DNA of 64,000 bases from Marchantia polymorpha subsp. ruderalis. Taxonomy: Eukaryota > Streptophyta > Marchantiopsida > Marchantiales > Marchantiaceae. The stretch lies in NCBI GenBank assembly GCA_037833965.1, contig AP031355.1, forward strand, positions 14,843,501 to 14,907,500, read 5' to 3'. A program made the position numbers and the translations under genes. Shown piece by piece: positions 1 to 64,000 of this stretch. Numbering within the stretch: position 1 is the first letter of the stretch; each line of letters begins with the position of its first letter. The notes under the pieces are model-generated. The model was not told where the DNA came from and ran no database searches. It saw nothing but the letters and a program-made list of their open reading frames with translations.

Positions 1-3000
1 CTTCACCCGGGGCTGAGCGACTAAGATCTAGCTCACAAAATCGGCATTCAAAATCTCTGTATAAATTGAGAGAGAGAATAAGATAGGGAAAAAAAACTTG
101 AACTTCATGTTGGAAATCCAAGTATGATCACTTCAAGTTGTGATGTGTAGATTGTATGGTTGTCACAATGTCTAAACTCGAAAAGACAGACCATGTAACA
201 TCGAAAGTGCAACACATTGTAGGATAAGATGCGCACATGAAGCGCCACATTCTGCTCATACCCACGCTCCTGTGTCAAATCCAAATCGGGGGCCAACTAG
301 ATTACAACTACTGTTTCAACTATCAAGAGGTTTTCAAAGGAGAGACATCATGATGCAAATGATGTGCTCATGGCCCAAACCGTGCGAGGCGCTTCCGCGC
401 TATGCATTATTTTCCGGTTGACATTCACGCTACCTGATGCCATGATAAAAGGTGCTCCTGAAAGTTCCTAGATATTCGAATTTCGATAGAAACACAGGAA
501 GACGATCCATAGAAATGTACAAAAGTCTCTATCTGCACGATTCTCGCTATGCTGTTGGGATTCGTCTATTGACATTGAAATCTCTATTTCGCAAAACTTA
601 GATTTAGGATGAGGACTCAGAGTGGTTATAAATTGTGAGTCTCAACCAGCGTCTATGTCGTTGACACCTGAAAGGATATGTATAATGTCATCTAATTATG
701 CTCCATCGGTCCCTTTCCTCTTTGCTGGCCTCGGTTATACTATCTCACAAATGGCTTTCCACATGGAAAAAAATTTGTCATCGTATTGAGTAGCTGTTCG
801 GCAGTTCGGATACTTTGATGTTTAATATTTAACTTTAATGTTTAATTGGATACACTTGTTTAAAAAAATTAGTTAGTCTTGTCCACATGTCCCGACTATA
901 CGGTCTCAGATTTACAGTATCTAGAATTGTATGGCCTTCGATTAAAGCTTGTATCGTATTCACTGACTTTTTCTTCACTTAGTGAGTCGTTTCTTGTCAG
1001 TATCTGTCATTATCGCACTCTAGTTTCTTACCTATTCATCTTATTGTGCACCGGGGTTTCTTCTTTCTACCATCGACTCTTAGGTACCCCACTTCTTCTC
1101 TTTGCTCTTTTCTCTTTTCTTCCATACATTGTTTATGGTGTCTACGCGTTCTAAAGCTATGTATGCTCGTCAAGCTGCCTTTATACTTCATATTTGGTAT
1201 AACATATCATTCAGCGAGTGAAAGTCAATGTAGCGCTGTCGTTGCAATGCATCACGGTATCTACTGAGAATAAAATGTCAGGCATAAGTGAAATAAAAAT
1301 ATTTCTACATCGACTGCTCTTGAAGAATTATAGACTTTGTTGAAAAACACATGGAAGAGTTTTCCCACATGAGAAGTAATCATTGTGTTCCCACTAGCTC
1401 TTAAAGGTATACTTGTATCTCTCCTTTCTCATATTTTTTTTTTCTTACAAGATTAACGTTATTTACTGATACATTTTACATATGAAAATGTAAAGAACAA
1501 AAACACGTTAACATAGGTTTGATATAAGGATAATATGAACTTTACACGTTTGTAAACAAAGTGAAATTTCTAGTTTCATTAACATTATATGGAAATTTGA
1601 GCAAAACATAATATAGCCAACTTCGGATTGTACTCATGTATGAAGCAAACACAACGTAACATAGCAATACTAAGCTGGGATGTGAGGAATCCATCGAGTT
1701 GGACTTTGAAGAATCTTACGGTTTAGGATGGGACTAGGAATGTATCTACATAACAACAACCAAAAGTGAAATCGATAGTTTTATACTGTAGCAGGTTGTG
1801 CACATGTACAAAGCTTGTGTTCCACATATTACAGAAAGTCTATCAAAATTTAATTTTGGGCAAGAAGTCTGTGCTAATAATCTTATGGTAGAAACATAAA
1901 TATAAACGATTATATATCCTCGATGTAATTTCTTCATAGTGAAATTTTTTAATATAATCTCAATAGAAATGAAAAACAATTTTAAGTGAAATAATTAAAT
2001 TTTATAAGAAATAAGCTAAATAATTAATATAATATAATATTTTATGACCGTGTTACAATGAATCATAAATATTTGTGTATATCGTTAGAGTAAGATTGGA
2101 TAAAAAGTATATGAGATGAAGCAACTTTTTGTTAGTCTATACATCATATCAAGTTACCACAACTCAACATCTACTTAATTAAAGCTCTACAAAACGGTAA
2201 TTATTTTTATATATTTTAAAATATGATTTTTAAGAGTTGAAAGTAACCCCATTCTCATAAACTATGTGTGGATTAATACTATTAAAGGCTCGAAAAATTA
2301 TTCATATATGTCTTAGCACATGAGTTTACAAATTCATCTGTGAGTAGTTTTACATGTGATTTAGAATTTCATTACTTTGTTGTATCATATTTAAAATATA
2401 TTACATGTGATTTATCACGACATTAGACTTACTATAAAATTTTACATTGAGGTAGATTTTTTATCAATAAATCATTTTATAGTAAATAAAATTTATCTGT
2501 AAAATAATTTCTAAAACTATTTTTCTGGAGATCTTGACTATTTAAACTGAAATTTCTTTTCATAAGCTTGCCTTGATACATATCGTCGCAAATTTTGATG
2601 TCATAATCCTTGCTACATATATGACTGATCTTTCTTCTATATCAAACACATAATTTGAAAAGATGAATATTAAAATCTCGTGATAAAAATTCAATATTAC
2701 TTAAAAATTGCCCGTGTAGATGATAAGATTGTGCAGTTTGGGTTGATAGTACTTTATTAAATCATTATATTTATATTGAAATTTAAAGAAAATTTTATTA
2801 TATATAATACATATATGTTAGATTTGTTTCAAATGCGCTAAATTTACTACTGTAATATGGGTTACCCATATTACAGTATTTTCATACTATTTTGGGAAAA
2901 AATTCTATCTTCAGAGTAAGAAGAATATTATGCCATGAAACTTATTCATGGTATCCTACGTAATGTAGACGTAGAAAGATGAAATTAAGAATGTATTTTT

Positions 3001-3400
3001 AAATTTTGAATCGTAAATTTGAATTAGTTTTACCCTAGTCGATTTGATATGTATATAGTACGCTCTCACAAATTATCTTAGATGGTCAGATTTGGTTCAC
3101 AAAACTTTAAAGATGGGTAGATACAAAAACGTAGGGTTAATGAAGAGAATGTAGTCTGATATATATAACCAAAGATATGATAAGTAATAGAGGGCAAGAA
3201 GATGTTTAATTTTGATTTAAAAGATCGAAGTTATTTGCAGTATCAAAATGAAAAAATATATATACTGCATGAGTCTAGGAAAAACCTTGTCCAATGAGAA
3301 TTTTCTCATAAGGATTGCATCATGCAAATTTCTATGTCAAGAAGGGGGTACATGTAGCAAAAGGTATATTATACACGAGCATAAAGACAGGGGTATACGT
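1..3400. other. AT-rich intergenic DNA without a supported gene
   Basis: The stretch is strongly AT-rich with only short open frames in all six readings, none resembling a protein family and none bounded by a convincing splice pattern. The one structural feature is a perfect palindrome at 2848-2878, listed separately. It is most simply intergenic DNA or decayed transposon sequence. Confidence 0.7.
2848..2878. repeat. 31-bp perfect inverted repeat (15-bp arms, 1-nt centre)
   Basis: The left arm TACTGTAATATGGGT is followed by one T and then its exact reverse complement. A hairpin or cruciform could form. It lies alone in AT-rich DNA with no adjacent gene and may be a relic of a small inverted-repeat element. 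Confidence 0.85.
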
Positions 3401-3958
3401 GTTTCACATTATGGTTGTCTCTCACACTTGATCACATTGGCCCATCCAAGAGGATAGATAATCACCGCTCCGTAACATTATCACGTGTAGACTTCGTTAG
3501 TCCAACCGAAGTAACAATAACTCGGTCACTCCGAACCAAATCTAGAGGAGTGTTAAATCGAGTAGTATGCTTTAAAGTCAACTCCAAAGCAAACAACTCT
3601 CACTCCATGTGAGTTATTCATATAAAGGCAAACACCACATGGGTAGGATTACGCGACAGCTACATGGGACAATCATCTGGGCTAGTGCTGCATGTAACGA
3701 AATAAAATGGATGACACAGGAATACTGTTGGTTTCAAAAAACACTGTGCATCGGTAACGTGAGAATATGCTCCACCACGTCCGCTTCGATGCTCGAGGAA
3801 CGAAGTTTGAAGTGGACACGGTGGGAGAAAAGACGAAGTTGTGAACGAGGAATGTCGAGAAACGAAAGAGATACCGAGTGGCTGGCAATGGACGCGGTCG
3901 CGGTCGCGGTCGAGGTCGACACGAACGAGGAGCTGGCGGGCACTTTTCTGACTGCGGT

Positions 3959-3966
3959 TAGGGTTT
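3959..3966 (+). promoter_or_regulatory. telo-box-like element (TAGGGTTT)
   Basis: TAGGGTTT, the reverse complement of the plant telo-box AAACCCTA, lies about 1.35 kb upstream of the MOCOS-like start codon at the beginning of the GC-rich upstream block. In flowering plants this motif binds telomere-repeat-binding factors and occurs in promoters. An eight-base match alone is weak evidence. Confidence 0.25.
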
Positions 3967-4425
3967 AGAGCGCGGAGGCCGGACAGGTGATGAATGGAAA
4001 TCGAAAGCAAAAGGGCCGAGCAATGAATTGATGAGAGGGAGGTGAGGTGGAACTTTGGCCAAGCCAGTGGACTCATAACACTAAAGGGGGCCGAGCAGGA
4101 GCCTTTCGGCCTGCAGCTGCAGTTTCCCGGACAGCGTCGGGCCCGGGCCGACGCAAATCACGACAACGCGCGAATTTGTCCGGATTCTTGCTGGCTCCCG
4201 GCAACTGGCAACTGGCAACTGGCCCCGCGACAGCCGCGCAAGGTCCCCCATAGGCCAGATAACCGAAACACGGTGCGCACGGGTCGCCAAGAGAGCGAAA
4301 CGTCTCTCAATCTCTCTCTGTCTCTATCAAGTGCCGCCGTCGAAATCGACTGAGGGACTTAAGGCGGAGACGAGGAGGAGCAGCCGGAGCAGGACGAAGG
4401 AAGGAAAACGCCGGAATCTGGGAAC

Positions 4426-4466
4426 GAATGAATGAATGAAGGAAGGAAGGAAGGAAGGAAGGAAGG
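4426..4466. repeat. (GAAT)n followed by (GGAA)n microsatellite
   Basis: About four GAAT units run straight into six GGAA units inside the GC-rich leader or promoter of the MOCOS-like gene. It is visible directly in the sequence. Confidence 0.9.
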
Positions 4467-4849
4467 GTTGGAATTGTTGGAACCGGTTTGATGAGAGCTG
4501 GGAGGGGAGGGGAGGGGAAGGGGCCGGTTATCGGTCGGGGGAGCGAACGCCCGGAGCTCAGTCAGGCAGGGGGGTCAGGAGGCCTCGTATGTGTGTCGTG
4601 TCCTCCGTACCCAGTCGCGAGCGCGAGCCATGGAGCTTCCTTCTCGGGCGTCGTCGTCCTGCGCGGATCCTGTGCCCCGTGTTTGAACCTTGAATTTGAT
4701 TCCGACCTTTTCCCGGACTCATTCTATTCGGCCCCCGCGCCTCGTCGTCCTCTCTGAGCGCGCGCGCCTTCCTCCCTCCTCTCGTCCGTCTCTCGCTTCG
4801 CTTTCTTCTTCTTCGTGACCTCGTCAATTGTTCTCCTTCTCGACCTGTC

Positions 4850-4852
<3 letters not shown>

Positions 4853-4881
<29 letters not shown>
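4853..4881. repeat. (GA)n microsatellite in the leader of the MOCOS-like gene
   Basis: A run of about 14 GA dinucleotides ends 35 bases before a good splice donor. GA/CT tracts of this kind recur near the other GC-rich upstream blocks in the window. Confidence 0.9.
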
Positions 4882-4883
<2 letters not shown>

Positions 4884-4915
4884 GGCGTTCGTTAGTCCTG
4901 TGACCTGCGGCGGAA

Positions 4916-5278
4916 GTGAGCCTTATGATGATGGTGATCGTCAAGCGCGGTGCACGGAGATGGGAAGGAGGAGCTGAGATTCGTGGGTCGTGGAGGAGGA
5001 TCGTGCACTCGGCCGTCGGGTCGACGTCTGCTCGGTGGTGCGATGCGTACGATGTTATGATTGTGGGCTCAATCGGAGTGGCAAGCGCACCTTTCAGCTG
5101 TAGTATAGACTGACGAGGGAGGGTGCGAGGAGTTGGACGGAGAGAGAGCCGAGATGAGGCGGATCACGGCTTCGGAGTGGGGGAGTTGGAGTGGACACGA
5201 GAATTTAGGACTGATGCGCGCACACTTGGCCGGCTCGCTCTAGGAAGACGGCCCGCTGGAGATAGTCAATAGTTTCAG
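4916..5278 (+). other. probable leader (5' UTR) intron of the MOCOS-like gene
   Basis: A strong donor (GGAA followed by GTGAGC) at 4916 pairs with an acceptor (TAGTTTCAG) ending at 5278, 37 bases before the start codon. Removing this 363-base segment would also remove a short upstream frame that begins with three ATGs at 4925. Splice-site fit is the only evidence; a transcript would settle it. Confidence 0.45.
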
Positions 5279-5315
5279 GTGTTGCCGCTGCCGAGGCCCC
5301 AAGAGGCGGAAGAAA

Positions 5316-8300
5316 ATGCCAACGCTGTTCAAGCAGCTGCAGACTGCTCGGGATCACGAGCCCCCGGCGCCTGTGAGCCCTGTGCCGGACAAGGGCAGCT
5401 CGAAATCCTCGAGCAGTGGTCGCAAGGTCAGCCGGGCGTCGCAGGCGCGCGTGGAAGCGCGCAAGGAGTTCCTCAAGGTGACCACCAAAGGCACTCGCGA
5501 TGAGGCTTACACGAACCCCGAGAGCTTGCCCCCTCTGGACGATGCGTACAACAACTTCCAGCACATTTATCCCAAATTCGCTGAGACCTGGGCCGTGGAC
5601 GATCTCCGCGAACGCGAGTACTTCCATCTCGAAGAGGGTGAGCATGTGTGCATGGACTACTGTGGGTTCGGCCTCTTCTCCTACTACCAGCAGGTCCTCA
5701 ACAAAGCCTCGTCGTCCTTCGGCCTGGCTTACATCTCTGCCAATCTTCCGACCCATGCTCTCTATGGAGCTGCCGAGGAGGGCACGGCCGAAGCGTACAT
5801 CCGGAAACGGGTGATGGATTATTTGAATGTCAGTGATCGAGAGTATAGCATGGTGTTTACGGCCAGCAGGGGCTCTGCGTTCAAGCTCCTGGCAGAATCC
5901 TATCCTTTCCATCTCAATCAGAGGCTGCTCACCGTGTACGACTTTGAGAGTGAGGCCGTGAACTGGATGGGGGACTGCGCGAAGCAGAAGGGCGCAAAAA
6001 TAATGAGTGCCTGCTTTAAGTGGCCGTCTCTCAGAGTGGGCACGAGTGATCTGAAGAAGCAGTTGCAGGAGAAGAAGAAAAAGGGCGAGTCTGCCAAGGG
6101 TCTCTTTGTGTTCCCCGTGCAATCGCGCATGACCGGGGCCAAGTATTCGTATCAGTGGATGTCTCAAGCTCAGCAAAACAAGTGGCACGTGCTTCTGGAT
6201 GCCTCAGCTCTAGGTCCGAAAGACATGGATTCCTTGGGCCTGTCACTCTTCAGGCCGGATTTTATCGTCAGCTCCTTCTACAAAGTGTTCGGCACAGATC
6301 CCACGGGTTTTGGGTGCCTGTTCATAAAGAAATCTGCCCTTCACAGTCTGCACAATTCGTCTCGGGCACGAGCTGTGGGCATGGTGAGAATCGTCTCTAT
6401 CAGTAAAAACCCAACCGACGGGCCGGAAGAGAGGGAAGCCGAGGACGAAGACTTCCAGCAAAGTGCCTGGCAATTGGATCAGCAAGCCAGGATGAGCTCG
6501 TTTTCCGGCCCAGTTTCCTCGTTCTACGCAGAAGCTGATGCGAAGAAATTGAAATCTTTCGTCAATCAGGATAACAATTATCACGCTGCGTCGAAATTGC
6601 CCAAGAGCAATGGGAGACGGGTCGGTGAGATTGAGAACTCCGGGCAGTTGAGAAGGGTGATCGAAATCGAAGAGGAAGCTTATGCCGATGAAATACACAG
6701 CGGGCGGTTCAGCGGGCGGCTCAGCAGTGGGTATCACAACCGCCAGATGGGAGGAATTGAACAAATGAATGAAGTCGAGTACAGCGGAGAGTTCAACAAA
6801 TCGCGATACGACCTGGACTCGGAGCGGAGGGGTCGGAGGTCCAGCGAAATCGAAGAGGTTGTGCCGAAAAGTGGACTGATCACGAGACCTCGCTCATCTT
6901 TCGGAAGTAGCTCTGGCGAGATCGAAGAGGTCATGGAGCAAAAACCTCGCAGAATAAGCCTTCGTGAACAGCTCCATGAGCCTCAGACGAGTCCTCTGAA
7001 AACTGTGAGTCAGATTCTGCACGAGGATGACGATCCACTGACAGCGTCTTCTTCCGCCAGATTTTACAGCGCCCCTCCCAGACGGTCTTACAGGATGGAC
7101 GACCACGACGATGACGACGAGCTCTCGCAAACTCCGGTTATCAATGATAGAAGAGCAGGCGATAGTGATGACAGCGGGGGCGAGGATTATGAAGACTGTA
7201 GAGATTCTAGCTTTAGAAATGGCAGAATGGGCGGGGCCAGAGGCCAGTACGACTTAAGCCCTGACGTAGGGGTGTACAGCGGGTCCACCTCGGACGATAG
7301 ATTTGACTCGAATTTAGATACGAGTCTCATCGAGGAGGAGATCGAGGAGAGGGAGTTTTCTAGAACAGCTCTCAGTGACATAGAGGAGGAAAAGGGTGAG
7401 GGTGAAGGTGAGGGTGAAGACACGGTTTGGGACCAGAGCGATTATGATGATAGAGGGGCTGAACAGAGATCCGGTCTTGAAGCAACGGAGAGAGGGATTG
7501 CATATTCTGGGGAATTTCGGACTGGGATGGGCCATGCTCCAGCTGCAGCACACGAAATTGAAGACGTGAGGAAGATAGAGGACGCCGAGGAGAAAGCGGA
7601 GCGAGTAAAGAATGTACAGCCGCAACCCGTAATGGCGGAGAAGAGAAATGTGGAGCCGCCAGCTGTAGCTCAAAAGGAGACGAGAACTGTGGAGGGTATC
7701 AAGGCAAGACTTGCGAGGTTTGTCGGAAGGGCCAGCTTTCGCAGGCATTCTGGGAAGGAAACAAGCGATTCCAAAGAGTTTGGAGTAAAAAGACCTGTTA
7801 ATAAGATTCAGAGTTTGGACAGTGGAAAGGGCCAGCGTGAAGAAGCTGAGGGTAATCTGCAACCGAAATCAGATGCTCCTTTGAACAAGCACCAAGCCCC
7901 CTTAGCACAACCGGAATTTCTAGCACAGGAAGCCTCAGATGTTTCGGAAGGTACATCTTCTGAAGCGCGAAAAAACGCCAATGGTGACGTCAAAAGTGGA
8001 GGTTTGAGTCCTGCTCTTCCTACTCCTGAAAAAATTCATGAAAGCGTTGGCCAAGCTAGTGGCAGTGACAGCGAGGCTGAACCTGCTGCCTCCAAAGAGA
8101 TTGTCCGTCCGAGCGTTCAGGATGGAGCAAGTTCGAAAGCTTCGAAAGTTGTTCCAGCTTCATTTGATGCAGGAGAGGAAGTACATAGTGAGTTCTCAGA
8201 GCAATGTTCTCCGAGGGACTTGCCTGCGCATCCTCTAGACAATGCTGCCTCTCCTGACACGAGTGAGGATGGTGCGACTTCAGAAAGTAAGGCAGCCATC

Positions 8301-10351
8301 ATTGATTCGGGGAATAGAAGAACGCCTGCCACCGGACCAAGCTCCAACTTCTCACATGTGGATGGCAGGTCAAACCAGACAGAGGACGACGAGGGCTTGT
8401 GGAATGGACCAGAAGAATTGAGAAGATCTGGCAGGTGGAGTCCTGATCAAGCTGCACCTGCAGGCTCTCCCCGGGACGGTAGCATGGATGATGAACTTGA
8501 TTCTAGACCCGCAGATTCGAGTCTCTGTGCCCCTCAATCTACCAATGTCGCTGCGCAGGCTCTACAACATGCTCTCTTGTTTCGTGCGGATGGAGGAGGA
8601 ACACCTTATGAGTCCGGTGAGGAGAATTATATTACAATACTACCTGGCAGCAGAAGTGGAAAAAATTGGGATCGAATTCCTGAACCTGTAAATGAGTCTC
8701 CAGATTCTGCCAGACAAAGGGATAGCAAATCTTCTCTTGAAGAATTACCGGACACGCCAAGTCCAAGTCCAGCTGTTGGGAAAGGGATGGATAAGCAAGT
8801 CAGTACAGACGCTTCACCGGTCGAGGTCGCTGAATCGTCGGAGGTTTGGGAAAGACCGAGATCCTCTGGACAGGATGATACGGAGAAAGCATTTGATACT
8901 TCACCTCAGTCACCAAGGAGTGAGTATTCTGAAAGCAGAAGGGGAGCTAATTCTACAGCACTCTATCTCAGGGCTACTCCTCGGTCTAGTGCCAGCACAC
9001 CCAACAACGCTACCAGCAGTTATCAGACGGAAAGAAGCATCACGGAGGATTTGAGTTTTGACGAAGCAGATTTTCACGATTCCAAGGACCAACGTGGGAT
9101 GAATGGGTCTTCGGATGACTTGCGTAGTGGCAGAACCCTGTCAAGAGACGTGGACCTTGATGAGAATATGTTCACCTCATCAACAAGAAGGAATACACTA
9201 GCAGAGGATCTTGCTAGAGTTGATCTGCAAGATAGTGATGATGAGTCATTTTATCAAGCCCAGTATGACCGTGATTCCTATCATGGATCAAGCACTTCCC
9301 GGTGAGTTGCAAACTCATGGAACGTTTCATATTGCAGCTGAGTCATTGTAATCCATTGAGTCGGGAATTGGTGGCTAATGGTCTCAAGCAACCAGCTTGA
9401 TGTCTTCAAGATGTCACACATGTCGTTTTACCTTGAAATCGAACTGTGGATCGGCAGAAACTCTTGACTCTACTATACTTCACAAGCTTCTTGTTTCATA
9501 TTCTCACTGTAATGGTCTGACTCTGTCGCATCATGTCAAAGGTGAAAAAGTTGCTGAAGTTTTCCTCTAGTCTTTCGGGGCCACAAACTAAGGGATCATG
9601 CATTTCAATTGCTCACATGTTTCGTAGTCTTCTCTTCAGGTACTTTGGAGAAGATGCTGCCCCGTCTGCGTGTTATCAAGAGGAGGAGTCAGATGACGAT
9701 TTTGAGGAGGGGGAGGAGGTGGGAAACGGCGACCTAAGGCAACCCAAAATAGTGTGCAAGGGCCTTGATCTGGCTGATTCATTAGGGCTTACCAAGACAA
9801 ACTACCGATTACGGTACCTGATTAATTGGCTGGTCAACTCTCTCCTCACGCTGCGACATCCTAGTCCAAATGATAGAGGAACTGCCTTGGTCCGCATCTA
9901 TGGCCCCAAAGTGAAATATGATAGAGGGGCAGCGGTGTCCTTCAACTTGTTTGATTGGAAGGGAGTGTTTATTCAGCCGGGTTTGGTACAAAGACTTGCT
10001 GACAGAAGTAATATCTCGTTGGGAGTAGGCCGACTTTGCAACATCGTGGATCCAGATCTGTCTCCAGATTTTTTGGCAGAGAAGGAGCGGTGGGGTGGAA
10101 CCGAAAGAAGTGACCATGGTAAAGAAGGCACTCCTTATTGTGCCGGAAGGTCAGATGGTGGAAAGTCGTCATCTGCCGGGAAGTGGGACTCTCTTACCAT
10201 CCCTGTAGTAACAGCTGCCATGGGTTTTGTGACTAACTTTGAAGACGTATACAGGCTGTGGGCTTTCTTGGCAAAATTTTTGGATGCAGATTTTGTATCT
10301 AAAGAGGTGTGGAGATACCATTCTTTAAATCAGCAAACAGTAGTTGTGTAA
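5316..10351 (+). CDS. MOCOS-like PLP-dependent transferase superfamily protein, two exons
   Basis: Exons 5316-9301 and 9640-10351 join in frame through a split Arg codon, giving about 1565 residues. Residues about 40-380 form a class-V aminotransferase / molybdenum-cofactor-sulfurase-like fold, with the expected PLP lysine at about residue 323 in SSFYKVFG, followed by PTGFGCLFIKKS. Exon 2 encodes the C-terminal block typical of the plant MOCOS-like subfamily (KIVCKGLDLADSLGL, YGPKVKYDRGAAVSFNLFDW, NISLGVGRLCNIVDP). Between them lie about 950 acidic, Ser-rich, probably disordered residues with repeated EIEE-type motifs, which makes the protein much longer than the roughly 900 residues I recall for flowering-plant relatives. 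True Moco sulfurases transfer sulfur from cysteine to Mo; activity of this subfamily is not established, and no MOSC domain is seen. The chosen start is the first ATG after the leader acceptor. Confidence 0.93.
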
Positions 10352-13300
10352 TGTTTAGCCTAAATTTATTCTTTATACCAATTTCATGAGAGGTGGAAAT
10401 GTAGAAACATCCCACATGAGCAGAACTCAAAAGTTCTGGTGAGCTCCAGTTTGTCCTATCAATGGAGAGGTGGTGCATGCAATTACTTGCCGATGCTTTG
10501 TACAGAGATGGAATACTCATTTTGAGGCTGCTGTGGCAACTGCATCATGAATGCGGCTTGCTCCAACCTTTCTCAAGACATAGAAACTATTATTTAGCAG
10601 TGTGCCTATGAGCCTTGTCCCAGATTCAAAGGAACTGGCAAGAAATTTATGGACAGATGCTTGAGGAATACACACACATCACATTGAATGAGAATCTTTT
10701 GAGAGGCAGAATCGTTGTACTTTGTCCACCTGGTACACCTGAGAGTACAGATCCGATCATGGTTTCCAACGCTTGTCATCTGGGTACATTTTTATGGGTT
10801 AAACATATCTCATCTTCAAGGTGCAGCCTTAATTGCTTTATGGCCGTGACCATCTATATCTTTTTAGCTTGTTGGGCGAAAGTTGTACACGTTGAAACTT
10901 GCTGTCCCCTAACCCATGGCCCATCAGATAGGATATTTTCTGCTAGACACTCCAGATAGTCAATGGTTTAAAGGTTATATGGAAAAGTCGTGCCCCCTCA
11001 CACCGCCTCTGGGTGTGAAACAGAAACGCTTGATTCATCTACGTCTGATTGAATGAGTTGATAGGTCTAGGACAGTGGGAGGATTTTACCTCCGAGATTA
11101 TGAGGCCGTGTGCGGGCAGTCCATGGTTAGCCGGAGGTTATCAACTACTAAAATGGATCCTTGGCAATCTTGCTTATATCCAAAATATAGAAGGTATCAC
11201 CTGGGAAGCTATGAAATGAGCACATCACGGTGTGGTATCAAAAGGAGTTACATCACCTCCTAAGAGAACTTGCGTTCAGTCACTTCAGTAAGTCAACGTT
11301 CAGAGAAGCAACAGCGTCGTGCTTTGAAGGGACGGTGTCTCTTGTTTCCCGCTCTCGTCACTGATGCTCTTCTACATGATGGACCCCGTTAACAGCGTAG
11401 AAATAGGATGCAGTATCCAATCCATTGGATACTCATTGATGAGAAGTCTAGGGTAACACCTTTACCACCGAAGCATTTCAAAGGCAAACCTTGGGGATCG
11501 ATGGACTGTTGTCAACAATCTGACGTCGAAATGATCAGGAATCCTGTGCACGCTTTGACCAGATTTGCTTGTCGAGAATATGATAGGCAGCGCATTTCAT
11601 GCTGCAGTGAAGTACGCCAACGGAAGAGACGACATCAGGTAATGTCATGCGCCATACCACGGAGTGAGTGGAGTGCTGGGGGATGATGAGTGTAGTAGTG
11701 TGGATCATCCACGAAGACTAGAAATTGGCACTGCCATAAAGCCCAGTGAGACCAAACTGCTTCTCTGACCGGGATTGCCGAAAGCCGAATCAGAGATAAG
11801 TATTAACTCCTCCCTCTCCGGGTGGAGAGGTAAACATCATACATCTTTTATTGCCCTGGATCCATAATTGCATTAGAAAGTGGGCTTGATTGTACATCAT
11901 CATTTCGAGCCAAGTCTTGTCCTCTTCCTGTTGTGGCAGAAGAGAAAGTAGATCTGCATGTACTCTCCGTTTATGCATTTCGAGCAGAGCTAAAAGTTGT
12001 CAAATATTCTGATGATTTGCAGTTTTATGTTTTTGTGCTGGTCGCGCTTTGCAAGTTCTTCAGATGCCTTTCCAAATAGCTGAGGGATCACAACGGACAT
12101 GGAATGAGGGAAACAAAGATCGCGTTACCAGTTGCATCTTGACCATTCTATTAATGATGGAGACGAATGTGCTGTTGCAGCTCAAAAAGCAAAATGGGTG
12201 GAACGGGTGAACGAGTTAAACTTTCCAGATAAGAGGATATGATTTAGATGCAAGCAATCATCTAGCATCCGGTTTCGTGATGCTTTCACGCTTTCTGCGA
12301 TGTAGAACAATCCGATAGTATTGTCGGTTTAGTACTGTAGATATCTGTATTTTTGCTTTATTTCTCCAACACACTTAGTGAACACGATTACATGTTGTAT
12401 CTTAAGTCGGAATATAGATGGTGGTGATATAATTTACATATAACTTGACATAAAGAAAAACATGTAATTGCAGATTTCAATCACTTGGTGAACTTGATTA
12501 ACAGGTATATTAAAAAAGCACTATTTAGTATTTACTATTTCATTTACTATTTACATAGTTAATGAACTTTGATAATGCACTTTTACTGCTACGATAGCTA
12601 GAAACACGTTTTCCTCTATTGAACAATAATGTGCTATATGTTTGGTACATCTTATGGATTAGAAGTGGCATTCAACAACAAAAAAAGTAGCAACATCAAC
12701 CTTATTCAAAAAATAGAATGAAATAAAGACCGATATAATTATGAAGAAATCAGTCCTTCTCTTCAGACGATGAGAGCCAGAAATATAAAACCACACATGA
12801 ATTTGTAATATGAACCACCTAAAATCAAACTTAATCTAAATTATTCTGAGTGTTGAAATCCAGATTATTTGGGGTCAATTCCATATACTACTATTAAAGC
12901 TGCAAAATTCGAAATTCAAATACTAGACCCTGAGATGACTCTCGACCAGCCAGATGACTTCAAACTTGCAGACAGACATGAGAGAAAGAATGCAATGTAA
13001 GACGTATCCATCTTAACGAATAAATGACAGGAAGCAACCAAAAAAGTTACATGTGATTTGAATTTCACACAATTTTAAAGGTGACGAACCAAATGGAGCT
13101 TTGATGTGTTTCCACGAGGTTGTTTTAAAAAACCCATTGTGCTAGAATAGAAAGTCTACAACATAGCTGAAGTAAGTTTCAACAGCTGAAGTAAATTGCA
13201 AAAGATCAAATAGTAAGTAGAGCTCTAAGAAACAATCTGGCTTCTCGGAGAATGAAGGAAATAGCAGAGAACATGTGATGAACATGTTATCTGCTAATAT

Positions 13301-13560
13301 TCCCTTCCGCCCTCTGATCCGAACTAGAGGATTTCTCTCGATCCCAGAACATCTTGTCCAGATGATTTCACAAACCAAGAAAGTCTTCACATCGTTGAGG
13401 GATTTTGTGTGGTCGACCCATGTCCAGCTGCATCGCTGACGGGTGATATGCTCAAGAGGGGATCCTTTGGCAACTAGTATGGTGGGGAGGAATATTCAAC
13501 AACAGGAGTGTGCGTGTCTTGACACCGGAAGTCTTCATCATTCCTCATCTGCCTGCCTGC
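10352..13560. other. 3' flank of the MOCOS-like gene and gene-poor DNA
   Basis: The first few hundred bases probably include the 3' UTR. An open frame at 10615-10959 begins with a non-ATG codon and matches nothing I recognise. From about 12 kb the DNA is AT-rich. I see no exon series, RNA gene or transposon coding sequence. Confidence 0.6.
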
Positions 13561-16500
13561 CTGCTGCTGGTGCTTTGCGAAGCGAGCTTCGCGCGACTCA
13601 TACGTAAGGAGGGGGGGGTACAAGGGCGGGGAAGGAAACCACGAGAGTCGTGGTCATGCACGTATTTCTAGAATCTTTAATCTGAAAGTGGGAGTTGGAG
13701 ACATGTTGAAGTCACGCACTGGATAACACGAGAGGCGATCGGCCACTGCCATCGCTCGCTCGCTCCCTTCCTTCCTTCCTTCCGTCCGTCTCGCCCAGAG
13801 GTTCTGTTCGCAGAAGGGGGTCACCAAATCCGCAAGGCCCTCGGAAAAGCAAGGGGCCCGAGCAGATAACAAAATGCAAAATGGAAACGAGTTGCGCAAC
13901 GCACAAGCTTCGCAATCAAAAGGAGGGCGATCGATGACGCCACGGATGACGCGAAGCTCGGCCACGTGGCGGACCTGGACGTCATCCGGCCGCGGGTCAG
14001 AATCTTGCTTGGTAGCCAAAAGAGGAGGACATGGTTCGAAGCCCACGAGTTGGAGTGCAGGGCAGGCAGTCCGACGACCGGTCACCGATGCTCGGCTCCG
14101 TCGGCCGTTGCTCGCCTCGCTTTCTGACCCCCGGGCCGGCGACAGCAGCAGGGCAGGGCAGTACAGTGCACGACGTGATGCGGCCATCTTGGTCCGAGTT
14201 GGAAAGAGCTGGGGAACGAGGCAGCTCGTCGAATTCAATTTATTGCGAGGCCTTGGCCGGAGGTCGTGTCTCCAGTATGATAGCCTCGGTGCATCTGTTC
14301 ATCTCATCCAACCGTCGTTTCCTCCTGGTGTCAGACGGTCACGCGTTTATCAGGTCGCCCTTCGGAGCTTCTCCCCGGCGCTGTACGTGATCCACAACCC
14401 ACCCACAGCATCTACGTCCGCGCTCAGGATCCGAGAATTCATTTCCTCGAGCATCTTCGCAAACCCATCCATGCATCCCACTGATTGCACACTACTCCTC
14501 CACCAAAAGCAGGAGGACGGTGAGTGGGTCGTGCCTTTTCCAAGCGGCGGGCTCCCAAGCGCAGCGCGAGGCGAGGTCCATGTGGAAGCGGAGCTCCCCG
14601 CGAACGCTTTCCTCGCCGGCCAGCGATTCAGCAATTCAGCAATTCGTTCCCTCGATGATCCCCGGCGCTTGGAGAATCACGACTGCTAGAGCAGATCGGC
14701 TCGGCCGCTTTTGCGAATCTTCGACGCCATGTTCGCGCTGGGCTCGCGCAACACGGGTCACCGGCCAAGCCGTGAGGGTCGCGGCTAGACGACAGAGATG
14801 ACCGGAAGTTTAAATTGGTTGGTAGGTGGTGTATAAGAATGTGTGTCAGTCATAACTCAGGCCGAAACGTGAAACATCTGTGGCAGATATCCGCCGTTTT
14901 GAAACGGACAGTCCCACATCCTTTTTTAGACGCTTCTGTCAGCAGGATTTGTTCCAATTTAGAAAGTCCAGAATCCGGAATCCGGAACCCAAATGTCCTC
15001 CCCCTCCCCCTCCCGGCTCCGCTCCCATGTCATGCCCTCTGTGCCCCCGCAGATCACATGGAATGGATATCCGCTCCCCATCCCCATCCATCCCCATCCA
15101 GAGCTCGCCGGGCTCGGGTTGTGCATCTGCCCGACCCCGCAGCGTGCATCGGCCCGGCCCGACGCCCGGCCGATCCAGGTCAACGGCGACCAGATAGGCT
15201 CTGATGCCACCCTCCACTGACGCGGCTCTGCTCGGCCCCAGTACCGCACCATTTCTACGTTGCCGCCTTTAATGCCCCCTGTCCGCGCTCCCACACACGC
15301 GCGCATGATTCCTGAGTCTAAGCTCGGGCCCTTGCCCTTCATCCTTCAGCCGAAGGGAAGGGAAGGATTTGGAGCTCCGGGCCCAAGTCCCGGATGGTCA
15401 AGTCGGTCAGGGAATCGGTCAGTCATCGGCCACGTCGTCGACTCGCGTCCTACGTCCGCGACATAGCGCGGCCTCCGCTCGTATCCAGAGTCAAGTCCGT
15501 CCAAGCGCAGGGACCGGACGGAGGGATGCGTTGTGAGCTCCCTGCGTTCCCATTCCCAGCGTTGACGCTCGAGCTCGGAGGCCGAGATTCGAGGTGCCAA
15601 GGTGTCCGGCTCACGTCGTCGGTTGGGCTAATTCCGCCGGGTCTGACGTCAGCAGCCAGACAGAAAGAGGGAGAGCTGAGTCCAAGGTCCCAGGCACAGC
15701 TCGCTCTCCTTCGCTCGGGATGCTGTGCGAGCTCGCGAGGTGCGCTCATGGAATGGAATGTGAGGATCCAGGATCTGACTACGACTGTGACTGTACAGTG
15801 AAGGGCGTGGAGCCTAGGAACCGCAGACAGAGGAGGTTTGTCCGCTTGCGGGTCTGGGTTCGCTGTTGGGGCCGGTCGCTCGCATCACCTGCTGAGCTGC
15901 TGAGCTGCTTGCCGGTGTTGCAAGCCTAGAACTAAGGGATATCGGACAGGCGGTATGAGGTAGGGATATACATGAGGACATGTGTTGCGGTACATGCGTC
16001 CTTCGTGAGGAGGTTCGGATTGCATGCTCGCTGTTTCCTCCTATTGCGACATGGGGGCCGGGGCCTGGCCAGCCCCGATCGCTCGGCACTTCTGAACCGA
16101 GCGATACATGTCCCTTCTTTCCGGGACTCTGTTGGATTAGGCCAAAACCTTGTTTCGCTTCCGATCGATGGTGGAGAGTTTTGGACTTGGTCGGCCCAAT
16201 GATGTGAATCTGCCCCATCATCACTCTGCACTCTTCAATCAGAGCCGAGCTAAACTCGGGGGTGGGGGCAGCTTCCCCCTCGCTGGCCCTCGCTCTCGCT
16301 GCCTCGGCTTCAGAGTTGGGCCTTTCTTCGTCGGATACATCTACAAAGATAGCTTCAGATCAAGAGGGCAGGCGTTTGGCCAGTGGCGGACTTCACCAAT
16401 TCTGGAGCTGATACAGCCGAGAACTACAGCCTCGGTATCTATAGATAGGTCGTATATAGCAAAACGCACAAAAGCGAAAGGGAGTCTGGGTTTGTCTGTG

Positions 16501-17369
16501 AGCTGCAAAAAGTCGAATTTCCTATTCTCCAATGATGAGGCGACCTCTACTTTAGTTCTTCAGTGGACACATGTTCACGTCCTTGTACATGGAAAACCGC
16601 ATCCGAACTGACCTCTTGTGCGACAACCCTCGACCCGGAGGCGACGTACTAGAGCCATGCAGGTTTGATACACAGGTAGGGTCCGGTTCTCAAAGTGCTG
16701 GCTTGACCGTTCTCTTGCGCCGAGGACCCTATGTCGTGTATGTTTGATATTCCAATGTTCGACGCGCTGATAGGCCTTGCAGACGAGGAACTTGTTCATG
16801 CCAACAGACTAGGTTCCTCCCTGCGACCCAGCCGATACCCCACCCCCGTGATCGCGTAAGAGACAAGGCAGCCATGAGAATCGACAATCCGCAACAACCA
16901 GACGGCGAAAACAACACCACGCAAACGGTTTGCCATCCATCATGAGGAGGAATGGGATTGGAAAATTGTGTCTTATTAAACAGCGTTGGTCACACCTCTT
17001 CCACCTTTCTGGTAGGTGACCAAAACAAGAGGTATGACAGGAACCGGTACACACCTCACCTTCGAGGAGAGTTTATAGTAAATAGAAGATAGATACAAGG
17101 TACTGTGTCAATTACAGCGTAAGAAAGTAAAGAGTGCTTTCTCTGCAGAGCACCACATCAAAGTATGTAACAATGTGAGTGATGACTAACAGTGTGTGAT
17201 AACTGTACCTGCGAGCCTTCTGGCCCGCAACTGGTTTGAAAGGTAATTCACCCTCATAAGAACAGGGCGAAAAAAGAGTGTGGGGTACAAAGAATGAAGA
17301 TGAGCTAAACTATCAATCCCACTTAAGTGTAGAACCCCAGCACTAATCATAAAAATCTACACTGTGACT
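13561..17369. other. GC-rich block without a supported gene, lying between two convergent genes
   Basis: Base composition rises sharply near 13.6 kb and falls after about 16.3 kb. Many long frames overlap on both strands, as expected for GC-rich noncoding DNA with few stop codons. None has a recognisable domain or a consistent splice chain. A (TTCC)n tract lies near 13767-13783. The block resembles the leader and promoter DNA upstream of the other genes, so a noncoding transcript is possible but not shown. Confidence 0.5.
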
Positions 17370-20300
17370 CTAATCTCGACTGGACTTGGAACCCCTAGAT
17401 GATCCGTCTGCCTTGCTTTTCTGTCTACCGTCGGGAATACTTTGCCGTGACGACTTGACAGGTACAGGGGCCGTCCCATGTGAACCGGGAGTATTGTTGT
17501 TGTGAGCAGGTCTACTGCTCCGAGACCCTCCTCCTGATGCTACTCTTTGTGTACTGCAAGCGGTAGGTACTTTTGCAAAATTTGCTGTCGCCGAACTCCC
17601 CTTTGGATTGCTTGAGTGTGTATATCCGTTGGTTTTCGCCCCTTTGTGGGCGCTCTTGGAGGAAGGTAAACCTAGTGGAGGAAGGGAAGACAGGCTCCGC
17701 CCACCGGCATCCTTGTTGCTACTCGAATCCTTCGCTGATTCTTTTGCAGCACACTTCTCCATCTTTACAGACAGGTTGCTGGTACGAGCCGCTGTATGTG
17801 AACCGCCACGCGAACTCGTAGAGACACCACCTCCACTTGAATTCCGAGGAGAAGAAATCGAAGGCTTCTCTGGGGTGTCAATCTGACTTAAACTCTTTCG
17901 TCTCTCGCTGACCAGCGCTTTACTTGGAGGTACAGATCCTGCATCCGCATTCGTCTTTCCCTCCTTTCCAGCATCTCCTCCTGGCTGTCTGTGGTTTACA
18001 GTGGTACTACTAACCCTCATGCTCTTCGTCGCCTTTTGTGTCGGTGCTCCTTGATATGGTTGAAAGACTCTCCTTCGTCTTTCTCTCTCCCCGTCGGTCT
18101 TCTCTGGCTCCAATTGTTGGAAAGTATCTTTGTGGATGGACATCAATATGTGGGCAGCTATCGATACTCCCGGTGACAATGGTACTGCTGCGTCAAACAT
18201 ATTGCCATGCAAGATTAGTGTCTGGAAGTTAAAGAACAATCATACGTTTCAGGCAAACAAACTTGGCTTTTACTCAAGCATCTCCTTCGGACTACTCCCT
18301 AGATACTATTTGTGACAATACTCGTCTTAGTGTCCACAAACACCAGGGCTAGAACGAAATACAAGAAAGAACAAATATCAAGCCTCTAAATATTTACCAG
18401 GCGACGTTGATGCCGATTCGTTTTGAGGGGGCGATGGGCACATAATTTTGATGTCGACAGACGGAAGCGCTGGTAATTGTTCTTCTTTCAGAACCGTCTC
18501 GTCAGGTTTGGGTTCTCCATTGCTCTCAACCAGCTCCTTCCCCTCTTGATCACCACCAGCCTCCTGCTTTACATCAGCTAACGGTTTGCTTTGCCGATCA
18601 CATACATCCATCTCTTGTGGTCCTAGCAAGGTAGCAGGAGTTTCTAAAGGTCTGACAGCTTCCCCACCACTTCTCTCTTGATCACACTCCATATTCTCTG
18701 CTTGCTTACCAGGTAATGTTTCTGGTCTATCTATAACAGTGACAGCAACGGCACCGTTGTCAACTCTGCAGGAGTCCACTTCCATGGGGTTTGGGGTACC
18801 CTCTGAACTAAGCACCGCAGCATTTTCCACTTGTCGTGGCTCTTCTTTGACAGATACAGTACATTCTTCGGTTGGAGGATTTGAAAGAGGAGTTGGAAGA
18901 GGAGCTGTGGGCGGAGGAGGAGAAGACGGAGGTATACACATTGCCATGGCTTCTGGTGTCTGCGCTTTCACCTTGCCGTCAAGTTTCCTCCGCCTAGAAT
19001 ATGATGACCTCGGAGATGCGTCCTCTTCAGCCCCAACTTGCGCGTCCTCTACACTCGCACCAGCTTCACATGTCGCAGCATTGCTTGGTATGGCCGGTTG
19101 AAGACTCCAGACTCGGTGATTCCATCTATAATGTTCTGCTTTCACAGGTCCGACAGGTGGATACGAACAAGGTAGAGGTGGTATACTTCGGTTCCTGTGA
19201 CACATATCAACTACTGCGCTATCCATACGGGTGTCCGAAGTAACATTCGCGTCGTTATCGCCTTGCGATTGCGCAATGAGAGACTGTAGCGACTCGCTGG
19301 GCCCGAGTTTCAGTCTCGTCATGAAATCCTCAAATGGATGTAGTGGGAGACCATCTACCTTGAAGCTGCCCACACCTTGCGTAGTTCCATTGATGGACTG
19401 CGAGCCAGCTCTCATATCCTTTTCCGATCCAGTCTGAAATGAAATACAATTCTGTCAATATGGGTGGCATCAACTCCTTCGTCATTTGAGTAAACAAGAA
19501 ACCTATAAACGACGAGTAAAGATTCATAACACATCGTGGAAGAAAACTCTTGTCAAGTACCTCAAATTTGCTTCCTGAGAGAAAATTTGCTCCCAGCACT
19601 TTCTCTACTCTCTCCTGTTGTTTGGACAGCATTTCGTCTTCGGGAGGAACAGGAGATTCCAGATCCACGAGGATTTTGGAATTTTTTGTTAACCTCGAAC
19701 CTGCGTTTTCTGCAGTTTCTCCATGAACCTCAGCCTTACTCGGACGTACTGGGAATAATTGCAAGATACCGGAGATCTTTTGATCAAGTGTCTCTTCGTC
19801 TTCGACCTTCTCGAGTTCCCGGTATTCCTTCAGGACTAATTTTGGGGCTTCGTAGCCGGCCGAAAGAAGCTCATTCAGCGGAATCTCGACCATGTACTGC
19901 CCAATATTTGCCTTCCTTGTCCTCAGGCCGTAAATATCTGGAAAACAGGGACGACATGAATCAACGGATCAGCAATGTCGTAAGCTGAAACAGTCCTTAA
20001 AGAGGGAAGCAGACTTGAAGAATGCAGAGGAACAAGGAACACACTGTGCAAGTTTCTCTCATTCTACAAAGCTTCGGTCCAAGGAAGGTCTAACATACCG
20101 AGCACACCGCCGGTCCAATCGGCTGGAAATCCATTAGCTTCCGCGACTCTCGTCGCATGGGGGACTCCGTTGTAAGGTGCGCATGGAGTCTCACTTACAG
20201 ATGGTGGAACGGGTTGTGGCTGCTTCTTCTCACCGCGTTTACTACCCTGCCCGCTCTGTCGTCTACCAGTTGACTTCTCTGCCTTCTCTGAATTTCAAGG

Positions 20301-21627
20301 AAACAAATAAATGCGTCAGAGAAGGTGCAACTGAGCAGAATCAATATTCATCCATCCGCATCAAGAATTCTATCCGAAAAAAGCCTCCACGTATTTACGA
20401 GATCCAATAAAATACTTGCAAAATTAGAAGATGGCAGACCGAACTGACCTCCAATGCTGTTGTTTTGCTGACGAGCACCACCATTGGCAGCAGTGGCCCT
20501 GCCAGTGGATTGAGCTCCACCACCTCCGCTGAGACTGCCCTCCAATACACTTCCAGTTGTAAGAGAGTCGGTCATTTGGCCTCCTCTCGTTCTCTTCCGA
20601 CCGGTTGTTGCACCACCTCTACTTCCCCTGCCACCTCCTTCTCCTCTCCCATTCCTCTTGGTTTTCTCCATGGTGCCATCTCCGAGCAGCGACGATGCCG
20701 ACTCACCAGGTGTTTGATGTTGAATTATTCCCGTCATGTTGAGTGGTGACACGGCCATTGGGTGCATGTATGGCCTTCCAATTTCCTTAAAATGTTCTTC
20801 AAGAGACCTTCCGGCGAGCCCAGCACCTGCATCGTGAACAGAGCTTTGAGTTTGGGTCTCCAAAAACTGCTCTCAGCTGGAAAGATAAGACTCATCACAA
20901 ACAAATCTATACACATCCTTGCGTGAGCACGTTTGTCCCGAAGAAACATGGACACAGTGAGGCGAAGAAGAGCATCAGCTTTGGACGAGGGGCTGAAGAG
21001 AAACTCTTCAGTCAGCCGATCAATGATAACGCCCCGAAAATTCACTCAATCAGGACATCCCAACACCCGGCCCCAGCCCCGACAGCGAGAAAGATGCATC
21101 GTTCACTCAATTGGTACGGCGCTCATCGACGGGGTACGACTTTTTTATACAACAGAAACGTTCTTATCCACGCTTGACCAGAAGTCAAACTCAAGCTCAA
21201 ACTCAAACCGAAACGCCCACCCATCCCCCCACCAGCGCACTCATTCTAGATTGGGTGCGTCCCATGGTCTGCACGAGTCCGTCCTACCAAGGGATCCCCA
21301 GGTCCCCTCACTCAGACAGACCCTGTTTGAGGTGCCCTCGCTACACGGCCGCTCGAACGATAGACAGTAGAGCGGTAGCACTGACGTCGACACGACCTGC
21401 AAAGATGGCTGAAGGAAGGTACCTTGCTGCTGAGGCACGGAAGCCCTGTCCAACGAAGCAACTGCTTTGGCATGATTCACAGGAAAGACGGGAAACGAGG
21501 TGGGCATCGGTCGATATGCTGCTCCGCCGGGCCCGCTTGCGCTGAAGGGAACTCTCATGGTATCGGAAGCCATGATTTTGTCGAACATTGCATTCGCGGT
21601 GGGGACTTGACATTCAATGTAATCCAT
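17370..21627 (-). CDS. large low-complexity nuclear-type protein, six exons, family not recognised
   Basis: Exons on the minus strand are 21627-21423, 20871-20449, 20287-20099, 19937-19561, 19433-18398 and 18221-17370, about 1026 residues if the last exon is read in its long frame. The first four joints keep frame perfectly. The start MDYIECQVP is the first in-frame ATG. Non-low-complexity blocks, likely conserved, are GRPYMHPMAVSPLNMTGII (exon 2), WTGGVLDIYGLRTRKANIGQ and IPLNELLSAGYEAPKLVLKE (exons 3-4), GLPLHPFEDFMTRLKLG (exon 5) and VPLSPGVSIAAHILMSIHKD (exon 6). They are separated by Gly/Arg-, Pro- and Ser/Lys-rich segments with basic clusters, which suggests a nuclear, perhaps chromatin- or RNA-linked, protein. 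I cannot name the family. The joint between exons 5 and 6 is one base out of phase for the long frame (see findings). Confidence 0.8.
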
Positions 21628-22264
21628 CGAGGTCGTCTTCGGTCCCAGATCTAGATAAGCACCTGCGCGGCACGGTAGGTGCTTCAACACACGCCCAGCA
21701 CGGACACGGGCGCAAGTATAGTGCCTGTCTTGGCTCACGTCGTAATGGTTGGAGATGTTTCTGCCGACTCGGTCCAGAGGCCTACTGCCTAAACAACGCA
21801 AACCAGGCGCTGCGGTACACCCTCCTGCCGCGCTCACGTCGTGAGAGTGCAGGCAAGTGACAGATAACGCTCTCTCGAACGCATATGAGATGCCTCTTTC
21901 CAAAAATGCACGGTCCTCCGAACTTCTTCTGCCATTAATTGGCCCACTACGCTTCTCTTCGGGTACGGTAGATCTGCTTTCACCACTTCTCTCCCGGCCG
22001 GCTTCACATCATAAATTCTGCATCCAGACAACCACCGAGGTGCAACGCAGAGTCAGAACACCCGTGTGAAACAGAGAAGCTGCTGCCTCGACCGGCGAGA
22101 CCAATTGCACTGAACTTCGACAGCAGCAGTCACCGCACGACACAAACGCACTAGTCAATTCCCAGCGTCGACGCAATTCCAGTACAGAGGGCCGGGAGGG
22201 GCTCATGAGCCCGGCAACACGTCCTGAAACCAGGACTCTTATAGCTAGGGGATGATGATGCCTT

Positions 22265-22311
22265 GGGTCAGGGTGGCCAAATGGCCGGCAAGTGTAAGGT
22301 CGTCGGTTCAA
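22265..22311 (+). repeat. possible tRNA-derived (SINE-like) promoter head
   Basis: TGGCCAAATGG at 22274-22284 fits an RNA polymerase III A box, and GGTTCAA at 22305-22311 fits the start of a B box, 20 bases apart. The segment cannot fold as a complete tRNA because the B box is too close and its second half is poor. No poly-A/T tail or target-site duplication was identified. Confidence 0.2.
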
Positions 22312-24048
22312 GAAAAAGAGGGGCCACCAGGCATTGAGGGCCCCTACACTGCGAGCCGGAGCGGCACGCATTCATCTGTAGGTGGCCACGACAATTTGGC
22401 AAAGAACAGACCAAGAAGGCCGACGGGGAACAAGAGGAACTCCATAGGAGCTAGTGGGACAACAAGGTCCCATAATCTGGACGCGACCTGGATTGACACC
22501 AATTTGGAGAAAATCCATGATGGTGCGAAATGCGTCGATTAGCGCAACACACAAGCCACTCGGGTGCTAAGAGGCAACGGGAAGGACTGAGGAATATGGA
22601 GGCCATTTAGGAGGCCAGCACCTATGCAATAGGTGGCTCTCCGACAAGATGGGGAGCTTTCAACCATACGGCCAAACCGGAATTTTCACCCCGCACGACG
22701 AGAGAGTCGACCGACTCGACGGGAAAATGCTAGGCTACCGAGAATAAGAAAAAGGGTCCTCAGAAGACAGGGCGGGAAGAATCAGACACCGACGATGGTC
22801 TCTGCGAGTAATCTTGCCAGCCAGCGCTTGTGCTCGAGTGATTCCGTTTCCGGGACGGCGGCCAACACAGCGACATCGGCTTGTGAACTGCAGGAGACGA
22901 GAACCGGCGAAGAATCTGTAATACCTGTGAGAAGAGGACGCCGTAGCAGCATCCAGGTTTGAACAACTCTTTTCTCGTATCTGCAAAAAGGCCCACAAGG
23001 CAAGGGCGCCATCTTTGACTCTCTCCCTCTCCCTCTCCCCCCTGGCCACTCCCTCTCTTCGCGCAATCTATCGGGACGGTCTCGACAGTGGCGTGTGACC
23101 CTCACCGCTTCCTATCCTTTCCCTCGCTGCTCTTTCACTCACTCAATGAACCTGTCTGCCGTCCGAGGCAGCCACCGCTCGCTCTTCTCACCACTTCGCT
23201 TCCACCCTGCCTCTCTCTGTCTCTGTCTCTCGCTCTCTCTATCTCTCTCGTCTGTGGGAGGATGTCTGTCTGTCTGTATATCCGTGTGTCTGTCCGTCTG
23301 TCCGTCTCTCGGCCTTCACAATCTCTAATGAGCGTTCTCGTGCTTCCTTCGTCCCTATTCGGCTTTTGCTTTCTCACAGCCTCTCGGTGGCTCTCAGCAT
23401 CTTTCTACGGCTCCCATCCTCGTTCTCCCAGCCAGCAAAAATAAACAGGCACTGGTTCCTCTTCTTCCCCTCCCTCCCTTGATTGAGCGACAGGTTGGTG
23501 CTATGCACGACACGAGTCGCTGCGGTTCATCACAAGAAGATGCAACCCAGATGTCACTACGCTGACGAGAAGCCGAGCGACCTGTCTGCTGCGAGAAGCA
23601 GCACAAGGAGGAGCGCGGCGGCGTCGTCGTCGTCGTCCACGAAGGAAAGAAGAAGAATAGGAACTCTGCAAGGCCACCACCGCACTCCAGGCGAAGGCGA
23701 CGCGAGGCAAAGCGTGAGCGAGGCAGGCCACCGAAGAACCAACGCACACTCGCAGCCTGCAGCACGGACCAGAGAAGAGGAGAGAAGGAGAGAAATGTTT
23801 CTTCAGAGCATGGGGGAGATGAGAGAGGGAGAGATAGAGCACAACTCCGACGACGACGACACAACAACAGCAACAGGCGCACCACCACAACAACAACAAC
23901 AGCACCACAGGGCAGTGATGAAAAGGAGGCAGGGAGGAAGGAAGGAGCAGAGATGGTCTGCCGAGACAGAGGAGGAGGAGGAGCAGGCGACGAGAAGGGA
24001 GGCGAAAGGAAAGGAGAGAGCGGATGGCACTGGAAGAGGGGAGGGGGA

Positions 24049-24062
24049 GGGGGGGGGGGGGG

Positions 24063-24094
<32 letters not shown>
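24049..24094. repeat. 17-G run followed by (GA)n microsatellite
   Basis: Seventeen consecutive G at 24049-24065 are followed by about 14 GA units. This all-purine strand could form a triplex or, with the nearby G runs, a quadruplex. It is also a site where assemblies often go wrong. Confidence 0.9.
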
Positions 24095-24099
<5 letters not shown>

Positions 24100-24306
24100 A
24101 GAGTGGTGCTGGTGGTGGGCCCGAAGCAAAGCGGAAGCGGAAGAGAGCCTTCGCTTCTTTTTCCTTTCCGTCTCGCCCTCGCCCTCACCCTCCTGCTTCC
24201 CTTGCCTGCCCCTCCCTTCCTGTCTGGGAAAGCAAAGCAAGCCCGAGCCGAGCCGAGCACGGCCCCGGCCCAGGCACCAACACACAGACAACAGTGGGAG
24301 GCGCTG

Positions 24307-24369
24307 CAGCAGCAGCAGCAGCAGCAGAGGAGGAGGAGGAGGAGGTGGCTGGCTGGCTGGCTGGCTGGC
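24307..24369. repeat. compound (CAG)7-(AGG)n-(GGCT)n microsatellite
   Basis: Three short tandem repeats abut one another: CAG at 24307-24327, AGG-type to about 24345, and GGCT to 24369. No supported exon contains them. Confidence 0.85.
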
Positions 24370-27081
24370 CATAATTCAGATCAGATGGGGATGAGAGCGA
24401 GGCGAGCGACCGAGTGGAGCCATGGACGAACTCGGAGAGCGCCGGGGGCGAGATAGAAAGCGAAAGCGGAGCGCCCGCCCGCCACCAAACCCATCCAGAA
24501 TCCTCGGACGTCGCGAAGACCGAAGTGGGGGAGCGAGGGGGGGGGAGTGGGGAGGGGGGAGGGGGGAGGGAAGGAGTGGGGACCGAAAGGGCCGGGAGGA
24601 GAAGATATGAGCAGGGCAGGGCAGGGCAGGGCAGGGCAGAGGGCGGAGCGGAGCCGGGACCGTGCCTTCGCCTGGCCTGCCCGCCCGCCTGCGTGCCCGC
24701 CTGCCTTCGTGCCCGGCGTTCTTCCTTCTGGTGTCGTAGGGGCCTAGGCTCCGCCTACTTCTCGGCCCTCGTCCTCCGGTGCTGTTGCGCTGCTGCTGCT
24801 GCCTGCTGATGAAACCGGCTGTGCCGGATGTGGCCTGCTGCCCAGCTTTACCGGCCCAGGCCACGGTAAAAAGCCAGGCGCTCCTCGTCCGCCTGACATA
24901 CATCGCCATGCCTTTCTGAGCCTGCCTGCAGTAATAAATTCTCCCGAGATGGTAAACCCTGACGGAGAGGGTGGGAGGGCCCTATTCTACAGTGTCTCTA
25001 TCCCCCGCGGGCACCGCAGGCACGGCATGGGGTGTTCGCCCTCCGCCTCGGACTTGCCTCGGTGCCGACCCTACCTACTCCCTCATCTCCCCTGCCCCAC
25101 CATCTCCGGTCCGGCCGGTCTCCTTTCTGACCACCACCTTCTCCCAGCCTCCTCCTCGCTCTCCCACTCCGCCGGCGGTTTCGCCTTTCTCTGTTTCGGT
25201 CGCCTCCGGCCACCTGCGCATCGTCGTCCGCCCCGTCTCCTCCCGATCCTCCGATACCGATGGCCTCCCGCCGGCGAGCTTTTACCGCTGCCTGCCTCGC
25301 TTCGCTGCTTCCGTCCTTTGGACTCCTCCTGGTCCGGGAGGAATACCGTGCCGCTTGACTTGGACACGGCCTGGCGGAGCGAACGAAGCAACGGAATGGG
25401 CACCTTTGCTCTGCTTTCCTTCCCTCCCTCCTTCCTTCCTGAATCCTGATGTCTGTCCGTCTTTCTTTTCGCCTTTCTGGGAATAGGACAAGGAGAGAAT
25501 TTCCTTTTACTGCAGAGTATAATTACGAGCTCCACTCAATACCAATGCCATCGCCATCCCCCCATGAAGGGCCATGGAGTCATGGACTCATAACTCCATG
25601 GGCGGAATGAATGCACCACCTCTTGACTCATGGAAAACTCTTTCCTCCGTGACGTGGCCAGCCCAGCGCTGTTTGCATTGGTCCGCCGCGCTCGACTGGA
25701 TAAATAAAATATTCACATAATAATAACCTGGAGACTCTGGAAGAGTAAAGGCCGGCCTCGCTTCCTTCTCATCTCTTCCTTTCTCCTTCCTTCTTTTATC
25801 TCATCCCGTCTCATCTCCCGCGGTACAGCAACCCGGTCGGTCGGTCCCGAAGGTACAAACAAGACATGCGCACGCGCACCCTAACGGAGACAGCTCAGCT
25901 TCTGGTTTTCCCTCCCCCGATGACATGGCACTGACCCGCGCTCGCCACCGCATGCCATCCCTCGCTGTTCTGGTTTTGGTTCCGACTTATGCCGCTACTT
26001 CCCTTCCTTTACCGGGCGGGGAGGGGGGAGGGAGCGAGAGAGGGTTGGTTGGTCGCGGAAGGAACGCATTGAGCAAATCGACCGTAACGGATCTCAATTT
26101 GTCTGGCTCTGCACTTTGAACGACTGTACACACAGCCTCAGATTGTACCCTGTGGAGCCTTTCTATTTTGGGAAACGGAACTGGTTCGTTCCTATACTTT
26201 TCGCTTATAGAATTTTAGCGTCCTCGTTCTCGGCCATTCCATTCCCCTTCCTTCTTCGGCTCGAAATATACGCGCCCAACAGTTTGCTGCAGCTACGACG
26301 AGCCAGCGGAAATGTCCGAGCGAGAGTCGTTCGTACGCTTTTGCTCGAGCCCATTAGAAAACAATAGAGGTCGGCGTTTGTTGCAGATGCCAAGGGGCGG
26401 AGAGGAATATCGAGCCGGTCTCTCTCGACTGCGTGGCAGGCTTGGCGGACAAGATTATTCGGCCTCGACGCGAGAAGGAAGAAAGTACGACTTGCCGAGG
26501 GGGTTGCTGGGGGTCGGAGAACTGGCAAAGACCAGTTCAAAAGGCGCAGCTTGAACTCTTTCACTGGACGAGAACGTCAAGGTTTGTTCGACGGCGACCG
26601 ATGGAGCGCGAGCGATCGGTGTTTTCTGCTGGTCACGGCATGAACCGGAGGGCGACAGATATTTGGGGCATCAGGTTTCGGAATGAGGGGCGACTCGCGA
26701 CGATCGAATCGGATGAATGGGTGGATTGTGTTTCCCCGGAATCATGACGCTGTTACCATCCCCATGCTGGATACACATGGGGGAGCAGCCCCGGTGAGAT
26801 AGTTTAAAGCACATGGGAAAAAGACCACCCACATCTGCCCTTTTCGTGAAGATCACAATCTTGGTGACAATGGAGTACGAGAATGAACTTAGGGATAAAT
26901 GTTGGGTTGGGTTGGGTAACGTTTGTTTGTTTGTTTTTCTTTCTTTTCGTTGATGACGTGAGGTGGGAACTGGGTCAAAATCTACGAATCAAAGGAAAGG
27001 TAAACGATAGGGTTGTCGTTTCAAACTCCTCTCTTCTCTCTCGCTAGGAAATCTCTGCGAATTGACCAGTTCGTTCAGTCT

Positions 27082-27107
27082 CCTCTCTCTCTCTCTCTCT
27101 CTCTCTT
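27082..27107. repeat. (CT)n microsatellite
   Basis: About 13 CT dinucleotides lie in gene-poor DNA, directly visible. Confidence 0.85.
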
Positions 27108-28309
27108 TTCTTGTCACTGTTCCTTCCAAGATCACTCACTACAAACCCATGAGTCAGTAGCATGTCAACCTCTATCTACTCTCGAACAAACAATAATTCA
27201 ACCATAACCCGACAAAATCCAAATTTGCATCGAGTACCTACTAAATCATCCTGAAAACTTCACTTATCTCGATCCTGAATAAAATCGTCGGAGGAAAAGG
27301 AAAATAATACTGGCGATCAGGAGGTGATTTCCTTTACACCTACTTGGCTGAACAGTTTAGGATAAATCCAGATCTTTCGGACATCTAATGGGCCATGATC
27401 TTGTGGCTAGCCCGATAAGGCAAGGCGGAGCGCGAGGTTAAAGATGACAGAGAAGTCATTATAATATCAATCATCCGAGAAGAGATGCATCGTCCTTGTG
27501 TCTTAGAAAGGTACTCAATAGGCGAGATGAATCAATCCAAAACGAGTGTCCTACTTTCCAATTCTCTTTGATGAAACAAATTATCAAGAAGGAAGGTGGA
27601 GGGTGGTGAATGCGGTTGGGAAGAAGCAAACAAAAACTCTTTCACATATAAAATGTAAAAAAGTATATATTTCTAATTATTGGTAGGAGAACAGGACATT
27701 GCTGTCCTTGAGGAAGTATTCATCATCTTCTTTGCCCAGTCCTTTCCCTCTCTCAATCTCGTACCCTCCCTCCAGGCGAGAAGAATTCCGAGATTATTTA
27801 CATTCGTTTCGCAATATTTCTTCAAAAGTACACAGAAGCTTACAATCTTTTGTTGCCGCCCCCTTGCAAGAATATTTTGTATCTTTGAAAACCTGATGAC
27901 AATAGATTAATATTCCATGCAATTTCACATTTAATAAAATACAAGAGAACGATAAAAAAAAATTACGCATGACAGCCTCGATCTACGATTTATCGTTTAG
28001 CACCGATGGACTACTGTTGAGGAGAATGGACGGCATAATATGTACATAGTTTTGAAGGGGAAAATTTACTCACAAGACATTGCATTATTATCCTGGGTAG
28101 TGAATATGTATCTTTTGAGAAAACATAAACATAAATTTCTCGGGTTCTTATATCAAATGGAAAGTAACAAATGGTGAATGATGGTCATAATTTAAAATAC
28201 CTAGCAAAGAGGAAAAAAGAGCAAATTTTTTTAATCAAGTTATGGGTATTATTTGTGTAGATTATAATGTCATTCACTATGAAATGAACATGCGATAAAA
28301 GAACATGTG

Positions 28310-28340
28310 TGTGTATATATATACACATACATGCATGTAT
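28310..28340. repeat. two adjoining perfect palindromes (18 bp and 14 bp)
   Basis: TGTGTATATATATACACA at 28310-28327 is its own reverse complement, and so is ATACATGCATGTAT at 28327-28340, which shares one base with it. Both lie in AT-rich, gene-free DNA. Confidence 0.85.
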
Positions 28341-29044
28341 ACATCTTCTTTTACAAGTAATGTCTACACATACACGCATGTTAAACTAAAGGAATCCATT
28401 GAATATGTTTTAAACATCAAATATTAGACTGCTAAGTTGCCTTTGAATAGATGATATTCGATACAATTTTTTGTTAATGGTGAGTCATTATAAAAATTCT
28501 CAAGCCATACAATACTGCTTCATTATCTTTGCACAGTTTAGTTGTTATATTCCCCTCCCTATATATTCAAAAGATAAGAATAAGAATAAGAATAATTTAG
28601 TAAACTAGCCTTGGCTCCGCAAGGCTGAAAAGACACACACTAAAATTATCCATAAACGTAGGAGTTTTAAAAAACCAAAATCATTACATTCAAAGTTATA
28701 GATCCGAAGGATTTTTATTTTCTAAAATGTACGATTATCGTTGTTCTAAAACCTTTCAAAACAAAAATAATCGATTTTTCTGGAAAATTAATTCAGAAAA
28801 TTATTTCCAATAATTTTTGAAACAATCGAATGAGATGGAGGTCAAGACATGACGCACTAACTTACGAATCGAGAGTAGAGTGAAACATATATTTTATACG
28901 AAATTGATAATTTCTCTGTTATACATATATGAGGAGGGTCACCATTAATCTTATATTGATATGTATGATGCAAAAATTGCCCAAAAGAACTGAACATTCA
29001 CTTTTACGAGAACAATGATACTTGAAAAAAATGCAAGTCTTATA

Positions 29045-29100
29045 CTTAACCTGTGTATAAGTATTCTTGTTCAAATTCAACTATGACTTGAACAAGAATA
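29045..29100. repeat. overlapping hairpins in AT-rich DNA
   Basis: TATTCTTGTTCAA at 29062-29074 is repeated as its exact reverse complement at 29088-29100 around a 13-nt loop. Just upstream, ATACTTA and TAAGTAT form a second short stem that overlaps the first. No gene adjoins them. Confidence 0.75.
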
Positions 29101-30424
29101 ATAATCTAAGTGATTTAGAAATGTTAAAATAAGACGTTTCAAATTAACAAATTTCTTCAAGTGTTGTTATTTTGAAAAACCTCAACCTTTCCAGACGAAG
29201 TAAACGCGATTATCGAAAATAGTATCATCTCAAATGAAAGGTTGCGCAATGTGAAGCAAAACGTCATTCGAAGACTCAAATGATGTACATCGTACTACTC
29301 GACCGAACCCAAAGGAAATAATAAAAGAAAGAAAGACTACACAAACTGCAAAACTGCAGAAAACTGACTCGTGAGCTGACCTGAAATGTGAATTGTGCAA
29401 TAAAGTACTAGGTCGAAGCTACGGGGCAAAAGGGTAATGAAATCGTCAGCCTAGGCTACGGGCCCAACCCGAGAGAAGTCCCGTCAGCCTAGTTCCCGGG
29501 CTAGGCTGAGACCCGAGAGCGGGGACGAGTAATGCGAGCTAGATCATCAGCGTAGCCTTGCAAGCACACACATCAGAAGTTATGGGTCCTATTGCGGGAT
29601 TGGATGGGGTGCGATGCCATGGCCATGCGATGGGCGCCGCGATGGAGTAGAGTGGATGGGGGCGGGAAACCTACAGTATCGTCTGTCTGTCCGGTGGGGT
29701 GGGGACCGGGGCGGAATCCCGTCCACCATATCGGGAAATCCAATTGGGGCATGCGGAAGATGAAGCCGACGCTGCCAAGGGCGTCGTCGACGTTGCCCGC
29801 GAGGAAGAACGGAGGAGGAGGACGGGCGGGCGACGAAGGAAGGAAGGAAGAGGTAGGGAGAAAAGGACAGGGCGGATAAGTGGCCCAAAGGACGATGCGA
29901 GCCCTACACCATTCTTCTTCTGGTGCAGCGCCGAAACCAAACCGCACATGGCTTCGCCCGTGTTGGCAGCAGCGTGATGCGGTATGGGGTGAGAGCTTTT
30001 CGCGAGAAAGGCCCCCGCGCCTGCGGGTGGCGTGAAGCACAAGACGCCTTGCCTTGCCATGCCACGGGACAGCGCAGCACGCAGTCGATACGATCCCGCT
30101 TCGCAGACGAGCTCCTGCGCTTGACACCAATCCCCTTCCCGTCCGAACGTTGTTCCGCAGGTCTCTCGGCAAATCGGAGCTCATGAACGTTGTTGCGCTG
30201 CTCAACCGTCAAATTGGAGCGCGTGCTCGCGAGGAGCGATCGATAGTCCAAGATGCTCGCGGTGAAGGTTTGCAATCGACTCCTAGTCGATTCCGCCCAC
30301 TTATTGGCCCATTCTGATGAATTATGGAGAGTTGGTCCATAATTCATCCGCACGGATCAATAATCGGGATACGGCTCTGCGCTTCAGGGATTGCGGTCAC
30401 CAACTGCATCGAGCTCAACGTAGC

Positions 30425-30720
30425 GGTTCAGTTGTGTTGCGAAATTACAGCCATTTCCCGCAGGCCCTGCGGTTTGAGATCGAGTCTAACCCACCAAATT
30501 TGGCATTGTCATGTTTGCATTGGTTCAGTGTGTTGCGAAATTGCAGCCATTTCCCGCAGGCCCTGCGGTTTGAGATCGAGTCCAACCCACCAAATTTGGC
30601 ATTGTCATGTTTGCATTGGTTCAGTTGTGTTGCAAAATTACAGCCATTTCCCGCAGGCCTGCGGTTTGAGATCGAGTCCCACATACCAAATTTGGCATTG
30701 TCATGTTTGCATTGTCATTG
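30425..30720. repeat. three tandem copies of a unit of about 96 bp
   Basis: Copies begin near 30435, 30531 and 30628 (periods 96 and 97) and are more than 90 percent alike. The third copy lacks one C in a GC-rich stretch and diverges at its end. The copies abut without spacers. Open frames on both strands across the block are by-products of the repetition. It may be a minisatellite or an internal part of a larger element. Confidence 0.9.
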
Positions 30721-32377
30721 CTTCCATTTTATTGCTCGGAAGAATTCAGTTTCACTTCGCAATTATCGGTCTAGAGGCGATTCTGAATTGCCTACTACTC
30801 TCTCTGCCTCCTGTGTCAAGGAATGCGGTTACCCACCGGGAGAACGAGCTCAACATAGAAGTAAAGTTCAGGGTGTCGCCCCGTATCCTGCTCTGCTCGT
30901 TCGACAATTCCGAGTGGTCTACACTCGTAGCGGTTCCTCTCATCATCACAGATCCTAGCGACGAGGTAGGCGTGTGTTTGTCCCTAGGGGCTACTACTTC
31001 ATTCTAGATGCGTTTGTTCTTCCGAACGCTCAGGTCCTGATTTTCTCGGCACATTTGGCAGAAGTCGGACCCTCTGGACCAGCTTTGTTTTCGGCATCGG
31101 GGTTTTGCATGTCGTGACCGGCGTCCGATCTCGGATCCTCTTGCAAACTCCGCAACTGCCAATCGACATACCGCGAGCTGTCAGTCGCCGGACAAGACTT
31201 GTTCTTCTCTAGACAATGTTCATTCCCTCTAGAATTCGCCACTTAGCGATGGATTTGTCGATGCTTAGACGTACCCTCGTCACGCTACCTATGATCGACT
31301 CATAGGGCGGCGTTGAGCCTGGCCATCGTCGGGTCGGCGAGTGGGTTGCCGAGTCCCTGTCGGGCTTCCACATTAGGGCCAAGCTTACAGCGAACACGGG
31401 GCCTTGGAAACAACAGCTGTTCGTTTTTCTCGGAGCCCCTCGTAACGTCGTGGCAGCTCGTGATCACGGTCGGTTTACGACAAAGACAAAGTTCTTAGGC
31501 TGTGAATGAAGGTACAATGTATCTCGGCCGGCTTCGGGGCACGCTTCCGGACTTACCTTGGCTTCGCGTGATGATGGGCGAAGGCAAGAATGAATTGAGC
31601 AGCGAGGGGCAAAGTGGAATAATGTCATGAACACATTGGGTCCTGGGTGGTGGTGGTGGCCACTAATGTCAATGCGCTAAAGTCATGAGTTGGGATGAAT
31701 CTATAAAGTGCACAACGTAGACGTCCGTATTCGTGCGCCGGTAATGATGCTTAGGTACACAAGCGAAGCGAATGCCACTTAGGTCTCGGACTACCAGTTG
31801 GAGACTTGCTTGCACAACATCCATAATTGAGGAGAGAGGATTAGCTGCATACCAGTGGTCTGAATTTCCGCGCCCTGAGGTTGACAAAATGATTTGTCAC
31901 CTGTAAACCACTTCAACAACTCAGTACGGCGATAATTCAGGCAGGTCTGACAGTGCACGAATCATCTGACGACAATTTAGCACGCCCTCAGCTGCAGGAT
32001 CCGTGATCCCCTTGCCGTAGGTGCAGTCAACTGAGCCTGCCTGCCTGCCTGCCTGCCTGCCTGCGTCCCTCCTGCTGCTGCTACTGCAGCTTCTGTCTCT
32101 GCTGCGTCAAGATGTCAAGTACTGATCCAGTGTACACTGATTCTAAGGCTTTGGGTTGGGGGAGAGGCCTACAGATACTCTACTCACCTCACCGCCTCAG
32201 GCTCAGGCTCAGGCTCAAGGAGGAAAGTGCAAAGAATGCTTACTCTCAAAAGCACATCGCTCATTCATGCAAGCATGCCGTAGAAGTTATCGTGAGGCCA
32301 TAGTAAGGATGCCCTCTGATTGTACAAGGACTTGACAACGAGTGTGATGCAAGCTTGTGCTGGGAACCCTAAAACCA
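30721..32377. other. gene-poor DNA downstream of the BELL-type gene
   Basis: No exon series was found on either strand. The stretch holds a (TGCC)n microsatellite at 32035-32064 and a chance-like minus-strand peptide KQVSNW followed at once by a stop at 31791-31811. Part of it may belong to the 3' UTR of the BELL-type gene. Confidence 0.5.
32035..32064. repeat. (TGCC)n microsatellite
   Basis: About seven tetranucleotide units are directly visible in gene-free DNA. Confidence 0.85.
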
Positions 32378-32659
32378 TCAGAAGTCTGAGCAGAGCATTT
32401 CTATGAGCTGCTTTTCGGCAATATGCGCCCTTTCTCTAGCTCTAACTGTCTCCAGAAAGCCAACTGTTCTAGCAGTAACAGTCAAAAGCCAGGAACCGAT
32501 AATGTCTCCAATGTGCTGAGCACAATCTGCAGCGATTAATTCCACGCCAGCTCCCTTATTGTAGAGCGCTTGGCGTCGGTGCACTAGCCAACCTTTTCTT
32601 TTCGCCGCGAGGGTTCCCCTACACCCCCCGGGGCCCCCGAGCCCACAGAACAGTTGCAT
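32378..32659 (-). other. open frame that may hold the last exon of the BELL-type gene
   Basis: This 93-codon frame starts 34 bases after the 61-bp exon and ends in TGA. It contains RKGWLVHRRQALY, which has a Trp and basic residues roughly where helix 3 should lie, then a helical-looking tail ending EKQLIEMLCSDF. The natural acceptor next to GWLV (AAAAG before GTTGGC) puts the spliced frame into a stop after two codons. Other in-phase acceptors, after AATAAG or GCTCAG, skip the Trp-containing part. It is coding only if splicing is unusual. Confidence 0.3.
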
Positions 32660-32693
32660 TTGATTGGAACAGAGGGGAGCCGAGATGACACAC

Positions 32694-35600
32694 CTGCTTT
32701 TCTGTGATGTTGAACATCGTCGCTATCATAAGCTTCGTTTCCCTCGTTGGATTGCTGCAGGTCAACAGATGCAAACAGTGACGGTGAAAGCAAATAGTGT
32801 ATGGTCAACCTGCCCAGACACATACGGACACAAAATGCTCCTCGCTGCCAATCACGACCCCAGCAACGCTTAGACGTGACTGACCTAGTTACAAACTGTT
32901 TCGCCCCGGACTGCGACTTCGTTACCAATGCTTTGACTATTCTGGAGGAGGCCCCGCAATCCTCAAGCATTTCTACCCATGCATGTTCCAGATAATTTCC
33001 ATTCACCACCTCCTTCAATTTTTACACGGATTATATGATCTAAGCAGGAACCCCAAAGAAAGTCTCCAGCAGTTTTCGGTGCAGAACTTAGAGAGAGGAA
33101 TATTCAGAGGCAGATGCATTGTCAAAGAAATCCGGGTAAAGTTAATCTGAGCTTCCAGTTCCATGATTGAAACGCGCAGACCATACAAACAAGCTACATG
33201 TTCAGACAGCCATGAGATTGTTGGTCTTGGGAACAGTTGCTCCAGTTGACACTGTGGACAAGCCCGTCTTCATTAGCTGCAAGAGGCGCGAATTCAACAA
33301 ATCCTTGCGTCAAACAGGGGATCGCCACTTACGGATTCTGGAAGTTCTGGAATAGCCATTGACGCATGTAGTCAGCTGCCACCTTGGGCAGATTACCCCT
33401 GGCTCCGGACAGCTCCTTGCGTGAGGCCATTCGGCTCCTGTCACTTGTTTCAACGACGGGTGACGTGCCCGCGTTGGCTTCTCCCAACACTTCTACTGGA
33501 AGCGGCCCTCGGACTTTGGCATGTACATCGGGTGCACCCCCTGTGTTGCTCGAATTCTCGTGACCTTGTTGCCCTGATGATGAAGACGCCGATGACGCTG
33601 ATCGCTTGAAGAAAAGACTACATCCTCGGAAGTACTGACAAACGACGTTTTCGAGATCCTGGTAGTACTTGCTTGGAATTGCTCTCTGCAGCCGCATTCT
33701 GATGATTAGGCGCTTCGATCACAGCAGTACAGCATGCAACGATGAACATGACATGACCACTAGATGTCGGATTCACGGCCGATGTGTGCACAATAATCTT
33801 TTACGTCGACAAATCGAAACCTAGAAATGACCAGTGGCAGTCAGCCCCATTGAGCCAAGAGACCGAAGACTGATCATGCAATCTATGTATTCCGGTTTAA
33901 GCCCTCGTCTTCCATCATCGAGTACAGCATTGAGGACAAGGAATGTTTTCTGTGTGTCGCGGCCTTTTCTAGCTTTCTGCAAGGCTGACACATGCTCTGA
34001 GCTGGTTTCACTCTTGCAAATTCAGCGGTCATCTAAGATCTTCACTTTTGCAGGCAGCCTTCTGGTCTAGAGTCGACTATTCACAAGCGGACCGATTCTT
34101 TTCCGATTGTTGACATGATTTTAAAAATTGGCAAACAGTGGGAGTGGTTTGGATTCCACCATAGCAGTAACTTAAGTCGGTACTAGACGGGGAGTGTTCC
34201 GACAGACTGTCAAATGTGGGTGAAAATCGGCGACCTACGACTCTTGTCTGTGGCCTTGTCGGTGCGAAGTACTAGCCAGAATGTATGATTCGCTCTCAAT
34301 CCGGGAAAAAATCGCCATCAAAGAGAAGGGTTTTTTTGGTGTGACAAATTGAACTTGTGAATGCAAATATTAGAGTCTTTGAACCTTGTCGAATGAGTCG
34401 CTTGCTGAGCTTGGGAAAAGAAAAGAGTATCTCGTGAACGTGTCTCTCAATTGCGCGAGGGTCGAACGTTCGTGATTGCGACTTTCTTCCATGAGAGAGG
34501 CGAGGCGCTGCATCGACGAACCACACGATTAGTACGTGTCCTGCAGGATTTCAGCAGATGCAGAGTGATTCTTTACTCTTGCAATTGGACCAGATTTACT
34601 CTCAACGAGCTCGAAGAGCGCGCTCTAGGCATCAGATGACATGAGCGCAGTACCCATTTCAGCTGCAAAATCTGCTCAACCATGTCTGGGTTTGTTGCCG
34701 CCGGCTGCTTGCCATGTCCGATCTTGATCACTGTCATGATGAAACCTTTGACCTCTGGGCCCAAAGCGTCCCCGATGCAGAGGGCTTCGAGTTCCGCGTT
34801 GAGCAGGTCCGTCACCGAAGGCCGTTGGTTCTGCAGCTTCTTCGCCTTCTGCCTCACACATACAGCCTTGCAAATTACACGATTGCTGGATGCTCGACGA
34901 ATATATCAGAACGTGAACGGCGAGCTGGATCATGGACGACCACTGCAAAGTTGACGACTGCTTTCGTCCTTTTTGCGTGTTCTATCAGAGTTGCCTAATG
35001 GATTGCACGGTCAGCATCAACGACAAGGCCATCATCAGCATTTAGCGTGGCGCATACTTTTGGGAGCCAGTCAAATCGGTGTCAACGACGGTTGGGAAGA
35101 AGAGTCTTGTTCAAGGATCACCTCTCTTCGAGACAGAAGGCCAGAGGCCATTCTCGGACATGAAGGTCAAATTGGTTTCGACCCTGGACCCTGGGCCCTG
35201 TCCCGATAAGAAGGGACTGGACGCTCCGATTCCAAGTCTCAGTTACAACCGAGGGCGTTAGGCCGCACTGATGCTCTACCCCTGTCAATGTTGCCCCGAT
35301 TGGACGCGGGTCACAGCAGTGGTCTCTTCACCCTGTTGGGTCACCCGTGGACCTTTTGATTGGATGCTCTCGTGGGGAAAACTGAAGCACTGCCATGCTT
35401 TTAGATGATGATACTTTTAGAGGAAATCGGAACGTGACTCAGTCAATGTCGACAGTTCTACTCAAGTACTCCACTCTTCGTCCCACCCCCATCCCCATGT
35501 GACGAGAACAGAATCTCGTCGACTCCTGAGATTTAAGCTACACAGTTCACAGGTCCGAGAGATGCTGTGCAAGGGAGAGGGCCCTTGTTCGTTTCTTCGT

Positions 35601-38600
35601 TTCTTGATGGACGTGCGGGAGCCACATTACTTATTCACTGGCATATTCTGGCTCGTATCCAGAAGAAAACCTGCAACAGGGAACATTACTCGAAAGTTCC
35701 ACCACTCACAGTACGAGACCAGTCAAGGACGTAATACTCAAGCCTACGTCGCTACAACACTCGCATACGGTGAGCTGTACCTCTTCTCTGTCTCGACCAC
35801 TACAAACTGGACTCCGTGATCAGATTTGCGAGTTCATTTTCTGAGCTTTTCGTGATCAAAGCCTGTAATCGAGGGTCCACTTCAAACTCTCTGTCCCCAC
35901 CTAGGCAACTGCGATGCGAAGCTTGAAGGTAGAAAATCGGGGCTTCTCCTTGAGGGGATAAAGCGCAGCTGCAGGGCTGATTAGGCAACAGGAAGTCAGT
36001 ACTCTGTCCAATTGTCTTTTTGGATGAGTTTTGGAGGAAAGTGTTAGCGTTGCTGTCATGGGCTGGGATACGTGGATAGTGGAACAATTGGTCCTTCTAC
36101 AGGAATTGGGATTGGACTATTGTCCACATAGGTCTGCAACATGATTTTAGGCACGGAGTGTTGGGTCTTACCAGAATAAGACCGGCACTTTTATGGAAAT
36201 CCTCCAGCACGTTTTGCACCGCCGCCAGGCCGTAGGACAGATCTGGGTCCGTGCAAATAGATGTTCCCCGGAGTCTTCCCTCGGGAATTTCCTGGTCTTT
36301 CTGCTTCTTCTTCCGCAATGAGCTTGTTGGCCTCGAGAGCATTTCAGTGGAGTTCGTCCGATCCCGCTTGCTGTTCTGCAGTATATCTTCTTCTGAAACA
36401 TAACTTACCGTTAGTCTCCTCCGCAAGTCAAAACCATGTGTTGACTCCCCAGGACGCAATTCTCCTCATCTCCAACAATTCTATTACCAACTGTGACCGA
36501 CGTGTTCTCCTACGAATCGAATCAAATTTCCATTGGGCATCTCGCGAAACAGAGGAACTTAACGTACTTGCATGCTCTTGCAACCAGGCGAGTCGAGCAT
36601 CACGAACATGTTTGTTGTCCTCTTGGGAAAGGTCGAGCGAGTCAGGAAATACGGTCTGCAGCATTTCCAGCATTTCCGTCCTTCCCTGTTCTGCAGAGAC
36701 CCGCTGGCAAATGGAGATTTTGTCAATTTGTGATGTTGTAGAGACTGCGATTTGCTTGCCTTTGGCACATGGAGACATGGAGCAAGTAGGGGATCCGCGT
36801 GATTCCAGCCAGTCTCCTGAGGAGGCACAAGGTTCGGCTGGTACCCCGTGTTTTCTAGCAGTTTTCTCCGGTTTTGCATCGTCTACCGCTGCCGTGACCA
36901 GTGATGAGTCCGTGGTTTTCCATGTATAGGACGAGGTGCCTGCCTCGGTGGGATAGGATGGTGTTAGAGCCTGTTCAGAGGTGGGACTTCCAGGCCACAC
37001 ATATGGAGTGGACTGGTCCTCCAGACTATGGTAGGTGGATGAATGTTCTCCAGGCCAAAAGCTGAAACAATCTGTGGCAACATCAGGGGCACTAACGGCG
37101 TGACGGGTGGGAAATGGATTGATGGCCTCAAACTGAGGCTGCTCTGGAAGGACCGGCATCGTTGCAGAACCTTTGTAGCCACTCGTAAGGCCCACATTTC
37201 CCTCAGCGTTTGCTTCGTGGTAGTTGAGGTTCATGAGCTCATCCTGCCATTGTTGTGCATGATGGTTAAAGATCATGATGTCATCGTATTGTTCAAGTTG
37301 GAATATGGGAGATGTGGGAGCAGGTAACACTTTCTCTTGAGGATGAACTGCGGACTGAGACGTTTCCCCATGATGAATGAGATGCTGGGACACAGTTTCT
37401 GCAACAGAACTGTTGGTGACACGGAATGCGGATCTGAGCTCAGGAACGCAATTGTCAAGGGTTTGATTTCCTGAGGGGTCGGCCAAGAAGAAATGATCGG
37501 CTCTGTAATCGTCGAATGCAAACGGTTCATCGTGTTTCAAGCCTTCCAATGTTGCTATGGTCCGCTGGCCTTTGAGGTCGCAGACATTTTCCTCGGTGGA
37601 GAAGCCAATGCCGAATTTCTTGGGCTCAATTTCGGAACAAGCGACTGCTCCGGATGCAGTGCCGGGACATGCGCTCGGCACTATGTGGAACAGGGGATCA
37701 TCGCTGTATACGTCTCCTGCACAGACAGAATTGATATTCTTGAAGCTCACAAACATCACATCTGACTTCCAGCACCGTTCCGACAATATCGAAGCGATGG
37801 TTACTAGGCAGACTGCTTTACGAGGTAATTCATTCATGTCGACGACTCATGTCTCCAGATAAATCTTCCCAACGCCCTCTCACATGTACCTTCTTCACTC
37901 AGTGACGCTACCGCTTACCTCCAAAGTCTCTGCAATCAGCAACCCTTGAGTCTACATCACTAGAGTTGCTACTTCAGGCCCTCCACATTTCTACTCGAGA
38001 CAAACGTGTCGAATAGTTCCCACATCTTTAAAGCATCAGATTGGCCCATTAGTCTCAAATGCGTCATTTCGACCCACAAGTCCAGGGACCATTCAGATGG
38101 TTTGAAGTTTAGTTAAAAGAGCGATACGACGACTCGTGTAGCGGTTCAAACGCGGAATAGAAACGCGTGACTCCAAGCGTCCAAAGAGTTCATTGAAACT
38201 TACCATACAGAGCTTGTGCATCCCATTTCTCCTCCGAAGAGACCTTGTGAAATGATGTTAAAACAGAAATGTCTACGTTACGTCCAGTTTCTCCACGGGT
38301 GGACGAATCACTGGGATTGTTACCAGCGTAGCATGTTACGATCCGACCAGTTGGCATAGAATTTGTAAGCCCATGTTGATACCAATTGATGTAATTCACA
38401 TTCTCCTTTGCAGTCCCGTTCAAGTAGTCGGACGGTGAGATTTGTGGTACGGCTGTCCTCTCACCGTCCGGTACACAGATGACTTCTGTGGGGTGATTGT
38501 TGACTGCACCGCCTCTGAGACGCCACAATTCATTAGTGGAGTCCAAGATTCGATGCAGTTCCGGAACAGCTTGGACTGGACCTGCTGACCGCTGCGTCTG

Positions 38601-38756
38601 CAAGTCTGAACTCTCCGATTCCTTGACGGTCGATCGGGGGACCTCTTTACTGGCCCTTGACATGGAGTCAATTCCGGGGGCTGCGGGTTGATCTTCTTGC
38701 TTCTGGGAGTGCTCGATGCTCTTATCTGTCTCAAGAGGATTTGCTACATAGACCAT
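32694..38756 (-). CDS. BELL-class TALE homeodomain transcription factor, 3' end uncertain
   Basis: Minus-strand exons 38756-38204, 37716-36568, 36392-36172, 34848-34654, 34507-34385, 33685-33333 and 32754-32694 join in frame (phases 1,1,0,0,0,2,0) to give about 885 residues. The order is that of BELL proteins: a long N-terminal region; a SKY-like motif SYGLAAVQNVLEDF near residue 620; a BEL (POX) domain near 700-760 (KWRLASLMEE, later IPSKYYQDLENVV); and homeodomain helix 1 LPKVAADYMRQWLFQNFQNP at 846-865. The last listed exon is exactly 61 bp, the length I recall for the helix-2 exon of plant BELL genes; it reads NPTRETKLMIATMFNITEKQ, so the TALE loop is PNP rather than PYP. Helix 3 with WFxN cannot be found. 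BELL proteins normally dimerise with KNOX partners in the nucleus. Start: ATG at 38756 (MVYVANPLE). The exon-4 acceptor could also lie 18 bases further in. Confidence 0.85.
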
Positions 38757-40285
38757 GTTGAGGAGTGCCTGTGTCTTTATTCAATTTTGAAGTCGAAACC
38801 TCCGCATGCTCGAATCTTTTCACTACCTTGACACGAGATTGTCCGGCTGTTCGCCTTCCCTCTGCATAATTATGCCCAATGAATGAACCTGTTTCCGCAG
38901 TGTGAACGAGATCTACCTCAGCAGCACCCTGCACATGTCGAAACACAGTTGAAATTACAACTGCGTGAATTTGATCGTACATCTCAGATGACTGGAAATC
39001 TCGTCTGTAAGACATCCCAACTCCTCAAGCATCACTCCAATAAGCATGTCGTTCTTCCTCAAGGGCCCAGGCTTTGTCTTGCGAACAAATCCTCTGAGAT
39101 CAATGATGCTGCAGAAAGCAGCAGTCCGTGTCTTCCAATGTTAAAGCACAATGTTCACTGCCATCTCGCTGTGTAATCGAGTAATGCCTTCTTCTGAAAC
39201 CGCTTCATTACAATTTTCTCGAAGTATGAGACCAGGCAAATCAGTGGTCACTGCGGCGGGCGTGAAATGCCCAGGGTAGTTAAACCAGAGTAAAGTCTCA
39301 AGTACGGCTGACAGTGAGAATGAGTCAGTGTACTTGACAGTCTACTTCTGCGCAATGACAACAAGCAATTAACTCTGACGGAGGGACGGATGAGTCAAAA
39401 CACCTCATCAGGAATAAGATTCTTGTTAAGACAGACAAGCACGTTCAGCGCCCATCTTGTTAATGTTGATCACTTTCTTATGTTTTCAGTTCTCAGAGAA
39501 TGGATTCGTCTGACGTTGACGATTAGTCTGATACGCCCACAATCTTCTTTCGAAATCCAGTAGGCAGCGTCCCGGTGAAATACTTGCGGAGTGAGGCGTT
39601 CGGTAGGTCAACGTGTTGGAGAATTAATGCGATCGAATAACGCGGAGGGTCTAATTTTCTAGTGTAGTCGATGACAGATGAGAGATTTATTGTTCCCGCC
39701 TGTCTTCAGACTCACGTTGGGATATCATCGATCTACTTAGTAGCCAGTCACACACCTCTGAGAGTGTGCAGACAACCTGCTGCTAAACAAAAGGGCAAAT
39801 CCTCCGCAAGATGTGTCCGACATATTGAAGGCTACGACCCCCAGACGGAGAGGATCGCCTCTTCTGGAATGGACGTCGAGGGCAGGTACAGAATGTCCGG
39901 AGTGGCCTTTCCGAGACGGCCACTGTAAGCCTCCAGTTTGTCATTCGTTCCTGTGCTCTTCCTCCGTGAAAGCCAAGGGAGAGTGATCGAATCGGCAGAA
40001 AACGGGTTGACGAGCAGCAACGAAGTGTAGACCGACTGCCAGCCAGGAGGTCAGTGTTCAAGATGCCACATGAGCGGAGACTGGGAGACCTTGCTTCAAC
40101 ATGGTGCCCTCTGAGCAAGGGGGTGCGATTCTTTAGGTCTTCCGAGTCCCGTGGGGGGGCACGAGGAGGGAGAAACCGTCATAATTCTGATGAGCGTCCA
40201 CAAAAGCCGTCAAGGCCGGCCACGCCAAAGGACAGGCGCGAAAACAGGAACACACGTATGCCTTTCTCGCTTATCCCACAAGCTC

Positions 40286-40308
40286 GCTCAGCTCAGCTCA
40301 GCTCAGCT
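40286..40308. repeat. (GCTCA)n microsatellite
   Basis: Four to five GCTCA units are directly visible upstream of the BELL-type gene. Confidence 0.8.
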
Positions 40309-43300
40309 TGCATTGAGCTCGCCCAGATGGTGGACGGTGCCACGGACAACTCTCCTAGAGCTCTGCCAGCCTAAGTTTCACCACGACAGTGTAGCTAGCC
40401 AGGCACCCCAGCGTAGACTTCGCGCGGCGGACGGTGCAAGTTTCGATCCACAAGGCCCTACACTCACTCATTCATGTGGGAGACAGAGCGACAGAACCCT
40501 GAAAATTACCGCAGTCGACCTGACGCTCCATTCTCAGCCAGCGGACCTTTTCGGTGACAAATTCATGTGGATTCAGTGACTGCTCTCTGTCTGTGTGGAA
40601 GAGCTGCAACATCGACGAGCTCCCACGCGGTCGTTCTTTCTCGCAGTCAGTCTGTCAGTCGTGGGAAATTACAGCAAATATAAGTAAAGCTAACCCTGTC
40701 TCCGGAAGGTTAGCAGGCAGTCGAGCGCTAAATTTTCTGCTCCTGCAAATCTAACCTCACCTATTGGACAAACGTATGGATGGACGGGACATGGGGCAAA
40801 CACATCACCAGTTTTGTGGTGGCTGGCTAGTCCTACCTCCTGCTACGGATAGGAAGGATCGAAGTAGCCTCCTGTTCCCTGTATGATGGAGGCGGATCTC
40901 TTCACGGCACAGTCATCCGAGAACATTATGGACCTTCAATAATTGCAAAACGAGAATGAATGTATGTCGTGTACTCGAAGGATTACCAACGCTGCGGATC
41001 CTAGACAACGAACACAACAGAGTATTGGACTTCATAGATGCACCCAAACGAGTAGTGAGCATCGTCGCCGCAATGTTTCTGTCAAGCCAATACAACGCCT
41101 CGACTTCTTGGCCATGGGAGTCTGGAAGTTGAAAATACCTGGCATCATCGAAATTTGATCATATGAATGAAAGTCCTCCTCTCGCTCGAGTGTGCTGCAA
41201 GTACGAGTCGGCAGAATACTCCGGAAAGGAAGTGCGCCGCGAGACCCGAGAGGAGAAGTGCGCAAGAGGGTTTTATCGCCGCAGAACACGTACGAGGGCC
41301 GACTGGACTTTAACATTGCTGATATGTCGTGAAGAGATGGAAACCAACAGCCAGTCGTCGCCCGCACTGCAGCGAGAAAATGCAGTTACAGAGAATCGCC
41401 GCAAGTTTCTCGTTCCGTTACATCTCAATCATTGATATGTGGTAAACTGGACTCGATTCCGATTTTTGTACTTCCAGCAGTATTGCGCTGCGCGGTGGAG
41501 GATTTCAAATCGTCGTGGACAGGAAAGCTCTCGCCTCTCAAAAGGTAGTGATTGTATGGAACTCCGTGCTGGCTGCAGGGGAAATCGATAGCGTCCACGA
41601 CGATTGACAATCCCGGGCCCAAATTCAGCCCCTGGGGTGACGGCCGCACTAAAACTGCGTTTCATTCTCTGCACCTGTTGTCCATGCTCCTTCCGACCTT
41701 GCCTCCAACCCCATACGGACTGTTGGCAGGCTGCGCCATATCGTCCGTCGAGCTACTCTGACGATCGAGTACAGAAGTGAAATATGAGATCTCAATCTTA
41801 GCTGGCTCCACCACAGCAGCTCAGCCATCAAGATACCAAGAATACTCCGTATGTTGCTGGCAGCGTAACGACCCCGAGTGTGTCAGCTTTACTGAGTCTA
41901 AGATCATGAACAGTTGATGCATGCCCTCTCCACACAATTGACACCTTGTGAGTTCGTTTCCAGTGGAATTTCCTCGAGTCCCACCGTCTAAGCACAAATG
42001 CGCGAGCTCAGTTTTTTGGCAGTCGGTCAATCGATACGGCAGGGAGCCGCCAGCCGTGGGACGACGAAGTGGATCGGTTGTCCCCAAGATGCAGGGTTTC
42101 GACTGTACCTAGATTCCAAATGTGTGGAGGGGCGACTGCGAAGAGCTCTGTCTAGTTGGCGATCTGCTCGCATTCCGCAGAGGGAGAAGGAGAGGCCTTC
42201 TCTTCTCGCACGGCTATGGTCATCGATTTAGGGTGTATATTCAGCTTCTTCGTCTTCTTCTTCTTCTTGTTTGACAGAAATACAGGTCAACGGTTTTGAT
42301 CTCGTCGGTGCGAGCTCGTAGCTGCGTGGAGTTGGAGGCAACGAGCATCTTCAGGTCATCGACGAATCGTTAACGCGTGGATAGGATCGAAGCTCGAGCT
42401 TCGGAGCGGTTCTCAGGGTCATGCCGAGACTCGATCTGAAGTCGTCACCGCGAGCAGATCGTCATTTGGCTGCAGGCTGTTGTTGATCTCTCTGTGTTTC
42501 TTAGAAGAGCACCTCGTACGTGGAGAGATTGGCAAGCTCTGCCTTTTGACTCGTAAGATGCAATCATTTGACTTTGACTGCCGCAGCGCGAGACGCATGT
42601 CGGCAAACTGGGCAGAATCCCGATGTCCGTATGAGCCAACTCTTCCGTGCATCCATCTATGACCCAAAGTCCTTAGAGATCTAGAACAGCCAACAGCGCG
42701 ACTCAGCCCCCGGCAGACGAACTGCTCTTGCCTCAAATCGAGAACATGGGCAGCCGAATCGCAAATATACTCGATCACAGCTTTGTTTCACCGCTCACTT
42801 GCAAGCCAGAAGACAACTCACGACACAAGTGTTGTGACGGGTTGCATGCTCAGCTCAGCTCAGTGTATGCAATCCTGAAACAACGGACGTGACAGTCTCA
42901 TACTCGATTTTGATTCTTCTGGTGCATTGGAGGGTTTGAATTCCGGTCTCCAGCTCATGCTCCAGCTTATGATCGTTGTCATGAAACACAACAAGTATCC
43001 CTTCGTCAGGAAAGCAAGAGCAGACCAATGGTACTTGTTCGAGGATCGCGGATTTTCAGCTGGACTTTAGGTCCTCGAGAACGAATCAACCTAGCAACCA
43101 GAGCTAGGTGGTGAGTGAGAGCTCGTGGAGACTTGAAGACAAGCTGCCTAGGCTAGATAGACATGGAACTGGGCGCACCACGCGTGTATGCCACCAGCTG
43201 CGCTCGCGAGCAGTTTCAGACGGTCACCGCTGCGAAGTTTGACGAGCGGCGGCAGATAGGACGACATGTGCATTGATTGATTCGGTGAATCTCCGACCCG

Positions 43301-43417
43301 CGAGCCTCGAGCCTCCGGCGGCCCCATGCGCAGAGTATGTATTATACAGTATGCGAAGCGGCGAGAAAGGCTCGCAATACAGAGCCTCGCGCTTTCACCG
43401 AGCAGCGAGCGCCATCG

Positions 43418-43443
43418 GACGACACGACACGACACGACACGAC
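43418..43443. repeat. (GACAC)n microsatellite
   Basis: About five pentanucleotide units are directly visible in a GC-rich segment. Confidence 0.85.
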
Positions 43444-46159
43444 GGCAGGGGCATGTTGGTGGATTCAACTTTTCCTCGTGGACATGCCGAAGAGATGGGC
43501 GAATGGCATACCGCAGGCTCTTGCGCTTCTTGGGCTGGAATCGTTCGCCATCTCTCGCTCGCTGTCGTACAATGCTGCCAGACGGCGCCGGGCACATCTC
43601 GAAGGCAAAGCGTGCCGACGTCAACAGAGACGACGTGGCAGCCCATTCATGCGTGTCTTGTGCGTTCTATCCTTTTCTCGACAAGCTCGCCTCTGGCCAC
43701 GCACGGCAAAAGCGTCGCCCCCGCCCTCCTCGTAGACCGCAACCGGACCGGACCGGACAAACGGCTGCAGCTCGCATCTTGGCCCGATCGTCTCTCGAGC
43801 GCTCGACTGCCATCCTCTGCAGCCTCTCGGAGGACTCGCGGCGCTAGATCTCAGCTGCACACCCCCGACCCCGGCACGATAAAGCTTCACTAGAAAAATT
43901 TAGATACGAGTCTCGCGTTTGAGTCACGCGGCCTCGGAGAGCCCGTCGGCCATCAATGATCGTCCGCTTCTATAACTTGAACCGATGCGCAAAATCTGAG
44001 CCTGACAGTGACAAAGTTGAACTTAGCGAAATATTTTTCGATGCTTATCGCAAACTCGAAGCAGGAATCTCCGTCCCAGCCACTTGCCGATCGCGATGGC
44101 TGCAACGACGTCGAATGTGCGCTTCGACGCACGAGGTGTCCGATTGCATTGATTTCGAGGGCGGGTCAATCGCCGACGAGACCACCACTATCCCCGGCGC
44201 GGTAAAATCGGACGCCCTCTGCCGGCCGCGCCGAACTGCGCTGCACAGAGGCCGCCGAACGCGAACTTGCATGGAAGTTTTTCCCGAAAAATGGGGTTAC
44301 GATGTAAACCCACACGAACTCGGTGATGGATTTGCAGATTATGAAGTCTTAGGCTTCGTGGACTCGAAGGCTGCAGCACAATACGTTCAATGCATGATCC
44401 GGCCTCTAAACGCAAACGAGGCCGACTTGAGCCAGTGCAATTATTTACCATGCAATCAGCACCTGAATGAAAGCTGTGAGAAGCCAACTCGTGGCTTCAG
44501 AGTCCACTCCAACATCAGATCGCTTCGAGTTGTGGTGTTCGCCGTCGGCCGAGGCTCGATGTGACAGGACAAGTCACATGCAGTCACTGGATCGCGCAGG
44601 CCGTGAAATATCTCGAAACCCAACGCCGATGGGATTCCAGTCCCATCGGCATCAGATCAGTTCAATTCGGGGTTTTGGGTTTTGTTTAATTGCCGTGCCA
44701 TCCCTCCCTGACCTGTCGCCGTCCGACCGCAGGCAGGACCGACTCGTGGTGTGACGGACAGACAGTTGCACATGCGATCGGCTCTGCAAGGCACTAGGCG
44801 ATCGATGCAATAAAATATCTGATGAAGTCGCGTCAGAAATTCGAAGTCCAAGTCCACATCCGCATCCGCATCGACATCTGCAGCGCTGGGCTGGGCTTGC
44901 GTTTTGATTTTCGCCATCCACAGGGACGTTGGGGAGGGGGCGCTCCTTGTCTCAGAAAGGACACTGCAGATCAGAGAGCGAAGCAGGACGCGGACAGACA
45001 GGGGAGGAGGGTAGCAGCGCGCTGTCCAGCTGGCGCTCTGCCACACCGTTAGTGAGCACGCGGGTGCGGAGTCGCCCGGCCCGCGATGGAACTGGAGTAG
45101 ATGAATTTTAACGGTTGAGGTAGGGACCACAAATAATGATCGTAAGTCTTCCGATAATTACTGCTGCTGCATCTGTCTGACGGAGATAAAGTCAAAACAG
45201 AGCCCCAAGGGATCAGAAACGAGCGCCCGTCGCTGTCGAGCTCAATCCAGGGCGTGAGGATCATGAGCCGGTAAAGCTCGATGTCTGGATCACATGCACG
45301 ATGCTCGCAGCTCGCGCTACAAGTCACATTCATTCGAGTCTCGAAAACTTTCGTCCACTCCCCCGACCTCCGAGCCTCCTTCCGCTACGTGCTTGCGAGT
45401 AGCTTTCACTGCTCGGGCTTGGGTCCTTCCTGCACACTTCCTCACCGTGTGTGCCTGCCAGGCTGACTGAGCGGCTGCAAGCATGTCTGTTTGTACTCGA
45501 GCTGTGCTGCGAGCAGTGTGAATGCAATCTGCGAGTCCAAGGGCCCGTTTGTTTTCTTCCCGAGTTGCGACTCGGACGCACGGTCCGACTTAGGGTTTAG
45601 CTGGTCCTTGGATCCACTGGGCTGTGCATAGCCTCGGCGATTTCCGAGCATTTGCAATCGAGCCTTCGACACAAGGCAGTGAATGAGAGAAGCATGCTCT
45701 TCTGGAGCGGCGAATTTGCATGTCTGTGAAAGTCCTGAGCACGGCGACGTTTGGACTCGGGGTAAAACCAAACCTACAGTCTCGACTCGTTCAGCTATCG
45801 ATCGCGTCTGTAGTGAGGACAAGCTGCTGGTCACAGGCTCGCCCGTTTGTCAACGGGCGCGTATTAACTCGAAGATCTTCGTATTTTGGATCGAGTGAGT
45901 TCCTAGTCTCATACCAAAACGTGTCGATGAAGACCGACCGCGGTGGGTCGCGGATTCGGAGAAAGTAAATTTCATGTCATGAACAGCCGCTGCTGCAGCA
46001 GCAGCAGCTACGACAACGCAGCGAGATTCCTCGATCGTTCATGGCTCTGGATTCTGCGAGGAACCGAGTGCAAGTAGAACAACACCTCAAGTCCCGACTC
46101 CGGACATCGAGTAGATCCTACGCTACAGTCCACAATATCGAGTCCACGGATACAGAGTC

Positions 46160-46204
46160 GTGAGAGAGTGAGAGAGTGAGAGAGTGAGAGAGTGAGAGAG
46201 TGAG
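46160..46204. repeat. (GTGAGAGA)n minisatellite
   Basis: Five to six 8-bp units are directly visible. On the minus strand it reads as CT-rich, in the same direction as the BELL-type gene. Confidence 0.9.
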
Positions 46205-46668
46205 CGTCGGGCTCTCGGCCCCTCAGTGTCTCCAACTCGGCTCAAAGTCGAACGCTGCGCTCCGTCTTCAACCACAGCGCAGCCCCGAGACCACGTACGG
46301 TCCGTCGAGCCGAGCTGACCACGGCTCAACTCTCAACAATCTGGAACGGAGTTTTCCGCACTCTGATGCTCTCGGGGCCTGGCCCCGGCTTACCCGATCG
46401 CATACATGCATGTCCGACTTGATGGGGTCTTGGTGTCTCTTTTGATCTCGAACGGGGAATGTCAAATCCATATTAGATCTCAGTACACTCGTTGAAATGC
46501 ACATGACATACAAATTTCAGTGACCGAACGGAAAGCTGCGGACTCGGCTTTGCGATGCTGGCAGATCACTGACCGTGGTGTCACGCTGGCGGCGCCGTGC
46601 ACATCTATCAAGCAACAGGCCAATGCGAGCTGTGCCTTACTCTGTACCCAGTCGTCGGAGCAGAGTGT

Positions 46669-46687
46669 GCAGCAGCAGCAGCAGCAG
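46669..46687. repeat. (CAG)n microsatellite
   Basis: About six CAG units lie outside any supported exon. Confidence 0.85.
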
Positions 46688-46900
46688 CGTGGATGCTAGG
46701 AGACGGGATGGGAAGAGGAGGGTGGAACGTCCGCCATAGCCGACAGAGGTGAAGGGTAGCGGGTGGTGATTCTCGGAGGGTCCGTAATGTCTCCGTATGT
46801 GGGCTGCCGCAGATGCTTTGACTGTTGATGTGAATCGCTTACTGGACCGGCCGGAAAGGCAAGTGCGAAGAGAATTCGAGGTCAGTTGCTGGGTAGTTAT

Positions 46901-49900
46901 AGTCACGAGTTACCTTCGTCGGACAGGCACGTGTGTGCTGACCCGCAGCTGCGATGATTCTGATATAAGAACTTTCTCCTGTACTTGCTGCTGCGTAGAA
47001 GTTGGGGAGGAGAACAGTCCCTGGCAGACGACGAATGTTCTTGCCGGAATAAGAGCCTCTTGCTGGATCTTGCGACCTCGCTTTACAGTGATCCCCTCCG
47101 GGAATTTCCAGGCTCCTGTCTCAATCCCCAGGTCCTCTATATTTTCCCCTTCCGCTTCGACCTAAAGTAGATTTTACTTGCTCTCCCGATCCCCGGATGT
47201 CAAACAATTCTGCTTAAATTTTACGTAGCATAGTGCACTGAATTAGTCCTATGAGCAAGCAAGCAAGCAAACGAGCTGAGGTGCTTTTGGATCCCCCATA
47301 TTTTTTCTCAGTCGCGCACTTTTGAACTATTGGGCGAGGTAGCACGATTGGAGACAATAATCAAACTCAGGTTCTGAGCTCTTAAGTCAATGTTCGGCAA
47401 ATCTGGTGTCTGACGGTCTTGTTGTCTCCTCAAAGTTCAATGAATGGGTCGAGCGGGCACAAGGCTAAATTTGGGAGATGACTTGACCGTGCATCGGAGC
47501 AAACGGACAGCAACCCGAGAAAGTAGCACATCCATCCCCCTACATGACACATGTTCCCTCACAGGTGTCACTGTGATGATCATAAATGCGCAAAGTGTTC
47601 GACCTTGATCGATCGGAAAGGGAAGAAACTAGGATCCACGAAGATGAAGATGCTTGTTTAAATCGCCTCACAGTTCTGTATTGTGTTTGTAATCAAACAA
47701 TCTCCATTTTGTTTTGCATGGAATGGGTGTACAGACTCCCTCTATAATTCAAAATTCGGTACTCCTTCTGCACGCTTCGCTGCTCCTATCGTGGGCAAAT
47801 TTAATGCGGCGAGTTATCGACATCGGAAATGGAAATGGATCTTCGGTGTCCATTTGACTAATATTCTTCTTCCTCTATCATGGGACGCCTTGACCACCTT
47901 GACATAATCATGAGAAGTTACGAAATCGTCACCAGCTTAAGTACTCAGTGTGGATGTCAACAGCCCTAAGTTAGTTGCAACTAGAGTACTTGCGCAGAGG
48001 GTGTGCCCGAGACAGAGTAGTCCATGTGCATGCCGGTCCCCTAAGTTAGATAACGTTGGCGTGTGCCTGCCACAAAAACCTATCCTGCAGGTGAGTTGCC
48101 ATATACCAATTAAGGATGGGGATCACAACTTTCCCAATAATCCAAAACTCTAAATAATGTGTGCCTCCCGGGCATGAAGCACCCACGAAACCAAGGACTC
48201 CATATGCATATGTCTCCGGTGAGGCACGTAGACCCAGAATTCAGTAGAAAGCTTAGGTTGACGTGGTTTAACGTAGACGGAGACAAATGATTAATGGAAA
48301 TAAAGACGTGGTAGAGATCATGATGAAAATAAACAAAAAGATGGAAAAATGATTCGTCTCCTGATGTTCATGCACATCGTTTCTAGCACAAGTTGGCAAG
48401 GCCCGTCTTCCCTTATCCTATGTCCGGAGAATATCGTCGAGATTAGTTTACTTGATAATCCGAGCAGAGAGAAAATAAAAAGGATAAGTTTCTTCTGGGT
48501 GACGGTACGCCTATGGACCGTAGCTCGCATTTGTTCAAAGAACCTTTTTCTCCCTTTACCTTGGGGATGTTTGGTTGGTTGGACTCGTAATGTTGGGCCG
48601 GCGATGTTGACCTGGTTAGATACACTTCAATCCGCTCACCACATGCTCCACCCTGGTCACGTCACCACCCAAGCTCTTCAAGCATGCATGCTCATGAAAG
48701 TTCACACTATGGTAGAAAAGCGGAGATCGGAATGTGGTGAATACACGCATGAAATCTTTTCATTGGCTGATCGGTTGCAAGCTTATGCTGTGGACTGACT
48801 CAACGTTTCACTCTCGCACTCTCTCCCCCTTTCAGAAACTGCATCCCACGTACATCCAGAAATCAAATAAATCTCGAATGATTCGACTCCCATACCGGGC
48901 TAGCCCTTGATGCCGGCTCCAGCACTCAAACCAAGTGAAATGTCAGCTCAGCCGCTGCTGGTTGCTTGTAGGCGTGGATGACTATGAGCCTTGCCATTCA
49001 AAGTACTGCCGAATTCCTCTAATCGACTGCGCTTGGGGTCGCAATAGAAGTAGCTAATAGGGAGTCTTATTATATATAATTGAATGATTCCTCACAAGAA
49101 CTATAACTCGACTTTGTTGGGACTTCTCCGTAATACATTACGCTATATCCATACAAAGATATCGAGTAATTCCAGATTCTAAATTCTGCTCACTTGAAGA
49201 AGAAGGGCCTCCTGAGCTTTCAATAGGTCTTATAGTAAAATAAATAAGATATAAAATAAATGTAGTTGTTTCCAAAACCATCTTCTTTGGGATACGGTGA
49301 GCGTTCCCATCCTCCATTCAATCCTCTTAGATTATATTTTAGAACGTATATCGGTGATTCTACTTTATTACTATACTTCACCCCAAAAGGAAAGTAGTCA
49401 TTCTAGAATACTGAGGGTAGGTAGTGGAGAGGAGGAGAAATCTTGAGAATACAACTGATCATACAATTGAAGTATTTTTTCCAAGTTCTATAAGCTTTAA
49501 AGGTTCATTTAAACTTGAGTGAATCATTTTCATAATTTTTTGAAAGAAATTAAGTATTTTTTATCATAGATCATGACGATAGTCGCAATTAGGGAATATA
49601 ATCAATAGCAAAATGGTACTCCCATCCTCGAATTGTACCATAAATGGGGAGTAGGAATATTCATCCTTTGCTTCCCAAAGACGAGGATAATTGTAGGACT
49701 ATCCAAAGAAAAAGCTGCAACATTCGGAGCAGCAGAGGTACTGTTCGCTCCCCTCGCATTCCCAAACGCGAGGGCCGATTTCCTGGTCCCTCGTTGGAGT
49801 CCGAAGAAGAAGAAGCAGAAGAAGCTGGCACACGCGGCTCCAAGGAGACACTGGTTTCTTCCGTGCGAGTACAATCCGCATCCAACCAATCACTCAAGCA

Positions 49901-52200
49901 ACTCAGAGTGATTGAATCTTCTCCTTTTGTTGCTGTGAGGATTACCCCCTCGTAGAAACTTTACTGCCAAACGGACCATTATAACGGCCGGACCGGTGAT
50001 TACCAATCTTGTAATTATTAGCTGCGTGGTTGGTTTTGGGTCTTCGTGCAAGTGACGGTAGCAGCCTCACTTTGTGTAGTTCTGGGACGAAGAGAAAGGG
50101 GAAGAGGTATGGGTTTAGTTTGATGTTATAATATGGCATAGATTGTTGCAAAGAAGCAAGTCGCTAAGTCACCCAGTCATCAAAAGATATTCTCAACCTT
50201 TCGATATGTTTCTGAGGACATTATTTGATTTTCCGGAAGTCGAAAGAGTTTTGACAACGATTTCCTTCGCTCTGTGGATATGAATTTTGTTGGTTTTCTC
50301 ATTCCCCTATGATCACCGCCGTTAATGCCGAGAAGACTCACGGATTACTTTTTTCACACATTTTTTCCAGGCAGAATTATTAGCTCACAATCAGAATGAG
50401 AAGATGTATTCGGAGGCATGTTTTATTCCGCCAAAATAATTCAATTATTAAAACTTGGGCCAATCAGAAATTCCCAAAGTAGATTCCAATGCACAACTTA
50501 TTGGGATAATGTAACCGTACCAGCGCCTTCAATATATAAATAAAAACTTGGATATAAATATTACTGCATATGATGTAAGCAAAAGAAGAAGAACACCCTT
50601 CTTTAAAATATTGATTGTCTTAACAACAAATTATTCTACTTTGTGGCTTGCGGTGAGTAAACTGTTCTAACAAGGGCCCAGTAAGAACCGGAAGCCATCA
50701 AAAATTCGTTTGGAAGATTAGTGTCACTGCTCTTGGTAAGATTAGCCCCACGTCTTCAGCAAGTATATTTTAGGCAGCTACCAAGGATTTTGTCTTTTCT
50801 GGTAAGTGACTACTGAATGACTAGGCTAAAACACAAATTATTCCGTCACAATTTATTCAAGTTAACACATGACGAGCGAATGTACGAGCAAAAGTGTAGA
50901 GAGAGATATAGAGAGAGCAGGCCGTGATACTCTTTTTGTCATATACAAAGCTCTTTATTTTAGGTGCAGATCCAATCGCTCATAGTGCCCATGCATTGCG
51001 TACAGTTGTCATTATGCGTACATATTAATCTTATTGACCGGCAATGATTTCCTAATCTTTATTCTGCTTCTTTGTCCAAATAAGTCCCCAGCTCAACTTC
51101 AACGTAGGATAGAAAAGAAACAAAAGATCGTGGACTGTCGATTGTTCTTTTCATTTCTCAACCATTGTTGCCTGGCCAGCGGGTGCAAAACTTTGTACGA
51201 CAAGCAAAATTCAATGAGTAGGGCTAGTAATGCTAGTTTTATTTACGTATAGGACTTAAGGTTTCTAGTCTAGCCACTGAGCTCCTGTTGTAGATCAACA
51301 CTAAATATATTTTCAATTTGAACAAAGTATGCTCAATCAAGCATTAGCATTCAAATTTTATGGGTTCATCTCTTGTGCAGGTTTGCAGCAGTGAAGATGT
51401 TGGAGGCATTGTCCTGGTGTGACAAGCGTTGTGCTTGGGCGTTAGACTATATAAGAAAGAACCTACGCAGATATTTGAAGGTCTTGCCTTCTTGGAGAAT
51501 TTTGAGGTAGATGGGCAGGTTAAGGATATGATCCATGAAATTCCTGCAAGTTGATTTTTGCCCATTTTACACGAGGAACTTGAGCGCGAAACGTTGTGAA
51601 TTGGGCCATGCACATGCTTAGACGAGAGGAGATGAAAAGAGACCATTGAACTAGATTTAGACTATGGTCAAGTTTGGGCAACATTCCTGCTTCATCTTTC
51701 ACTCGAGGTCCCCTTCCATATCCCTGAGACTTGACTCGATCGGAGTCTGGACACCCGGTTGATATGTTAGGTACCCTCCCTCACCCACGCACATCGAACT
51801 TGCACCAACTTCATTTACTCCTTACAAATTAGCACGAGAAGCGTTGGCCTTCATGTTTGGAAGCTGAGCCTGGAGCACCAAGCATCGAAAGTGGAAGAAA
51901 ACCAGGTGACTTGAATGTTCCAATGGCAGTGGCAATGATAAGGGCATGGAGATTCCATAATCCTTGAAGGATCAAATTTCGTATCAGGTCCAGTGCAGAC
52001 TGTGAGGATCATCTGGACATAATCAATGATCCAGGGCAGGCTCATGTGTCGACAATGCTCGCTAATACATTACAGGAACGGGAGTCAAGCGATACGAGTC
52101 AGCGTCCATCGCCGCTGGCGACTCTAGACGGGCTGCGAAGTGCAGCCGGCCTCATCGCCAAGTATCGCAGCCATCAAAACAGAGTACGAGCTGACAATCG
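46901..52200. other. mostly AT-rich gene-poor DNA
   Basis: A 149-codon ATG frame at 48349-48798 (plus) is the longest in this stretch and matches nothing I recognise. The remaining frames are short and overlap on opposite strands. No splice chain, RNA gene or transposon signature was seen. Confidence 0.55.
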
Positions 52201-53560
52201 TTAATGAGTGCCCGCTAAATATGCGAGGCGGTGGCAGCAGAGGTAGTAGTAGAAGAAGGAGTAGTAGTAGTCGTCGTCGTAGTGACTGAGAGGGCCAGTG
52301 TTCCCAGCTCCATGCAGCGGCGGACGGAGAGCAGACGCGAGGCCGACCACGAATCTGGGTCCTGCAACGATCGCCGTGGGGGGTCCGGGCCCGTCGTTTC
52401 CCGGGGGCGGGTCTTCCTTCCAGTTGGCATCTCTCTATCACGAACAGACTAGACTCGCCTTTCCCGTCCTTGGCACGGTGCCGACCTCCACCTCACCTCA
52501 CTCACCGGCTATTCCAAATCGAGCCTGCTGACTGGCCGCGACGCCTGTTGCGAATGTTCGTGAGCGAGCAAGCCGGTGGTGGTGGCCAATCGGGCCCGGG
52601 CGGTCCAGACCTGCGGCCGCCCCTCGGGGCCTGGCGGACGGAGACGGGAGCCTCACAGAATCATGCTCCGCTCGAAGGCTCCGTAAGTGTTATGACCTCC
52701 TGTACCTTCTTGTATGTACCACAACATCATGAGCAGATGTGGCTGCTCCTGCGTCCACCACGTGGCGCGGAGGATCACCGAGTTCATGCTGGCGTGGGAG
52801 GAACCGGAGTTTCCTCAGAGGCATCAGGCCGCAAATCCTCTCCCGCAGAAGGCAAAGGAACGGACTTTTACTCGCGGGAATGATGTCGGCACGAGCTGTC
52901 TAATTGTTACGCACCGAGGCCGAACGCTGCAGCGACCTGGGGATCGGCGACTGGACGCGGGCGAAAATTCGGGCGATGTAAACAATTCGGGCCAGCATCC
53001 GGCATCCGAGGGCAGGCCCGAGAACGTGTAACTGCTGATGGCCAGTTCCGCAGAGCGCCGGTGGCTCAGATCGGATCCACAGCTTCTTACCCAACCGAGC
53101 GCATCGAAGTTAGTTGAGGGACGCGGACGGTCGCATTCGGCGAGCGCCTCGGGCTCGGGGCGCGTCGTGAGACGGAGCGAGCGCGAGTGAGGGACAAATC
53201 GCCCTCCGTGGGTGGGACCCGCCTGCGGTCATTCGCGTCCCCGGCCGCAGAGCATTCTTCTTCTTCTGCTTCTCCTTCTCCTCCTTCCTTCCTTCCTTCC
53301 TTACTTCTTCTTCTTCCGCCTCGCCTCGCCTCGCCATTAGCGAGACGAGAGCCGAGAGCCGCCTGGTGCAATCCAGTGACATTCGGGACAGTGACCGTGT
53401 CACTGTCCGACCCTGCGCGGCCCGCGCCGTCTGGGCTTCGCATTAGCTGCCGAGGTTTACTTTTTTTACCCCGGACGTAGCTCCCGAAGCCGAGCGGGCG
53501 GGCGTGCTCAGGGAAGGAAAGGAAAGGGAAGGAAAGCGAGGCCTGCGGAAGGAGAAACTG
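52201..53560. other. GC-rich upstream block ahead of the gene at 58.8 kb
   Basis: GC content rises here, with a trinucleotide-rich stretch at 52229-52285 and (TTCC)n at 53284-53302. Long frames on both strands carry no domain. By analogy with the other loci, this looks like promoter DNA. Confidence 0.4.
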
Positions 53561-53870
53561 AGGAGCACAGAAGGAGGGTGAGGGTGAGGCTAAGGGAAAG
53601 GGAAAGGGAAGGCAAGGCAAGGGAAGACTTTGGAACAGTGGAGGAGGTGGTGGGCCCGGGCAGGGCTGCCACGCCGCTAACGTCTTGGTTGCTTCGTGCT
53701 CTTTTTTCTACTACTGCAGGCAGCTCCGCCTTTTTCCTGGCCTGCCTTCGCCTTCGGCCCGCGCTCGCTCGCTCTCTTTTTCATTCTCTGCTGCTGCTGC
53801 GGTCGCCTCCTCCTCCCTCTCTCGCTCCGCGCCTGGGAGCCGCCTCCTGCTCCTCCTCCATCCTTTACTA

Positions 53871-53896
<26 letters not shown>
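53871..53896. repeat. (CT)n microsatellite
   Basis: About 13 CT units are directly visible in the putative leader exon. Confidence 0.9.
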
Positions 53897-53905
<9 letters not shown>

Positions 53906-54142
53906 CCTCTCCCTGTGTCGCCCTCGCCTCTGGTGCTGCCGGTGCCCACTGCCTTTTATGCCTGCGAGAGTCTGCGAGAGCCTGCCTTGCCTTGCTGCCT
54001 GCGAGGACGACGTCGTCGTCGTCTTCACTTCGCCTGTCTGCGTTCGCCATCCCTCTCCTCTCTCGCGCGTGGAGGTGGCCGGGGCCCGGACGGGACTCTA
54101 GTCGTCCACTCTCCTGCTGCTCCTCCTCTTCACCTCGCTCTC

Positions 54143-54164
54143 GCTCTCTCTCTCTCTCTCTCTC
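54143..54164. repeat. (TC)n microsatellite
   Basis: About 11 TC units are directly visible in the putative leader exon. Confidence 0.85.
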
Positions 54165-54328
54165 GCTCTCTCTGCAGTACGAGTATCGTGTCCCGTCCTG
54201 TCTCTCTTGGCCCCCGCCCTACCCGTCGCGCTTTCGTGTCCGTCCTGGTGCTGCTGCATCTGCTGCCACCTTTTCCCCGATTACAATCGTCGTCCCGACT
54301 GAAGAGATTGGAGCGAGCAGTTTTAGAG

Positions 54329-57300
54329 GTAGGTTCCCATCCTCCCGTAGCTCGTCGATTTGTTTGCTTGGCGGGTCTAGCATCTGATGTGAGTCAGTCG
54401 GTCGCGCGGGCGGCCCGCGGACATGGTCGTGTGTGGCAAGTCCGTCCTCTGTCTCTTGTGGACTCGTCCGAGGTCGGGAAATGGGTGGAGCGGCAGCTTT
54501 GATGTATGCGGGTTTATGGAGAGAGCGAGAGAGGGAGAGGCAGAGAGAGGGAGAGAGTGAAAGTCGGTTATATCCGCATGCTCGTTTACAGCTGGGACGC
54601 AGCTGCTGGGGGCATGCGCGTCGGGACGGGACTTGGTTCGTATGCGGCTTGTGCGGTGTCGGGGCCGTCTTTTGTTTGCATTACGTCGTCTGCCGAATGG
54701 AGAGGAGTGGATTGTCTAGCAATCCGCGTTCACGTCAGCCGGCCATTTCTTGTCGCTCCTCCCGCGAACCTGTATGTCTTGAAGTCTCTTGCTCATGCAC
54801 ATGGACACATTCTCTTCTGCCTTCTGCGTCTTTGCGTGGACACGTACACGTACAAATCTAGTCGTTCCGCCAGATTAACATAAACGTTCGAAACTCTCTC
54901 TCTCTCGCCGTCGTGCTGTAATCCTCGAACGGATGCTTTAAATAGCCACGTGTACCATTACATTGTCCATGGCTCTCGCTCGATTCCTCGGTGGTTAACG
55001 TTCTCTTGCTCTCCTCCGTTCGCTCCGAATGGCGTCGGGGCTATTTCTCTCATGTCGCTCTCTGTCGCAAATCGCCTGCTTTTGAGTCTGTCTGCTTTGA
55101 CACGTGGGCGTAGAAATCCACTCTCGATTTTATTATTGACGCATTGCGTGACGCTTCGGAAGTTGAGCCAGGGACACCGGTAATTGGCTCGCTCTGGCGA
55201 AATAGATGGCAAATGCGTGTCTGTCGGTCAAGCCGGCTGTGTCATTGGCAAGGTAGGGCGTTTTCTTTAACGTGAATCTTTAGTAGCCTCTGTCCAAAGT
55301 ATGAACAATGTTCCTGATCATGTCGGGTATTCTTCAACATAATCAATTTCAAATTTACGCCAGACGCACAGGGTTCATGGTTGCCACCAACTTCCCCACT
55401 CATTTTCGATCGAGTGACACTGTGGCAACACTAGGACAGAAAACAATACCAGATTTTTACCAGTCATGATAGTGGCACAAGTAATTCACTTGACGAATTG
55501 GCATGGCCACATGCTTGTTCTCAAACCTGAGTAGTAGTCTTCTGCCAGTCTCTTGTCTGTATATGTGTTTTCTCCCATCAGAGATGTGAGCCTTCGAACT
55601 GTGAACATTTATTGTGATTCAGCCTTCGAACCGTAAACATTCACTGTAGGATTATATTGGGATCTAAGTGTTGAAGCCACTGGCTTTGTTGAAATTAACC
55701 AAAAATCAGCTTGGGACTGCTACTACTTTTTCCTGCCAGAGCCGAGTGATATCGTCGCATTGCGGAAGATGCAGAAGTCTCAGTGAGGTAGACAGGGCAT
55801 GTCAGACCTTGTTATCTTAGCCTTCCTTGTATTGAGGTAATTTAGGTTTAGACTTTGTCCCCCGGAGTGGCTGCGGTTAGACATTTTGTAGTACACATGG
55901 TGAGGAATGTTCATGAAGGAAAGCCACGTAGTTTGCACTGCACTTAGGGACAGAGCTGTAATATAATTCAAACAGGGTGATTTCTCACGTTAAAAGGACG
56001 TCCAACATGAAAGCAGAGTGTTAGACGATTAGCAGGTACAATGGGCTTAAGATTATAGAGATGCAGATATATTGAAGATAGCTTGAATATTGTGGGGTCA
56101 GTCATTTGTGAATCAAGGTCTCCGTCTCCATCGTTCACAGCAGATGAAGTCAAAGAAGTTTGTCAGGCGGAAAATTATCACACCGGATCTCGAGGACTTG
56201 GTGTCTATTGAAGGCTGTCCAGATCGGGGTTAGTTTGTCGTATTTATTCTCATCGTTAGAGGAATAAAAACATCCAAAATTGACTGACTAATAGGAGGTC
56301 AAGACTTAACTGAAAGTTACGAATTTATGTTTGACTTGGTTGATTTATGTTTGAAAAGGCTCGATTGCGGTTGCAGTGAATACCAAGATAAAGGGACTTT
56401 TGAAGATTACTTGGAGAAAAGCATTTGCCACATGTTTGGATAAACCTCGGGATGAAATGGAACCTGAAGTTTAATGGAGTAGTGTACATGCCTAGAAAGT
56501 TGAAGTGCATGATGACAGGCAGGAGATATCTTTATTCATCATGGGAAACAAACTTGGAATAGAAACAACGATCATGTCCTAACTTTGACTCTCCTTATTC
56601 AGTGAATGTATATATAGAGGCATGGGTTGAAAGGTTTAGTGAACATATTTGGGTTTTAGGCACTTAGCATAGTCATCACTTACCAGGTAGGAAACCTTTG
56701 CTCGTAAAGTTGGACAGCTTGACACAAAACTACTAAATTTCAGTAGGAAGAGCCGGGCACAATCACTAAATTTCAAAAGCAAATGCTTTTCGAACTCTAT
56801 AATGGATTATCGAAATAAACTTGGATAATAGCGAGTACAAGCACAAATCTTAAAGCACCATGCGTAGGAATTATTGCCACAATCTATTACTTCAAATTTA
56901 AGAGATGGGTAGTCTCCAGATGCACTGGGGAAAGTTTTAAAGTAGAAATTGTTGGGAGGATCCTAGCGTGTTCAGGTGCAGAAATCACACTCTTGGAGAT
57001 ATCTACCACCAAGTATACTGACCTATCATTACAGTTCAGGTATCATATTTTAACTCTTCAACTAACTGTCTTACCCAACGCATAACGTAGCACATGGGAA
57101 CGACATATAGACTGTTGAAGGTTGGTAGACTTCCCTTCTCATCAACAAAACCGCTTCTATAGTACATGTTGACTTCTCAAGTTCATGTATTCTACCTTTC
57201 ATCTCTCTGACTTATGTTTGAGATTGCTTTCACTACAGTTTATGCACTCATTGCATATTAATTTCAATGCGGCTGATTATGTGTTATGTTCTATGATCTG

Positions 57301-58799
57301 TACATATTCTATATGTTTAGAAGGTTTCCGTCTCTGTTAGATGTATCGTCAGTGGGTATATCCATGTGGATTCCATCAGGTATAGAACAACCTGAGAAGG
57401 GTACATACCAGACATAAAAACTAAATTTTACTCCGTTATCATTTTCATCTCCTGCGTAAGATCCTGATCAAGTTTTTGAGGGGTTAGGAACTTATGAGGT
57501 TGCTTGCTATCGGTTTCTTTGTCCCCAATTGCTGCAACTAATTTTGCCAAATAATCAGTACTAGAGTAAGTGCATTGTTCAAATACACCTGCTTTTTGTC
57601 GTCAAGTTCCGTCGTGTATATGTCTGTTGGCGTAAAATGGAAGTTACTATTTTTATTCTGCTGCAAATGTCATCAGTGTTTGCTTGCATATTCAGCACAC
57701 TTTAGACCAGGGTTGAATTGTTACTTCGGGTTTCTCATGAGAAGCAACTGTATTACAGGATCAAACTTGAAAATCTTACCTGACTAATCTCACTTCCTGG
57801 CTATCTCATGTCGAGCCATTTTTGAAAAATTCTGTTGTCGACCTTTTACTTTTGATCGCTTTCAGAATAAATTATTAATGAAATGCAATCAAAATCATAA
57901 CGCTCAGTTTTTTACATTTTTATAGTGGAGTGAACTGCATACCTCATTCCACAACATTTCTGTTGTACTCTTGGTCTAATATTCATGATCAGACCTGTTT
58001 CCAGTCTTTTGAGTGTTCTTTCTCGTATACCTTGTACCAGCAGAAAGGTGTATTCTGATTTTTTCTACATATAAAAACTGTATCCCCATGTGCAGTCAAT
58101 CCTTATGCTCTCGATATTTTACTCTATGGTAATACTTAATTCTCAGTAACATTTTGTGTGTTGTGGAATTTGTCCTTTTATCAAAGAGACGGTTAAGCAT
58201 TTCATTTCTTTTTCTACCGATCTTACAATGCATGAGTTCATGTCGCATGTACACAATATTTACATTGCAATGTAAAATAAAGAAGAGGACTTTTTATGTT
58301 TCTAAGAAACTCTCTGATTTGTCTGACTGTAGGGTCGGATGTGAGGGAACAGCATTTGGGGCTCCTATTGTTGTGCAGCGTAGCTAGAACTGTGCTGATA
58401 TCTCTCAGAAATGACGATGCCTTAAACGTGGCCTCATTTCCAGTACTGAAACAGCATGTTCTTCAACAAGTTCCGTTTGACTAAGCATGGTATGTGCTAA
58501 AATTTTACTTGTTTTCCATTCGCTTGAACTAGGAAGGTGGCACATAGTTCATACATGTATTGCAGCTTTGATTGACACTGTTGCTTACCTTCTACAAAAT
58601 CAGGAATACCGTAGGCGGGTGGACTGTGACGTTTGTGAGTAAGAGGGTTCTCAAGTGATCACTGAAGGCGATATACTTGCACCAACAGAAGCGGCGTTGA
58701 CAGTGTTCATCGCAGAAATAACATGACGCTCACTCGAGAACAGGGCTCAGCTGACTTCAACCATCAGGGACCCTCATTCTGAAGACATATAGAGATATT
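54329..58799. other. AT-rich stretch, possible leader intron, no gene seen
   Basis: No coding signature appears on either strand. If the donor at 54328 is used, most of this is intron. Several acceptors lie close upstream of the start codon, for example after ACAAAATCAG near 58603 and GGGCTCAG near 58750. A 32-bp direct repeat lies at 55590-55651. Confidence 0.5.
55590..55651. repeat. imperfect direct repeat of 32 bp, two copies
   Basis: Both copies start with GCCTTCGAAC and continue with similar sequence (GTGAACATTTATTGTG versus GTAAACATTCACTGTA). They sit in AT-rich DNA in the possible leader intron. Confidence 0.7.
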
Positions 58800-61700
58800 A
58801 TGGCAGATACTGTCATAGATTCTACATCACCTTCTAGAGGTCGTGATTTCGGCCCTGGTGATTTTGTTGAGGTTAATGGTGGCCTTGAGGTCTTCCGCCA
58901 TGCCTGGGTTGCAGCACAGGTGTGCATTCCTACTATTGATGTCATTGTCAATCTTTTCTTTCCTTGAAAGTACCATGGTGAATTATCTACCTTTTTTCCA
59001 AGTTTTGTCTCTCATTTTACTTTTTTGATAATCGCAGATCATCAGGGTTGAGGAGATGCAAGGATTCTCACGTTACCTCATATCATATGACTCTTACAAA
59101 GACACTCGTGAGTATACTAATCTCATGCAAAATATGAAAGGGTTGATTTCATTGAAGACTGTATTTGCTAGTCGCATGGTTGAAATAACATAAGGCTCTG
59201 TTCTGCAGTTGAACACTGGCTGGCATGCGAAGAACCTGATGCTAACATATCAGAAGCTTTTGACTATCCTCATGGTGGTACCATTCGTCCAAAACCACCA
59301 AAACAACTTGAACTTGCGTTGCATGAGGGGGATACGAGTCTGATTCCCTTCAAGGAAGTATGTGTGAATGATACGGTGGACGCTGCCATTGAGAATGCTT
59401 GGTGGCCTGGGAGAATCGTCAAAGTCATGGCTAAACAGACACTGGTAAACTCATATCCGCCACAGTTTTTAAACTGAATTTTTTGGTCGCAATTTATTTT
59501 AGTACCCTTTAAATATGATGAATTGCCTGGAATTTTAGTAAAGACAGTATTTAATATACTCGTCTCTGCAGATCGCATTGAATGACGGCAGGGAGGTGAC
59601 TATGAACATGTCCAAACTAAGGAGACATGTAGATTGGACGGGGGATGACTGGTCTTTGCCAGGGCATGAGATAACATTCGTATGTGAAACATTTTATTTT
59701 CAAAACCTTTTTTTTTTTTTGGTGTCTTTGTGGTAGATAGGATGTTACAATATAACACAACTAACAAAATCTGTATAGTTCTAGTATTATTTCGAGTCAA
59801 TCAAAATATTTCTTATTTGAAATTTTGACTTGGAACTCTGCTGTCTTTAGCTCGGTGTGTACATGAACAATAATATGATGTACATCACGTTGAGTGCAGA
59901 CACTTATTGTGGAAGAAGATTCGAAGGTGACATTCCGACCTTACGTTGGTGAAGGCTTGTTAAGTCCTAACAGACACATGGTTACTCGCTTGACGAAGAA
60001 TATGACAACGCATGTGCCTTCATTTGCTAGAGCCCTCGTGAAACGGTGTTTGGGCCCAGCTGGCAAATTGGTGAGCTGACAAGAACATTTCCTTGGATTG
60101 CAGTTTGATTCTCATACAATTCTTGTCGTCTCATCTTGGATCTAATTGATCTCTTATGTTTGCCCACATGATGGATGGTATGCAGTCTTTTCCAGTGATG
60201 TTTATGAAGCAGTTCATCAAAGGAAGAGAAGGAGTAGCAACTCTGGAAGATGCCAAAGGGGCCAAGTGGGAAGTTGAATGGGCTGCGTGGGAGCAATCTG
60301 GCAGAAGGCTTGCCCTTACCCGTGGGTGGCCTGAATTCGCTGAATCACATCGAGCACAAATAGGTGATGTTTTGCTCATTGAAATCCTGTCTCGGGATCA
60401 CTTCAAGGTCCGATTTATCAACTCCAAACTCAGGCGGGCAATCAGATCTCGTTCCCATTCTAAACAGGTACTTCTTGCAGCTCTTCAAATATCTGTAGTG
60501 ACTAGCTGGAAACGAAAGTTTTATATATATAATCTGTTTGATATCGATTTTGAAGGTGGTGTTTTAGATCTGACATGACTCTCTCACATGACTTTTGAGC
60601 AAACTCTTCACTTAAAGCCTTTCGGTTTTTATGGTTACAGGCCAAGTGCAAAAATAGGGCTCGACCTGAGAAAAGCAGGAGTGATGATGATAGGAAGGTG
60701 AAGAAAACCTATGGAGATACGTATTCGAGCAAGAAACTGAATGGTGCCAGCCAGCCACTAAGGTTTGAGGGTGGAGGAGAGAAGACTCCAAGCCAGAGTA
60801 CGCAAACAGCAAGTACAACGCTTGAGGAGTCTTCTGCCTCCGACAAGACTCTGTATGAACAAGGAGGCAAATCGGGGAAGGAAGATGACTTTGAGGAATG
60901 GGACCTACAAAGATCATCTGGATATCCTTCCTGGAGATCTCTTTCACAGGGCCATGGTTCTGCTTCAGAGATGACCTCTCTGTCCTCCATATCACGAGCA
61001 AGAACTAATTTTCGAAAACATAGTATCCGCGGGGGGCAATGTCCACTTCCTTGGGCTTCTGTAACTAATGGTGCACAGCAAACGTTGAGTTCACCAGTGA
61101 GGCCCCCGAAGTCCGGATCAGCGCTCCCGTCTAAGAGCCCTATCTCTGGCAGGACAAGATTTCATCAAGTGGTTAGCAGGCCGAATTCTTCCACAGTTGT
61201 GTATTGCCAATCAACGAAGAGCAAATGTTCGCAGTATTGCGTTCAAGGTCACCAGTTCTGCTTGTGGCATATTCTTGAGGACCCTCATGCTCCTTACAAG
61301 CAGTGTGATTACGTTGAAGCTTCATCAAAAGATAGATGTCGCTTCCCTGTGAACCTCCAGATTGAAGATAACAGGTGAAACCTTCGTTATGTTATCCTTT
61401 GGTCGAGAAACTCATGTAACGGTTACACAACTTAAGTGAAAGAAATGCAACTAATGCGTATGACTGCTAGTGGATCCCGTGGAGAGGTTGTCTACAAAGC
61501 CTTGTCGTAGGGGTTTATTCTTCAACCAAATGTTTAATATCAACATCACTTGCATGTCTACTGCATGATGCTCACAAAGCCCAAATTTTGTTTACATTGT
61601 GGACCTACCTCAAGAATAGAATCATCTGTTGAGAGCAAAGTCATGTTGTTCAAGATGTATGATTTCCAACATACTTATAATTGCCTTCACGTTACCATAT

Positions 61701-64000
61701 ATGTTAGTACTAACCTATTATTTGTCCTCATTTCAGGTACTGCCAAATGCACAACAACAATCATGGATTTACTCTAAGTCCTCAAACACTGAAGAAACAA
61801 CAAGGTGTGGAACGTCCTCCAATAGGAGAGTTCACGCTTCTGGTTCTAGCTGCAACGGTGGCGAACGATGTGGAGGTGAAGGAGCCTCCTAAGATTGTGC
61901 GCACTGTAGAAGCAAACAATTACATCCAAGTCAGGAGTATTTCCAACGATCCAAAGCAAGTAGCTATGGACATTAGAAAGAATTCTTCAACTGCAGTTAT
62001 TACAGTTTCGAGCAAATGTGCCAAAGCCAATGGGCCAGGATTCGTCAATTCATCAGGAGACAAATGCCGCGTCGTGGAAGAGCAGTTTCTGGGCAGATCT
62101 TGCAGTACAGATGAAATCATTGGTGAACTTGGTGCATTGTCTACCTTTGGTCAGATCAGGAAAGAGGACCTGAATGGGACTTTGAACATTTCGAAGAGAC
62201 TCAAATCTGATCACACAGGGTTGCCAGGTAGCACCCTAGACAAGAATGGACTCGTATGCCAACGTACTGCAGCCAATGCGGAACAAATCTCCGCATCTAA
62301 AGGAAGAAGTCCATCAACTGGAGCTGGACTGTCAGAAGTGTTGACACTGATCCCTGGAGGGGCTACTTCAAGTAGCAAGTCCGCGATAGATGGTGCTCTG
62401 CCCTTAAGTAAGAAACCAATTATGGGCATAGAGAAAGTCTGCAGAAGTAATCCCTTATTTGCCCAAAGTAGTGCTGTAAAAAAGAAGTCCACCCTGAACA
62501 ACATACTCTGTCCTATAGATATTGGACAGATGGATTTTTCTCGGGTTGGGCTAAATTGTGTTCCTTCCAGGCTGTCAGCCTCCTCAGCAATCACTGGTCC
62601 AAAGGAAACTGTTGTGAAAAGTCCTTTGTGGTTCTTCCGAAGTGTCGATCTAGGTGAGATGGATCCTACAAGGATGGGGCTAAAGTGTTCATTTGGTGAG
62701 ACGAAGGCAGCCTCAAAACTGACCATGCCAAAGCGGAAACAGAAGGAAGATACAGTGGGACCGGAGGCATCCAGCGACAAACTACCAGGAAAGAGGCGAT
62801 TCTTTTCTCAGTATGTCGGTGTTCGAAAGCGACCTTGGGGTGCTTATGGAGCTGAAATTCGGACTCCTGAGGGTAGGCGTTTGTGGCTAGGGACTTTCAC
62901 CACAGAGGAGGCAGCTGCACGAGCATATGATCATGCCGCTAGATTGTATCGTGGGGAGGGTGCAATGACCAACTTCAATTCTGTGGGATATCCGGTTGAA
63001 CCAGTTGATGAGAAATCTGGCCTGAAGGAGGCTCCCAAGAAACGGAGGTCTTCAAACAATAAACGCAAAGATGATGAATCGGCTTCTAGCCCAGTCGGTG
63101 AAGGCAAGAGACCTAAGGTTCAGAAAGCAGAGGCACAGAGTGCTGGTTCTGGCACTCCACCGACTGAAAATTTTGTACACACAGAAGCAAGTGAGGCAGG
63201 AAAATTTGGAAATTTCCTGGTTGATCAAGGGAATCAAAATAGTGAAGGTGGCACCTCTGACACATCTTTGGCAGCTCAACAAGAGAAGGAGGGGATTACG
63301 TCTCTGCAAACTCCAGAAGGTCTGTCCTCTGCGGGATGCGCCCATGTTCCTTCTACTGGAGAAGATTTTGAAGCAAGTAGGTCAGCTGCGGGAGATCGAG
63401 GAGTTCAAACAGTTGATAGTGAGCAGATGAAAGAAACGAAGGCTAAGATTGGAGAAGAGGCAGACTTAATTGTGGAGCACACTGACACAAGCAAGATTGC
63501 CGAGTTACCCGAAGACGGTTATCAAGCCACTGAGCACGATATGCAGGTTGACTCCATACACGCTGGGTCCTGCGGTGGGAATACGGTTTCGCGGCCCAGT
63601 CGTCAGAAGAAGTTCAAGAGAATCTCCACAACAGTGGTTCATGACTCGGACAGTTCATCTGGTAACTCTTCAGATGAACGGAAGGAATGCGAAGAAACGT
63701 CTGTGAAAGAGGAGGACGCAACTTTGTCAGGTGAAGAAAGTCCACAGAGCGGATCATCAAGATTGGAGTTGACGGAGGAGGAAGGTGTGCAGGTGTGCAC
63801 AAATATTTCTGAGCCTCCTGTTAGAAACTTTGCAATTAGAGAATTGGTATCTCCGGAGAAAGTTAGAAGGGAATTCAATTTCAGGGGTTTAAGGAGAGTG
63901 TCATCACCTAGATTTGAACCCATTGAGAAGGAGACTAACTTTACGGGTGTAAGAAAATCTGCATCAGGGAAATATGAAGCCAGTGTATATGACAGGAATA
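58800..64000 (+). CDS. Agenet-Agenet-B3-C3Hc3H-AP2/ERF fusion protein, eight exons, cut off by the window
   Basis: Exons 58800-58919, 59038-59107, 59209-59444, 59572-59679, 59900-60070, 60186-60467, 60641-61374 and 61737 to the edge join in frame, giving 1328 residues so far. Residues 18-70 ([20 protein letters not shown]) and 110-168 ([28 protein letters not shown]) are paired Agenet/Tudor-like modules linked by IRPKPP. Residues 215-310 are a B3 DNA-binding domain ([43 protein letters not shown]). Residues 516-581 are a C3Hc3H zinc finger, completed across the last intron ([33 protein letters not shown]). Residues 932-990 are an AP2/ERF domain ([37 protein letters not shown]). Basic stretches flank it. 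Two AP2-like starts appear at 1288 and 1308. Likely a nuclear chromatin-reading transcription factor. ATG 58800 follows an in-frame stop. Confidence 0.93.
59708..59720. repeat. poly-T run in intron 4 of the fusion gene
   Basis: Thirteen T lie inside the intron between 59679 and 59900, upstream of the branch-point and acceptor region. Confidence 0.85.

Follow-up and report, generated by a model that had tools for sequence, protein, structure and literature searches.

A liverwort gene encoding Agenet, B3, zf-C3Hc3H and AP2/ERF domains, a likely member of the TcA3Bz1 clade

Gene model and domain order

We analyzed a 64,000-nt stretch of the Marchantia polymorpha subsp. ruderalis genome (contig AP031355.1, positions 14,843,501 to 14,907,500), hereafter the window, in which a gene on the + strand begins at ATG 58800, the first Met in an open frame starting at 58755. 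Exon 1 (58800..58919, followed by a GT donor) contains the start codon and the beginning of a first Agenet copy, which continues through exon 2 (59038..59107) and ends in exon 3 (59209..59444), where a second copy begins that extends into exon 4 (59572..59679). A linker and the start of a B3 domain lie in exon 5 (59900..60070), the bulk of B3 in exon 6 (60186..60467), and a further linker with the bulk of a zf-C3Hc3H finger in exon 7 (60641..61374); exons 2 to 7 all have AG/GT borders and keep the frame. When the window DNA was spliced, introns 1–7 were all GT-AG and the reading frame was unbroken across exons 1–8, which bears out the eight exons in continuous frame of the original prediction. 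The extent of the gene had to be corrected. Exon 8 (61737..65648, of which the window holds 61737..64000) runs beyond the window end, and exons 9 (65970-67171) and 10 (67381-67394) are predicted downstream, the last two introns having been picked by splice motif and frame, with alternative candidate sites for the 65648-65970 intron. The full model comprises 10 exons and 2282 residues and ends at window coordinate 67394. The gene appears to be single-copy in the genome; its N-terminal 313 aa gave seven genomic matches at E ≤ 1, six of them to its own exons and the seventh to the B3 domain of a RAV gene (E 0.54).

Pfam was run on a provisional 1900-aa spliced model. The domain search proposed with the original prediction found all four expected families over cut-off on this one model, in the N- to C-terminal order Agenet (E 2.6e-8), B3 (E 2.9e-12), zf-C3Hc3H (E 4.8e-12) and AP2 (E 4.8e-12). 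They were the only families at E ≤ 10, a count limited by the HMMER filters, which discard most weak matches, and all scored above the gathering scores; AP2 was matched in three stretches, counted at the lax limit of E 10. The B3 domain (residues 230-313; 60053..60419) has an intron after residue 235, as had been proposed. The argument that a B3 spanning two exons speaks against a chance frame is nevertheless thin, because exon 5 supplies only about six of the matched residues. The zf-C3Hc3H finger (residues 518-580; 61205..61755) covers profile positions 1-62 of 62 and contains intron 7 at residue 573.7, in agreement with the claim of a finger split by an intron and finished by the next exon. 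A chance frame was ruled out because domains are completed across introns.

Proteins with zf-C3Hc3H include the KANSL2/INO80D type, and the gene described here shares with them the complete profile and its Cys/His set, in which residues 518, 525, 536 and 539 together with 551, 562, 576 and 579 could form two C3H ligand sets. Sequence comparison found no solved relative of this stretch at E ≤ 10. Genome searches listed zf-C3Hc3H matches in two places, this locus and C2:9935014; the latter has no B3 or AP2 match listed, whereas the present gene has both.

The stretches between the domains are long and carry no Pfam matches, as would be expected if two neighbors had been misjoined, one with Agenet and B3 that stops near 60467 and, downstream of it, one with C3Hc3H and AP2. 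That the parts can exist separately is indicated by Picea MA_10436317g0020, with one AP2, and by the P. patens members, without B3, both of which carry part of the domain set according to the accessible text of PMC6781369. However, the exon 6-7 and exon 7-8 junctions are in frame with GT-AG borders, the sequence beyond intron 7 supplies the rest of the zinc finger, and the same text describes a unigene of Taxus and a gene of Ginkgo that each combine B3 with zf-C3Hc3H and AP2 repeats. Because the Taxus unigene joins these domains, the objection is answered for the B3-zf-AP2 part; for the joining of Agenet to B3, the published support in that text is solely the M. polymorpha database entry. We therefore regard two misjoined genes as highly improbable and treat the locus as one gene.

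Relationship to RAV/TEM proteins and published relatives

The presence of B3 and AP2 in one protein is shared with RAV/TEM, and the closest solved B3 sequences in a phmmer search were TEM1 (E 1.5e-4) and RAV1 (E 4.3e-4). As stated in the available part of PMC5873896, AP2 precedes B3 in the RAV architecture; in contrast to a single AP2 N-terminal of B3, the gene here has several AP2 modules, all after B3. The RAV gene of this genome, with AP2 followed by B3, occupies a separate locus (C3:26461551-26462255). Membership in RAV was rejected on two grounds, the opposite domain order and the existence of RAV as a gene of its own. To our knowledge, RAV/TEM proteins have neither Agenet nor C3Hc3H. The Pfam order and the separate RAV locus thus uphold the proposal of one gene with the order Agenet-B3-C3Hc3H-AP2, distinct from RAV.

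The RAV gene of the genome carries a PB1-like tail. Land-plant RAVs are said to lack PB1 in the accessible part of PMC5873896, and bryophyte RAVs are stated to have it in that of PMC11685440, so a PB1-like RAV tail in bryophytes is already published. The accessible text of PMC6174852 lists MpREM1 and MpREM4 as “AP2/B3 domain” genes, with gene numbers other than that of the present locus; the gene described here is not mentioned in the portions available of PMC6174852 and PMC9520294. For the B3 of TcA3Bz1-type proteins, the accessible text of PMC6781369 suggests ARF kinship. The phmmer comparison with solved structures, which is not a tree, gave this no support: there was no ARF chain among the 11 solved sequences matching B3 at E ≤ 10, and TEM1, RAV1 and NGA1 came first.

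The available text of PMC6781369 (BMC Plant Biol 2019) describes an M. polymorpha protein, PTQ32953.1 / MARPO_0093s0032, with Agenet, B3, zf-C3Hc3H and three AP2 domains. The locus is most likely this gene, judged by architecture, copy number and species rather than by direct sequence comparison. As for the species, an ARF fragment in the genome is identical to PDB 6sdg, an auxin response factor (M. polymorpha ARF2), at 70 of 70 aligned residues of a 71-residue query, and the genome is that of M. polymorpha or a very close relative. By description, the two agree in species, in an Agenet before B3, in one zf-C3Hc3H and in three AP2; the paper counts one Agenet and three AP2, whereas in our model Agenet is a tandem pair and the AP2-like modules number six, including two degenerate ones. 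In the same text, Taxus TcA3Bz1 and Ginkgo Gb_05581 likewise combine B3, zf-C3Hc3H and three AP2 in one protein, with B3 N-terminal of AP2; Agenet is not mentioned for them there, whereas the present gene has an Agenet pair. Three features given for the TcA3Bz1 clade were found in the gene: at least three AP2 (R1, R2, R3 and R5 by a genome AP2 profile; three Pfam stretches at E 10), a B3 at 230-313 ahead of the first AP2 at 932, and zf-C3Hc3H in the same protein. As far as that text reports, the clade was found in bryophytes and some gymnosperms (not in Picea abies, “P. tadae” or Gnetum), and it was not found in angiosperms or Selaginella.

The novelty implied for this architecture does not hold, since it has been in print since 2019 for M. 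polymorpha and partly for Taxus and Ginkgo, as the accessible text documents, and the surprise value of the gene is limited accordingly. A tandem Agenet, an apparent cage loss and R1 as the sole AP2 predicted to keep most ERF contacts would refine the 2019 description. In the open-licence PMC literature, we found no study of DNA binding, localization or mutants of the gene.

The Agenet pair and the AP2-like modules

The tandem Agenet pair occupies residues 18-172 (58851..59661, exons 1-4). Pfam alone backs copy 1 only, copy 2 scoring 13.0 bits (E 0.14). The pair is recovered by phmmer against solved structures, in which residues 7-172 align to AtAGDP1 AGD34 (PDB 5zwz; sequence E-value 2.5e-6, E-value of the aligned stretch 4.4e-5); residues 112-175 align to RsAGDP1 AGD12 (5zwx) and residues 115-174 to AGDP3 (7yta). 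The proposed paired modules thus stand as an alignment to a tandem structure, the second copy being below significance in Pfam. These alignments are what a working AGDP1-like H3K9me2 reader would give, one that would address a transcription factor to heterochromatin, and the cage Glu position is still Glu in the 5zwz alignment. The H3K9me2 cage of RsAGDP1 consists of Y122, W127, F144 and E149 (PMC6208443, accessible text). However, in the 5zwx alignment only W127 is kept, as Trp129 (one of four), while Y122 is replaced by Ile124, F144 by Ala144 and Glu149 by Arg149; among other positions, D124 is changed to Asn126, E45 to Leu29 and Y53 to Val37, and F48 is kept. A reading by eye of the 5zwz alignment gives Ile for Tyr and Leu for Phe, with Trp and Glu kept (two of four). 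Both alignments thus agree that aliphatic residues stand in for Tyr and Phe, two of the cage's three aromatics. AGDP1 also differs in having three Agenet pairs, with no B3 or AP2 mentioned in the accessible text, as against one pair with B3 and AP2 here. Because the cage residues are replaced, we consider an AGDP1-like H3K9me2 reader quite unlikely, and the pair probably does not read this mark in the AGDP1 manner. The histone-reader-like front end of the original prediction is retained as a match to tandem Agenet proteins and weakened in its H3K9me2 sense.

A single AP2/ERF domain had been proposed, and it corresponds to the canonical R1; further AP2-like modules, R2 to R6, are also present. 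Module R1 (residues 932-985; 62809..62970) has ERF domains as its nearest solved structures (E 1.2e-16), and R2 (residues 1307-1361) starts at 63934 and runs past 64000. A genome AP2 profile was built from R1 and 11 sequences kept out of 17 phmmer matches at 15 loci, after repeats and lengths outside 45-75 were dropped. It scored R1 at 85.9 bits, a value that is not independent since R1 is part of the profile, and R2, R3, R4, R5 and R6 at 31.2, 40.5, 6.1, 19.2 and 6.4 bits, with one extra low-complexity match at -3.9 bits. Among 300 shuffles, 105 gave any match, the best at 1.3 bits. As isolated pieces, R2 (Pfam E 9.5e-5), R3 and R5 were below the Pfam gathering score and R4 had no Pfam AP2 match. 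The protein therefore has one canonical module, three divergent ones (R2, R3 and R5) and two segments, R4 and R6, that are strongly degenerate and whose AP2 fold is uncertain. We scored the modules at eight positions that we take to be the DNA-contact residues of AtERF1. On this list, R1 keeps 7/8, R2 1/8 and R3 0/8; in R4, R5 and R6 the alignments cover 6, 4 and 4 of the positions, respectively, and no contact residue is kept at any of them, which leaves R1 as the only module of the predicted ERF DNA-binding type.

The scores of R2, R3 and R5, set against at most 1.3 bits in the shuffles, would also suit repeats that mainly bind DNA and together recognize a long composite site, and ANT-type AP2 repeats contact DNA differently from ERF domains. 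This multivalent recognition appears unlikely in view of the ERF contacts lost from R2 to R6 and of the long and irregular spacings between modules. Ahead of R1, a motif G-x-M-D-x-x-R-x-G-L-x-C occurs twice, at residues 837-848 (62524..62559) and 880-891 (62653..62688), and an 80-aa query that includes both copies had no match in the genome other than itself. Pfam searches of R4, of a 102-aa stretch after R5 and of the doubled-motif stretch each gave just unrelated matches below cut-off.

Proposed role of the protein

We consider it likely that this one gene is a liverwort member of the TcA3Bz1 (A3Bz) AP2/EREBP clade, most likely MARPO_0093s0032, encoding a sequence-guided chromatin or transcription regulator. 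Judged from its domains, the product most likely works in the nucleus as a chromatin or transcription factor that binds DNA. It would dock on DNA through the intact ERF-type AP2 module R1 and B3, and chromatin or partner proteins may be bound by its remaining domains, namely the tandem Agenet pair, the zf-C3Hc3H finger and AP2-like modules R2 to R6; the combined outcome would be sequence-guided regulation of chromatin or transcription. More speculatively, and with considerable doubt on our part, the protein might be a deep land-plant chromatin scaffold made largely of former DNA-binding domains, in which a cage-less Agenet pair was reused beside B3, C3Hc3H and one working ERF, with up to five AP2 modules turned into non-ERF surfaces, present in liverworts and some gymnosperms and reported absent from angiosperms.

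If the protein is a chromatin-guided transcription factor, a little-studied clade would be represented by a seemingly single-copy gene in an easily edited model plant, and the function of this multi-domain regulator would be directly testable in M. polymorpha.

Gene model and domain content

We re-derived the exons of the Agenet-B3-zf-C3Hc3H-AP2 gene (+ strand, start codon at 58800) from the DNA sequence and spliced them together. All seven introns within the window are GT-AG, and the reading frame is open across the gene. The stop codon of a provisional 1900-aa model falls within an intron beyond the window end. In the sequence past the window, an in-frame donor at 65649 pairs with an acceptor before 65970 and a second donor, after 67171, with one before 67381; including this sequence gave a full model of ten exons and 2282 residues with a stop at 67394; these last two introns were chosen by splice motif and frame only, the first having alternative candidate sites. 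Exon 8 sits inside an open frame of 1334 codons. Upstream, a + strand open frame (58281–58484) closes 315 bases before the start codon and may represent the final exon of a preceding gene, in which case little promoter space is left. A ~96-base unit is repeated in three tandem copies with 94% matches at 30425–30714.

Pfam search of the spliced 1900-aa protein at E up to 10 listed four families, all above cut-off in one model: Agenet (residues 20–94), B3 (230–313), zf-C3Hc3H (518–580) and AP2 (best stretch 932–980; three stretches at the lax limit of E 10). Together with the introns and open frame, these results confirmed and extended the original prediction of a single multi-domain gene. No solved structure was related by sequence to the zf-C3Hc3H stretch at E up to 10.

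The window is C6:14843501–14907500 of a genome of 241 Mb in nine contigs. This genome was searched exon by exon, so that copy numbers are lower bounds. The N-terminal 313 residues gave at least seven matches at E up to 1, namely six own exons and the B3 of the separate RAV gene (E 0.54), and zf-C3Hc3H was found in at least two places.

Published architecture and B3 kinship

The Agenet-B3-zf-C3Hc3H-AP2 architecture is already known. PMC6781369 describes a new AP2/EREBP subgroup including Taxus TcA3Bz1, which joins three AP2 domains to a single B3 and a single zf-C3Hc3H; Ginkgo Gb_05581, which shares this domain set; five three-AP2 proteins of P. patens (two with zf-C3Hc3H but without B3); and M. 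polymorpha MARPO_0093s0032/PTQ32953.1, which likewise combines three AP2 with a single B3 and zf-C3Hc3H and has an Agenet on the N-terminal side of its B3. In that paper, the subgroup is not found in S. moellendorffii or three other gymnosperms, and none is known in angiosperms. RAV, which had been proposed as the known AP2-B3 combination, is thus not the only one, while the reading as one multi-domain gene stands. Because copy number and species agree, our locus is almost certainly MARPO_0093s0032/PTQ32953.1. A search of an open-licence library under the published identifiers yielded PMC6781369 alone and no functional study.

Among solved structures, the exon-6 B3 stretch matched TEM1 (1.5e-4), RAV1 (4.3e-4) and NGA1 (1.1e-3), and no ARF was present among the 11 matching sequences at E up to 10; PMC6781369 instead suggests that the B3 shares an ancestor with ARF B3. 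In the RAV gene on contig C3 (locus L011), AP2 (L011 positions 6552–6695) is followed by B3 (6954–7256) and a tail to near 8954. This C-terminal tail is AUX_IAA/PB1-like in Pfam (AUX_IAA at E 2e-4, its 21.7 bits falling short of the 22.7 cut-off; PB1 at E 0.046) and weakly matched solved structures, best IAA4 (E 0.12) and ARF5 (E 0.31). An ARF exon of the genome is identical over 70/70 aligned residues to PDB 6sdg, which we take to be M. polymorpha ARF2. The genome is taken to be that of M. polymorpha or of a species very closely related to it. PB1 in bryophyte RAVs has already been reported in PMC11685440.

AP2 modules and Agenet pair

The gene carries six AP2-like modules, R1–R6. Scanned as isolated pieces, R1 (2e-10), R2 (9.5e-5), R3 (4e-5), R5 (0.0078) and R6 (0.1) matched Pfam AP2 and R4 did not; only R1 reached the gathering score. 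We then scored them with a profile of 11 genome AP2 domains plus R1 (from 17 hits in 15 loci, minus repeats and odd lengths), obtaining 85.9 (R1, itself in the training set), 31.2, 40.5, 6.1, 19.2 and 6.4 bits, and a seventh, low-complexity match at −3.9 bits. Among 300 shuffled proteins the best score was 1.3 bits, with any match in 105. Solved ERF domains matched R1 at E 1.2e-16. At eight positions that we take to be the AtERF1 DNA contacts, R1 keeps 7/8, R2 1/8 and R3 0/8; R4, R5 and R6 keep none, their alignments covering 6/8, 4/8 and 4/8 positions. The 590-residue AP2-repeat stretch had at least 29 genome matches. Apart from the stretch itself, these were 28 at 1.8e-9 or weaker, including two further modules of the same gene. 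Directly ahead of R1 lies a doubled 12-residue motif, G-x-M-D-x-x-R-x-G-L-x-C (62524–62559 and 62653–62688), and in a genome search at E up to 1 the 80-residue stretch with both copies matched nothing but itself.

The predicted pairing of Agenet modules is supported by alignment: residues 7–172 aligned to the tandem structure 5zwz (sequence E 2.5e-6, stretch E 4.4e-5) and to 6ie5 (E 2.9e-6), but copy 2, unlike copy 1, misses the Pfam cut-off alone (E 0.14). Residues 112–175 aligned to 5zwx and 115–174 to AGDP3 (7yta). In PMC6208443, 5zwz is AtAGDP1 AGD34, 5zwx is RsAGDP1 AGD12 with H3K9me2, and the AGDP1 cage comprises Tyr122, Trp127, Phe144 and Glu149. Aligned to 5zwx, the protein keeps only Trp127 (Trp129), whereas Tyr122, Phe144 and Glu149 become Ile124, Ala144 and Arg149; of the three AGD1 contacts compared, Phe48 is kept (Phe32), and Glu45 and Tyr53 become Leu29 and Val37. 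In the 5zwz alignment, read by eye, the cage Phe position is Leu and Glu is kept. The proposed histone-reader-like front end is weakened in the H3K9me2 sense: AGDP1-type reading of this mark is unlikely because two cage aromatics are lost in both alignments; judged from sequence, the pair could possibly bind some different ligand. Elsewhere, Agenet occurs at C7:27367350 (L026), C7:27659758 (L025) and C7:27719342 (L024), three places within ~350 kb. By eye, each is followed in frame by another Agenet-like stretch, and the three may belong to a local tandem-Agenet gene family.

Proposed role

From the observed gene model and domains, we infer that the product probably acts in the nucleus as a regulator. 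Its R1 and B3 domains would select DNA sites, and contacts with chromatin or partner proteins would be made by the Agenet pair, the C3Hc3H finger and the divergent AP2 modules. Its interest is modest, as a regulator that is little studied yet easy to test.
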